This document shows positions 1 to 64,000 of a stretch of DNA of 64,000 bases, piece by piece. The DNA is taken from positions 1,180,501 to 1,244,500 of the forward strand of contig JAGVRJ010000010.1 in the NCBI GenBank assembly GCA_019059635.1. Reading direction: 5' to 3'. Origin of the DNA: Proales similis (lineage: Eukaryota > Rotifera > Eurotatoria > Ploima > Proalidae). The position numbers and the translations under genes were made by a program. The notes beneath the pieces were generated by a model. The model was given only the letters and a program-made list of their open reading frames with translations. It was not told the origin of the DNA and made no database searches. Every line of letters starts with the position of its first letter. Position 1 is the stretch's first letter.

Positions 1-216
1 GAAGCGTGTGGGGCAGTATGGTTAAACGCGCGCCGTCCAAGCATAAGAGCAGAGCTCAAACTGCTGCAAACTAAAAGCGAGCGAAGCTTTAGCAAAAAGC
101 TTAAGGTTGACACCGAAAGCGAGCCAAAAAGCTCTTCGCTCAATATATGGATCTCGACGTTTAAAAATTTATTCTGCTGCCATACGGTCAGAATTCCTGT
201 CAATAAACTGTAATCC

Positions 217-1150
217 AATTTAACGCATTTATTTCAATTTAAACCGGTTCAATTTTAACCGGCCTATGAGTTAATGTAAATGAGCTTGGTGAAAATCACA
301 CGCTTACTCTCCTTTTCTCTTGGCCTCTTGCGACTGCTTAAAGAATGGCTGAATGTTTTATTTACAACAATAGAAACACATGATGCGCTTGCCTTCTTTG
401 CTTGAGATGGGAAGCCAAATATGGCGAACAAGTTGTCCAGAAAGCCGGTGCTTGGTCTTTTTTCTCGTTTATCTTTGGCTTGAAACAATATTAGAACAGC
501 CAAGCAGGTTAAGGGGCTTGCTTGCTTGAACACCCACCTTTTATTGAGATTCGCCGCTCCAAACGCTCCTCAATCATGTCTTCCAGCCTATCGATTCTGG
601 CGTTCGGCTGTCGATTTTCTTCCCTCAGCTGTTGATTTTCCTCAAAAAGTCGAGCTTGATTGCGAGCTACTCGCTCGATATCCCTTCGGAACTGACGGTT
701 CTCTTCCCTTAAAACCCGAATATCCTCGAGCACCTCTCGCATTTGAACAAGAAAACGCCGATCGAAATGGTCGTCAATCATGAAGACTGGGTTCTTAAAG
801 TCCTATTAAGCTTAATCTACTTGAGTGTTTTTATTAAATAAGCTTACAAGTTGTTTGGCCATTTCGTTTGAGTTGAAGCTAGTTTACGACGAAATCTTCG
901 CTGTGTGATATTTTCGTTTTGGTGGTGGTGGATGTATGGCCCTTAAATAGGCTATTCAACAATACAAAATATGCGAGGAGGAAATGCTTAGAGAGCGGGG
1001 CTGTACATGAATCGGCTTAATTAGTTTGAAACAGGCTATGAAAACTTAAAAGATGCTTGGTCGGCATCAGTTCAAGCAGCTCAATAAGCTCAGAACTACA
1101 GTCAACTCAAAGAAAGCGCGAGATGCACGAACTCTTTTGGCTATTTATTC
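217..1150 (+). repeat. Left arm of large inverted repeat
   Basis: The reverse complement of this stretch matches 9679-10997 almost base for base over long runs, for example the AATTTAACGCATTTATTTC end at 217 and the GCTATTTATTC end near 1150. Differences are scattered substitutions, small indels, and one gap of roughly 390 bp where the right arm has extra sequence (about 10294-10680). The outer boundary is sharp: similarity stops at about 217 here and 10997 on the right. I see no convincing target-site duplication outside the arms. The arm holds a minus-strand coiled-coil ORF. It could be a terminal inverted repeat of a large transposon or an inverted segmental duplication. Confidence 0.85.
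538..781 (-). pseudogene. Truncated arm-encoded coiled-coil gene (left copy)
   Basis: The ATG at 781 (reverse strand) opens a charged, heptad-patterned stretch (MIDD-FDR start, repeated R-E-E-N-x-Q blocks, then NARIDRLED and RRISIK). It is clearly homologous to the right-arm gene at 10040. The first exon ends at a conserved donor (AAAG then GTGGGTG) at 537. The downstream membrane exon of the right copy is absent here: after the donor the sequence jumps to the part that lies beyond that exon in the right arm. I call it a truncated copy because of this loss. Reading through instead gives only about ten unrelated residues before a stop. Function unknown. Confidence 0.5.
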
Positions 1151-1311
1151 ACTCTTCTTAAGCATGAGAGCCCCTGAATTTTCGCTTGAGCTTAAAAAGA
1201 AAGTAATATCGAGGTGAAAAGTCAATTCAAAACAAGTTTTATTCAAAACCCAAACTAAACTAAGACTAAAACTAAACTAAATTAAAACTACAATACTTTT
1301 AAACTCTTTGA

Positions 1312-4300
1312 CTAATTTTCCAGAATTTGGATCGATTTCGCCAAATATCCGACTGAAACCGCAGAATCACTATTTAGCTGAATCTCCTGTTGATTCTCAA
1401 TGACATAGAGAAGACAGGCATACAAACTTGGCGCGCTCGAGTCATTGGCATCCAAACGTGCCCTCAATACAACGTTTAACTTGAATTGATTCGTGTCGGG
1501 AAACTCTTGCATTTTCATCTCATAAAACCAGGTAGAGCGTAAGTTGGACAACACGCCCCACTTTTTGTTTGCATGTGCCATATAGGCCTCGACATGATGG
1601 CGTCCGGGTAGGTCGTCTCCGGTCTCTTCATCATAGGCTCTCTGCTTTGATCGCGCTCCGGCTGGGTCCAGAGGCTCAGTTATTTCAATCGCCAGGTGAT
1701 GCTTATCATTCTCGTCTACACAGCTGAAATCAGGTTTCAGCTTGAAGTCTTTTCCTTCTTTGTCGCCAATCACTTTCTTTGAGCCCATAAACTTGAGAAT
1801 TTCGTTCATGTTAGAGACAACGTGTGCCTCAAAAAGGGCTCGAACGTCATGTCCTTCTTTCACTTCGGTATTTAAATCGAATTTTATCAATGAGGTTGAC
1901 AAATTTTCATTTCTCTCTCCAATATCCAGATTTCTGTTCTTCCAATAGTCAATCACTTCACTGAAAAATTTCCCGAAAGGTTGTGTGGAGAATATCTTCC
2001 GAATTCGATGAGAGCCGATTGTGATCACTTGGTCCAAGTCCTTCTCTAGTTGAATAATCGGCCCTTTTTTCTTATTCGACTCGGCCAGAATCATCAGTTC
2101 GACTCGAGGACTCAAATAGATCTTTTGAAAGAGCATGTTGAAGAACTAAAGGCAAACTAGAATCTCAAACAATTTTCGAACGATCAATTTTTTTACACTT
2201 GCCATCACTCTCAGGGCCCATTTCTGCTTGAGGTTGTCCGGAATATTTTGGTAGGTATCTTTATCGCACACGGTGAACATAATTGCGTCATTTCCGCGCC
2301 ATGGCTCGGCAAGTGAGACCTGAGTGAAACTGAAATTGAACTTGTCGAATACTTAGCAGGAAAAAATAACTACCAAAGTACTGTCTTCACTCGATGGCTC
2401 GCAATAATTTCGGCTGGCTTGCTTGTAGGAGAAAACTTGGTCCAAGTCCAAGAAGCGGTACACAAACATCTAGTTATCAATCAATACTTAAAAACGGCAT
2501 TCAGACCAAAAAAGTGAAGAAATGCTCACCGCGAAGAAGATTCTGGAATTAAACTCCCGAAAAGTGAGAGTGAGCTGCGATCTCAGAATTTCTTCTAGTT
2601 GCTCTTTGCAAATTAAGCCATCCTTTCGCATGCCGATCAAGTTTAATCTCGAGACACATCTGATAGGTTGATCGACTCGAGAGTCGCTAGCTTCCGTGAG
2701 CTCCAAGCAGACGAGGTCAGTGTCTCTGTAAATCTGATTCCAAATGTCCTTGCGGTGTTCGTAGAACAGGAGAAAGTGTTTGAAAGACGTGAGCTTTTCA
2801 TCGGTAAAATTTGATAAGTTCGATTGATTCAGCGAAATTAATTCACCAACCGCGATCACTTACGTCGTTTTTTACTGAAATCTGTTTTTTCTTGTGGTTC
2901 TCTGTAATTGCCTGCAATTGGTTGCTTAAATAATCGATCAAATTTTGCTTAATCAGTGCGATCAGATTCTTTTTTTCATGAAATGATCTGGGCTGCAATA
3001 TCGGATTAATGCCTATTCTTTGAAGAAAAGCAGGTCGGATGGGTTGAATATTTTCTAGGGTCGATTAATGCACGCAAATAGTTATCCAAATCGTTCCACT
3101 CAGCTTCCGACAATCCGGGCAAGTTCGCAAGGCTTTGATGTGATAGCTCTTCGAAAAAAACCTTCAAGCCGTCGTAGCTGGGAAGTTTTCTATTTCTTAT
3201 CCTCAATTTCGATGACTGCTCAAGATAGAAGATAAACTTTTTGACATAATTGTTGAACGTGATTCTGTCATTTTCGATTTGTGGCGTTGTTTTTCCAAGT
3301 TCAATCCGCGCCTTTTCCCACCAATGAGTCACCCTCTTGACCAACTGTAGCCCGACATTCAAGTCGGACAATCTCTGGGAGAAAGCTATGTTGCCATGAA
3401 AATTCAGATTTTCTGCTTCTATAATCAAGTCAATGATATCCGCAACAGTTTCCGAATCGTTTTCCAAAAGGGGCTCTGCAAACTTCTTCAGCTCGTCTAT
3501 ATAGGAAGACAAGTATGATTTGTGCGAATCGAACCATCGCTGTCTATCCTTATGCATTTCCTCGTCGCTAGTAATTTCATCATAATGCTTGAGGTAGTTC
3601 TTAAGTTCAATAGTAGTTCGATTGAAAGCAGCCATTTTTTCAAAGGCTTCTTCAAGCTCTTCGTAATGATATTGGATAAGCTTCTCCTCAAAGTCGGAAA
3701 ACGCCTTGAGAGTTCCAGGAAAGCTATTTAAAAGAGCTGGACTTCGTTGAGAATGATGAATCCATTCGGTCAACTGTGATCTTAATTCCTGATCGACAGA
3801 TTGATTTCTGTTTGAAAGAATGTTCGCTCTAAACAACTGGAAATCAGTTGAGAAGCAGGGCGAAATGATTGCACTGATCTCTTGCTTTTTGACGGGTATT
3901 TGCAACTCAGCAATCAGAGAATCTTGCAAGAACTTCATCCAACAGAAATTTAATTTCGTACCGCTGTAAAATGAGCTCCGCATGAGGCCATCGATGCGGC
4001 TCGCGTCAATCCGTAGATTTTCATTTTTGATAATCTATAAGCCAGCAAGGTCAGCAAGCAGAAGCAATCATAACATTCAGAAAAGGACTTACTTGGGCTA
4101 GATAAGCAAAGTTGGGCGTGTTGGCCATTATGTTTTTTATTTGCTTTTCAAGGCCCGCCAATTCAGTCTCCATATTACTCGTCCCACTAAATGATTTCCG
4201 GAAGAGGCGTTTGGTACGATTTAAATATGCTCCGACAAGAGCCAACATCATTCCTGCGCAATCGGTTCTATATGCATTAATTGAGCCTACATGGTCGAAG

Positions 4301-5460
4301 GCATAGTTATCGAATATATTTCTTAAGAACGATAGAAAATCACGAACAAGGTCGTGTCTAATCTCTGGACCATTAGTCCCTGTGTTGAAGTATCTTAACA
4401 GCTCCTTTATGAGTTCGATCAACTCATGAATAAAGTCTTCAAAGTATTGCTGATAAAGTCCACTTTCTATTGTTTCCAGAAGTTCTTCAGTCTTTTCGCT
4501 TAAATTGGAGGCAGTTATAGTTGGAGGAGCCCGACCGGGATTGCCAATCCAAGCCAGCATATTTTCCACATCTCTGATAAGCTGTTCGCGTGTCTCATGC
4601 TTGTTTTTGAAGTCAAATACTCTTGAACGCAATTCTTTGATGTATTTGATTGCCCTCACTAGTTTCGCTTCTTTTTCTTTTTGTTTCTCCAGATGATCCA
4701 AGGTGTTTTGTAGCTCTAACCTGCTTTGAGTTGCTTTGTTTTTGCTCTGGGTTTCAATGTCTTCTCGAACTGTTTTTAAATGTCTTGAAAATGTGTCATA
4801 CATTTCATCCAAATATTTAAACACTTGATTGAACTGCAATGGAGTCAAAGAGTTCGAGCGATTTAACTCCGTCAGCGTTTCAGCTAGATTTTTTACGTCT
4901 ACTTCAAGTGAGTTTCCCAACCCAGAAGCATTTGCTGCCGAAGTGATTGGCTCAAAATTCGGCGTAATCTTGAATTGAACTAAATTGTGTAGATCTCCCA
5001 CCATTCTATAGAAACGCTTGCCTTCCTCAAGGTCATTTCTTTGGCTTCCAAGTTTGGCCAGTTTGATATCAATCTTTCTCAGCTTTTGCAAGAACTCGCA
5101 CTTGAGCTTCACAAACAACAGCGCGCAAATCTGGACACAAAGCTTGTCCCTTGTGTCAACTACAAGACCATCAGCAATTTCACCGGCCAAGTGGCAAACT
5201 CTTAGTTGTGTGATGTCAATTAGAAAGGCGTTTGCCTTTTTTTCGGCCATCAGCAGAGATGGTGGCTCTTACCCGATCGCATGCTCATACGCCGAGTAGT
5301 TTACAGATGAATTAGCCAAGTGATTGGAATCGCAATGCTTCACATTTTGAAGATTTCTAAACTTGGCTGTTTGAGTTATTTCCCAGAGAATACTGTTCAT
5401 TTGAATGTTTTTGTGTACTGTATCGAACACAATTCGATAATTTGCGTTTAAGGCCATCAT
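1312..5460 (-). pseudogene. Large coiled-coil protein gene with PD-(D/E)XK-like C-terminus, one frame break
   Basis: I reconstruct eight coding blocks on the minus strand: 5460-5273, 5200-4093, 4034-2864, 2793-2530, 2469-2374, 2319-2197 and 2145-1312, where the third block contains a one-base frame break between about 3010 and 3066. Introns are 51-72 nt with GT-AG ends and phases that join consistently. Discounting the extra base, the total is 3783 nt, about 1260 residues. The N-terminal two thirds is charged, helical and coiled-coil-like. The last exon has PDF, then IEIT about 15 residues on, then a conserved-looking YMAHANKKWGVLS segment followed by TWF. That order resembles the restriction-endonuclease fold seen in Crinkler-type eukaryotic proteins, although the usual E-x-K lysine is a threonine. 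The broken frame suggests a recent pseudogene, an allele or an assembly error. It lies wholly inside the inverted-repeat block. Function unknown. Confidence 0.6.
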
Positions 5461-6869
5461 CTTGGCTTTTAACTGTGCTCTGGCTAGTCAGAAAATCTAG
5501 GCTTTAGACAAATTTTAAATCAATTGAGCTGTAATTTTTGGTGAATAAGAAGAAAAAATGGCCTATAACTAAGTGCCTATATTGAATACGATTGGCAACG
5601 AGAGCACAAGAACTCTTCAAGGAATTGCATTCTTTCTCAATCGAAGCAGAAACGCTTTTCTTAATTTTTGATCGGTAAGTAAAAATTTAGGCGCTTATTA
5701 AGCGTGGCATAAGCATTGCTGATTGAGCAGCAGGCACTTAATTTTTACGAGCGTCGGTTTTTCGCATTATCTCGAGCTTTATTTTAATATTTTAATTAAA
5801 TTACTTAATTTAAATTTAAATTAAGTGAGCTGTGAATATTCTCAATACCTTATCGAACCCTTTGCTTTCTATTGAAAAATCCAGCAATACTCTTTATTTT
5901 CTTCTATACATTAACACGAGTGTTCATCTCAGTAAGACGTACCACTCATTAAGCCAGAAATTAGAAAGCCAAAACGTGGTCGGCCACCGAACGCTTATAA
6001 AAGTAAGAAGCGACAGAAAGTTTAAGAATTATTACGCTAGATGTGCCTTTCGCGTATTTTATCTCAAATTGTCAGCTTAATGGTTACATGATATAGCCCA
6101 GGTTTTCTTAACGTTAGTTATCACTCAAGATAATAAATATTTAGTGATTAAGGCATAGGCATTGCTGATTAAACAACAGGCCTCTAATTTTACGCTAGCG
6201 TCGGTCTTGATTAGCCGTGAATCGAATGGCAACAAAACTGCTCGGCTTGAAAGCGCGTGACTCAAAAAGCGGTGGAAATTATGATTCTCTTCTATTCGTT
6301 TTTGCAATCAAATCCAAAGATATGACAGAGGAAGTGGGTTTGTTAGAAACTACTCAATTGGGGGAAGGAAGGACAAATAGTGGGAAAATAAATCGAATAA
6401 AGAGTTGCTCCTTTTCCAATCAATTTAAGGGCAAAACAACCAACAGGTGTCTCAAAATCACACTGAGCCTGAAAGGCACAGACTTTTAAAGCTCTTTAAC
6501 GCACACTAGATCTACAAAGCAGAATCGGGTGGCCAAGAAAATTAAGTTGTACTTAAAAAGCCAACTAATCAGATTCCTTTCTAAACTGTAGCGATTAGTA
6601 CATGGAATTCAATTCAAGTTCTCTTCAGGCTATTTGATCATTTGAGCTTTTGACTTTGCTTGCTTGAATGAGAAAATCTAAAAAATCAAACTGAAATGAT
6701 CCGATGATTGTTTTCACCCAACAGCTCGTACCTCTCAGCAGAAGCTGTCACATATTTAAGTCGACTCCATAATTTTTCCAATTATGCATATTCAAATTCA
6801 AGTACAAGAAGGGTGTTCGCGTGAACAAATTTGCCGTGTGAGATCGCCGAGTCAAAAGCGTCCAAAAAG
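5461..6869. other. AT-rich spacer with a diverged direct repeat
   Basis: No supported gene lies between the coiled-coil gene and FAM91, which are divergent here, so both promoters should lie in this spacer. About 70 bp at 5690-5760 recurs imperfectly at 6139-6212 in the same orientation; the shared core is GCATTGCTGATT followed by CAGGC, TAATTTT and GCGTCGGT. Short ORFs at 5832-6080 and 6217-6489 show no recognisable domain or splice context. Confidence 0.5.
5690..6212. repeat. Imperfect direct repeat pair, about 70 bp units 450 bp apart
   Basis: The units at about 5690-5760 and 6139-6212 share GGCATA, GCATTGCTGATT, CAGGC, TAATTTT and GCGTCGGT in the same order and orientation, with scattered substitutions. 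The 380 bp between them shows no obvious further similarity. They could be remnants of a small repeat family or of the large inverted-repeat element. Confidence 0.55.
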
Positions 6870-9465
6870 ATGAATCCTGAAGTTGAGAGCCAGATTCGCC
6901 ACCATGTGGCATGGAGCAAACTGCCTTCCAACATTAAACAGGTAGTTTGCCTTGCTTCAATTCATCATGCGCTTAAATTTATTTTATTTTGTTTAGCTTT
7001 TTGGAAATGTCCCAAAGGAGTACGAAAAAGCGATCATTTCGTATTGTATTCGAAATCAGTGCCGTTTTAGGACCAGTTTTGGTAAATAATATTGAACCAT
7101 CGTCTTACTTGGGCGGTCGGAGTTTTTCAACGTTTTCAAGTAAGGAGCGTGCGAAAGGACGAGAAAAGGTACTACGAGGAGCTGATGGAGTTCAGCAAGA
7201 AACACTTTATGCTCTATCCGTACCATTTGAGCGACATTTATGTGCGAGGGCTTCGCCTCACGCCATTCAACTACTATATTGAGATGCTGTCCGATCTGAT
7301 TGCGGCGGAGAAGAGCTACGACACGCTTCCAAACTTCACGGCGTTTGACTGTGTCCGACTTTTGGGCATTGGTCGCAATCAGTACATTGAGATTATGAAC
7401 AAGTATCGTTCATCGTCCAAGTCCTTGATTGGGTTCGGTCGAAAGCGAGTTCCCACCCGGTCTCTGCTTCCCAGTCAGCCTGCATCAATACTGATCGAGC
7501 CCTGGTGGCTAGTAAATGTCGGATGTATCACTGACGATGACGTCAGGGTCCTGTCAACTGAAGAAAAGGAGTGTATTGACAGCTTGATTGATTTGGCTAA
7601 GCCAGTCGGAGCCGGCAAACTAAATCACGACTGCCTTCACCAGCTGTATCGAAAAGGCCTCATTTATCTTGATGTACCTCTGGCCGCAGAGGACATGGTC
7701 GAAGTGCCACCTCTGGAGAGCTTTGTTATGAACCGGGTAATGGGCGACTATTTTGAGACTTTACTTTACAAATTGTTCGTTTCGATCGATGAGCGCACTA
7801 GCCTCGGCGAGCTGGCCACCTTACTTGAAATCGATATCGAACTGGTGTTGCACGCAGTCTCTCTCTACTGTCGGCTTGCGATCGCCCAGAAGAAAACTCA
7901 GAACTCTACTGCTGCGAATGATCTGCATCCTAGCTGGAATGATTATCGACAAAAGTTCAAGAAACCGGCTGCAAACGAAGGTGAAACGCTGCTGAATTGG
8001 AGAGAAGTAGATGAGCCTGCGTCGACCAAGGAAAACTCGCCAGACAATGATGAACTGATCAATTCGGTAGAGGCTGCCCTCGGCCTCAACACTCCAAACC
8101 AAACAAATCAAAAAAGGATCGGCTTTTTATTCGACTCTACTCTGACGGCTTTTCTCATGATGGGCAACTTGTCGGCCGGTCTCAAGAACCACGCGGTTAC
8201 CATGTGAGTTGGCCCGTTCTCTGTTCTTGTTTTTCTATCTTGAATTTGAATTTTATAAAAACAAAAAAAGGTTCGAAGTAGGCAAGCTGAGCGACCAGTC
8301 GATGGGAAGCTTCCTCTCCGAACTATCCAAGGTCTCGAAAAGTACAAACGAAGGAGATGTTCAGCGATTTTTCGACCACGCCGAGGTGCTCAAATCAACA
8401 ATTCAATTCTTGCGCCAAAATCCGGACCTAAAAATGTTCGCCGGATTTTCAGGAGTAGAAAACTCTGAAGAAAAACAGCCAATCGAAGATGAGCCGCTTG
8501 GCCTAGATTTGCTGAGATGTGAGAGTTTGGCTAGTTTGGACGAAGAGGCTCGTTGTCGAATCTTGGCCAAAAACTACTCAGTCCTATTTTCAATGGCTCC
8601 CTACTCGAGCTCAGGCGAACGTCTTAATTCACCGCCGTTGACAAGCGACTCGCCTTTTCACATTGGACCAGCCATACCCGAAATGAACAGCGTGTGGTTT
8701 CGCCTGTTCCTATTTGAGTTGATAGGCAACGGGCCTCCTACACTCCTCATACCCAAAGGGCACCGCCTGTCACATCTTCCGGGGTCGTTCAAGAAATATG
8801 ACCGGTTTATGCTGATTACTTGGGGTCATGATCCAGTGATAGTTTCTCACTCGAACTTGTTGATTAGCTTAAACGAATCAAGCTCGCATGGGCCGGTTAT
8901 GATTCTTGCCTACTCAGTAGGCAGTGATGACACAGTTCGTGTAGTTCACCTAGCATTCAATGACGATACACATCCGCTCTTCCAGCAGCCTATTGTCCAA
9001 TCTCTGCATCAAAAGCTTTCACTCGAATACTTTGCCGGCTATATGTCGTTGTTTTGCGAAAACAACGCGTTGGTAAATGGCCGTAACGAGAGCGAAGATC
9101 AATGGCGTCTGCTGGATTTGAGATTCGGAGTGCCTCTATTCGACAACAAACTAAATCTAAACGTGCTGAGTCTATTTAAGGAAAAGCAGCTCGGCACTTT
9201 TGCGAATCTGAACGGCATGTTGCAAGCAAGCAGAAAACTCTCTGTTGATTTATTGCGTTTTATACAGAGCAAGCAGTCAATAGATTTACTAGGCGAAAGT
9301 CAGAGCGAAGAATACCTAATAAAGGCGGTAACGAATAAGCATGCTTCTTCGCGTGCAAGCGATTCTCCTGTCATTATTTACCCGACACAGTGCCTATTGT
9401 TCGAAAGCGGCACCACTCTCCGACCTTATGATGATGAGTCTGCGCCGTTCGACCTGGTTCATTAG
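6870..9465 (+). CDS. FAM91A1: FAM91 family protein, complete four-exon gene
   Basis: Exons are 6870-6941, 6997-7081, 7141-8203 and 8271-9465, with introns of 55, 59 and 67 nt; the product is 804 residues, close to the human length. Diagnostic matches run throughout: WSKLPSNIKQ near the N-terminus, KRYYEEL, MLYPYHLSDI, LPNFTAFDC-RLLGIGRNQYI, the FVMNRV-GDYFETLLYK block, IAFLFDSTLTAFLMMGNLS-type residues at the exon 3 end, DLLRCESL, and SWGHDP-like TWGHDP. In animals FAM91A1 works with WDR11 and C17orf75 and binds TBC1D23 in tethering endosome-derived vesicles to the trans-Golgi. The start is the first ATG in frame and aligns with the family N-terminus. The gene looks intact, although it sits between inverted-repeat arms. 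Confidence 0.95.
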
Positions 9466-9511
9466 ATGTTTGAAAACCGTATCCAAATCAATAAATTTTC
9501 TGCGATCCATA

Positions 9512-9640
9512 AAATGACTACCAAATTAAACTGTTTGTATTGACATGCTTAAAGGGGAAAACTTGGCACAAAGTCGGGAAACGGTACACAAACATCAGTA
9601 GATTTATCAATCTTAAAAAATGGTACAAAAAAAATAAAAG
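9512..9640 (-). pseudogene. Relic of one exon of the coiled-coil/PD-(D/E)XK gene
   Basis: The segment GAAAACTTGG...CGGTACACAAACATC...TTATCAATC...CTTAAAAA at about 9558-9625 matches 2430-2500, which is exon 5-6 of the large minus-strand gene with its flanking acceptor. It has the same orientation but many substitutions and a short deletion. The reverse-strand translation keeps MFVYRF and QVF. Weaker similarity extends to the ACTACCAAA that holds that exon's donor. It sits just inside the right arm, so it is probably a leftover of a second, older copy of the element gene. Confidence 0.55.
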
Positions 9641-9678
9641 AAAACCTAGAGTGACAACTAACTTTGTAAATGTAATTT

Positions 9679-10997
9679 GAATAAATAGCCAAAAGAGTTT
9701 GTGCATCTCGCGCTTTCTTTGAGTTGACTGAGCTTATTGAGCTGTTTGAAGTGATGCTGGCCAAGCATCCTTTAAGTTTTCAAAGCCTGTTTCAAACTAA
9801 TTTAGCCAATTCATGTACAGCCCCGCTCTCTAAGCATTTCCTCCTCGCATATTTTGTATTGTTGAATAGCCTATTTAAGGGCCATGCATCCACCACGACC
9901 AAAACGAAAATATCACACAGCGAAGATTTCGTCGTAAACTAGCTTCAACTCAAACGAAATGGCCGAACAACTTGTAAGCTTATTTAATAAAAATACCCAA
10001 GTAATCTAAGCTTGATAAGACTTTAAGAACCCAGTCTTCATGATTGACGACTATTTCGATCGGCAGTTGCTGGTTCAAATTCGAGAGGTGCCCGAGGAAA
10101 TTCGGGTTTTAAGGGAAGAAAATCAACGGCTGAGGGCTGAAGTACAAGAGCTGAGGGAAGAAAATCAACAGCTGAGAGAAGAAAATCAACAGCTGAGGGC
10201 TGAAGTTCAAGAGCTGAACGCCAGAATCGATAGGCTGGAAGACATAATAATGGAAATGCGTTTGGAGCGGCGAATCTCAATAAAAGGTGGGTGTCTATTT
10301 CGTCTTTTACAAGGGCCATTTTATTGCAAGCTGGCTTGTTAGTTGGAAGGTTCACCAAGGTCGCCGAGTTTTTGATTGTTTTACACACAGTTCTCCTTAT
10401 TCTTAAATTGGTTGAGATCGCTTGGTTCGCATCTCATCAGGATGATTATTTAGTTTTGCATATTGCTCAATGCTTCACAGCCTTTCTTTTTTCAGTCCTG
10501 TCTTTTAGCAAGCTCCTCGACTTTTTCGGGTGCCTGGGTCGCTTAGGGCTCAAGTCCCAGAAACTGAGACTCTTCGGCTCAGTAGTCGGTGAGTTGGTCA
10601 ACGTTGTTATTCTAGGCCTCTTTCTTGCCTTTCACACTTGGAAATAAAAACTAGGCGATTAGAAATAATCTTCCATCTCCTATTTCAAGCTAGCAAGCCC
10701 CTTAACCTGCTTGGCTGTTCTAATATTGTTTCAAGCCAAAGATAAACGAGAAAAAAGACCAAGCACCGGCTTTCTGGACAACTTGTTCGCCATATTTGGC
10801 TTCCCATCTCAAGCAAAGAAGGCAAGCGCATCATGTGTTTCTATTGTTGTAAATAAAACATTCAGCCATTCTTTAAGCAGTCGCAAGAGGCCAAGAGAAA
10901 AGGAGAGTAAGCGTGTGATTTTCATCAAGCTCATTTACATTAACTCTCAGGCCGGTCGAAATTGAACCGGTTTAAATTGAAATAAATGCGTTAAATT
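9679..10997 (-). repeat. Right arm of large inverted repeat
   Basis: This is the inverted counterpart of 217-1150. Matching runs include GCATCTCGCGCTTTCTTTGAGTTGACT, the AGCCCCGCTCTCTAAGCATTTCCTCCTCGC tract and GGTTTAAATTGAAATAAATGCGTTAAATT at the outer end. It is longer than the left arm because it keeps about 390 bp holding the membrane-protein exon. The last part (10711-10965) contains a reading frame also open in the left arm, and an AATAAA at about 10853. Confidence 0.85.
10040..10647 (+). CDS. Arm-encoded coiled-coil and membrane protein, unknown
   Basis: Two exons, 10040-10286 and 10331-10647, join in phase through a 44-nt GT-AG intron to give 187 residues. Residues 1-80 are strongly heptad-repeated (LREENQQL and LRAEVQEL units), predicting a long coiled coil. 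Residues 85-187 hold several hydrophobic stretches (LIVLHTVLLILKLV, CFTAFLFSVLSF, LVNVVILGLFLAF) that look like three or four membrane segments, ending in HTWK. I do not recognise the family. The product would be a membrane-anchored coiled-coil protein. The intron is very short, so the alternative is a 100-residue single-exon ORF ending at 10342. The left arm keeps only the first exon. Confidence 0.5.
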
Positions 10998-11277
10998 GTT
11001 CAACTTGAGAGTTGGTGACTTTATAGAATAAGATTTATTAGCAGGGTGAGCTTCCCCGATTTGTTGAGTCTTAATTTTAAAATGCATAATTTGAAAAAAT
11101 TATGGATTCGATCTATGAATATGACAGCAAAAAGGCGAGCAATTCTTTCTCAGTTAGAATGAATAGCTCTAGGTGAGAAAGAGGCCACGAGAGAAGGCCA
11201 GAGATCAAAAAGAATGCCCAACTGACCGAAGTTAAGGACAAAACTCTAATTGTTCGATTAAACAGGCTTTAGATGTA

Positions 11278-12427
11278 ATGTCATGCCATCGGTGTGCTCA
11301 GAAGTTCGGTCTGTTCAAGCGAGAGGTTGTTCTCAAACTTTTATTTCAATTTCTCCAAGTAATTCTGATCGATAGGTCGGCTGTGCCAGTTGTGGTTTCA
11401 GTTTTTGCTCAAAATGTTGCCGGCAAAAGGCAGTTGTTGCTAAAAAAGGCAATCAAAAGCTTATCGTTTGCGATAAATGTTTTGAGGCTACTGCTGGACC
11501 TACGTCCCAACTCAATGTAGACGGCGAACAGACAAGAAAGCTACCAAAACCGATCGAACTTCCCAAAAATCTGCGCCTGTTAAAAGAGATAAACCAGAGA
11601 AAGACGGCGGCCATTCAGGACAATCATCTTGAGCAACGGCTTGCCAATTTGAACATGAACAAACAACCAGGTTTCATTTTTAAAAATCTTGTTTCAAAAC
11701 TGCTTGACAGCCTTCTAGTTCAAAGAGTTTTAAACGATCAGGAGATTGAGGAAAAGCTGGATCTTCTTAAAGGTATGAGCCAGCAAGTTTACCAACAAGA
11801 GTTTGAGACATTTGAATAGAAACTGCATTTAAATAAGGTCGTGACCCAAATGCGCCCAAATTGTCAAATTTACCGGCCGAAAAGCCGCCTGAAACGGTCG
11901 AGGATTTAATGAGGCGGATGGGCGAAGAGGTGAAAGTCGATCAAGAGTACAGAGATTACGAGAGGAAGGAACTGGAGAAACTGGAAGCCCGTTTGAACGC
12001 GTTGGGCACTGGATCCGCTGCGATGCCGAATATGAAAGAGAAGCCAAATTACGCTTCCGATGATGAAGAAGATGAAGAAGAACAAGTCGCCAAGATATTG
12101 AAGCAGGCGGAGAAAGCAGCCGAAAGCTACGATCCGAACGAATTAGATGAAACTGAAGTGAGTGTGGCTTAGGATTTACTTGCAAGCTCGACTTGACCTT
12201 CTTCTTCCTCCTATCAACTGAAGCTTTGGTGCTGCATATGCAACAACGATGCTACATTCCGCTGCTTAGACTGTGACAACGATCCCTACTGTCGTCGATG
12301 TTTTAGGTAGAGATTTTTGAAATTCCGCAAAACTGAGCCTTCTGTGTCTGACTTGGATTTTTAACTTGAACTCAGAGAGACCCATGACAGTTATGAACTG
12401 AAAACCCACCGACGAGAGCTTTTCTAA
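11278..12427 (+). CDS. ZFYVE19: Abscission/NoCut checkpoint regulator (FYVE zinc finger protein 19)
   Basis: Exons 11278-11325, 11376-11670, 11719-11772, 11838-12157, 12224-12306 and 12376-12427 join in phase to 283 residues. The N-terminus is a FYVE-type zinc finger: CHRC, then CASC, CSKC and CDKC pairs, with [11 protein letters not shown] as in ANCHR proteins. The middle holds [14 protein letters not shown] and an acidic stretch. The C-terminus is a B-box-like zinc domain with CCIC, CLDC, YCRRC and [13 protein letters not shown], the hallmark of ZFYVE19/ANCHR. In animals this protein binds VPS4 and CHMP4C and delays abscission at the midbody. A CTTTAG acceptor lies only a few bases before the start. 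The introns, at 48-69 nt, are some of the shortest in the window. AATAAA at 12485 is a likely polyadenylation signal. Confidence 0.9.
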
Positions 12428-12484
12428 AAAATGTTCGCACTATGAGTATTCCGTTGAAGCAATAAGATATTGAAGTTGAACCGA

Positions 12485-12490
12485 AATAAA
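12485..12490 (+). terminator. Polyadenylation signal of ZFYVE19
   Basis: AATAAA lies about 60 nt after the stop codon and is the first such hexamer on this strand. Confidence 0.5.
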
Positions 12491-12842
12491 GTGATTTTTG
12501 AAGCGAAACAAATACCGAATGTGATGAAGGGAACAAAGAGTGGAATACAAACTGATTAATATTGCGTCATTATTTGCTTCATTTAACAAAAAATCTACAA
12601 ATAGCCAGCTTTGGTAGACTTTGAGCTTGAGCGCTGTACAAACGGCGAGAGCAATTGCCTATTCTGATCGAGCAGTGTAAAATTACATTTATTTTAAATA
12701 AAGAGGTTTCTCATGGTTGATTGGTAAATAAGTCAGTTTAGTTAGCTAGAGAGTAGACGCCAACATCACTAAAACGTTTAAGAGGGCTCTATTGACGAGA
12801 TTGAATGGGCTGCTATGTTAATTCGATGAGCGGACCCCCGCT

Positions 12843-13264
12843 TCAGTCCAACACAGGCGCCTTCTGCTTCGTCAGTAGCAAATTCCCTTCAAGTGGTCGA
12901 AAGCATTTATAGTTATTCTCGACTCGATAAGAGCAGCACTGCGAGCACTTACTGAGACTTCGCCGAGCGCTGCATTCTTCGGGACAGAACTGGCAATACT
13001 CTGGTTGACAGCTGGCCCTCGCGCACGCCTCGCACACCATGTAGTACATGAACTCATCCTCGATCATCAGCTTTTCCACGTCTTGCAGTCGCCTCTTCAT
13101 GCGCGAACTACGTACTCCTGATGAGCGATAAGTGTGTTAGCAAGAGTTTTACAGTGTTTATCGAACGTCGTCTTACCTTGATTTGAGTTGCCAGCCGCAT
13201 CCTTGGCAGTGGCCAGCTCGACGAGCAGAACAAGCAAAAACACACCAGCTAGAATCTTCCTCAT
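12843..13264 (-). CDS. Small secreted cysteine-rich protein, unknown
   Basis: Exons 13264-13177 and 13117-12843 (59-nt intron) give 120 residues. The first 21 form a textbook signal peptide: MRKI, the hydrophobic LAGVFLLVLLVELATA, then a cleavage-like AKD. The mature part has MKRR, a possible dibasic processing site, then ten cysteines in a compact region with the pattern C-x2-C-x4-C-x4-C-x2-C-x3-C followed by C-x2-CC and a final C. I do not recognise the family. It may be a secreted peptide hormone-like, antimicrobial or matrix protein. The start at 13264 is preferred over an upstream in-frame one because the signal peptide begins there. Confidence 0.7.
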
Positions 13265-15444
13265 TATTTCGCTGATAAAGATCAATTTTTATTTTTATTT
13301 TTTGCTGGCTAAGACTAAAAGTTGTTTGAACAGAGTTAGGTCGATGAGTTTGCAATTAAATCGGATGTCTTGAAAAAGAAACAATCAGTCCATTAACAAA
13401 TGCGATCTGAAGTGAAAAAAAAAAGCTGATCGAGCTGTGGGCTGATTGTGCGCTTGTGAGTGAGTATGTATGTTTGCTAGTAAAGTTGGTTGGAGGAGCA
13501 GAATACGGCAGCAGATTACGCAAACCATTTAATGAACCGTAAATTGATTAGGCTGAAAATGCGCGCGGCCGAGCAAGCCCGAGGAGCACTATAGAGCGGC
13601 GCGCACCGGCAACAATGGCTTCGTAGAGTCGGCGCAATTGTACTAGCACAAGCAGGTGAATAAAACAGAAAAGCACTTGAATTTTAATGAATACAAACGG
13701 CGTTGTAAAGACCTACGGCAATCCAACTCGAGAAGGGGCAAATAAAATTTGAGAAAAGAAAGCAATAGGAGACATTTAAGTTGCCGAGCCGTATTCAAAT
13801 GAGAGTCACTCTGCACGGATCTAGGGGAGACGCTTGCGTTTAAATACCGAATCGAGCAGTTGAAGACTAGGACTTGCCAGGAAAGCAGGTCTCTTGGCTT
13901 TTAATTGAGTCATGTTTTAATCATGTTGAGTGGTTCGCTAGACCAAATTAGAACGATGCCGCTAAAAAGACGCTGAAATGTGATTCTCTTTCTGCATGAT
14001 GCGTTCAATCGTAGCAAGCGCAGCGGTAACGACAAAAAACACAAACAGCAGCAACTAACTACAATGAACTTGTTTCCGCGACGCAAATTGCGCTGTGTAC
14101 TCAGTCGATTAGGCGATGGCACGCATTAGCTTAAATAAAACCACCGGAGACATTTAGTTTTTATACTGGCAAAGTCATGCGCAATTTCTCAACGCCCTCA
14201 CGACGGTGCCAGCTCCTACGGAAGTGCTGCTAACTGATGTGCCGATCACCTTGCGCCTTCAAATTAAGAAAAAAAAATCGAAGAAACAGAAACCAAAAAC
14301 GTGTTCCCACTCATACAGATCCTACTCAATCCTGATCCCACTCAAGAGTAAATGTATGACTTGTTCTCTTGCTCAGGTTTAATTAGAAGGCCTGTCTGAA
14401 TAGTTAGCATCAGAATAGGCATCAGATGAATTAAAGGCGAGCAAGAATGCAAGCCTCTCATTTCAAAAGCAACCTTCAAATTTCTGGTCTTTTACATATC
14501 GGCAGCGGTATTCAGTGGGCTGGGTTTTATGACGCCTGCGGTGTGCTTCCATAAAAATGTCTTTCAAATTATAAAAAACCCAAATGCGCTGAAAAAAGAA
14601 TATTCGGCGTTCAATGGCCAAAAATAGGCTCTTATCTTAGCTGGGTCTATTTTAGTCCCGATTGATTAAAGTTCGTTTCGAACGGATATTTTCGGCTGAG
14701 TTGTAAAAATTTCATTCACAAAAATGCTTCCCGTTGAGGCAAATAAATACCCTAGTTAATTATTCGTTCACTCGGCTCTACACGGTCGCTATCTAAGGCT
14801 ACACGTTTAATGAGAGCGGTGACGTAGCAAGACTGGCAAAGGTAATCAACTCGAATCCAGATTAGGGCTAAAAATATCCAGAGCGAGGGCATTGTGTCAA
14901 GGTTCCACTCGGCTGGGGGTTGTCTAATCATCCGCGACTTATCGATTCACCGTAGCTTAGAAAGTGCTTCGACTTGCTATTCAATTATCCTGCAATTGAT
15001 TACCGAATAGATTCGAATCAGCTGGATAGATGTCAACGTACTGAACCAACTAGCGTGTTGTACGCTTCTTAATGAGAATTTCTATTTTTGGACAAGAGAA
15101 CAGATCATGACACTCAAGTAGGCAAGTAAGCAAGTAAGATTTCGAATCAAGAGCAGATCAGGCCAGGGAAGCGAAAATTCGTTCGGATCAAAGTCAAACG
15201 GCTCAAAAGAAATGCCCGAGTCGCTTGGCATGACCAATTAGAGCGAATCGGAGCTGAACTGGTTGAGCGCACACTCGTCGTCATTCGAATTATTTCGCTT
15301 ACTTGGCATTGAAACGAGCGCACTCGAATGCATGTATGTAGAGCGCCTAGTAACGAGAAAAAATTGCACAGAAGTGGAGCAAGCATTGATTTCATAAATT
15401 TTCGCCGCTCTGTAGAAAAGATAAAATAGATCGAAAGCTGAACT
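13265..15444. other. 2.2-kb stretch without a supported gene
   Basis: I see no domain-bearing ORF, no plausible exon chain and no RNA gene. A minus ORF of 70 codons at 13910-14122 has no family resemblance. The right end should contain the promoter of prefoldin 4. Confidence 0.4.
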
Positions 15445-15855
15445 ATGACTGGCAAAAAGGGCGGCGCCGCTTTGAGAGACGAGGATGTTCACATTAGCTA
15501 CGATGATCAGTCGAAAATAAACAAATTCGCGATAAACAACACTAAACTGCACGAGTTCGAGGAAGATCTGGTCGAGAAGAAGAAAGAGCTGGAAAACCTG
15601 AGCGAAGCGATCGACGAGCTGGTCATCTTGGACGGAGCTGAGCTTGTGCCGTTTCAGTACGGCGAAGTGTTCACCCATCTGAGCGTGGACGAGGCCAACG
15701 AAGAGCTTGAACGGCTCAAAGCCTTGCTTGAGTCGGACATCAAATCGCTCGAGGAGAGAGTAGGCGAGACCAAGTCACTGCTCAGCGAGCTCAAGACACA
15801 GCTCTACGCCAAGTTCGGCAACAAGATAAATCTCGAAGAGAATGAGGAAGAATGA
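15445..15855 (+). CDS. PFDN4: Prefoldin subunit 4
   Basis: A single exon encodes 136 residues, nearly the human length of 134. Family matches include DQSKINKFA at the first helix, VPFQYGEVF in the beta hairpin (human IPYQIGDVF), a second long helix with SLEERV, and QLYAKFGNKINLE at the C-terminus (human QLYAKFGSNINLE). Prefoldin is the six-subunit cytosolic chaperone that captures unfolded actin and tubulin and hands them to the CCT chaperonin; subunit 4 is one of the four beta-type subunits. There is no intron, unlike most neighbours. AATAAA at 15915 fits as the polyadenylation signal. Confidence 0.95.
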   Translation: MTGKKGGAALRDEDVHISYDDQSKINKFAINNTKLHEFEEDLVEKKKELENLSEAIDELVILDGAELVPFQYGEVFTHLSVDEANEELERLKALLESDIKSLEERVGETKSLLSELKTQLYAKFGNKINLEENEEE

Positions 15856-16639
15856 AGCAACGTGGCCGGCTGAGACAAGCATTTCCAACAAAACCATTTA
15901 ATTCGCATCGATCAAATAAAACGCACCAAATACCATCAGCAGCAGCATTTGATTATTCAACAATTTTCCCTGCCAAACACTTTGACCGGCATTCGGCTGG
16001 CTTGTCTCTCTCTCTCTCCCTCTGTTTCTGTGCGGTCCCGATCGAGGCGGCTTTTCTTTATCGAAACAGAGCAAAGCGAGAATATCGAAAGCGAACTACT
16101 CAGCGTTATTAATCGAAGCTCTAATGATTAGGACAAACGGCATAAGAAGTGCGTGACTAATTGGAACATGGTCCGCTAGCACTTTCTATATTCTCGCTTA
16201 GCCCGAACTTCAATTCACTCGATTGGGCTCTGTTTTGTAATTAGAAGAATATATATCTCACATCAATCGGCCAGGGATCTACCAAACCGGGTATTTATTG
16301 CCGCCCATTACCCGGCGAAACTAGACAGGCCAAACTTTGGGGGATATGATGAAGATAATAATTGTTTTGGACTGCGATCTGCAATTATGCTAATCGTGTG
16401 TGCCGGACTGGCTAACTTGGCCATGAATGCTACGGCCGGCCGACCCTAACATTTTAATTCATGAAGATCATAATTAAGGGAGGGGCGTCAGAATCGATGG
16501 ACGAGTCATCATCACCACCACCGAGAGTTCTGATGCTCATTATGACGTTTGGCTCTGGCTTTTGAAAGCTTTGCATCCACCTCTGTTCTAGATGCCCGAA
16601 CACACGCCGTCTGATTCTACTTACGCCGCCTGACGCACA
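15856..16639. other. Intergenic region
   Basis: It holds the PFDN4 3' end, a CT-rich run around 16006-16025, and the presumed promoter of the next gene. No gene is supported. Confidence 0.4.
15915..15920 (+). terminator. Polyadenylation signal of PFDN4
   Basis: AATAAA lies about 60 nt after the stop. Confidence 0.5.
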
Positions 16640-17914
16640 ATGGGCAATTCTAAATCGGCGTCCGCACTTAACCTGCGAACGGGGCCCGACGTGGTCTTGT
16701 CTACTTCACCCAAACGAAATTCGACCCTGCCTCTCAACGGGCTTGGCTCACCGCACGGCCGGCTAGTGAACCTTAGACTCCAGATTGGACGCCGACTGGG
16801 CGCCGGAATCAAGAGCCAACGGGCTGCTCAGGAGGCCAACTGGCCGAGTAGACTGACGCAGCTACGCGACAACTCGAATAGAAGCACTCGCCACACGTTG
16901 CCCGATTTGATCGAGGCGAGCGACTACACGTCGATATATGAGGGACTTGGCAGTCACGACTCTACTGACGACGATACGCTCGCCATAGGCAACTACACAA
17001 GCCTCGATATGCTCGACAACACGGCGCTCTTGTCCAATTCAATGGCCCAATGCAAATCTAAAACTCTTCAGCCGACAAACAGGAGCGGCGGCCAAGACTC
17101 ACTCGCCTTGTATTCGGACGTGATTCATCGTCGCTCGAGCACTTGTGGCACACGATGGCACGTGGCCTTGTTTGACAACTACCGCCGGAGACAAGCCATC
17201 GGAAAGCTACTCAAACGATTCAATCGGCTCAAGAGCCTTGCCCGATCGAGTATTCACATCAGCCAGTCAAACGTGAGCGGCAGCTCGGCCGAACCGCCCA
17301 ACAAGTCATTCGATCCGAACAAAGACTTTTACGAAGAGCGCGCCGAGATCTATCACAACTACGACAGTTTGAACGTTGCCAGTGTTGACTCGTCCAGCTC
17401 AAGCGAACGACTCAACACCATTCAAACCGAGCATGGCGACCTGGTGCTGCCCATGGACGAGGACGACTCAGGAGAGCATTACCAAGCGTTGGAAGAGTGC
17501 GAGACTAATGCGCCCTCGGCGTTTGAGCAAGTTCTGGCGCCGCCTCCGCCACCGCCAGCATCAACTCTGCCGTGCAAAGAGAGCTGTGCCAAGAGCCACG
17601 ACAACCTGCCTCAGATTCGCCTGCACTCAATTCGCAGCGAGCAGAGCGACAAGCGCACCTACTCGCTCTCGCACATGCTTGTAATGAATTCGAGCCTTGT
17701 GCGCTCGGGCGAGCTGAGCTGGAGCGAAACAAGCAGCAAGTCGCAGTCCTCAATCACAGACGATCTGTCCTCCAACGAGCCATCGTCCCAATCAGCGCCT
17801 CTAAACAAACCGCTCTTTAGCAAAGCGGCCGCCGGAGTTCGCGTTCAGCGCAAGTTCAAGCGAAAGGCTTTGATTCGATCCAGCTTGTCCAACAGTAATT
17901 TAGTCAAATTCTGA
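16640..17914 (+). CDS. Ser-rich protein with myristoylation-type N-terminus, unknown
   Basis: A single 424-residue exon. The start MGNSKSAS matches the N-myristoylation consensus (Gly2, Ser6-like small residue), suggesting membrane attachment. The body is hydrophilic and low-complexity, with many Ser clusters, a six-proline run (near residue 300), and basic patches such as RRRQAIGKLLKRFNRLK near residue 190 and RKFKRKALIR near the C-terminus. There is no recognisable globular domain. Coding potential is supported by the long open frame, codon usage like that of neighbouring genes, and AATAAA at 18091. It may be a cytoskeletal or signalling adaptor; I cannot assign it. Confidence 0.65.
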   Translation: MGNSKSASALNLRTGPDVVLSTSPKRNSTLPLNGLGSPHGRLVNLRLQIGRRLGAGIKSQRAAQEANWPSRLTQLRDNSNRSTRHTLPDLIEASDYTSIYEGLGSHDSTDDDTLAIGNYTSLDMLDNTALLSNSMAQCKSKTLQPTNRSGGQDSLALYSDVIHRRSSTCGTRWHVALFDNYRRRQAIGKLLKRFNRLKSLARSSIHISQSNVSGSSAEPPNKSFDPNKDFYEERAEIYHNYDSLNVASVDSSSSSERLNTIQTEHGDLVLPMDEDDSGEHYQALEECETNAPSAFEQVLAPPPPPPASTLPCKESCAKSHDNLPQIRLHSIRSEQSDKRTYSLSHMLVMNSSLVRSGELSWSETSSKSQSSITDDLSSNEPSSQSAPLNKPLFSKAAAGVRVQRKFKRKALIRSSLSNSNLVKF

Positions 17915-19338
17915 TCTCAACACACCCCTCGATTGTCTATTATTTATCACGAATTGCTATTGCCGCCGGTTTTGGTTTCCCTTCGCCCTCTCTCTCTCTC
18001 TCTGCATCTTAATTTTTTTCTTGATCTCGTCGATTTCAATCTAATGCGTTGTTTTTCTGTTTGAACCAAACGCGAGTCGATTCTCGTCGGAATAAAGTTA
18101 TTTCATGTCCGATTCGTTTGATCCTTTCGAAACGAGAGCGCTCAAGCAGCCTGAACCAAGTCGAGTCATAATTGCAATCAAGTGGGCGTGATGCGGACGC
18201 GAAATTGGACGCGGCGGTCGATGATTAGTCGCCAATCAAGGGCATAAAATTAAGCGAACATTTCAAGGTGGACAAACGACAAATGCACAATGGCACCGAA
18301 TTTGGGTCAAATTTCTCTCATTAGTGTCTAGCTGGGGACGATCGAGGATCGCTTTGAATCGGTTTCCTGCTCGTTGATTGATCGCCGTTCTACATCGCTG
18401 TGTTGCTCATTCGTGTCTCTACTCGCCTACGAACTAGTTGCAAATGAACCAAAGTGCCGAGTGCACGGACAGGCACGTCTTGTCTGCCGACTTGTACGAG
18501 CGCGTGCTGCTGCTTAGAATATGAATGAATAATCTAGAAAGGCTTATCTATCTATTTCTCGCCGCTATTTATTATTTTTTCTGCTTCTTGTGCTCCGCTG
18601 CTTCTCTAATTCATTAAAAAAAAAATGGAGAAAGAGAAAAAAAAACGGCAATAATTTGAGCCAGTGAGCGTCTCGATTAAGGCGCTTATCGTTCGATTTC
18701 AGCGCTGCATGTTGATAGGACCAGATTGTGTTTCAGTAGTGCCGATGCTGCTGCTGAGAGAATCAGCGATGATGATGATGATGAGTGAATAGATTGATAT
18801 AGAGAGCAGAGAAGTAATGCAAGAGGATGATGCGTCGAGAAAATGAGAGAACGCATTTTCCTATTGACCGACGCGCGACATCCGAGCACGCAATCAAACT
18901 CGATGCCACCACTCTGCCTTCTCTCTGGGTGTGTGTGTGTGCAATCTAGACACTTACATAATTTCAGTATTTGTTCGTCGCCGTGCTTTCGGTTCCAATC
19001 GCATGCTTGTCAAAGCGGCGGACCGGGCAAAAATCGATTTTCGTCGATGTTTCACTCGTCTATCGCTGCTCCAATTGGCGCTTGTGTGTGTGCGCGCGCG
19101 CGCGCCCGCGTATGTATGCGTGTGTTGGGCTCGAAGTCAGCTTAATTCAGTTAGCAACTCACTCATAAATTATTTGCCACCAAATTGAGGATGAAGTATT
19201 TGCTTGTATTTGCTCTCTATACTTTTTCATGCTGATCCAAATCACCATTGCATTCATCATTTTCACTCTCCTAGAGGAGTTGCGGGACCCAATTAGACAC
19301 AAGAGCTAATTGCAGTTTGTTTCTAGATAGAGAAGGCT
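17915..19338. other. Intergenic region with microsatellites
   Basis: It contains a CT run at about 17990, a GAT run at about 18766-18784, and an alternating TG then CG run at about 19084-19105 that could form Z-DNA. A TTGTTTCTAG acceptor-like motif ends at 19326, just before the kinase start. No gene is supported. Confidence 0.45.
18091..18096 (+). terminator. Polyadenylation signal after the Ser-rich gene
   Basis: AATAAA lies about 180 nt after the stop, beyond a CT repeat at about 17990-18004. Confidence 0.45.
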
Positions 19339-21666
19339 ATGTCAGCCAGCGCGCTCAGCTCAAGCATGTCGGCGAAAGCAAGCAAGCCGACGACCGAGTC
19401 AGCCCGCTTTCGGGTACGCTTTCAGATTCTTATCTTTGCCTGTCATTGCTCTGTTTCATAAATGCTCTTATCTCACTATTTTTCAAAGCTGCCCACATTC
19501 AAAAAGCTCAAGTCAAAGTGGTCGATGAAAAAGAGTCAGAGCACTTCGAGCAACCTGGGCGATTTGACTCGCTCCAAAATGTCGCATTCGGTCACATCCG
19601 CCGACTTGAATGCGATTCTAACTCAGCCAGACGCGGTCACTGACAAGTGGATTTACGCCGACTCGCGTTTCGGCGTTCGCACGCCCCAATTCGACTCGAT
19701 CCAAGAGGAGCAGAGACGCGAGGAAGAAGAAGAAGAAGAGAACATCAGGTCCTCTCTGGCAGTTCAAAAGAATCCGTCTACTTCGTCCTCTCTGTCCTCG
19801 TCCAATCATAACATGACCAGCGAGACTTCGCTGAACGCGTCGGTCACTGCCCGGCATTACATAAACAGCAACAACAGCAAGTCGGGCTCGAGCGTCAGTA
19901 AACTGAGTCGCACCAGTCCAGGCGAACAGTCAAACTCAAAGCCGTCTGGCCTGGGCAGTTTGCTCAGCTCTCTCTCGAGCTCGTTCTCGATTTCGAACCA
20001 TGCGGGTGGTGCCAACGACAAAGTGAAGCTGCGAGTCAAAAAGAAAAAGACCAACGACCTTCAAAAGCGAATCTCATTGCCGGCCAACTTGTTGGAAAAG
20101 AAGCATTCAGACCAGCTCAAGTCGACTCTGAACGGCCTAAAACAGAGCGAGGTGCTACACGAGGGCGACGATGACGAGATTATGGCCGGCTGTAGTCACA
20201 ACGAGTACGAAGGCAAGTTCACTTTTCTCCACATCCGAGGCGAGGCGAATCTTAAAAGCGGCGTTTGCAGACGAAAGATTGGAATTCTCGAACGGCAGAC
20301 GTTTGCTGAGAAGCAAGCTCTCCAACACCCAACTGCCGGGCTTCACCAGCAGCTACAATCTCAGCCAGTTAAGTCAGCCTAGCGGCCTGGCTCACACATC
20401 GTCGAACACAATGAGCGACATCGCCCGACTCAAAACGTTGAGCCGGTCGACCAGACGAATTTCAATGTCCGAAAGCGGCTATGGCAAAATCGAATCGTAC
20501 AAACGACTTGAAAAGCTCGGCGAGGTATTGACACAAGCGCTTCTCTCGTTAACACGCTTGTTTACACGTTCTCATTCAAGGGCACTTATGCAACAGTGCA
20601 CAAAGGCAAGAGCACGATAAACGGCTCGCTGGTGGCACTGAAAGAAATTCGACTCGAGCATGACGAGGGTGCGCCATGTACGGCGATTCGTGAAGTGTCG
20701 CTGCTAAAACAGTTGAAGCACGCCAACATCGTCACTCTGCACGACATCATTCATACAGAGAGAGCGCTCACTCTCGTCTTTGAGTACTTGGTGAGTAAAT
20801 AGGCTGTTTTGGTAAACTGGTTCGTTCTTGGTTCGTTACAACTTGTTGCACTCAGGACCGCGATCTCAAACAGTACATGGAAGAGTGCTGCAATATAATC
20901 TCGCTTCACAACATTCAATTGTTCATGTTTCAGCTGCTTCGCGGCCTTGCCTATTGTCATTCCAAGCAAATCCTTCATCGTGATCTCAAGCCGCAGAATC
21001 TGCTCATCAACCAGAGAGGCGAACTCAAACTGGCCGACTTCGGTCTGGCCCGAGCCAAGTCCATACCCACCAAGACCTATTCAAACGAGGTGGTCACTCT
21101 TTGGTATCGGCCGCCGGACGTCCTCATGGGCTCCACAGACTACTCGACTCACATTGACATGTGGGGCGTGGGCTGCATATTCTACGAGATGGCTGCCGGC
21201 AAGCCGCTATTTCCCGGCACTCAGATCGAAGACGAGCTGCAGCTCATATTCAAAAGGCTCGGCTATCCGAGCGAAGAGACCATGCCGGGCATAAGCAAAA
21301 ATCAAGTCTTTTTATCGCTGAAACTTCCGCGCTACGCCGACTACGACGCCAACTCATTTCCGATTGAGGTCGAGCGATTAAACTCGGCCGGACTCGAGCT
21401 TCTCGCTTCCTTTTTGCGTTATGATCCGCAATCGCGAACGTCAGCCGACCACTCACTGAAGCACGAATACTTCTCATCCCTTCCCGTCGAAGTCTACGAG
21501 CTTAAGAACAGTGAGTGTTCCTTCCCCTTCCTCCCCGTTTTTTTCTCGCCAAACTCAATCATTAAATCAATTTGTTCGTCTAGATCAATCCATATTTGAT
21601 ATAAAGTCAATCAAGCTTGTCATTGATGCCGGCCGTAAATTGAACAGCACAAGTATGCATTTCTAA
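19339..21666 (+). CDS. CDK16: PCTAIRE cyclin-dependent kinase (CDK16/17/18 type)
   Basis: Six exons, 19339-19413, 19489-20212, 20271-20524, 20581-20790, 20856-21510 and 21584-21666, join to 666 residues. About 330 N-terminal residues are Ser-rich and divergent. Then comes [24 protein letters not shown], as in the family, and the kinase domain: GTYATV glycine loop (split by an intron), [10 protein letters not shown] with the catalytic Lys, the signature PCTAIRE helix, [11 protein letters not shown], and the PCTAIRE-specific WYRPPD in place of APE-type residues. The C-terminal tail [12 protein letters not shown] matches the vertebrate SIFALKEIQL. Family members bind cyclin Y and act in neurite, spermatid and trafficking biology. 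The intron at 20213 starts with GC, not GT. CDK16, 17 and 18 cannot be separated from an invertebrate co-orthologue. Confidence 0.93.
20213..20270 (+). other. GC-AG intron in the PCTAIRE kinase gene
   Basis: The donor reads AAG/GCAAGTT and the acceptor GTTTGCAG. The two flanking frames are both clearly coding but are offset, and only this 58-nt excision joins them in phase; no GT donor does. Confidence 0.65.
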
Positions 21667-22487
21667 TTTCCAGTTTGTGTCTGCGACTAGTTCCTTCCTT
21701 TTTGTTCGATATGTCTGTTGCGCTTGGGTGAGCCTCTCACTGACTGCTGCGTGTGTGTTCTGAATTTCGGTTTTTGTTTTTTTTTTCGCTTTTTACGTCA
21801 CGACCTGTTTTGTTTGCTGTTGATCTATTCGAACAAGCTCGCCTACCTCGATTGAGCACTTCTCTCATTTGTTTTTGTTCTAGTTTCCTAGTTTTTCTCT
21901 TTCTCTCTCCTTATCTATCTCTGCTGCTGCTGCTGCTGCATCTCGTGTAACCTGTCAATATCAGCAACAAACAACCTCATTTTTCTCACAGTTGGTTTGC
22001 ATCTCTGCTTATGCTTGTTGACTTGTTCCTCTATTTTTCTACTGCATCGCAATTTAATAAATGCAAAAATTTATTTGTAACGCACCGAGATGCCGCTTTC
22101 TTTTCAGCGCTTGTCTACGACAGTGGCAGTGGCCTTTTCCTTTTTGGTGTAGTTGGTCTCTTTTCGTTGTTAGTTAGTTATCGACAAATTTCTACGAATT
22201 TAACAAACTTTTTCAACAACCAATTAAAAAGTGCTCTACGAAAGCTGCATTTAATCGGCCCGCTCAGGCATTCCGTTGATTGGAACGTATACGCAGTGCA
22301 ATCTATCCCAAACCCGACAAGAGTTTTACTACTTTTGAGCTTTGCTTCTCAACTCAATAATCTGCGCGAACATCCAAACCTGGCATTCTTCTTCTTATTC
22401 TGTTCGTGCTTGGATAATTTATTTGACAAAATAAAAACTCATTGGTTGTTTGGACGAGGAAATAAATTCTAAAACAAAAATGAGTCG
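21667..22487. other. 3' region between the kinase and PCNA genes
   Basis: T-rich sequence with a CTG run at about 21922-21940. It carries AATAAA at 22461 on the plus strand (kinase side) and TTTATT at 22418 (AATAAA on the minus strand, PCNA side), so the two 3' UTRs probably overlap by a few tens of bases. Confidence 0.45.
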
Positions 22488-23282
22488 TCACTCGTCTTCG
22501 AGCTTTGGTGCCAGATAATAGCGCAGGAAGGAATCGGAGTCCTCTTGACGACCAAGTAGGGAAGTGAACTCGACTTTGAGGGGAGTGTCGGCCGAGAACG
22601 CCAGACTGCACTGGTCTGATAGAGAGGATGCTTTGGAAAAGCTCAACAGGAAGCGGAGCGAAAACGAAGCACAAACAGATTCACACGATGATCTCAGTCG
22701 TATACTTGACTTGGACTCTGTGTTCTTGCTTTGCTTTAAACTGATGCATCCGTCGGCCATGTCACCTCGGACACTGAAGGTGACCATGGCGCTCGAGAAC
22801 TTAATCTCCAATGTGTCGCCGAGTAAACTCAACTCCCGGCAAATGCGTCCGAACTCGCCGCTCGCCATTTCCACTTGGCACGAGTATTGCTCGTCGGGTA
22901 TTTCGAGGCGTTCTTCGCTTATGTTCATCAGCCTCAGTTGATAGCGGGAGACTCTGTCCTCGTCAGCCGACTCAAACGTGACTATCAGGCAATCAGCATC
23001 AGGCTCAGCTCTGAGCAGCACTGAATCGGTGCCCACAGCGCATCTCATAAGTCGGTTCAGACTCACAAGGCTGAGGCCCAGATTCAAATTCTCGTCACAT
23101 CGAAACGAAGCAAAAAAGTCTGCAGTCAAGTTGAGCGAGATTAGTGCCACATGAGCGCTGTCCATTGCTTGAATTGAAACGCCATCACGAGTGCACTCTA
23201 AATTCGATTCGCTCAGCAACTCGCGCAAAGCCTCCACCAGTTTCTTGAGCTCGTTCGACTGCGAGAATTTGGCTTCGAACAT
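22488..23282 (-). CDS. PCNA: PCNA sliding clamp, divergent
   Basis: A single exon of 264 residues starting MFEAK, as in animal PCNA; two further codons upstream are in frame but lack an ATG. It follows the family end to end: LKKLVEAL, GVSIQAMDSAHVALISL, the FRCDENLNLGL block, LRAEPDADCL, the YSC-V-M-SGEFGRICREL block, and the C-terminal YYLAPKLEDE. PCNA is the homotrimeric ring that tethers DNA polymerases and repair factors. Two things are odd. It is much less conserved than animal PCNA usually is. In an ungapped alignment the position of Lys164, the ubiquitin/SUMO acceptor, is Ser (EIKFSS), and the region before the C-terminus has a short insertion. It could be a divergent paralogue, with a canonical copy elsewhere. 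Confidence 0.88.
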   Translation of the reverse strand: MFEAKFSQSNELKKLVEALRELLSESNLECTRDGVSIQAMDSAHVALISLNLTADFFASFRCDENLNLGLSLVSLNRLMRCAVGTDSVLLRAEPDADCLIVTFESADEDRVSRYQLRLMNISEERLEIPDEQYSCQVEMASGEFGRICRELSLLGDTLEIKFSSAMVTFSVRGDMADGCISLKQSKNTESKSSIRLRSSCESVCASFSLRFLLSFSKASSLSDQCSLAFSADTPLKVEFTSLLGRQEDSDSFLRYYLAPKLEDE

Positions 23283-23620
23283 GTTTATTTTGGAATTGCT
23301 CAACTGAACGTTTACAAGGCCAATAGTGTCGGCTCTGGTTTAATTATAGCAACGCCTCCAATAATAGAACAGGGATTGTTCATTTCGCGACGCGTTTCTC
23401 TACGTCTAGAGTTGGTCACAAAAGTCCAGCCTCTAGGGCGTACTATTCGTATAAAAAAAAGTCATCTTCGAGTGCATGTGTCAGGTGCAGATCTAAGGAG
23501 GGAGGAACTTTAAAAGGGAGGTGCCAGTACAAGAAAAGCTCAGCCCGAAAGTGAGGAAAAGGTTAAAAGATAGCCGGGGCCTTAACGTACGATTAGACTC
23601 GAATCTGTAAGTTGATAAAA
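23283..23620. other. Intergenic region
   Basis: This lies between two divergent start sites (PCNA minus, first GCL copy plus). No gene or clear element is seen beyond a purine-rich stretch near 23495-23570. Confidence 0.35.
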
Positions 23621-25417
23621 ATGGGTCTGCTGAACGAAGGAACGCCGCTCGAGTGGGAAGAGATCTGCCAGCACGCCAAGCGAATAAAAGAGAAGGGCGT
23701 GGAAGAGTTCGTGGCGATCTACAACCGGTACAAGGATATTGACGGCGACAGCTTCAAATGGGGCGACGAGATCGAGTTCTGTTTGGTCAAGTTCGATCAC
23801 GAGAATCGCCGTGTGCGACTCTTGCTCGGTCAAGAAACTTAACAACTCGAATGTGAACTACCAGCCCGAGTTTGCCAGCTGTATGATTGAGGCCATTCCT
23901 GGTGGCCCATTTAATGAAGATTTGAATTTCAGTTTTCGTCAGCTTGAGGCAAACATGAAAGACAGACGCAATAGAGTGCAAGAACTACTCGCAAACGACG
24001 AGTACATTCTTTGCTTGACCAGCTTCCCGTTGACTGGATGCTCGGACTTTACCTGGCCGACAATCTCATCTGACTCCATTTTGGACCACATTGTCTTCGA
24101 TGGCCATCCCCGTTACAAGACAATCAAGAAGAGCATCGAAGTAAGAAGAGGACCAAACACTCAGAACCAGATGTCGGTTGGCGTTTTCCAGGAGCAGAAT
24201 GGAGACGGCAAGACCCAGGACAGTTTAGCCAAGTCCATCAGACTAGACTCAATCTGCTACGGACTGAGCTGTTGCTGTTTACAAGTCACCATGCAGGCGA
24301 AATGTGCCAAAGAGGCGGCACATTTCTACGACCAAATGCTTCCATTCACTCCGATATTCTTGGCTTTGACCGCATCGTCGCCGGTATGGCGTGGCTATCT
24401 GACCGAAATCGATTGCAGGTGGCCAGTCATCTCGCAACTAATGGACGATCGAACAGAAGAAGAACTGATCTACGCCAAGAATAGGTAAGACATGCCTGTC
24501 CAAGTCAAAGGTCAAACCGAAAGTTAATTCGTTTGCAAAGCGCTTGTGTTCGGAAGCTAAGATACGGCTCGCACGAGTGCTACATAAGCAAAGCAGGTGT
24601 AAAGTACAACGATCTCAAGGCTGCACGAGATGAGAGCATCTATCAGAGGCTTCTGCAAGAAGGAGTAGAGGAGCCTCTGGCTGCTTACATTTCCAATCTG
24701 TACACAAGGGAACCACTGATCTATTTCAAAGAGGATTTAGAGTCGCTCTACTCCCATGAGCAGATATTCAACTCAAAGAACTTTGAAAATATTCAATCGA
24801 CCATTTGGCATACAATTCGAATAAAAGTGCCTCCACTCAGCAAAGATGGACAGCGCGATTTGGGCTGGAGAGTGGAGTTCAGGCCGATGGAGCTGCAGTT
24901 CACCGAGTTCGAGAACGCGGCGTTCGTGTCGGCGCTCATCGTGCTGGTCAAGTGCATGCTCAAGTACGAGCTCAACTTCCTGATGCCCATGAGCCTGGTG
25001 GACGCCAACATGAAGCGGGCCGAGCAGATGGACGCGTGCGTCGAGCAAAAGTTCTACTTCCGCCGCAACGTGCTCGAGCGCAAGGAGGCGCACGTGGCCG
25101 AGATGAGCGCGGCCGAGATCATGTGCGGCAGCGACACCTTCCCGGGCGTCCTCAACTTCATGCGCAAGTTCGTCGAGGAGGACTACGAGTTCGACTCGGA
25201 CGTGCGCGAGCAGCTGCTGCAGTACATGCAGCTGCTGGAGGGCCGCGCCAAAGGCAGCCTCATGACGCCGGCCGCGTTCATCCGCCACTTTGTGCGCAGC
25301 CACCCCGAGTACAAGCAGGACTCGAGAGTCACTCCCGAGATCAACTACGACCTCCTCTGGCGTCTGCAGCGCATCCAGGCCGGTCAGGACTCTTGTCCTG
25401 AAATGTTCGGCTTTTAG
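23621..25417 (+). pseudogene. Glutamate-cysteine ligase catalytic subunit, frameshifted copy
   Basis: Two exons, 23621-24484 and 24541-25417, align along their length to the intact copy at 28758. After LLL at about 23826 a deletion relative to the other copy shifts the frame and brings a TAA at 23840. Reading resumes in another frame at PEFASCMIEA and then runs open, through a 56-nt intron absent from the second copy, to the true C-terminus. Landmarks include FPLTGC, SCCCLQ, FTPIFLALTASSPVWRGYL and GWRVEFRPMELQ. Without a compensating intron (none of the right phase was found) the product would be about 73 residues, so I call a pseudogene or recently broken gene. The first 200 bp and last 530 bp are almost identical to the second copy; the middle is strongly diverged. 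Confidence 0.8.
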
Positions 25418-25866
25418 TTTCTCACGTTCAAGAGCCTGTTTCAGTTGACAGTTTTTTGTTTTTAAATCATTAAATGAGCAATTGACTCTTTTGTTATGTA
25501 ACAATTCTTGGCCAAATTTATATTCTATATATTCCTTGGCTCAATTTTGGCTAAATTTAGAGAAGAAAAGGAAGCCGAATTAGAGAGCCGTGGCATGAAA
25601 GGTGTTGAAAATGGCGATGGGCTTGAAATGAGATTCCTATTTACGCCACAGACGGAGTTGGCTACGGTTACGTGGAATTTACCACTCGGTTAGATGCGGC
25701 AGTTCTTGATAAAGGTGATAATCCAACGTTGATTTATTTTGAAAGCAGAGCTCACTTTAAAGAAATTCCATGCGAGACCGCCTTAAGAAAATATTATTAC
25801 TCTCTGCTTCCAGTATTCTGATGGATATTCCGATTTTTAGGGATTTTTCGGTTTGATCTCTTTTCG
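25418..25866. other. Short intergenic region with a weak ORF
   Basis: It includes ATTAAA at about 25469 for the first GCL copy and an open stretch at 25508-25693 (61 codons) with no recognised domain. The receptor promoter should be here. Confidence 0.35.
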
Positions 25867-28215
25867 ATGGGCAAAAATTTTGCGATTCTTTCACTTATTG
25901 CTCTTAGAGCAATCGCGTTTACTCTCTTCTGGCAAATAGCAGAGCTTTGTCCATCTACAGTCAGAAGCATATATGGCCCATTCGGCGAACGATGCATAAT
26001 CTATTTCGATTGCAAGAACGTCCAATTAAAATTGAATAAGTCGCTTGAGATTACAGGAGTCGAATTTAATCAATCCGACTGTCATCCGAATGAAAAAGTT
26101 AACATCTACGGATATCTGACATTAACTCCTCCGGGTATGATCGGAGGCCCTGGCAACTTCCTGGGCGATTGGCTTCAAACTTTCCCGCCCGAACCTTTCA
26201 GATCCAATTTGATCTTCTTCTCTCTTGGCATTAGCTTCTTTGCCGGTATCGAGCCCAATTTTCGCCTCTATTCAATGAGCAACTGCGAGGCCAAGTTGAC
26301 TATAATCGACTCCAAGTTGAGCGTTAGAAACAGCCTGGGCCAAAGATATGATTGCGACCAACTTGCCAACAACATGTCGGTTTTTAGCTCTCGGTATCCG
26401 TTTTCAGTTTTGTTCACATTCGGAGACACTTTCGAAGAAGATACGTGTGAGCAGCTATTTCGCTTCGCAAACATATCGCGTCTGCAAATGGTGGCGATCG
26501 AAGAGTCGCTCATCAAACGAAACATATTCGGAACGAAGGCAAGCGACCACGAGCTAGAAAGCAGAATAGATCGATTCGAAGTAGACGCTTATGGACTTGA
26601 GGTTGATGCGAAATTCTTCTCGCCGCGAGTGTTCGCTCAAACCAAGCTGCTGTCAATAAACGGAGTGATCAGAGATTGGGACAAGCAGTTCCTGGACGGC
26701 ACAAGCCTACTGGCCATTGAGATAATGATAACCGGTTTGCGAAAGTTCTTGCACAATCATCTCGACTGGCTCGACATGGAAAACAAAAGAACGATTCACT
26801 CGCCTCTTAGAATCTACTTTATTTGCCCTGCAACTTATCCGGTTATATTTGTTGAACATCCCGAGTCAGAGGAAATTCAACACCAAAAGTACCACATCAA
26901 AACATCGATGGATCTAGATCAGCAAGAATACGTGTTTGATAACGAAACTGATTTCTGCGTGTTCTACCAGCTTGAGCGCAAGAAACTGAACGTGAAGATA
27001 CTCGGTCGACTTTTTGAATTGACGGCCAATTTTGAATGCGGCTGCACCCTCCTCTGGCTGAGGGACACTTATTTCAAGTCTGAGCGAAATTATGAATTTA
27101 ACCAAACAATTAGGGTCTGCGATCAACGTGAAGAGGAGCTGCGCGATCAGTGTAATTTCGAGCAGATGATTGCCAGATGCGAGCTGCACCCAATTGAGCC
27201 GATTACGGGCGACAGCCCTGACGCTCTGATTAGACTGGCGAAATTTATCGAATACGTGACGAGTATTGTACTGGGGCCATGTTTGGCCTTTCTAGCCGTC
27301 TTGGTCAATGCTGGTGTCATACGAGTATTTCGACGAATGTATCGCTCTGAGGAGTATCGACTGAACAAGCGCACGGATAAAAACAACCGCATGTGGCAAT
27401 ACATCTACATCAACACTTATTTCATTCTTTTTCAAGCGGCCCTGCTCATTGTATGGCCGGCGACCGCTTGCATCAATTACAACGGCATCTACTGTTCCTC
27501 GTTCATAATCTCGAAAAATGGTCAATTATTCTATTTGTACGTTCAGAGCAGCCTGGGAAATGCGCTCAAGTTGATGGCGAATGTGACAAACACTTTGTTC
27601 GTTCTCTATCGATACGCAGTCAATCGTGACTGCTTGCCTATGCTACGCAAAATGCGTCCGCGCCGAGTCACTTTGGTCTGCCTGATTTTTGCTTGTTGTC
27701 TGAGCAGCATAAAAATATTCGTCAACGAGCGTTTCAACATTGAAATTCTGGACAGCTCAAATTTCCGCTACACGTACCAAGGCATATTCGGAAAGCTACA
27801 ACTCGACAGAGTGTTAAACGCCATCAGCGTATTTAACATGTTCGCCGGCAACGCCCTGTTCACTTTGTTCAACTTGACCATCGACATTCGTCTCCTGCTG
27901 TTTCTGCGCGGTCACCAGAAAGAGAGGCGCAAAAAAGACGTCGAATCACGCATCACCAACATGATCATTCTCAACGGGCTCTTTTCGTTTTTCTTTCGCT
28001 TTCCGGAGATTGTGCTCACGGTCTACCAACTGCTCTACACCTACGACTTGATATTTTTTCCCAGCTGCTACATTGAAGCAGAGCCCACCCATTCGCTTTG
28101 TCCCAGTCTCTTTCAAACTGCGCGATTTTTCTATTCGTTCAGCTTTTTTGAGAACGCCATTCTCCTCTACTTATTTAGTCCCCTATTTAGGCGATTTCTA
28201 AACTCAAGCAAATAA
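25867..28215 (+). CDS. Orphan seven-transmembrane receptor with large ectodomain
   Basis: An intronless 782-residue protein. Residues 1-30 are hydrophobic (signal peptide). About 430 residues of Cys-containing, N-glycosylation-rich ectodomain follow. Then come seven hydrophobic segments from about residue 455 to 770, for example SIVLGPCLAFLAVLVNAGVI, YINTYFILFQAALLIVWPAT, LVCLIFACCL and ILNGLFSFFFRFPEI. The last helix FENAILLYLFSPLFRRFL resembles the helix 7 NPxxY plus basic helix 8 region of rhodopsin-class receptors. I cannot name a ligand or subfamily, and see no GAIN/GPS motif. Lineage-specific receptors of this shape are common in invertebrates. An AATAAA overlaps the stop codon (AAATAAATAAA), implying a very short 3' UTR. 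The lack of introns contrasts with neighbouring genes. Confidence 0.75.
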   Translation: MGKNFAILSLIALRAIAFTLFWQIAELCPSTVRSIYGPFGERCIIYFDCKNVQLKLNKSLEITGVEFNQSDCHPNEKVNIYGYLTLTPPGMIGGPGNFLGDWLQTFPPEPFRSNLIFFSLGISFFAGIEPNFRLYSMSNCEAKLTIIDSKLSVRNSLGQRYDCDQLANNMSVFSSRYPFSVLFTFGDTFEEDTCEQLFRFANISRLQMVAIEESLIKRNIFGTKASDHELESRIDRFEVDAYGLEVDAKFFSPRVFAQTKLLSINGVIRDWDKQFLDGTSLLAIEIMITGLRKFLHNHLDWLDMENKRTIHSPLRIYFICPATYPVIFVEHPESEEIQHQKYHIKTSMDLDQQEYVFDNETDFCVFYQLERKKLNVKILGRLFELTANFECGCTLLWLRDTYFKSERNYEFNQTIRVCDQREEELRDQCNFEQMIARCELHPIEPITGDSPDALIRLAKFIEYVTSIVLGPCLAFLAVLVNAGVIRVFRRMYRSEEYRLNKRTDKNNRMWQYIYINTYFILFQAALLIVWPATACINYNGIYCSSFIISKNGQLFYLYVQSSLGNALKLMANVTNTLFVLYRYAVNRDCLPMLRKMRPRRVTLVCLIFACCLSSIKIFVNERFNIEILDSSNFRYTYQGIFGKLQLDRVLNAISVFNMFAGNALFTLFNLTIDIRLLLFLRGHQKERRKKDVESRITNMIILNGLFSFFFRFPEIVLTVYQLLYTYDLIFFPSCYIEAEPTHSLCPSLFQTARFFYSFSFFENAILLYLFSPLFRRFLNSSK

Positions 28216-28757
28216 ATAAATGCCTCGGCTCTTTGGGGAGGCGAGGGCTGGGCGAGAAACGAGCCTTTGGGGACGAGGATTTTCAGCGGCCATTGCAAAG
28301 ACTACTTTCCGGTCTCATGTGTGCGCGGCCTGTTTTGATCACGAAAATAGGATAGGAAAAGAAACGAATGTGCATGCGCGCTACACGCTCGCTACAAATG
28401 GAGAGTGAATATCATCTGTGAATTCAAACAAATAGCTGACCTTAGAATGGGAGGAGCAAGCTGCCAATAAGCTCAAGTGAACTTTCATCGTTGAAGAGTA
28501 CAGTCCAAAGGTACATGAGTTATTGAATCTTTGAACCTTCAGAAGGCGACGAAGCATTAAACGTCCAGTCAGCCTCATCCCCCATTTTGCACTTTTGTTG
28601 CTCTCTGCTTCTGTCCCAGCTTCGTGAGTCCTGGCATTTGAACTTCTCATGAAAAATGTCCGGCAGAGGTCGATTGAGCAAAAGGAACATGGCCTCACCA
28701 CAGAGCGTGTTTGTTTAATCATTGACTGATTTTTGGATTTAGTTGTCACTAGTGCCG
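28216..28757. other. Intergenic region upstream of the second GCL copy
   Basis: No gene is supported. A TTTTTGGATTTAG acceptor-like motif ends at about 28741, shortly before the GCL start. Confidence 0.4.
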
Positions 28758-30575
28758 ATGGGTCTGCTGAACGAAGGAACGCCGCTCGAGTGGGAAGAGA
28801 TCTGCCAGCACGCCAAGCGAATAAAAGAGAAGGGCGTGGAAGAGTTCGTGGCGATCTACAACCGGTACAAGGACATTGACGGCGACAGCTTCAAATGGGG
28901 CGACGAGATCGAGTTCTGTTTGGTCAAGTTCGATCACGAGAATCGCCGTGTGCGACTCTTGCTCAAGGCGCACGACATTCTGCTTCGCCTTCACGGCAGT
29001 CAAGAAGACTTGACCAAAAGCTTGACCTTTCACCCTGAATTTGCCGATTTCATGGTGGAAGCTACGCCCGGTCGACCGTTTGACGACGATCTCAATTCAA
29101 GTATTCGTCGACTCGAACGCAACATGCGAGACAGACGAGACAAGGTGCAGCAGCTGCTCGAGCCGGACGAGCATATACTCGCATTGACCAACTTTCCGCT
29201 AACCGGCTGCAGAGCATTCACTTGGCCCATATTCGAGCCGACGCCCCACAAGGGCTACGTCAGATCGGTCTATTTTCCTGACCAGGCGGTTTACCGCGGC
29301 CATCCTCGCTTCGCCACCATTTCGGAGAACATACGGCTGCGCAAGAGAAAAAGCCTCCAAGTCTTTGTGCCTGTCTTCAAGGACACTCACACGCCGAGGC
29401 CGTTCGTCGATCCAGACTGCACTCGTCGTAGGCCAGATCACATTTGCTTGGATGCAACCGGATTCGGAATGAGCTGCTGCTGTCTTCAGGCAACATTTCA
29501 GGCCAGCTGCCTTGACGAGGCCAAGCATCTCTATGACCAATTGCTTCCGTTCACTCCCATATTTTTAGCGCTTACAGCTTCTTCGCCCGTCTGGCGAGGC
29601 TATCTGACCGAAATTGATTGTAGATGGCATGTGATCGCATCTCTGGTTGATGACAGAACCGAAGAGGAATTGACACCGCAATCAGACGGAAGCCATTTAA
29701 TTCCCAAGTCACGATATGATTCGGTTGACTGCTATCTGAGTGGTCCGGGCCAAAAGTACAACGATCTTCGCCTGGCGCGAAACGAATCGTTATTTCTTAA
29801 GCTCAAGGATAAAGGAGTCGACGAGGCAGTCGCTTCTCATATCTCACATCTGTTTGCTCGCGACCCTCTTGTTTATTACGAGGAGAACTTGCCCTCACTT
29901 GAGCAGGGCTTTACGAGTCTAACTTCAGACAACTTTGAAAATATTCAATCGACCAACTGGCAGAGTCTGCGTTTTAAACCGCCGCCGTTGAGTGTCGGAA
30001 ACGGCGAGAATCACAGCATTGGCTGGAGAGTGGAGTTCAGGCCGATGGAGCTGCAGTTCACCGAGTTCGAGAACGCGGCGTTCGTGTCGGCGCTCATCGT
30101 GCTGGTCAAGTGCATGCTCAAGTACGAGCTCAACTTCCTGATGCCCATGAGCCTGGTGGACGCCAACATGAAGCGGGCCGAGCAGATGGACGCGTGCGTC
30201 GAGCAAAAGTTCTACTTCCGCCGCAACGTGCTCGAGCGCAAGGAGGCGCACGTGGCCGAGATGAGCGCGGCCGAGATCATGTGCGGCAGCGACACCTTCC
30301 CGGGCGTCCTCAACTTCATGCGCAAGTTCGTCGAGGAGGACTACGAGTTCGACTCGGACGTGCGCGAGCAGCTGCTGCAGTACATGCAGCTGCTGGAGGG
30401 CCGCGCCAAAGGCAGCCTCATGACGCCGGCCGCGTTCATCCGCCACTTTGTGCGCAGCCACCCCGAGTACAAGCAGGACTCGAGAGTCACTCCCGAGATC
30501 AACTACGACCTCCTCTGGCGTCTGCAGCGCATCCAGGCCGGCCAGGACTCTTGTCCTGAAATGTACGGGCCCTAA
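28758..30575 (+). CDS. GCLC: Glutamate-cysteine ligase catalytic subunit, intact copy
   Basis: A single 605-residue exon (human GCLC is 637). It catalyses ATP-dependent joining of glutamate and cysteine, the first and limiting step of glutathione synthesis, in the cytosol. Family features are the MGLLNEGTPLEWEE start, WGDEIEF with the metal/ATP-site acidic residues, FPLTGC, SCCCLQATFQ, TPIFLALTASSPVWRGYL, DCRW, IGWRVEFRPMELQFTEFENAA and the FNF-like ELNFLMPMSLVD block. The ATG at 28758 matches the animal family start. The final 540 bp is visibly GC-rich and identical, apart from a handful of bases, to the first copy, while the middle differs at many codons. The intron of the first copy is absent here. 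Confidence 0.95.
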   Translation: MGLLNEGTPLEWEEICQHAKRIKEKGVEEFVAIYNRYKDIDGDSFKWGDEIEFCLVKFDHENRRVRLLLKAHDILLRLHGSQEDLTKSLTFHPEFADFMVEATPGRPFDDDLNSSIRRLERNMRDRRDKVQQLLEPDEHILALTNFPLTGCRAFTWPIFEPTPHKGYVRSVYFPDQAVYRGHPRFATISENIRLRKRKSLQVFVPVFKDTHTPRPFVDPDCTRRRPDHICLDATGFGMSCCCLQATFQASCLDEAKHLYDQLLPFTPIFLALTASSPVWRGYLTEIDCRWHVIASLVDDRTEEELTPQSDGSHLIPKSRYDSVDCYLSGPGQKYNDLRLARNESLFLKLKDKGVDEAVASHISHLFARDPLVYYEENLPSLEQGFTSLTSDNFENIQSTNWQSLRFKPPPLSVGNGENHSIGWRVEFRPMELQFTEFENAAFVSALIVLVKCMLKYELNFLMPMSLVDANMKRAEQMDACVEQKFYFRRNVLERKEAHVAEMSAAEIMCGSDTFPGVLNFMRKFVEEDYEFDSDVREQLLQYMQLLEGRAKGSLMTPAAFIRHFVRSHPEYKQDSRVTPEINYDLLWRLQRIQAGQDSCPEMYGP

Positions 30576-31587
30576 ATTACTCAATTCAATATATTTGCTA
30601 TTTTTTTTCCTACGAATTATGCGGCAATTTTCTTCGATACAATGGGTGATTAACTAATTCCTCTTCGTCTTCTGCCAAGAACTTGTAAATTTATACAGGA
30701 TCTGATTACAAGCCAATCACAATTTTTTATGCAAATAAATAATAAATCTTAAAAGCTTCTCGTCTCGCCAACAACAACAACTGATCGATAAGTAACAATC
30801 ACGCAACGGGTCCATCAGCCACTCGCCATCCCATCAGCCGCATCATCTACTCATTTTTATTTTCTTTCTTTCTCTTTCATGCAGATGGGCTTAAGACCGC
30901 CGCTGCTGCCACCGTTGTTGTATGGCGGCTTTTTTTTTTCCTAAAAGGTATTAGTAGTCGTTGCAGTAGTCGACCGCCAATTGCTCCCGTCCTGGCGCAA
31001 TTCATAATCAGAAATTATGAGGTAGATTTAATTCGATAAGTGCTTGAAATCGCATTATAAAAATGGAAAATTGCAATAACACGAACGCTTGCTTGTTCAG
31101 GTTGTTGGAAAAGAAAAAGTTGAATATAAAAAATGATTATTACGGAATATTATGATGATGGGAGAAAGCGCGCCCGCGCCAGAGAGAGAGAGCGAAAGAA
31201 AAAAAATGCGATTGAAAAGTAGAGAAAGAGAGAGAGAGAGAATGAGAGGGCAAAAGAGAGAGAAGGCTTTGGAAGACGAATTAGGCTGAGGGCAACAGGC
31301 CGGCGACTATGTTTGCCTTTTTTTCTTCAACGATTGATTAGGGACTAATTAAATTAGGCAGCAGCAGCAGCATTAATGCTCAATTGCTGGTTTATTTATG
31401 GCCATCCGGTATTTTGGGCCATGCGAGCTCGAGATGCAAGTTAATTTGCATAACTCGAGCTCCCGGCTTGGTTTTCCTGCCGCTGCATTAGACATTTTTG
31501 AATAATCTGACGCAGTTAAGTTGGCGATCGCATACCAGCCCGTCTCAATCGCACAACTGTTTTAATAATAATTCTGTTTCGTCTAGA
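30576..31587. other. Intergenic region with GA-rich repeats
   Basis: It holds the GCLC 3' end (AATAAATAATAAA near 30735), a GA-rich purine tract at about 31183-31266 and a CAG run near 31362-31372. A TCTGTTTCGTCTAG acceptor-like motif ends one base before the next ATG. No gene is supported. Confidence 0.45.
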
Positions 31588-32358
31588 ATGAGCGATCGAT
31601 CCAAAGGTCTGTACAGAATACGCGTTAGCGTGGATACTGTGCCGCTGAGCAACGTCAAAGTAGATCTAATCGAGCGCGGCGCTGATCAGCTATTTAAGGC
31701 CACGGTGAGAATCAGTGGCTCCATTAGTCATCATGAGCAAGGCCGTCAAGTGAGCAACGAGTTTGTTCGCGAACACGATATACTGAGGCGAAGCCAAGTC
31801 GATCTTGGCTCGATGCGCTCTCGCCCAGATGGAAACCATTTTTTAGTCGAGTTCGACTCAAATCAGAACGAGGATCATATTGTGAGTCTAGTCGAGACTG
31901 CTCGATCGGCCGAAGAGATCGCACGCAGCTTGGCATCGTCGGCTGCCGAGCAACAGGACACAGAAGAGGTTGAGATCAGCCAAGTATTCCGAACAGTGGT
32001 CAACGAACTCAACGATCCGTTCGCGTTCACGCCCATCGAGCTGATCGACGACGAGCAAGAGGGCAAATGCGCTTTGTTCAAAGTCAAAATTCCTGTTTGT
32101 CCGCAGGCAAATCAGTTGATTAAGAGAATGAGCCGGATCGAGCATTCACCGCTCGACGACTTTCAACTGGGCACTGTGAAACTAGATGTCAGCAATCTGA
32201 AGCTGACGGTCAGCGTCGACATCGAAGGCAAACATTCGAGCTCGGTATTCAGCAAGCAGATTCAGCTGCCGAGTGGCACACTCACAAACAAGCTGAAGTA
32301 CGCGTTCGATCCAGATGATCCGCATCTCATTCTTATCCGCGCTCCGGTTCAGCTTTGA
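31588..32358 (+). CDS. Small heat-shock-like protein with two beta domains (tentative)
   Basis: A single coding exon of 256 residues. The C-terminal third ends with VFSKQIQLPSGTLTNKLKYAF then a DPHLILIRAPV tail, the order and spacing of an alpha-crystallin domain end (F-x-x-x-x-x-LP, then the last strand and AP). An earlier segment has NHFLVEFDSNQNEDHI, like the LVEFDLSQ-type strand that begins such domains. Two such units in one chain are known in flatworm small heat-shock proteins, so this could be a diverged member; the match is weak. The ATG at 31588 directly follows an acceptor-like TAG, so the longer upstream frame is less likely. AATAAA lies at 32560. Confidence 0.45.
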   Translation: MSDRSKGLYRIRVSVDTVPLSNVKVDLIERGADQLFKATVRISGSISHHEQGRQVSNEFVREHDILRRSQVDLGSMRSRPDGNHFLVEFDSNQNEDHIVSLVETARSAEEIARSLASSAAEQQDTEEVEISQVFRTVVNELNDPFAFTPIELIDDEQEGKCALFKVKIPVCPQANQLIKRMSRIEHSPLDDFQLGTVKLDVSNLKLTVSVDIEGKHSSSVFSKQIQLPSGTLTNKLKYAFDPDDPHLILIRAPVQL

Positions 32359-33173
32359 GTAGTCTTTTCGCTTCGTCCCGATGTTGATGCACTCTTCCAC
32401 GCTTAGACTAGAATGGCGAACAGTGTTCGATCGTAAAAAAAAAACACCAGATCAACTTTAAGTCGGCCAACAGCACGCCGATCATCAAATTTCACACCGC
32501 TCTTCGAAATTTCCATCGAACCAAACCAATCAAGAGACTAGAACATTTGCGCTGCTTTTAATAAACACATTTCTATGCGTCTATTGAGCTTTGAAAGTTC
32601 AATCAAGCAAAAACTCGAGTTTTAAATAGTTTTCGAAATGTGCGAATTGCGATGAAAACGGGCTCAAGTCGGTGGGATCGGCTCTTGGGATTGGCTAAAG
32701 TCGTTAAAAGATAGAATGGCGACCACGACGACGGCGATGGTGATCAAGTGCACTGACGAGAGACTTTGAGAACTTCTTTGAACAGAAAAAAAAGGGCGGG
32801 AAAGGGCGGCGAGAACAAAACGGCCCACGCAAAAAGGAGAGGAATGAGGAAATTTTTTTCAAATTTGATTTATGAAGAGCCATAAAAAGCGAGAAGGTAG
32901 CTGCTTGAGTGCCCGTTGAATGTCAGAAACAGAACCTGTGTTTTATGGTGCACACAGAAATAAACAGACAAACCGGCTAATTGAGGCAAATTGCGTTCAA
33001 CATTCAGAGGCGAAGAGTGGAAATGGGCTTGCCAGAAGGGGCTTGCTTGCTTGCCAAACAAATCGCTCGACGCGGTATAAAAAGCGTCGCCGAGAGCAAA
33101 CAGCGAGAGCAATCTACTTCCAAAAGAAAGCAAAATTGGAAATCGAGTGACCAGATTCAACGAGAAGCAAATC
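32359..33173. other. Intergenic region
   Basis: It holds the 3' UTR and polyadenylation signal (32560) of the upstream gene, an A/G-rich stretch at 32785-32860, and the promoter of the threonine dehydratase gene. Nothing else is supported. Confidence 0.4.
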
Positions 33174-35119
33174 ATGGAAATCAGCGAATTCACAAACGCG
33201 TTTCCGACCAGAGAGCTGTTCGAAACCACACCGCCCGTATTGAAGTTTGGAGCCACAGCCGAATACCATCACGAGCAAGAGGAGTCGGCTGAGAAAGTAG
33301 AGCCTGAGGTGATCACGGTCGACACGGCTCAAACTAGACAACCATCCACTCAAAACGCTTTCAAGAGTCTTGAAGACCTCGCGTCGTCCACGCTGGCCGA
33401 GCAGCGCTATCAGGAGCGGTTGGACTATTTAAAGCAAGAGCTGTTCAAGGTCAATCTAAAGGAGCTTGAGTTTAACGAAGACGAACTGGTCGACGAGTTC
33501 TGCAATCCGGACAATCCGACGCGAATCAACTTCAAAGACGTTGGAGCTGCTGCCTATCACATAAGAGATTCAATTGAGCAAACGCCTTGCACAGTAGGTT
33601 TCCTCTTTTCACTCGTTCTCTTTGTTTTTGCTCGTTATTCGCACAAAAGCGCTCGCACATGTCACATTTGACCGGCATGGAGATATTCTTCAAGAAGGAC
33701 TTTCTTCAGTATACAGGCAGCTTCAAGGAGCGTGGCGCTTGCTACGCCCTCAAAACCCTTAGCAAGGTAAAGACCCAGAGGCGATTATTCAAAATTGAAG
33801 TGAACACATGTTGGCCTCTTTAGGAGCAGAAAATAGCGGGAGTAATAGCCGCATCAGCTGGCAATCACGCTCAAGCCCTCTGCTATCACGGCAAAAAGCT
33901 CAAAGTGCCCGTGGTCGTGGTCATGCCCATGTACGTACAAACGAAATCGAGCTTTGTTGAACGCGTCTCATTCAGTTCATATTGTTCGCATTCTTCTCTT
34001 GGCTTTTTGGTGTTTTTTGTTCAGAATCGCTCCGATAATGAAAATTAGCAACTGCCGATCGTACGGCGCTGTGGTAATCGTTGAGGGCGCCAACATATCC
34101 GAGTCAAAGAAATTGGCGCTTAAACTGGGCAAAATGTTCGGAATGATGTACATAAACGGTTACGACCATCCGAATATACTCGCAGGTAAGCGTTGAACAA
34201 CACCCGCATACGAATGTGTTAGAAACGAATATCGCAGGCCAAGGCACACTGGGCCTGGAAGTGCTGCAGGAGGTGCCCGATGCCGACGCGATTGTCATAC
34301 CGACTGGCGGCGGTGGCCTAATTGCCGGCGTTGCGGTCGCAGCCAAGGCAATGAATCCGAACATAAAGATAATCGTAATGCCGCAACTTTCACTCTTGTT
34401 AACTTCCGATGGCAATTTAGTCTCCAATGTGTCAAGTGCGCCGAGTCAGAGCGCTGTCCCAGCTTCCACAACTCAATGGTGGAAGGAAGGCCGACAATAA
34501 CCAAGTCAGAGTCGACACTGGCTGACGGCCTAGCAGTTGGCTTGATCGGGGTGAACTCTTTCGCTACCGCGCAGCCATTCATCGACAAGACCGTCTGTGT
34601 GTCGGAAGAGTACATTGCGATCGCAGTGCTACGCCTCCTCGAAATGGAAAAGGCCGTGGTTGAAGGCGCGGGCGCGACCGGCCTGGCCGCTATTCTCCAA
34701 GGCCTTTTGCCCGAGCTCAAAGGCAAGAAAGTGGTTGTGCCGATCACTGGCGGTAACATAGACACTTCGATTCTTGGCCGCGTCCTTGAACGTGCCCTGG
34801 TCGCCGACAGCCGCTTGATCAAGCTCTGGGTCACTATCTCGGATCGCCCGGGCAGCTTGGCCGAGTTCTGTAAGCTAGTCGCCAACAACGGTGCCTGCAT
34901 CAAGGATCTAAAGTAAGCTCGAGCAATTTCGATCGAGTCGAGTGCCAAACGATTAGCTCTTTTCTTAGCCACGAGCGAGCCTGGCTTCGCAATGACATTT
35001 ACTCGGTGCAGATTCAGGCTGTGCTCGAGGTGGCCGACTACGACTCAGCGCAGCAAGTCGAGCGGGCAGTTCGTGAAAAGTACGAAAAGGTCGTCATGGG
35101 TCCGTACGGCTTGGGCTGA
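33174..35119 (+). CDS. L-threonine/L-serine dehydratase, PLP enzyme with ACT domain
   Basis: Seven exons, 33174-33593, 33650-33766, 33824-33930, 34025-34185, 34238-34374, 34437-34912 and 34969-35119, join to 522 residues. About 115 N-terminal residues are an unrecognised acidic extension. Then the fold-type II PLP core: TGSFKERGA holds the Schiff-base lysine, AASAGNHAQA binds substrate, PTGGGGLIAG cradles the PLP phosphate, followed by SERCPSF and the late PITGGNIDTS. The C-terminus (WVTISDRPGSLAEFCK to VMGPYGLG) is an ACT regulatory domain, as in catabolic threonine dehydratases. The enzyme deaminates threonine to 2-oxobutyrate and serine to pyruvate. The exon 5/6 junction at 34374/34437 was chosen because only that acceptor restores the CAESERC frame. 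AATAAA lies at 35219. Confidence 0.92.
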
Positions 35120-35820
35120 TCCAAATTTAAAGCTAAGCTCTGTACATATTAGAAAACAACGCAGCAAAAGGCAAAAATGAAACAAAACAAAAAAAAAACA
35201 CTCGAAATTTCAATTTAGAATAAAATCTTGAAATTTATTTTGATGATGATGATTAACATTGGCTTATACATGCGTTTATTAAAAAATAATTAAGCGAGAC
35301 GCAGACAAAGAAAAGAAAGAAAAAGAGAACAGAAAGAGGACGAGAGAGAGAGAAAAGAAATGGGAGAGAGAAAAGAGAGATTGAGTAAAATAGCCAAGGT
35401 CAATGGAGCGAGGAATCAAGCATTGGGGCTCGCAAGCCGGCGCTGTTGCTCTTTTTTGTGAGAAAAAGGCCAGGTAGGCCAAGAACGGTTGGTGACCAGG
35501 TAAAAACAAGAAAAAAAAAAGAAAAAGCGAGCGACCGAGACAAGTAAACCCGCTGAGATTGGGCTGAGTTCTCAATGCTTGTCAGTGACAGGCACGGAAC
35601 GGTCAATAAAAGTCGCTCGTCTCGATCGTCATGATTGTTGGCTGTTATTGGGAGAGAAGGGAGCCATTCTGCTCATGCAATCAGTCATTTCATTTCTGTT
35701 TTGATTGAACGGCAAAGTGGCGTGCGTCTAATGGGTGTCCGTCCGTACGAAGATGCTCGATTGAGATATTGTTGTTTTTTTTTTGTTGTTCTGGTTGGTC
35801 GACGACAAATGGCGGACGAT
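35120..35820. other. Region between convergent genes
   Basis: It holds the 3' end of the dehydratase gene and a GA-rich tract at about 35296-35380. No gene is supported; long minus ORFs over the GA tract are low-complexity artefacts. Confidence 0.4.
35219..35224 (+). terminator. Polyadenylation signal of the threonine dehydratase gene
   Basis: AATAAA lies 100 nt after the stop. Confidence 0.5.
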
Positions 35821-36544
35821 TTAAAAGCGCTGCAGATACTCTCTTGACTCGTTGTAGGTGCTCGCCTTGGCATAAGACGCGCCCAAGTCAATTCGGTGAA
35901 TGCAGAACATGACAAGTGAGAACAAGAAGCCGCCAGTCGAGCCGACCGCCACCCAAAGCGACCAGCCGATTTGGTTTGTTGTGATCACGTTAGAGTCGTC
36001 CAAGTTCTTGGCCAACATGACCACCCAGATGACCACAGTTATGCAATCTGAGCGGGAGCAAAATGAAAAAATGCACAATTGCGATGTTCAACTGGCAAAC
36101 GCCAACTTACCGATGAGCAGGTTTCCGGCGATCAGAAACTCCAATACTCTCAGCTTCAAAAATCGGCCTCTAATACACATGACCATTCCGGAGAACCAGA
36201 GGAATATGATGGAGAGGCCAGATGCGGCGACGGCCAGCGATGCGCATGCGATTGCGTAATCTTTTTTATGTTGTTGTAAAAGAATAATTTTGCCGGATAT
36301 TAGGAAACAATCAGAGACGGACAGTACCTGTTCGAAGCGATCTGATGAACGCGTTGTTCGAGTAGAGCAGAATGTAGCCGCATTGTCTAATCTCGTCGTT
36401 GCCATTCACTTTCTCGCAGACTTCAAATATGCCTCGATAGGCCGGATTTGACTTTAGAATCCAGTAGGGCGTTAGAATGGCCACAATGAACGCGACCGTG
36501 CTTGCCACAAACGCAAAGAAACCAATGTAGAACACTTTGCTCAT
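35821..36544 (-). CDS. Claudin/PMP22-like four-transmembrane protein 1
   Basis: Exons 36544-36328, 36260-36111 and 36047-35821 join in phase to 197 residues. Four hydrophobic segments are visible: FYIGFFAFVASTVAFIVAIL, ACASLAVAASGLSIIFLWFSGMVMCI, a third running across exons 2 and 3 (VLEFLIAGNLL to CITVVIWVVMLA), and WSLWVAVGSTGGFLFSLVMFCI. The first extracellular loop has PYW, then RGIFEVC and a later C, matching the W-GLW-C-C pattern of the claudin/PMP22/EMP superfamily. Such proteins form or regulate cell junctions, or act as membrane modulators. The intron phases (all phase 1) match the second claudin-like gene at 40680, suggesting an old tandem duplication. The subfamily cannot be assigned. 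Confidence 0.8.
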
Positions 36545-39500
36545 TCTAAACGATTGCAAACGAGAGATCGGTGAGTGTTGGTGTTCAGTTGGCCCGACCA
36601 AGTCGCCAGTCAACTAGCAAGCCACTTGCAATGAATGCGAATGAGGGATGATGCATTTTTAATTGCATTTCCGCATTTTTAAGCCAGTATGGGCGAATAA
36701 GCCGTGATTAGCAATCGCTGAAGCTAATAATGCAAAACGAAGCGGGAAGAGGACCAAGAATTTTTTTTTCAAATAAAATTCATAATTATCCTGATAGAAG
36801 CTTCTACCTTCTGATGCAACAATTCATACGTTATTTCGCAGGCATAAACAAAATCAACCACTCGAATGTCACACACACACACACGCAGATTGTGAAGAAA
36901 CAATGAGGAGTCGGCAGCGGGCCAGCGATTCAAAAGAACCCGACCAACCTGAATGCATGCACGGACTGACAGTCATAATCAACTCTTGACGGTGTGTGTG
37001 TGTGTGGTTGCACGCTTTCTCTGTGCCGGCTTTTCTTCGCTGCTTTTTTTTTTTTATTATTTTGTTTCACTTTCCATTTTAATTTTGTACGATCTTCATT
37101 CCTGAATCTTTCTCATTCACCACCATCGTGCTTTGCCCGTTCGCGCCTCTTTCGTATCTCAGCTTCACTGCTCTGGATTGCTTTGGATCAAAGTTTAAAA
37201 TTACCCAACAGAATGAATATGAAGAGCACAAAATAAGATGAGACACACACACAAAATAATAAAAATGCGAATTGAATCGCTCGCAAGCAAAGTTCGAGCT
37301 CTTTCAGTCACGTAGGTGTGCGGTGCATTGACGAACTCTTTTTCATTTCTACTTTCTGTGTGTGTGTGTGTGGGCGCGTTTGATGACTGGAGTAGTACTT
37401 GGCGACGAACTGGTCAGATTGGTTTGTTTAATTGTGCACACGTCCATTTGGGGGTTAGGTGCGCGAGGCCACTCGAGAACGAATAAACAAATCGACGAGC
37501 GAAATGAAGTAATTTTTCTCTTTTTTGACTCGACGAGGAAAATAAAAGGCCGCAATGCGACCAAAATCAGAGTCGTTCGGCTAACGGTGGTCTAACTAAC
37601 CCACAATCACGTAAGCGTACAACTCGAGCAGCTCCGGCAATCAGCAATGATGCAAGCCAGAGAGAGAGCGTGCACCGCTGCCAACGCCTCTTTTGTCACT
37701 AAATAAAGCAACAACTCTCTATGCGCAGTGCCCTTTGCATCCGATCCCTGATAGAGTTGGCTTCTCTGGTTTCAGTTCGGGCTTATTCAATTATTTGTCC
37801 GAGCGCTCAGCAAAGCAAAGAGGTACGGCCAAAATGACCCGCTTGGGCACGAACTGCGATGAATCAGCTCACACACACACACACAAACTTATTGCGGCAC
37901 AATGCAATGCACTTGAGTTCATTAGACGAGGCAGTGCAATCATTCTGGCCGCTTTTAAGGTTTGAGCAATTGATTGCTCGAAAAAAATCTGATAGAGAGA
38001 GAGAGGGGACGAGAGAAGCCCGTCGCATTGGCCGAATGTGAGCACAGCATGAATCAATAAGCAATCAACACAAAGGTGGCTTAGAAAGAAATAGAACGGA
38101 TAGACGAAGGCAGTGTTAAAGAATTTGAAGCAATCTCTTGACACGGGCGCGCTTCACAATGGCAAGAAATAGAAGCCGTCCTCATAGGAGGCCACAGCAC
38201 AATGCCCTCTCTCTCTTGAGCGCGCCTCATTCATTCATTCGATCGGCTCATAAGGCGCTTCTTACAAACCTTTTGCATGAGAGACGAGATGCGAGGGAAA
38301 CGGAGAGCCGCTGGTTGAAGAATGGGCCACTTGAGCAAATAGCCTGCGTCAATCTAACTGGCGCTCATCACTTGAATCTCTAATCGCGTCGTCAGCTCCG
38401 CAGTCTGTCGCTCTAAGCTCATAATAAACACGCAAACTTATAAACAACTTGTACGAGTGACATTAGTAGGCCATGTTCATGTCAATGTTGCCGCCAGAGA
38501 AAATGGCGAGCTGCTCACTGAAACCCACGCACAGATGAAGAACGTACGGCGAACATACAGAACTGAATAGAGCCAAAGTACACATGGCCGGATGGGCATG
38601 AATGATGCATTGAACTGCCCGATTGAGCAATTTTCCGATCACTCATGAATTATTCATCAAAAATGACCATCGCTGGCGGAGACGTACGCGGCCTGCTCGA
38701 GACTCGGCGAGCGTCCGTCTTGATTTGTGTGTGTGTGTGTGTGTGTTTGTGCGATTGTGGGCAATGAGCTGACTAGCTGACTCAAACCTGGCGGTTAGGT
38801 CGGACACAAAGAACGGGTTTCAAATTACAACGCTGGCGATCAACCATCATTCAGACATAGAGTCGGCTTACTGAACTAACTGACTGACTGAACGAAGTGT
38901 TTGGCTGACTCACTAGGCAACTGAATGGCGTCTGGCTAGCTGACCGGAGCGAGCGAGTGCTCCACTTGCCTGTCCTATTGACCAAAACGAGTTCATGCGA
39001 TCTGTAATTCGCAATATGAAAGACGAGCGGCTCAAAAACATGTTTTAGTCGAGAACTGGGAAAAAATAAAATCTGAGAAGATTAGCTGGCCAAGTTAAAA
39101 TTCGGATTAGATAGAGAGGACAATTTGAGGAGGCGGCGGCGGTTAAAGCAAAGAGAGCCAAACGTTCGACTAAATTACATGCAAAGCAGCGGCGAGTATT
39201 TGCTCGATTTACGCTGCGCCGCTTCAAAGTTGACAATCAAAACATCGTGCCTATTAAGGATTCTTGACGAATGTAGGTCGACTGAGTGAGCGTGTCCATG
39301 GCTAAGCAGACGAGACAAAACGGCGCAAGGCACCATTTACGAGCAGTCTAGTGGCTTGGGCGCGTTTAGTGCGTGATTAATGTTCACTTGATCTTGATCG
39401 CGATAGTGGTGCGGTCAGACGCGACCTGTGCTCAGAGCGGACGACGACCAGTGACAACTTTATGAAAGAGTCAACACTGCGTTCGGCCGGCCGTCGCTTG

Positions 39501-40679
39501 GTCACGGCCGATGCAGAGATAAGATAAACAACAGACTTGAGGAAAGCCGCCCAAGCCGAACTGTTCAAGGTTAATTGAAGCGAGCTGCCGCGTCCATGGA
39601 AACCGTAACTTTCAACTACACATGAACTCTCTCTCTCTCTTTCTCTCTGGTTTGAGTAAAATAAACAACAACGGCCACCAACGGCACCGGTGTTTGCTCA
39701 AATAATCGAAAAATGCGAGCACCACTCAAAAATCCATCGCCTCTCAATTGAGTGCATACGACGACGAGAGAATTGTAGTCGACTAGCGACCGGTTCTCTC
39801 TTGGCCCGCTGAACTGGCTCCAATCTGCAATTATTAAGCATTAACATATTTCCAAGCCATAAATTTGAGTTCATCTCCCCTTTCTCTTCTGCTTCTTCTT
39901 CTCGTTCATCTCGTTCTCGTTAATGGAGGCCTCTCTCTTTCGATCTCTGTTTCGACGCCCACGCGGCAGCGGGCACGGCGAATACACTCGACCGTTCGCA
40001 TTTGGCTCTGATTCATCAAAAAGTTGCTATCCCAGCAGCCGCAGCAGTTGAACTGTTGATGGTCAATGAGATTTGTGTAAAGAGCCGCTAATCTCAAACG
40101 ATCGAACAACTGAGCAGTACGTGGCTGGATGGTCGTTCATTCGGTGAAAATGTTTATTTCTTTATGAATGGCAACTTTATGGCAACCGATTGAAAACATG
40201 AGAATGTTGAGTTCAGTGACGGCGCTCGTCGTAAAGAAGAAAATAAAAGACGCGAGCGGCGTTGTAAAGTTCATTGGGCGGCGCATGAACTAAAACAACA
40301 ACACCAGCCGCGATCGAAAAGAACCAAAATAAAGAACATTAGCTTAAAAGTGACGATCGACGAAATGACGACAGATGATTTTAAGGTCATTAGCGAGAGA
40401 GAGAGAGAGAAAAGGAAAGAGAGGGAGGTTAAACAGAAATTTGAGGCCACGTTCGCATTCCGGCTCGAGTAGAACTGGTTCACGTTTCAAGCGCTGACTT
40501 TTTTTACTCTTTTTTAGTTTTATTTTCTATTTGAATGGGCCAGCTAAGGCGTGCATTGATTGGCTGGCTGATTTGTTGCCAGTTTGCAAATTCGAGATAA
40601 ATAAAAATTAGAGCAGCGAAAACAAACGCAAACGGAATGGGAGCCGCCAGGTTGAAGATAAGAGCAGAGGAATGTGTGT
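36545..40679. other. 4.1-kb microsatellite-rich region without a supported gene
   Basis: CA/GT runs occur near 36870-36887, 36993-37006, 37362-37374, 37870-37885 and 38727-38746; CT/GA runs near 39627-39648 and 40394-40411. Short ORFs here are low-complexity or lack any domain. It could contain regulatory elements of the two flanking claudin-like genes, but I see no specific site. Confidence 0.45.
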
Positions 40680-41639
40680 TCATGTTTCGCTGAATTGATT
40701 GCGATAGTTCTTGAGCATGAACTTGAAGCCCACGTTGATGCGGTTGACCGTGAACACAATCGACGAGAGAAAGAAGCCAGAGGCGGCACCGACCGCCAGC
40801 CAAAACGAGAAGCCGTAGCTGTTGAGCTCGATCACCTGCTCTTGCCGGCAGATGAACATTCCGAGTGTGCTGAGCAGGACAACATCTGTCGACGAACAGT
40901 TAATTAAAAAAAAAAAGAGATTTTAAGTAAACACGGGAGAGGCAAGGAGGAGCGCGAGGCGAGAAAAGCGGTCAAAGAGCTTACCAGTAAGAATGGAGAG
41001 CAAAATAGAAAACTCGCTCGAACGCACGTGGCTACCGATCGAAGTGAACGCCACGCAAATGCTCGACCAGAAGAATGTCAGAAAGCCGAGCGCAGCCGAC
41101 GAGATGGCCAAACCCATCATTGAGGTTAAATAGAACGGCCGTTGCGTGAGATACTCGACCGCCTCGTCGGCCTCTGGCCACAGGAGCTGATAGCATTTCT
41201 GATATTCACTCGACGAGGTTTCGATTTCAAGTGAGTCGGCCGTCAGCCGCCCTGTTTGCTTGAACGAGCTTTTGAAATGAAGCAGTTGTCGAAGTAGCTG
41301 CTGTTCGCGCTCACGCCTATTGTCCGAGTTGGTCTCATCTGGCTGCATTCGCTGTTGGCTACTCGCGGCTCGTTCGCTGCGCGTCTCGTTTTTCCATGAG
41401 AGATAGCCGGGCACGAGCGCGTCCTCGAGCTGAAACGACGACGAGCCGCTGCTCAGTTGCTCCGGACTGAGTGAGAGCAGCTTGCCGATGGTGGTCATGT
41501 TGTAATATTCGCAGGCGCCGAACATGCCAATGTCCTTGGCCGCGCTCACTTGCCACTTGAATGTGAGAAGGGCGGCGAGTAAGACTCCAAACGAATGAAG
41601 AGCGACCAACATTCCAAGAACCATCAGCTTCCTAGTCAT
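40680..41639 (-). CDS. Claudin/PMP22-like four-transmembrane protein 2 with long first loop
   Basis: Exons 41639-40985 and 40885-40680 (99-nt intron, phase 1) give 286 residues. TM1 is LGMLVALHSFGVLLAALLTF. The first loop starts with KW and GMFGACEY and reaches its second cysteine (YQKCYQLLW) only after an inserted Ser/Glu/Gln-rich stretch of about 110 residues. TM2, TM3 and TM4 follow (TSMMGLAISSAALGFLTFF, then FSILLSILTGDVVLLSTLGMFI across the intron, then FSFWLAVGAASGFFLSSIVF). The end of the protein, FWLAVGAASGFFLSSIVFTVNRI, parallels the LWVAVGSTGGFLFSLVMFCIHRI of the first claudin-like gene, so the two are related. The extended loop is unusual for the superfamily. Confidence 0.78.
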
Positions 41640-42625
41640 CCTGTCCGTTTCCTCTGCGTATTTTTCAATTCAACTTATCGATCCGCAATACGAATCTAAA
41701 CCGATTGCGAGTTTATAAAGACCTTTCATTCATTAGCCGTGGCCACCAAATGAGCCAACAAGCCACCAAATACGAATTCAAACACGGCCCGACTCTCCTT
41801 CGCGCTCTCTTTTTCGTCTCATGTCTTCGCTTTGTTTGTATAAAGAAAGTAAGTAGGTGAGCCATGAGCATTAGGGTTTGCACGCAATTTGCCCAACTAT
41901 CTCTCTCCGTCTCTCGCGTCTTTGTTTTGCTCGGCAGTTTCCGTTTTGCTCCAACTGTTGGCTCAACGCCGATTATCGACCGAGATCATTAAGATTAGAG
42001 ATTAAGCTTGAGTGTCAAATGACATCAATAAAGCCATCATCCTCTTCTGCCTCTTTCGTTTTACTTGTTTATTTTGCTTAACGCGCTTTATCTAACCTTG
42101 CTTGGCCAACAAGCGCTAAGTCGATGCGTCTAAGACGACAAAATCTTTATTTATTTCGGACTTTTTGCCCCGATTCCAACATTTCTCTCTTTTGCTCTTT
42201 TTCAACTGCGCTCCGCTCAAATCGGCCGCGCCAAGCGATCACATTCATTCGATATTTGTGGCGCCGATTTGACTTTGAGCAGAGCAAAAAGAGACAGCTT
42301 AAGACTTGTCAACTCTTATCTTCTTTGCAGTCGGAGGTCAAGTCTTTGCTCTGAGACAAGCTGTTATTCTGAACCAACCTTTGACGCAAGCTGCCCACCC
42401 GCCGTTCGACGCCGAATATTCTGAATTTAAAATTTGTAATAAACAGTTTGAACACGAGCCGATTATGCTGCAAATTGACCATAGGTGCGATTAATAGAAG
42501 AGAATCCAAGTCGCGAGCAGGGCTTAATAGCGATGTATCCATGGCGACCGGCGACGGTAAATTGCAATCGCAGACGTCGGTGAAAAGTTGCTCGCATACA
42601 ACGAGACTGCAACTCAGGCTGATCG
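41640..42625. other. Region between divergent genes, possible upstream exon
   Basis: The first part is the shared promoter region. At about 42331-42482 an open stretch preceded by TTCTTTGCAG and ended by a GTGCGATT donor reads plausibly as an exon (QVFALRQAVILNQ ... EHEPIMLQI) and may belong to the next gene or to a separate one. I could not connect it with confidence. Confidence 0.35.
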
Positions 42626-44760
42626 ATGAGCTTGGTCTTTCCACTGCCACAGGTGCCGAGCGAGTTAGGTGACGTGTTGTGCACAAGCGCGCGAGACATA
42701 TTCTTCCTGCCATCGTTCATCTTTCCGACCTGTTTGACCATCGAGGACACCGACTCGTTGCAAATGAGACTGCGCGACAAGCCTGCCAATGCCAACAGCA
42801 TATTCGGCCTAGTCAGATCGGGGTAGCTGAATGACTGTGCGAACCCGAACAGCGCTCCTCAACTCGACTTTCTAAGAAACGTGCAGCAGCTGACCAATCA
42901 TTTGAATTCGAACGGACAGCAAGAGTTGAACCAGCTGGACAAGGACGGTTTCACTTTGATGCATTGGGCCGCCCATGACGCTCCAGTTCACATGGTCAAG
43001 TAGGCGGCCTGATCTCGTCGTTGGGCGCATTCGTTTGAACATTCGCTTTCAGACACCTGTTGGACTTGAATGTTGACTTTGACAATTTCGCATCGAACAA
43101 GGCCGAACAACGGCCTATCCACTGGGCCTGTAGCAAAGGCAGAATAGACGTGGCCGCTCTGCTCAGTAAGTCTGTTTCAGGTGTTGGTTGAGTGCAGAAA
43201 TCGAAATGACGCGTTTCAAGTTGAAAAAGGAGTGTCGGTTGACGTTCAGGACAAGTTGGGCCTCAGCCCGCTCATATCGGCGGCCAAATTCGGCCACATT
43301 GCTTTGGTCTGCTTTCTGGTGAGTCGAGGCGCTCGGCTTGACATCGAAGATGCGAACGGCGACAACGCGCTCGATTGGGTCAGTAAAAAACGTTTCTTCT
43401 CTTCGATTTCAAGACCTTTACTCATTGGCGCATTCGCAGGCTGTTTATCAAGGCTATCCGGATCTCACCCGTCTCCTCATCTTGTTCGGCCTCAACCCGA
43501 AAAAGATAAACAAGAACGGCCAGACCATTTTGCATTTGGCCTGTTTGAGAGGCAATCTCAACATCGTTCAGCATTTGGTCGAGCATGTAAGCAACCAGCA
43601 GTACAAGAGAGAGAGAGCGGACGTCTGATTTCTTGTTAGGACTGCATAGACACAGAGATCAAGGATCAGAACGGACGTCGTGCGGTCGACTTTGCTCGCA
43701 TCCGAGGCTACTCTCAAATAGTCGACTATTTAAACCGGCAGTACAAGCTACGACGAGGAATGCTCTGTGACTTCAAGTAACCGCCTTGCCGCTTGACTTT
43801 GAGCCGCGCCGTTTAACCGCCTGATGGACAGGACGCTTTTCTTTGGACCAGTGGGCAACTCAAAGTTCGTGTTCATCCTGGTCCATCTGCTCTTTTGGCT
43901 GTACGAGTATCCGGTCTACGTGAGCGTGGTTCTGCCCAACACTTGGAGCGAGTACAAGCTGCTGCACGTGGCCTATTGGCTAAACAGCTTGCTCATGTGG
44001 ACCACACTCTACATTGTGCACAACAAGTCGCCCGGCTACCTCGAGCTCAACACAGCCGAGTACAGGAGCACTCTTCGAAAGGCGAGTTTGAGACCTTCTT
44101 GAGCGTGGCACATTCTATCGTCTAATTTGCCAACATGCAGATCACCTACAGGTCCGAGTCGTTCGGGCCTGACGACTGGAAAAAGTGTTTGTCTCGTCTG
44201 TGCCACACGTGCAAGACGGTCAAGCCGCTGAGGGCGTCACATTGCCGAGCGTGCAACCGATGCGTGCTGGCGTTTGACCATCACTGTCCGTGGGTGCAAA
44301 ACTGCATTGGCTACCGCAATCGGCCCTGGTTCTTCTTGTTCCTCGTTTCGATGACAACTCTTCAATGCCTCTCGCTCTACATCATCTACCTTCAGCTCAG
44401 CATCGAGTCAGACCTCTACATCATGTACCCGGGCACAGCAATCGTCGCACTGTTCGTGCCCATGGTTCTAGTTCTCCTCTCGATGACGGTAAGTTCCTAC
44501 TCTCCTGCGCTCTATTTTTCACATTTAAAACAACAACTTGAAATCCGCTCACAAAGTGTTTGGCCATGGTCACCAACACGACAACAAACGAAATGAGCAA
44601 AAAAGACAAGTACGAGTATTTCAAGAGTGTGAACGGCCATCGAATAATCAGCGTGTTCAATCGAGGCCTCGTTTACAATCTCAAGTATTACTTTCACTTG
44701 ATCGAGGCGCCGTCTGTTGAATGCGCCAATTTCGACGCACTGCCTAGTCTGGCAGTTTAG
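42626..44760 (+). CDS. ZDHHC17: Ankyrin-repeat DHHC palmitoyltransferase (HIP14 type)
   Basis: Firm exons: about 42857-42999, 43053-43165, 43221-43378, 43440-43586, 43640-43776, 43832-44081, 44141-44488 and 44557-44760. Five to six ankyrin repeats come first ([51 protein letters not shown]). Two hydrophobic pairs follow, then the zinc-binding DHHC cysteine-rich domain ([20 protein letters not shown] then [11 protein letters not shown]) and the TTTNE motif. The Cys of DHHC carries the acyl intermediate. The enzyme S-palmitoylates proteins at the Golgi, recognised through its ankyrin repeats. The 5' end is uncertain: an open frame from ATG 42626 reaches a TAG at 42824 and continues in the same frame into the ankyrin exon. 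The intron at 44082 has a GC donor. ZDHHC17 versus ZDHHC13 is not resolved. Confidence 0.85.
44082..44140 (+). other. GC-AG intron in the DHHC gene
   Basis: The donor AAAG/GCGAGTTT and acceptor ACATGCAG bound a 59-nt intron that joins STLRK to ITYRSE in phase 0; no GT donor gives the same frame. Confidence 0.55.
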
Positions 44761-44774
44761 CTTGTGCTCTTTCG

Positions 44775-44780
44775 AATAAA
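44775..44780 (+). terminator. Polyadenylation signal of the DHHC gene
   Basis: AATAAA lies 14 nt after the stop, so the 3' UTR is very short. Confidence 0.5.
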
Positions 44781-45003
44781 ACTGATTGCGCCCTCAGAAT
44801 GGCTTGCTTGCCTGCTTGGTCGTGTTGCAGTGGAGAATAATTACGATTGCGGCTTGATTTATGCTGTTTAAGGGGAGAAATGCGGCAACGTTGCCGAGGT
44901 TACTGTTCGCGTTTGGGCAAGAGCCTAGTCGCAACGAGCAGGCAAAACTCTGCCAAACTTGATTTCGCAGAAGCAAAAGACGAAGCGCAAGAAGCAAAGC
45001 GAC

Positions 45004-45642
45004 ATGTCGAAAATTGACAGCGCGCCCTATTTCACTTGGCTAGTCGATAAGCAGCTGGCCATCTCCGCGCTGCCCTTCCATCACAGCCACTTGAACTATT
45101 TCAAGTCGAAAGGAATTCACACAATATTCGCCATTCACGACCACGTTGAGCCGCCCTTTCACACACTGAGCGGAATAGAGGTCGTTCGGCTTGATGTGGG
45201 CCAGGGCTCAAGTCCGTCGCTGCAAGACTGCAACTCGTTCGTCTCGTACGTGGAGAAAGCCAAGCGCCGAAACGAGGTAGAGCAAGCGCGACCTGCTGAA
45301 TGCAGTCGAATTAAATTTCTTCGTTTGCAGGCTGTGCTGGTCCACTCAACCCGGGGAACAGGCAGAGCGGCAGTGCTGGCCGCCTGCTACTTGATCAAGG
45401 CGTGGGAGTGTCCGGCCGATTACGTGCTAGAGCATTTGCGCTCGGTGAGACCGGCCACGATCGAGACAGAAGAGCAAGAGCAAACGGTGCGGCAATTTCA
45501 CCAACTCGCTGCGCCTTCTTTCAACTCGTATTATCTCAAGCGAGAGCTCAATTGGCCCAAGCAGGCCGAGTTCCTTGGACAACCCTTCGAGTACGAGGAA
45601 ACAATGCCCGTTCCCGAGCAATACCAGTTGCGAGTAGACTAG
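45004..45642 (+). CDS. DUSP23-like dual-specificity phosphatase, catalytic Cys replaced by Ser
   Basis: Exons 45004-45276 and 45331-45642 give 194 residues, longer than human DUSP23 (150) mainly at the C-terminus. Matches include FTWLVDKQLAISALP (human FSWVLPGRLAGLALP), the RLDV loop with the general-acid Asp, ACYLIKAWE, LRSVRPATIETEEQEQ (human IRRLRPGSIETYEQEK). The phosphate-binding loop, HCALGFGRTG in human, reads HSTRGTGRAA here: the nucleophilic Cys is Ser and the following Thr is Ala. The expected activity is therefore lost, making this a candidate pseudophosphatase that may still bind phosphoproteins. The 54-nt intron has no stop and is a multiple of three, so retention would insert 18 residues before the loop. 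A TTTCGCAG acceptor-like motif lies upstream of the ATG. Confidence 0.82.
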   Translation: MSKIDSAPYFTWLVDKQLAISALPFHHSHLNYFKSKGIHTIFAIHDHVEPPFHTLSGIEVVRLDVGQGSSPSLQDCNSFVSYVEKAKRRNEVEQARPAECSRIKFLRLQAVLVHSTRGTGRAAVLAACYLIKAWECPADYVLEHLRSVRPATIETEEQEQTVRQFHQLAAPSFNSYYLKRELNWPKQAEFLGQPFEYEETMPVPEQYQLRVD

Positions 45643-46462
45643 AACTGCCTCGTCATCGACGTTTTCCCCTTCTCTTGGCTTCATACATCCCTCTTAGCAA
45701 TCCCCTTCACAAACACACACAAACACACACACACGGGCTCAATTGCCCTTTTGCTAAAAATTAAATGAATAATGCGTTGAATCGAATACAAGCCAACAAG
45801 TAAATAATTACGCAATCGCTTTTGTTCGACGCTGACATCTTAGGTGAAGAGAAAGAGAAAATGCTGGTGCGCAATTAAATGCTCGTCTGATGGCTGTTTA
45901 GGACTGGGCGAGCGAGACAGAAAGATAAAGCCAAGTGGTAGTCAGGCAGGCAGGAAGGCAGACAGACAAGTAGAGATTGCGGCTCGCAGATAAACAAGCC
46001 CAAAGAGGCTGAGATGCTTAATGAGGAGGAAAACGATCAGCTGGATAATTGAATTTATTTATCGACTTGAACGAAACAAAGCAGAGCGCTTCAGAGTTTA
46101 TAAAGCCGTGCCAGTCGAGAAGAGTCGAGCGGCTCAGCGACTCGTGGGGCTAAATAATCTGTCCAATCAATATTGTAAATCGATAATAAAAAGTAAGAAA
46201 GACGAAAAAAAGAAGAAGAAGATTAAATGTTGCAGAATTGATGACTAGCCGAGCTAGTTGGTCGGCCAGTTGAACGTCTCTTTCGGTCGATCATATGTTC
46301 AGAAGTATAAAGAGTTTTCAGGGATTAGAATTGTTGTTATTGTGTGTTTAAGTGGAAAAACTAGGAGCTGCAGCAGCGTCAGAGCAGTGTTTGATAGCAG
46401 TCAAGGGTGGTCGAGTAGCATGAGTGCACATAGACGGGCGCATAGACGACGATCTGGCGAGC
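45643..46462. other. Region between convergent genes
   Basis: It contains a CA run at about 45713-45735, a GGCAGACA-type short tandem stretch near 45945-45970, and the Rab7 3' region. No gene is supported. Confidence 0.4.
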
Positions 46463-47141
46463 TCAGCAAGAGCACGAAGAGGACTGCGAGCGGCTGGGCT
46501 GATTGCCGAGATCGATGTGCTCTGGCACGTCCTGATAAATGTCCTGCTCTTTCTCGCGGGCGAGTGCGTTGCGCGCGATGGTCTGGAAGGCCTGCTCCAC
46601 GTTTATGGCCTCCTTGGCGCTCGTCTCAAAGTAGGGCAAGTTGTTCTTCTCTTGGCACCATTGCGTCGCTTTCTTGCCCGTCACTCCTCGGCTCTCGACC
46701 ATGTCCACCTTGTTGCCGATGACCACGAACGGAAAGTTCTCTGGCTCTTTGGGCGACGCCTGGATAAGAAACTCGTCTCGCCAGCTTTCCAGATTCTTGA
46801 ACGACGTGGGCGACGTTACATCGTAGACAAGCACGCAGCAGTCGGCGCCTCTATAAAACGCGACGCCCAAGCTCTGGAAGCGCTCCTGGCCTGCTGTGTC
46901 CCAAATCTAAACGAACTTGCTTCACTACTCTCTCCGGCCTGGTCTGAGCTGCACTCCTTACCTGCATGGTCACTAGTCGGTCGTCGATCATCACCTCTTT
47001 GGTGAGGAAGTCGGCGCCAATGGTCGCTTTGTATTGGTTGTTGAACTTTTTGTTCACATACTGGTTCATGAGGGAAGTCTTGCCGACTCCGCTGTCGCCC
47101 AAAATGATCACTTTGAGCAGCACTTTCTTTCTCGACGCCAT
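46463..47141 (-). CDS. RAB7A: Small GTPase Rab7
   Basis: Exons 47141-46962 and 46906-46463 (55-nt intron) give 207 residues, the same length as human RAB7A. All GTPase motifs are present: [10 protein letters not shown] (P-loop), the [13 protein letters not shown] switch I/effector region, [13 protein letters not shown] (switch II), NKVD and ETSAKEA. The C-terminus ends SSSCSC, a two-cysteine geranylgeranylation signal. Rab7 controls traffic to late endosomes and lysosomes, and autophagosome maturation. The start is fixed by the conserved [16 protein letters not shown]. Upstream of the ATG on the same strand an AATTTAG acceptor-like motif precedes the 5' UTR. Confidence 0.97.
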
Positions 47142-48930
47142 TCTCCTCCAATCAGTTGGCTTTTACTCTCTTTGATCAGTTTCTAAATTTTAATCAAAAC
47201 AAAAGCCTATTCAATACACCGCTCAAGTCTGTCGAAATATAGAGACGAAGAGAGAGAAAGGGCCGAGTGGTGGTGATGGAAACTCTGAACGAGCGATTAT
47301 GTCGCATCTTTTCGCCCGAGATAGGCGATCAGGTGACACCGCACAACACACACTTACACAAGAGCGGCCGGCCAGTTGGCAGTTTGTGGCGCGCCTCTGC
47401 CAAAACTCAACTCGTCAACTGGAAAGAATAAACATGGCGCCGCCGAGTGTCAACCGTCACGTCAAGCTAGCTGGGTCAAAGACGGCATCGCTTACAATGC
47501 TCCGAGTCGTAGGTGAAAAATGCAAATGCGTAGTTGATGTTGTTGTGTTGCTCGCTCGTCTCCCTTTCTGAACAGCCTCTGTATTCATGATTATATTTAT
47601 ACGCAATGCAACGAGAGAGAGAGAGAGAGAGAGTATGAATGATTTGGAAGCGTAGAGAAAGAAAAGGAAAACTTATTCAAAATTATGAATCTAAAATGCC
47701 CTGCGATTATAATAAATGCACGGCTTTCTCTTTGGATATTGGTCCGGCCCGGCACCGTTCGTGCGACGCGGTCGCGACTTAGTCTTCTTCTTCAGGCCAT
47801 GTGAGGCAGATAGCTTGGGTCATGTGAGCTTGTCGCCAATTTGCCCCTATCAACTTGCAACGTGACCCATCGTGCTCCTGTCTCGTCTATTCGTCTTCGT
47901 CTATTTCATAATTCAAGCCCGGCACTGGTCCTCTTCTACCTCCCTTCAGACGAGCGAGACATGCAGCCAAGCCTTTTACTCTCTGCTCTGTCGCTGCTCG
48001 GATCGTCGCTCAACCAACTCTGTTCGTTCAGCATTTCTATTTACTTTACTTTTGACCGGTCTCAGCAAAAGTTTGCTGATGAACTCAAACTGCGAAAAAA
48101 GTCGATTCAAACCAACTGTAGAATGTTTGTCGTGGTTAAAAAAAAAAAGCGAAGAAAATAAAATTGAAATGTGGTCTGGTCTGGCTCTCTGTGGACTGAC
48201 GCTGACACAATCGTGTTTGCCTAAGTAGAAGAGAAACAGAGGGAAAACAAGAGCGCCCACGAGGCAAAGACATCCCAAGGCAAAACCAATCAGAGTGTCG
48301 TTGAACGAGAGAAACTAATCAGGCACATTCTCGAATGGCGTTGCAAGGCAGCTCGAGAATTGCGAACTTGTGCGCAATTTCCGCATGTTTTCCCTTTCGA
48401 AAAAGTTTTTGGCAAATTCGTCGACGTCGAGTTGACTTTATGTGGCAAACAGAGCTCGGGGACAGAGAGAGGCTGAGGAGAGAGAACTCCATCAGCAGCA
48501 GTGGCAGCGATCGATATTCGCTCTTGTTTACCTTGCTTTTCGCTCCTCAAGGATATAAATACCTGTTGCTGTTGTTATTGCCGCCGTGGCTGCTTGACGA
48601 TCTGATGAATTTTTCATTAAAACAATCGATTATATTTCTCTGACGACGACGCCTGTCTCTAGTTGGTAAAACTTGGCGTCTCTGTGCAGATCGCGCGCGC
48701 GCACACACACAGACTAGACCAAGCGAGAGTTGGAATTTCTATAAATTTTAATTAAGCGAGAACGCTTCTCAGACTTTGCTATTAAGAAGGAAACGCGGTT
48801 GGAAAATGGCCGAACAGTTTTTTTGTTGCCTCCATTTTCGAACCAGATCGATTTTTCATTTTTGCTGCTTGCCTTTAAATTATATAAAGAGAGAGAGAGA
48901 AAGTTTAGAATTAAAACGAGAAAAGAGAAA
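47142..48930. other. 1.8-kb region between divergent genes
   Basis: This is the promoter region of Rab7 and polycystin-2. It contains a GA run at about 47613-47633 and a short CG/CA run near 48691-48712. No gene is supported. Confidence 0.4.
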
Positions 48931-51900
48931 ATGTCGACGAGCCGAATTGATTCGCGACCGGCCTCTTCGGCCAGTGTGCGTCCGCCGTCGTCGATAAACG
49001 CGATGGGCTCGCAAACAGTTCTGCATGGCAGCAAAGCCGGCAAGCAAAAGAGCAACAAGAACATATTGTCGCGAATAGTGAACAGTAAGCAGCAGCAGCA
49101 GCAATCTAGAGCTCTCCTTTTTATGCGTGTCTAATCGTGCAAATCGTTGTGTAGCTCTGTGGGCCACCAGACAAACGCGAGAGGTGTCGACCAATGCCGA
49201 TCTGATGGTCAAGACCACTCTCAAAGAGCTGATCATTTACGTCGTCTTTTTGGTGATCATTTGCATCAGTAAGAGAGCCTTGCGCATTTGGCATCACTCG
49301 CCTTTCTAATCGCTGTCGTGTGTCAAGTCACATTCGGCATGACAAACGGCATTAACTTTTACTACACGAATGTGATGATGAACTTGTTCTTGGACCAGAG
49401 AACGTCCGAAGGCGCGGGCGTCACGTTCAGAGAGACCAAGTCGGTCGCCGACTTTTGGGCCGTGCACAACGAAACGCTGCTGAACGGCCTCTACTGGGAA
49501 AAGTGGTACAACGGAGAGAACGCCAGCGAGAAGGGCTTCATTTACTATGAGAACAAACTGCTCGGCGTGGCTCGTCTCAGACAGCTGCGCGTCAAAAAGG
49601 GCTCCTGCAAGGTGCACTCGTTGTTCGAAAAGGCGATCAAGGACTGCTACGACACATACTCTTACTTTGACGAGGACCAGGCGCCGTTCGGCAAATATGC
49701 CAGCGACCAGTCGAACATGAACGACACCGCGTAAGTTGGCGCCTCCCTTTTTGCGCATGATTGTGTCCTCGTCTAACTTACGCTTCAAGATTCTACTACC
49801 AGGACGCGTTCGCTGTCGAGGCTCCGATCGTGTCCGGCGAGTTTAGCACATATGGCGCCGGTGGATACGTCAAGAACTTGGCACCGACCATGGCAGAGTC
49901 CAAGCTCATCATCAAGGACCTGTTCGACAACAACTGGATCGATCGTGGCACTCGAGTCGTGTTTGTTGACTTTACTGTCTACAACGGCAACATAAATCTC
50001 TTCTGTCAAGTGAGGTGAAGTGAATTTAAGAACTCATACGTTTGTATTGTGTTCGAGTTGACCTGTTTATTTAAGACTGACAACCGAATTTCCGGCCACC
50101 GGTGGAGCCAAGGCTACTTGGACCTTCCGCAGCGTGAAGCTGATCCGCTATGTCACGCCATTCGACTACTTTATCCTGTTCTGCGAGATTGTCTTCTGCC
50201 TGTTCATTGTCTACTACTCGATCGAAGAGGCTCTTGAGGTATTGCAGTTGCGCTCTGGTCTTCGACTCGCCGACACCAAGCTGACCTTGCTCGCTTTAGA
50301 TCAAAATTCACAAGTTCAAGTACTTCAAAGAGGTCTGGAACGTACTGGACGTGGTCATTCTTCTAATCTGCTACATTTGCATGATATTCAACATTTACCG
50401 CGTGGTCAAAGTCGGCCAAATGCTCGACTCTCTCTTGCAAGACGACTCCAAGTTCGCCGACTTTGACTCGTTGGCCTACTGGCAGATTCAGTTCAATCGC
50501 GCAATGGCTGTCACCGCTTTCCTCTCCTGGGTCAAAGTAAGGCATCAAGCTCGCCGCCTAAATTCCGCCTCAGTTTTAATCAAATGCTTGGCCACATAAA
50601 ATATAGTTCTTCAAATATATCAGCTTCAACAAGACCATGACCCAACTGAGCTCCACTCTGGGCCGATGCGCCAAGGACATTCTCGGCTTCGCCGTCATGT
50701 TCTACATTGTGTTTTTCGCCTACGCCCAGCTCGGCTATCTCTTGTTCGGCTCGACCGTGCCCGACTATTCGACATTCACCAACACTCTGTAAGTGGCCTC
50801 TAGTCATCAGTACACTTGCGGCGTTCGTTTTTAACTCAAGCGTTCGAAATCAGCTTCACACTGTTCCGAATAATTCTGGGCGACTTTGACTTTCCGGCGC
50901 TTGAGAGCCAGAGCCGTGTGCTGGGCCCCATTTACTTCCTCAGCTACGTGTTCTTTGTCTTCTTCGTCCTACTCAACATGTTTTTGGCCATCATAAACGA
51001 CACCTACAGCGAAGTCAAGTCGGACATTGATGAGTCACAGCCTGACTTTGAGCTGAGCGCCTTCTTCAAGCGCGGCTATGACAAGGTGCTTAAGAAGATG
51101 CATTTGAAAAAGGACAAGATCGCCGACATCCAGCAAGCGCTCGAGACCGCCAACACAAACGGCGACACCACACTGAACTTTGACGAGTGGCGAAAGGAGC
51201 TGAGAGTAAGACGATGACTGGACTGCAAGTCGAAACGAAACTAAAACTCTGTTTGCCAGAAACGAGGCTACGCAGACGCAGAGATCGAGGCCTACTTTGC
51301 CAAATACGACACGGACGGCAATCGAGATCTCACGGCCGAAGAGCAGGAGAAAATGAGAAACGACCTGAACATTCAGTTCAACCAGCTGAACCGCGAGATC
51401 AGCGATGTGAACCAGGCCAAAGAGGAGCTGGACGAGTAATTCTTTTCTTTTTTTTTTGTTGTTTGCTGTTGCTTTTGAACAAGAGATCAATTGGTGAAGG
51501 ATGTCGCCAGAAGAGCTGATGGCAGAAGAGACGGCCAAGAAAGCAAACCTGGTCACTCCGGCTGAGTTCAAGATCATCACTGCCCGAGTGGAGAACATGG
51601 AGGCCTCGATCGGCAACATTGTCACCAGAGTAAGTTGCTGCTCGCTTTATTGTGAAACTGTGCACAAAACACGAGGTTAAACCAAAACTCGTTAATCAGA
51701 TCGACTCGGTGCTCGATAAACTCGAAGCGATTGAACGAGCCAAACTCAAGCGACGAGAGGCCATGTCCAAGATTCTGGACAAGCTGAACGAGGTGAGTGG
51801 CCAGGTCTAGCGTACGATTGAAATATGCAAAATGAACCGTTCGTCGCTAAAGGCCAACAGTCTGCAAGATGACGAGAAGCGTCTGCAGCTTCAGCAGATG

Positions 51901-52038
51901 GTCCGCGATGAGCTTAAGAAGTGGGACGGTGCCGCATCACGTCCAGACACCGGCGCTGGTCTGTCCAGCCGAGCGGCGAGCGCGACCAGCAACACGCTCG
52001 ACGTCAACAGGCAACGCAGCCCGTGGCCTCAGCAATAA
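48931..52038 (+). CDS. PKD2: Polycystin-2, TRPP cation channel
   Basis: Twelve exons, 48931-49084, 49155-49268, 49328-49730, 49790-50014, 50076-50238, 50300-50536, 50607-50788, 50854-51205, 51260-51435, 51500-51629, 51700-51792 and 51853-52038, join to 804 residues. After an N-terminal tail come S1 ([12 protein letters not shown]), the large polycystin (TOP) domain with [30 protein letters not shown] and [14 protein letters not shown], then S2-S6. The pore has [13 protein letters not shown] with the LGD filter, and S6 is [21 protein letters not shown]. The cytosolic tail has an EF-hand ([14 protein letters not shown]) and a coiled coil containing [12 protein letters not shown]. Polycystin-2 is a cilium and ER cation channel that often pairs with polycystin-1. 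Exon 10 start was set at 51500 to keep phase. Introns are 54-70 nt. Confidence 0.96.
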
Positions 52039-55000
52039 ACCTGCGCAGCCCACAAGCACACTCGATCCCAGTGCTAATGTGCTCTGGCAATGCTGTTGCT
52101 GCTTCTCTTTTCCCTTCATATTCCCAAACAACAAACAAAAAGACAAACATAATCTTAGATGACTGTCTCGAATAGTGAAATGACGACTCGCACGCGTCGC
52201 CTAGCGCTTCAGCCAATTCGAATAAAACTAAAAAACAAACAAACTAGAAATTCGATTGAAGGACAATTTTTCTCAATAAACATTCGCTTCGTTCCCGCGC
52301 GTGTTGGTTGCTCATTTGTTTCCGCAATAATAAACTACTTTGCTCTTTTTAATATTTCTGTTTGCTCTCTCTCTCTTCGCCTGCGCTGTCCTTGCTCCTT
52401 CTTTCTCATCAATGTCGAGCTCTGTCCGACTCATTTCAATTCCCCAATGGGCCACACGTGTTGATCAGCAACGTTTCGATCGTGTCGTAAACCCCGCACA
52501 TCCGTGTCTTGTTCGTCTTTTTCAATTGTCATCAAAGTCATCGCAGATGCTGTAGGTCGTAAATCGCTCATTCGACTCTGCCTCGCCATGGTATTCGCGT
52601 TTGTTTAGACGCGGCATTTTTCTCCCTCGTCTCTTTATCTCATTTGTTATTTCAATTTGCTGTGCTGATGCGACCTTAATCGCTGCCCGCTTATGTAATG
52701 TAAGATGCGCGTCCGGGGCCTTGTATTGGCTCAATGGGCGTAATCGAGCAATAGCAGCAGAAGCAGCATCAAGAGCGCGCCATTCGCAAATAGTTTACAT
52801 AATCGAAGAATTAACCACGCGTAGCGATTTTGATTGGCCTGATTGAGTGGACAGTAAAGCTCACACAGAGCAGCCACTTGATCGACCTGAACGATCGATT
52901 CGTGTAAAAAATATCGCATACGCAATGAGCGAACGAGCGAGGCAGTCAGAGAAGAGAAGAAGCATTGACCAGCAGCAGCCGACGAGCGAACAAGAAGGCC
53001 AAGTGGAGTGTGCGGGTGGGCGCGGTGGCCTGACGACCACCCACTCACAGGAATGCTTATGTCCGCGCGATTAATTTTGATCGCTGCAGGAATTCTACAA
53101 ACAATCTAGTCTCCGCTGCATCTTCTATCAAATAAGTAAATAATTAACTAATTAAGAGCGGTCTATTTTGCCTGTGTTTGTTTGGAGGCATTGACGCCCC
53201 TGAACGTGGACGTTGTTACTGCTCGCTCGTTTGTTCCTCGTTCTCTGTTCTCGGCAAGAGCTGTATGCGCTGAATTACGGATCGGCAACTATCAAATTCT
53301 CTCTCTGGCCCGTCTTGCTGCGTCAATCTGAGTCATCATTGCATCTGAACGCCGCACAATTTGATAAAAAAAAAACAACAACAACAACAACTGAGAATTG
53401 TAATCTCAGACAAGAAGAAGCCCATTCAGGGTTAAATATTCGCAGTTGAGTAATTGAGCAGTTTGGCTTCTGTTCTGCAGAGTCAATTCATTCTTTGGTT
53501 TACGCTTCTTCCATTCCATTGTGATAGGCTGGCCAGCTCATTGAGGACAATAAGAGGCAGCGAGCGCCAGGCAGAATGAAAACAGAGCCACACAGGCCGA
53601 TAGAGCGAGAGCGAGAGAGAGAGAGAAAGGTAAAGAGAGTGAAGCAGAAACGAGCGAGTTGTTTTAACCTGATCGTGATGAACATAAAGCAGGTGTTAGT
53701 CCATTCACTGATCTATTTTTACACCTGAGCTCTCTATCTGCTCGAGCAATCGCATTCATGCCATCGGCTCGATCGGCCAAGAGCGCATTCACTTGAGCGA
53801 TCAACTTTCACATTGTTTGCTATCTGCAGCATCTTTGTTGCGGCCCCCCCCCATTAGACGCCGGATGTGTCTGGCTCGTGTCTTGTTACTGTCATCGACT
53901 CGACGCTCGTGACCGCCCAGCGCAATAGTTTGATCGATTTTTTGTTTGTTCAATGTTCGAACATTCTACAGCGATCGCCGACCGGCCATAAACGACGACC
54001 ACGTCAGAGTAATTTGATAGCGGCTAACTAGACGGCAAGAGGTGCGCAGGCCCAGTTAACTACACACACAGCCGGACATGTCCGGTCAAATATTGTTCAA
54101 TCAAATAGATTGAATGAAGCCGGAGTGGAAAGTTTCGAAAGTATTCAGGTGCCGGCAGAGTTCAAACGAGCGCCAAACAAGAGCCATGTGGTGATCGTTG
54201 CCGATGCTGGTGGCCTGTTTGACCTGATCAACGCGACGCAATCATCTGAAGTGGGTGGCCAAAACACCAGGCCCCTTCCTCTCTCTCTCTCTCTCTTCAC
54301 CTGATCTTTCATCAGGCTGTCATGTTTATTCGCGCCCCCTCTCATCTCCCCTATTTCGTTCTAATAGGCGCACCGCCGCGCATCATCGTCAGTTTGATAC
54401 GTTTCCATTTCCAACTTTAGAATCAGATCCGATGGCCACCGATGGCTGTTGTTGCTGTTGCTTAATCTCATTTTTTGCTAATTCTATTTTAAGGCCAGTG
54501 CGAACGTGTGCGCGCGTGTGTTCAGACGACGAGCTCAGGGTGGCGCAATGAACAAAGTCAAGCCGGACAGAGAGAAGCAGACCACCGGATGACGGCGATC
54601 ATCATCATGGTCGTTTGCGGCAGGTCTAATTTAGGCTTTTAGTTTATGGCGCTCACGCATAAGCCCTAAATGCATTTGTGTTGTAGCACGATTAATTCAT
54701 GATCGCGTTCGCCACAATGGGATTTAGGGCTCAATCAAAAGCGAGAGCGCTCTTTTTCTTGTCAGAAATTGCGCATTCTCTTTGAGATCGAGCTGCTACT
54801 GCTGCTGCTTGTGCTGCCTGTCCGCCGCCGCCGTCGTCGTCTTGGCCTTAAAAGCATATTTGCATATCGGCTTAGGCGTAATCGATTCTCATTCGATCAT
54901 GATCGTGGTCGTCGCGATTGAACGCCTGAATCAAGCCAATCTGCAAGACGGTGAGCGAGTCTCCTTAGGGCCTTGTCTCAGCGAGTAATTTACTCGTTTG

Positions 55001-55695
55001 TGTCCATTTCTCTGTATAGCTCGTTCGCTTTCCCCCGGCGAACTCCATTTGCTCGATCACGACACGACTTGAGCAAGTGAACATCCGCTCGAACAAGTTT
55101 TTTAATTAGTCCCAGCCTGCAGATGAGCTCATCGAGCTGTGTCATTATTTTGATTAGTGGACAAGTTTGGCTCGGCTAATTGCGCACGTCATGATAAGTC
55201 GAATGTGGCCAGGTGGCCAAGTTCGTTCATTCACTGGCATTCGTCCATTTGCTCGTCGGCTCGCTCGAGCAAGTTTCGTAATAAGGCGCCTAATTGGACA
55301 CCCATCAATCAGACCAACAGAATAATGTATAACAGCCTCCTGCTCATGAGCTTGGACTCAATCACCGGCCGTGCTTGTACTTGGATAATCTTAATTTTAA
55401 ATTAGTTGTCGACTTTGTATAAAGACGAGTGAGACGCGCCTCTCGCAGTCAAGGCAACAAAGAGCTTCGCTTTCTCTCAAAGCCGATAAGTTTCTCACCT
55501 TGGGCGCCGCTCTTTCCTACACGTTCGGCGTCTAAAAACATATAAAATATTTCTAACCCGATTAACGCCCACAAGCCGCGTCGTCGCCGATCACTTCATT
55601 TGTTGATTGCAGTTTCGATCGCTCGCTTCAATAGTCCGCTTTCTAAAATTCCACTTTTCACTTTTAGACTCAAAGAGCAAACAGTTCAGAATCAA
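52039..55695. other. 3.6-kb region without a supported gene
   Basis: After the PKD2 3' UTR there are only short ORFs. The best of them, at 54110-54304 (MNEAGVESFESIQ start, VVIVADAGGLFDLI), looks coding by eye but has no visible partner exon. There is a run of about nine C at 53844-53852, a CT run at 54281-54297, and a CTTTTAG acceptor-like motif at about 55668 before the next gene. Confidence 0.4.
52221..52226 (+). terminator. Polyadenylation signal of PKD2
   Basis: AATAAA lies about 180 nt after the stop. Confidence 0.45.
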
Positions 55696-56658
55696 ATGTG
55701 GACCAGCGAGAGAAAGCGTCGTTCGATCCGTCTGCAGATCGATCTGCCCGTACTGGACGAGCAGGAGAGCGTGGTTGCGTCGCACGTAGACGAATACTTT
55801 TCAAGCAAGAGCTCGGATGCCGTTGGCGGCAAGATAAGCGTCAAGATCAAGGTCGACCTGGGCGCTCAGCGCAAATCCAGATTTCCGGCGGCCACTTCGA
55901 GCTCGAGCGGCTATTCGTCCGGCTCGTCCGTGTCGCCGGTCTACACGCCCGAGTGTCTGAGAGCGTGCCAGAACGTCCGCGCGTCTTGCTCCATTCAAAA
56001 GCGCAAAGCAGAGCAGACGTACGTAAACGAGCTGGCCAAAGTGCAGCCGGTATCTGTCTACGATCGACTTGATTACACCAACAAGCGTCGACATTCAATC
56101 GCCTCGTCGATAGCGTCGGTCTCTTCAAGCTCATCGCTTTCGATGCTCTCCAGCGAGCCGAAATCGGACAACGACGACGACAACGAAGAAAGAGAGAACG
56201 ACTACGAGGAGCTGGCTGAATTCAAAGAGCCAAGTGCCGGCTATCAGCAATTGGACCAGTTTCAGTCTTCAACGCGACCGGTCAAGCGAACATACGGCGC
56301 GGCCAGTCGCGACAAGCACCACGCCACTCTGGGCGGCGGCGTGAAAAAGGCCAACTTGAAGCGCGAGTACACTCTAAACGAGATATTGCAAAATTTGAAA
56401 CAGTTCAAGAAGGAGGCAAGCGAGCAGGAGCAGCGGGCCGAATGCCTGTCCGAGCAGCGTCCGTGCGTCTCCTTTCTAAAGCAGCTGTTTGAGTTCAAAT
56501 CTAATCCAACAGTGGCCGGCGTCTCCTCGCGAGCCAAGTTCCTCAATTCGTCCTCTGTCCGCTCTGAAAAGCAGAAAGCGCCTCACCACAACGAGCAGCA
56601 GCCACAGCCGCAACACAGCTACGTAAACGAAAGAATTTCCAAGCCAGTCAGAGTCTGA
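55696..56658 (+). CDS. Ser-rich nuclear-type protein, unknown
   Basis: A single exon of 320 residues from the first ATG after an acceptor-like CTTTTAG. It is hydrophilic: a basic start (ERKRRSIRLQ), a Ser/Gly run (SSSSGYSSGSSVSP near residue 68), KRRHSIASSIASVSSSSSLS around residue 135, then an acidic block DNDDDNEERENDYEE. A short helix with ILQNLKQFKK follows, then VSFLKQLFEFK. No domain is recognised. Coding is supported by frame length, base use like that of neighbours, and AATAAA at 56728. It is tail-to-tail with IFT57, with only 178 bp between the stops. Confidence 0.6.
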   Translation: MWTSERKRRSIRLQIDLPVLDEQESVVASHVDEYFSSKSSDAVGGKISVKIKVDLGAQRKSRFPAATSSSSGYSSGSSVSPVYTPECLRACQNVRASCSIQKRKAEQTYVNELAKVQPVSVYDRLDYTNKRRHSIASSIASVSSSSSLSMLSSEPKSDNDDDNEERENDYEELAEFKEPSAGYQQLDQFQSSTRPVKRTYGAASRDKHHATLGGGVKKANLKREYTLNEILQNLKQFKKEASEQEQRAECLSEQRPCVSFLKQLFEFKSNPTVAGVSSRAKFLNSSSVRSEKQKAPHHNEQQPQPQHSYVNERISKPVRV

Positions 56659-56727
56659 GAAAGCAGCCGACAGCCACTCCATTCCTCGATTTATTTATCA
56701 CTTTGTGTTTATTTAATAATCTGTTTG

Positions 56728-56733
56728 AATAAA
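56728..56733 (+). terminator. Polyadenylation signal of the Ser-rich gene
   Basis: AATAAA lies 70 nt after the stop; the IFT57 signal (TTTATT, read on the minus strand) lies about 60 nt further right. Confidence 0.5.
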
Positions 56734-56836
56734 TTTAATCTTGTATTAACTGCGCCCTGTCAAGTGAGAGGCAGAGTTTTTGTTGTTGAACATTTATTTC
56801 GAGCAAAAGACAGAGAAAAACGACTGTCGGATGGGA

Positions 56837-58782
56837 TTACTTTTCTTTCTGCTCGTTGATGAGATCCTTGTGACGCAGCTTGGCCTGCATGAGAATGTGC
56901 TCGAGCACGCCGATTCTAACGTCCATGTTCTTCATCTCGGTCTTCATGTCGTCCATGGCTTTTTTTATTTTCACCAACGGAGCTGTGCGAATAGAACAAT
57001 CAATAGAAAACGAATCGATAGGAGCCACGCTCGACTGGGCCTGTGAGCGATGAGGATTATCAGCTGGCGGAGCAAGTTCGCCTGGCCCGAGCGTGCCGAT
57101 TGAGTCAAGCGACTTGAGTGACAGGAGACAGAGAGAGAGGGATGAAGAGAGATGTTGGAGGCACGCTGGGCTCGCACTCAAAATGTAATAAATTACGAAA
57201 TGGAAGCAAAGTACTTACAACCGTCAGTCATGCTCGAGCCAGCATCTTCCATTTCGTCACGGATCCGCTGCAGTTCGTTCGTCACCTGCAGCGATCAATT
57301 AGCCATTAGTGGTGACACGCGTGGACGCGCGTGCCCTCGTCTCAATGTCATCACTGCTGCTGCTGCTGTAGCTGCTTACCTGCGACAAAATTTGAGTTCG
57401 CTCGTTGATGCCGGCCGAGCGTTCTTTGTACATTGCTTTTATTTCGCTCAGCTTGTCCTGGTAGTTGCGAAGCGAATGCATCGGCTCGTCCAGCTGAGTG
57501 TTTATGTACTTTTCGCGCGACGAGATCTTCTCCAGCGTCCGAGTGATCTCTTCGTACAGCTTTTCCAAGTAGCTGCGCGTCTCTTTGAGAGAGTCGTCTA
57601 TCGAGCTCTGGAACGTGTGCAGCTGCTCCACGTGAGTGCGCCAGTCCTGAGCAATCGCCATAGTTGAGAATTGTGCACCAGTCCAAGCACTCGACTCTAT
57701 TCTACCTTGTTGTCCGATTTGATCGTGACTCGCAGCTGCGGCAGCACTCTTTCGACTTCCAGCTTCCACTGGGTGGCGTCTGTGGTCGATTCCAGAATCT
57801 CCTCTGGCCGCTTGTCTCCAATGTCCTTCAAAGCGGGTAAGTAACGGAGAGCGAACTGGCGCTTGGTCGACCAACGCTTACTTTGTTATTGGTCAAGTTG
57901 TTGAGTTTGTTGAGGGCTTCCATGTTCAGGATGTTTTCTTCGTCCTCGGCCTCGTCGTCGTCGTCAAACTGGCCAATTCAGATTTGAATGAGGAGATCAG
58001 CTTGAAGCGTCCAAATTTACCTTCAGCATCTCCTCCTCGATTCGATTAAGGTCAAGCTCGGCGTCGTCTATCTCCTCGACGCCCTCCTTTCCTTGCTCTT
58101 GGTCGTCGCCCGTGTCGTCCAGATACTCTGGCCTTTTGCGCACAGAGCTCGATTCGAGTTCAAACTTGCAAATTAGGAACGTTGACTCACTCGCGCCAGC
58201 TGAAGCCTTTGGCTCTCAGCGCCTCGTCCGCCAGTCGATTCAGAGTGTAAACAACCTGCTCGCCAGAGCCTGATTTAAGTTTGTTCACACCAAACTCGAC
58301 TCCGTAGCCCTTCGCATAGCCAGTCAAGGTGAATAGAGATGAGTCGGACTAGACAGACGCATTCTCTTACGTAGTTGCGAACTTGATTGATTATTGTGCT
58401 GAGCACCATGTTCGGGTCGTCTGACTCTTGGGGCCGGTCTATGTTGGCGCCGGCCTGTTGGATTAGCCAAGCCGACAAGCTGATGAAGCTGTGGGACTGC
58501 TCGCCTGAATTGCTCGCGATCGCAAAGTACGTTCTTGGTCAAGCCATTGCATTATTGTCTGAGCGTCCAAGCCTCGAAGAGCACGTACCTCGAAATGGGC
58601 TTCATTTTCCAACGAAGCAGATAATCGTCCTCGTACTCGAGCAGCTTGAGTTTGTTCAGCAGCGCGCCCATTTCAACGTAGATCATGAACGCCTCGCCCG
58701 GACTCTTCTCAGTCTCGCCAGCGTCCATTTCTTTAGTTCGACTACCACGTCGGCCCCGGTTCTGCTCTTCGTCGTCAGACAT
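56837..58782 (-). CDS. IFT57: Intraflagellar transport protein 57
   Basis: Nine exons (58782-58589, 58533-58371, 58309-58191, 58132-58021, 57968-57882, 57825-57706, 57646-57380, 57285-57219, 56982-56837) give 424 residues, close to human IFT57 (429). The N-terminal calponin-homology-like part has LKLLEYE, PISRTYFAIASNSGEQ and SAWLIQQAG, and an acidic linker follows. Then come the diagnostic EILESTTDATQW, LEVERVLPQLRVTI, DNKDWRTHVEQ, EITRTLEKISSREKYIN, GSSMTDG, PLVKIK and DVRIGVLEH blocks of the coiled-coil half. IFT57 is an IFT-B subunit needed for assembly and transport in cilia. Introns are 52-61 nt except 94 nt (with a CTG run) and 236 nt before the last exon. Confidence 0.96.
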
Positions 58783-59578
58783 CGCTCTCAATCGATCTCT
58801 TGGTCTTCTTTTTTTTTAAATTTTGTCTGCGTCTATCGGTCTCCGGCAAATTCCATTTTACTCATAGCCGGGCACAAGTACCCGGTCGTCATGGAAACGA
58901 GACATGGGCCGTTACTTTGTCTATTTGGCCAAATTCCACGCATCGAGTCCAATTTCTCTGCCAATTGGACACAAACGCAAGGTCTAATTGACAGCAAACA
59001 GACAGAAATCGGATCCGAGCAAAAATATTCACCTTTCGGGCGTGTGTGTGTGTGAGCGCGAATCGTGGCATGTGTGTGCAGATTATGCAACTAGATTGTT
59101 TGAATAGATTTTATTGGGCAACAGCGGAATAGCAGTGCGCAATGGGCAAGAGCACACACATCCGCTCAAACAGAGATTGACGGGCCTCGACCGACCAGTG
59201 CGACGAAAAGTAGCAACAGCAGAAGATTAAAGCGAAGCGCCTTGAGGCTGCCGGAGCAACAAATCCGCGTCCATTAGTTCGTTAAGTAATTCGCGGACGC
59301 AACCTAAACGAGCTAACGAGCTAATTAAGAGGCTCGATAATGGCCGGCCTCGAGCCAAATGATCACCTAATTGGCTCGTTTGCTAATTAAGAGCCAATAG
59401 CTGGACCAAACAAGGCAGATGTTGTCCATTTTAACCAGCGCTTGCAGCAAACTCGCTTTATCAGTCGGACTGTTCGATTCGATCGACGTCCAAATCGAAA
59501 GTGTTCAAGTAGTCTCGCCTGGCAAGTTTAACAACTTTTGGACGTGAAAACAATAACGATTGGCCAATCGCACGGCGA

Positions 59579-59620
<42 letters not shown>

Positions 59621-60961
59621 AAGGGAATAAAAAACAACAAAGTTTCAAGTGAAGAGCGCAAGGCACTTGAGAGCTGACTCGTAATGTTTGTTCAAGTTTT
59701 ATTGGAAAATTGAGCCCGACTCGATCGGAATGTGACAGTTGGGCGAAACGAGAAAAAAAAAGCATTGGCGGGGCAACCTCCTCGAGTGTGTGTGTTTAGA
59801 GAGAAGCCGGAGAAATGGATTTAAACGCGTCTGAGTTAAACTGTTTTGGCACCTGTTTAACTGTGCTCTCTTACGAGCTGGCGTCTAATCGAAGGCAGCA
59901 AAGCCCACAAGAATCATTCGCTTGCCATTTGCCTCCACTTGTTCCCGTTTGCACGACCTCCCTCCCTGATCCTCCTCCTCCTCCTCCTCCTCTAGACTTC
60001 TATCGTTCGAGTTAGAAGTAGCGGCGCTTAAAACCAACAATCAGAGCACACGCAGGCAATCACCTGGCACTCAAGTTTGCCGCCTGAATGAACTCTCTTA
60101 CTAAGCGCGACGCAATTCGCCTGCAATCGAAGCGGAAGTCGAAATTAATTAGACCATTGTGTGCATCTATCCAGCAGTCTGAGTGTATAAAGAGCGTGAC
60201 AGTTGGGCATGTTTGCCTTGCACATTGCTCGTCAATCTCCAAGATCTGATTGCTAGAATAACAGAACCGTTGCCAAGGCCGTATTGGCGCTCAAATCTCG
60301 CTTCTTGTTGCTCGTTTTCTCCTCCTTCACTCTCTCTGCTCGTGTCCCTGGTCTCGTTGCGACCTTTCTTCTCAGTTTACAATCTCTCTCTCTCATTTAT
60401 TCGCTGCAAATAATTTGCCTCAAACTCGCCTTTTTGTGTTGCTGACAATTTGCCTGCAACGTTGGTGACATGCTGCGACACGAATGACAAACTGCCTCAA
60501 ATCCGTTGAGCCTCATTCGTTTTGTGGCATACAGTTTCTAGCTTGGCTTTTTGTTTTATCAAAGTAAACGTCAAACAGAAGCTCTACTCGTTTGCTGCAT
60601 TGTTTCACTGTGCTTCGTCTAAATGTGCGCTCTCTGGTCCGTGTTGGTCTGATTTCACTTGTTTGCACGGTGATCATGTAAACAAGATCTGAAGCAAACG
60701 ATTTTCAGATGAATGCCTCAACAACGAGCGACAAGTGTGCTGCTCATTTAACTTTTGCTGCAAACAAACAAACGCACTCTGTCTCTCTCTCTCTCTCTCG
60801 CGTGCGCGTACAAACACACACACGTCCTTGATTGACAAATATTTTTGTTTGGCACCGAACAATAGTCGAGATTTGAAAGCGTTTGGAAACTGACACTCAT
60901 TTGTGCATTTGCAGAGAAGAACGAGCAAGAAACGCGATTGAACGAGCCCAGCAAATATTCA
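58783..60961. other. 2.2-kb region between divergent genes
   Basis: It holds the longest CA repeat in the window (about 59582-59617), a CCT run at about 59970-59992 and a CT run at about 60780-60800. A TTTGCAG acceptor-like motif ends at 60914, about 48 nt before the next ATG. No gene is supported. Confidence 0.45.
59582..59617. repeat. (CA)n microsatellite
   Basis: An uninterrupted CA run of about 36 bp, the longest simple repeat in the window. Confidence 0.9.
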
Positions 60962-62065
60962 ATGTCCAGAAGTTACCACGTGCCGGTCGAGATCCATCAA
61001 TGGGCGTACGGAGACGCGTTTGACAAAGGCAAAGCAAATGTGGTCTATGACCCGAGCGATTTCGAGCCCATCGACGACAGCTACCTGGATTCGCTAGCGC
61101 CCGAAGACCCTCACGCGCTGCAAGAGACTCGGCAAAGGAGCCAATTGCAAAGCGAAAAGCTGAAGCGCATACTCGAGGCGATGAGACGAAACAGAGCGGC
61201 CAAGGTGAGCAAAGGCCTGGCTCGGCCTCTGAGCCACAAAAAAATTGAAGTAAGCCTGCACACACTCGAGCAAGAGCAGTCTGCTCCGCTCGACTCGAAA
61301 AAGTCGAGAAAAAAAGCAGCGCGACCTTCGACCGGCGGCTCGCTCACTCACGACGGATCCAAGCGCATCATCAGCAATCTGAATCTGGAGCGCAAACATG
61401 CCTCGGACATGTACCAGCTGTCGAGAGAGCGCTACGCGTACAAGTTTGCTCAGGAGAGCCACCAGCGAAGATTCTTGCAAAGGCAAAAGTCAAAGGGCTA
61501 CGTAAAGTACAAAGAGACGGAGAGCAAAGAGTCCGGTGGCCAGCAGCAGACCATCGCCCTGCTTCCGAACGTAAACCGCCGAGTCAAGAGCCACTCGGCC
61601 GTTCATCGAAAGCGAACAGCCGCGTCGGCATCCAAAGGGAACGATGTCGACCAAACAACGACAGTCAAGCCAACGAAAGTCAAGCCAACGACCGACGCCA
61701 ACGTGAGCCTGTTCTCTCCCGTTATGTCAACGTCCGGATCACGGAGTGACGATTCAAGGTCAAAACGACCAGTCACTTCGTATCCACTCCGCACCAGACT
61801 TGCACTCAGGCCCGAGTCCACTCGCATCCAAGCGCCCAGACCTCCGAGCACCAGTTCTGCCGGCGACTCTCGCTTCACTTGCCTGTTCAAGTCGTTCAGC
61901 GATATCTACGTGCCTCCCAAACAGTTCAACAGCTCCGAACTGATTCGTGCCAATTCCGCGTTTCGATCACCAGACGCCTTGAGACGCGACAAAGCGCACT
62001 TTGACTTGAACGCCTTCGAGCGCAACATTGAAAAATTCGAACGCTCCGTTTCCTTAATTTTCTAG
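60962..62065 (+). CDS. Basic, disordered protein, unknown
   Basis: A single exon of 367 residues. The N-terminal 45 residues look folded and conserved in character (SYHVPVEIHQWAYGDAFD, then VVYDPSDFEPIDDSYL). The rest is rich in Arg, Lys, Ser and Gln, with a helical charged segment (LQSEKLKRILEAMRRNRAAK) and long Ser/Thr/Pro tracts. A second aromatic-containing block, RFTCLFKSFSDIYVPPKQF, lies near the C-terminus. I do not recognise it. A cytoskeletal or ciliary role is possible from composition only. The chosen ATG is the first in frame after an acceptor-like TTTGCAG; AATAAA follows at 62110. Confidence 0.6.
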   Translation: MSRSYHVPVEIHQWAYGDAFDKGKANVVYDPSDFEPIDDSYLDSLAPEDPHALQETRQRSQLQSEKLKRILEAMRRNRAAKVSKGLARPLSHKKIEVSLHTLEQEQSAPLDSKKSRKKAARPSTGGSLTHDGSKRIISNLNLERKHASDMYQLSRERYAYKFAQESHQRRFLQRQKSKGYVKYKETESKESGGQQQTIALLPNVNRRVKSHSAVHRKRTAASASKGNDVDQTTTVKPTKVKPTTDANVSLFSPVMSTSGSRSDDSRSKRPVTSYPLRTRLALRPESTRIQAPRPPSTSSAGDSRFTCLFKSFSDIYVPPKQFNSSELIRANSAFRSPDALRRDKAHFDLNAFERNIEKFERSVSLIF

Positions 62066-62109
62066 CTCATTCGTGCTTGTTTCAGCCGCCGCCTTTGTTT
62101 ATAAGGAAA

Positions 62110-62115
62110 AATAAA
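62110..62115 (+). terminator. Polyadenylation signal of the basic-protein gene
   Basis: AATAAA lies 45 nt after the stop. Confidence 0.5.
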
Positions 62116-62263
62116 TAACTTGAACGAGAGAAGGAGACGATTTCCAAATGTGCCCGTCAACTGTTCAAATGCTGAGCGAATAAGAAAATGTTTTCGTGCG
62201 AGAGAAAGCGCAAAAAAGAGCAAAACTTGAAATAAATTGCCGCGAGACAGCAGCAGTTGGACT

Positions 62264-62845
62264 TCAGAAGTGTTTGTTCAACACAAAGTTTTCAAGATTC
62301 GAGTTCAACGAGCAATCGGAGCCAAAAGACGAGGCCGATGCGTTCACCGAGTGGCAGTCAGTCAGCTCGTCGGGCAGCAACAGGTTCAGGTCGATGTTGA
62401 TTGGTGCACTCGTCGACATGTTGCTCTGTCCAACTGAACGCCACAAGTTGGCCTCTGAAAGGTTCGAGCCCGCTTGTCCTTGGTCCATCGGCCGATCGAG
62501 CAGTCCCGTCTTCCGTTCATCTAAGTCGCTTGTCTCCGCCACTTGCTGCATGTCGCCCGCTGCATGCACCAAATTGAGATAGCGTGGATTGACAATGCAC
62601 TTTGGATAGTCGTTGTGTAGAGGACGAGATTGAAGAGGCCAGTCCTGCGCGGACGGCTGCAGTTCGCTTGGAAAAGTGCACCGATGCTGGCCGAGCAAGT
62701 CGGTTCCAATCGAATGGGCACATTCAGACGTCTCTCGATCGAATATGCCAATGGCGGTGTCCAGCTCGAAGAGCTCTGAAATATGATCGCTCTGATCTGT
62801 TTCGTTTGATTTGCTAAAATCGAGGCGGCGCCAATCGGCCATCAT
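62264..62845 (-). CDS. Possible small gene, unknown
   Basis: An uninterrupted 193-codon frame from an ATG ATG pair (MMADWRRLDF start). It has acidic and Leu-rich stretches (SELFELDTAIGIFD, INIDLNLLLPDEL) but no domain I recognise. Shorter ORFs overlap it on the other strand, and there is no clear AATAAA on the minus strand just beyond the stop. The sequence composition looks protein-like, for example little low complexity and balanced residues, so I list it with low confidence. Confidence 0.4.
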   Translation of the reverse strand: MMADWRRLDFSKSNETDQSDHISELFELDTAIGIFDRETSECAHSIGTDLLGQHRCTFPSELQPSAQDWPLQSRPLHNDYPKCIVNPRYLNLVHAAGDMQQVAETSDLDERKTGLLDRPMDQGQAGSNLSEANLWRSVGQSNMSTSAPINIDLNLLLPDELTDCHSVNASASSFGSDCSLNSNLENFVLNKHF

Positions 62846-63281
62846 CGTTGTTTTAGATAGAACGTCATTTTATTTAAGCGCCATCACTCTGTTCCGCTTT
62901 GGCGCCAAAATTGGCCGCCCATACTTGATTGATTGCCTTGGCGAACATATTCGGGCTAGAGCCAACACCAGACCCTTTTCGACTGCTCGTGTTGAAGGAA
63001 TAGAAAATGCGATCGCTTTGTTCGTCGCTGTTGTCTTGTTTTTATATTTGTATAAAATAGGCCGACACGAGCAAGTCGGAGGCCGATCTCGATTTAGAAA
63101 AATTGAATAAAAAGGAAGAGAGAGAGAGAAAGGCCTCGAAAAGGAGAGTATCGTTTGGGAAAAAGTAGACAAAATAAAAGACCGAATGCTCTCGCGTCCA
63201 TGAACCAGAGACTAAAATCGACAATTTAAAAAGAAGGAAGGAAGAGGAAAGGTCTGAGAAAGCGATTGGAAAATGCTCTCC
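62846..63281. other. Intergenic region
   Basis: No gene is seen. A GA run at about 63118-63131 is present; the 3' UTR of the C2-domain gene should lie here. Confidence 0.35.
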
Positions 63282-64000
63282 CTAGCGGAGGTCGAACCAC
63301 TTGACAAACTCTTGACTCCAGTCTAGGTCGTAGAGTTGAATGTCTACTTTGCCGATGCGTTCTTTGTTCAGTTTGTAGTTCAAAACGGACACCTCGAGCA
63401 GACGATTTTTGAGCTCATCCAGACTGATGTCGTACTCCATCTTGAACAGAGAGCAAAGAAGGTAACGGCCACCATCGATTAGAGAGAGAGAGAGAGGATC
63501 GATAGCGGCTTACCGTTTCGGTGAATATCGGATTGGCGCCGTTGAACAATGCGAGCACCTTTTTCTTTGTGGCTTTGCTCGAGTCCGGCCTCAGGTAGCA
63601 CTTGACGTATGGACGCAATGATGACGCTGACTGGCTAAATCCGGGCCTCTGGGAGCCCAAGCGGCGTTCAGTTTGGTCTAAGACGTGAGGACTGAAACGG
63701 CAAACAAACCAGATTCCTGCACTGGAGACAGTTGACTACGAATTTGCCGTCCTTGTAGGTCAATTTGATTTTTATTTGGCCGCGGATCTCGCCCGAGCTC
63801 GAATGATCGAGCGACTCGTTCTCGAGCACTTGTTGTTGTCGTTTAGGACGAAGGCAGGATTTTGGCACATTTCACAAGCAGAGACTTACTCGACACGCAG
63901 AGCGAGTCATCGTCCTCATTCAGCGCATAGGAGCTGCTGTCCGCACTGCTCGCCCGCTGCTCTCTGCTCTGGTCTCGGAGGATCGGATGGAAAAATGTGT
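63282..64000 (-). CDS. C-terminal C2 domain of a membrane-trafficking protein, partial (extended synaptotagmin-like)
   Basis: Four exons on the minus strand, 64000-63890 (cut by the window edge), 63828-63710, 63630-63512 and 63440-63282. They encode an acidic linker, then one C2 domain ending at the stop codon: GEIRGQIKIKLTYKDGKFVV, LQCRNL, PYVKCYLRPD, KKKVLALFNGANPIFTET, LDELKNRLLEVSV, IGKVDIQL and KWFDLR. The LQCRNL / YLRPD / NPIF-ET / L-x-V-x-V order is typical of type I C2 domains. A terminal C2 with this R-G-x-I-x-L opening and WFDL ending fits C2C of extended synaptotagmins, which tether the ER to the plasma membrane. Several Ca-binding Asp positions are missing. Other C2 proteins (synaptotagmin-like, RIM) remain possible because the rest of the gene lies beyond 64000. 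Confidence 0.6.

Follow-up and report, generated by a model that had tools for sequence, protein, structure and literature searches.

Two long inverted repeats, here called arms, enclose two genes in the rotifer Proales similis, FAM91 and a long gene referred to as gene 1. Are the arms the ends of a mobile element that carries FAM91, or did they arise by duplication around genes that happened to lie there? The original prediction left the choice between a giant transposon with a captured FAM91, two insertions of one mobile family, and an inverted duplication. In the window, i.e. the whole stretch of 64,000 nucleotides that was analysed, the last of these fits. The arms are probably an inverted paralogue pair of one small gene, partly homogenised by gene conversion, with one copy lacking an exon. 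The arms and their neighbours are laid out as follows.

1 to 213, plus strand: end of a Ras-family gene that starts left of the window; its stop codon is at 211-213 and arm 1 begins at 216
216 to 1151, minus strand: arm 1, gene copy 1, coiled-coil-like protein, without a hydrophobic exon (inverted match to arm 2)
1312 to 5460, minus strand: gene 1, a long multi-exon gene with its extent judged by eye; C-terminal exon 1312-2136 (chain of open reading frames with paralogues)
6870 to 9465, plus strand: FAM91 gene, introns included; ATG at 6870, one intron at 8204-8270 (Pfam)
9546 to 9619, minus strand: degenerate match (79%) to the gene 1 exon region 2420-2494, in the spacer after FAM91 (self-comparison)
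9678 to 10998, plus strand: arm 2, gene copy 2, coiled-coil-like exon and hydrophobic exon (inverted match to arm 1)
11278 to 12172, plus strand: FYVE-like finger gene, the right neighbour, extent approximate, introns included (FYVE match E 2e-4, below the cut-off)

Comparison of the window with itself returned arm 1 (216-1151) and arm 2 (9678-10998) as an inverted match with sharp edges. The inverted arms and their sharp outer ends had been predicted, and the ends found here agree with that prediction to within one base. The match falls into two blocks. Positions 530-1151 match 10294-9678 with 87.3% identity (E 0.0), and positions 216-530 match 10998-10684 with 98.1% identity (E 1.5e-156). 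A global alignment of the arms has 842 identical columns among the 928 that are aligned. About 390 nt of arm 2 (10294-10683) are missing from arm 1 in both the self-comparison and the alignment, a segment that the earlier description of the arms did not contain. Across the window and a further 20 kb leftward, the arms are the only inverted pair of at least 80 bp at E<=1e-8. Two 100-kb control stretches of the same genome (contigs C1 and C5) contained no inverted repeat of at least 80 bp at E<=1e-8.

The edges of the arms were then examined for target-site duplications. The earlier report that none was visible holds, as revealed by exact-repeat and shared-word checks. At the outer edges of the whole block there was no exact repeat of 1-20 nt, and none of 4-9 nt when 3 nt of slack was allowed. 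The edges of each single arm likewise have no target-site duplication, with agreement over just 1 nt for arm 1 and 2 nt for arm 2. Among the four flanks of 21-22 nt, the shared words of at least 6 nt are two 6-mers, each of which joins an outer flank to an inner one; the two outer flanks have no word of at least 6 nt in common. No conserved gene was seen to be broken at the arm edges.

To determine the copy number of the arms, the assembly of this genome (32,716,893 bases in 15 contigs) was searched with arm 2. Only the two arms matched, in a DNA search that skips very common words and covers highly repeated parts with less certainty. The original prediction had held that arms proving unique would count against it, and at the DNA level there is no further copy in the assembly. 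The arm protein was also used as a query in genome and public searches, in the form of exons 1 and 2 of arm 2 plus the putative exon 3, without the hydrophobic exon. Eight matches were obtained in the genome. Four lie in the arms, one lies at a locus on contig C11 (E 0.0011), and the remaining three (E 0.55-0.72) are regarded as coiled-coil noise. With the same query, the public database search returned no relative besides one low-complexity hit, P0001 (E 3.4e-4, 36% of the query). P0001, which in our estimation resembles the coiled-coil start of a bacterial IS66-type transposase, was treated as a low-complexity match and rejected as a real relative of the arm protein.

Each arm consists of a predicted small multi-exon gene and approximately 285 bp of upstream sequence, and the predicted product is coiled-coil-like. 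This label denotes matches to coiled-coil Pfam families rather than the output of a dedicated predictor. The gene models are given below.

848 to 862, minus strand: copy 1, predicted exon 1 (MAKQL), donor GTAAGC
538 to 793, minus strand: copy 1, predicted exon 2, coiled-coil-like (coiled-coil Pfam matches, all below cut-offs)
264 to 478, minus strand: copy 1, putative exon 3, a soluble C-terminus after a 59-nt intron (open frame)
9959 to 9973, plus strand: copy 2, predicted exon 1 (MAEQL)
10028 to 10286, plus strand: copy 2, predicted exon 2, coiled-coil-like, with 21-nt repeats at 10112-10216
10331 to 10647, plus strand: copy 2, hydrophobic exon with three hydrophobic segments (open frame; counterpart at the C11 locus)
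10684 to 10998, plus strand: 3' segment, 98% identical between the arms and including the arm 1 intron tail; putative alternative exon 3 or 3' UTR

Exons 1 and 2 of copy 2 are separated by a predicted intron of 54 nt. Exon 2 runs in phase across a 44-nt GT-AG intron into the hydrophobic exon, which ends with a stop codon and AATAAA. Exons 1 and 2 are also open in copy 1 (862-848 and 793-538) with matching splice phases, and the length of exon 2 differs by 3 nt between the copies, which keeps the frame. The hydrophobic exon is missing from copy 1. Instead, the 59-nt intron would link exon 2 to the 3'-segment frame at 478-264, giving a predicted soluble protein. If copy 1 were left unspliced at this intron, the frame would stop shortly past exon 2.

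The C11 locus is divergent and shares this layout. Its coiled-coil exon ends in SIK, in phase 1 as in the arms, and is followed by a 60-nt GT-AG intron and an in-phase hydrophobic exon. The hydrophobic exons of arm 2 and C11, one distant pair of sequences, aligned with a score of 59. This score was reached by 0/2000 full shuffles and 0/2000 shuffles of ten-residue blocks, and the reversed sequence scored 31. When the C11 protein was used to search the genome, the arm 2 hydrophobic exon was not among the matches listed. Under one hydropathy threshold, the C11 protein has two hydrophobic segments and the arm 2 exon three. Because a coiled-coil exon followed by a hydrophobic exon is common to C11 and arm 2, the ancestral gene probably had the hydrophobic exon, and a deletion of 390 nt probably removed it from arm 1.

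It was also considered whether the arm 2 hydrophobic exon derives from PEX11. PEX11 matches are present in the genome on contigs C13 and C5. The alignment score of the C13 piece with the exon was reached by a fraction of 0.386 (full) and 0.312 (block) of 2000 shuffles, and that of the C5 piece by 0.481 (full) and 0.5365 (block) of 2000. The PEX11 origin was rejected because these scores are no better than those of shuffles.

These gene models suggest the following course of events. One small gene, its upstream region and 3' end included, would have been duplicated in inverted orientation, leaving an unrelated divergent pair, gene 1 and FAM91, between the two copies. Copy 2 appears to keep the ancestral layout of a short exon 1, a coiled-coil exon and a hydrophobic tail exon, and if expressed would yield a predicted membrane-anchored coiled-coil protein. 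In copy 1 the 390-nt deletion would have removed the hydrophobic exon and left the 59-nt intron, so that its predicted product is a soluble coiled-coil protein. Ectopic gene conversion between the inverted copies may then act on the ends of the arms while the heptad array of exon 2 turns over independently.

Identity between the arms was determined segment by segment. It is 270/281 (96.1%) in the upstream region, 61/69 (88.4%) in exon 1 plus intron 1, 195/256 (76.2%) in the coiled-coil exon 2, and 98.1% in exon 3 plus the 3' end, where the intron tail contributes 45/46 and the remainder 258/263. The 21-nt repeats of exon 2 lie in a stretch of about 100 nt that aligns poorly, with 15/50 and then 36/50 positions identical. 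The segments are still unequal in identity when exon 2 is left out (chi-square p 0.0007), and the upstream and 3' segments do not differ (Fisher p 0.22). The first 32 codons of exon 2 have six amino-acid and three silent codon differences (dN 0.09, dS 0.20), counts that neither prove nor exclude selection. This mosaic suggests that the arm ends were homogenised by gene conversion and that the exon 2 heptads turned over independently. The 98% tract at the 3' end could alternatively reflect constraint instead of conversion.

A second paralogue pair in the window bears on this reading. Two genes for glutamate-cysteine ligase (GCLC) lie in direct orientation at 23551-25450 and 28681-30610 (GCS Pfam match). 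They are about 60% identical outside two tracts, one of 207 bp (99.5%) and one of 548 bp (99.6%). To judge by their sequences, the GCLC genes bear a much clearer conversion-like footprint than the arms. Since this stronger mosaic occurs in the same window, the conversion reading of the arms is more plausible, and the arms and the GCLC pair together suggest that ectopic gene conversion is active in this window.

Between the GCLC genes, at 25822-28215, lies an open frame of 797 residues with several hydrophobic stretches that appears receptor-like by eye; it has no Pfam match at E<=0.001.

How did the small gene come to be copied in inverted orientation? Either of two origins is compatible with the paralogue pair. 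A small inversion with staggered breaks would leave a duplicate in inverted orientation at both ends; alternatively, template switching during repair could have made an inverted duplication. If breaks were staggered, the block between the arms was itself inverted, the arms are the duplicated breakpoint segment, and FAM91 and gene 1 now stand opposite to their ancestral orientation. We consider this origin possible, though somewhat short of probable. Inverted duplicates flanking an unduplicated block are the footprint argued for such inversions in passages of a study of Drosophila subobscura (PMC5080602). The left edge agrees with it as well, for the Ras-family gene still has its stop codon, 2 nt short of arm 1. 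However, the same picture would result if the segment had been duplicated in inverted orientation and the block had not been inverted.

The genes on either side of the block are as follows. The Ras-family gene, presumably Dexras/RASD-like, encodes a protein (L024 9380-10000, continuing to window position 213) that ends in ...CCHTVRIPVNKL, without a CAAX box, right at the arm edge. A C-terminal CAAX box is expected in such a Ras-family protein. On the other side of the block, we take the FYVE-like finger gene to be ZFYVE19/ANCHR-like. Inside the block, gene 1 is oriented leftward to arm 1 and FAM91 rightward to arm 2.

An inverted match of 55 bp (84%) was also seen between 6751-6802 and 11070-11123, upstream of FAM91 and the FYVE gene respectively, and is possibly a shared promoter element. 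Its core word occurs three times in the window at <=2 mismatches, a number that 5/100 shuffles equalled. Used as a genome query, the second copy matched nothing but itself and so missed the first copy, revealing that the search is insensitive here.

We also wondered whether the loss of the exon had a regulatory consequence, such that one duplicate became soluble and the soluble and anchored proteins now compete as a regulatory pair, with converted ends and a coiled-coil surface that diverges fast. We regard this reading as improbable.

FAM91 itself was found between the arms as predicted, with matches to FAM91_N (9e-117) and FAM91_C (9.3e-95). The long unrecognised gene beside it was found as well, on the minus strand from approximately 5460 to 1312, as a chain of open reading frames with paralogues; the 1260 codons ascribed to it were not confirmed. 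Its exons were joined by eye, and a clear donor is lacking at the junction near 3006-3064. The gene 1 family comprises four loci in the genome, one in the window and one each on C1, C5 and C8. PD-(D/E)XK nucleases carry the motif PD ... (D/E)-x-K. The C-terminal exon of gene 1 has PDF...(A/V)IEIK, which agrees with this motif, in 3/4 loci (L015, L016, L017), and the window copy departs from it with EIT. The resemblance to PD-(D/E)XK nucleases, with the window copy degenerate, may serve as a lead.

No public protein relative of the C-terminal exon was found at E<=0.001 with the single sequence, or at E<=0.01 with a three-member alignment. The alignment behind the relative search and the structure model excluded L017, a single open reading frame with poor alignment outside the motif. 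Pfam returned nothing for the window copy of this exon; for the other gene 1 exons and the paralogues all Pfam matches were below curated cut-offs. NCBIfam returned nothing at E<=0.1. The structure model of the C-terminal exon, with a mean pLDDT of 33.6, was too poor for a fold search, and its order of helices and strands is compatible with the PD-(D/E)XK superfamily. The degenerate copy of gene 1 sequence at 9546-9619 is oriented as gene 1 and lies between FAM91 and arm 2. When the genome was searched with the spacer 9500-9677, the spacer itself was the sole match.

These results bear on the idea that the arms are the long terminal inverted repeats of a large transposon, with a captured FAM91 and a novel transposition gene inside. 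The layout of long inverted arms around two genes suggests it at first sight, and the nuclease-like PD...EIK motif of the small, dispersed gene 1 family leaves room for a cryptic enzyme. The DNA search showed no further copy of the arms in the assembly, which means that the three other gene 1 loci are without them. Target-site duplications are absent, the arms resemble a spliced gene with a distant relative on C11, and FAM91_N has a single match in the genome. Pfam listed no transposase family for the nine open reading frames scanned, taking for the coiled-coil frame of arm 2 the best 25 of 89 families. We therefore rejected the transposon, which is now very unlikely, on the grounds of copy number, the gene-like nature of the arms and the missing target-site duplication. 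The option of two insertions from a single mobile family fares no better, as the arms are a single pair in the assembly. The arms do not look like the ends of a mobile family with FAM91 as cargo. FAM91 is merely located between the two arm copies, and the giant transposon carrying it is removed as a false lead.

An assembly artefact, in which a fold-back chimera or misjoin produced the inverted copy, is scarcely credible. Inverted repeats do pose a known risk in assembly, but the arms differ by a 390-nt indel and at 86/928 aligned columns, exon frames are open in both copies, and a chimera would be expected to yield near-identical arms.

The inverted paralogue pair is thus fairly ordinary in kind, a gene duplication around unrelated genes. 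Its interest is that of a compact case, from a small genome, in which inverted gene duplication is combined with exon loss and mosaic homogenisation. Like palindromic paralogue pairs, it has homologous genes, here predicted gene models, opposed on one chromosome, and mosaic identity between the copies. In Drosophila, mirror-oriented pairs such as Hsp70 and Amylase undergo ectopic gene conversion, according to passages of PMC3924832. As described there, Hsp70Aa/Ab and Amy-p/Amy-d resemble the arms in being two linked, mirror-oriented gene copies of high identity (PMC3924832). Unlike the Drosophila pairs, the arms enclose two unrelated genes, an exon has apparently been lost from one copy, and the coiled-coil exon is strongly diverged. 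Conversion is here read from one assembly rather than from polymorphism. The breakpoints of Drosophila subobscura offer the second likeness. Staggered-break inversions are argued, in the same passages cited above, to leave inverted duplications at both breakpoints (PMC5080602), and here too a short segment is duplicated in inverted orientation at both ends of an unduplicated block. In contrast to those inversions, the block between the arms is merely about 8.5 kb long.
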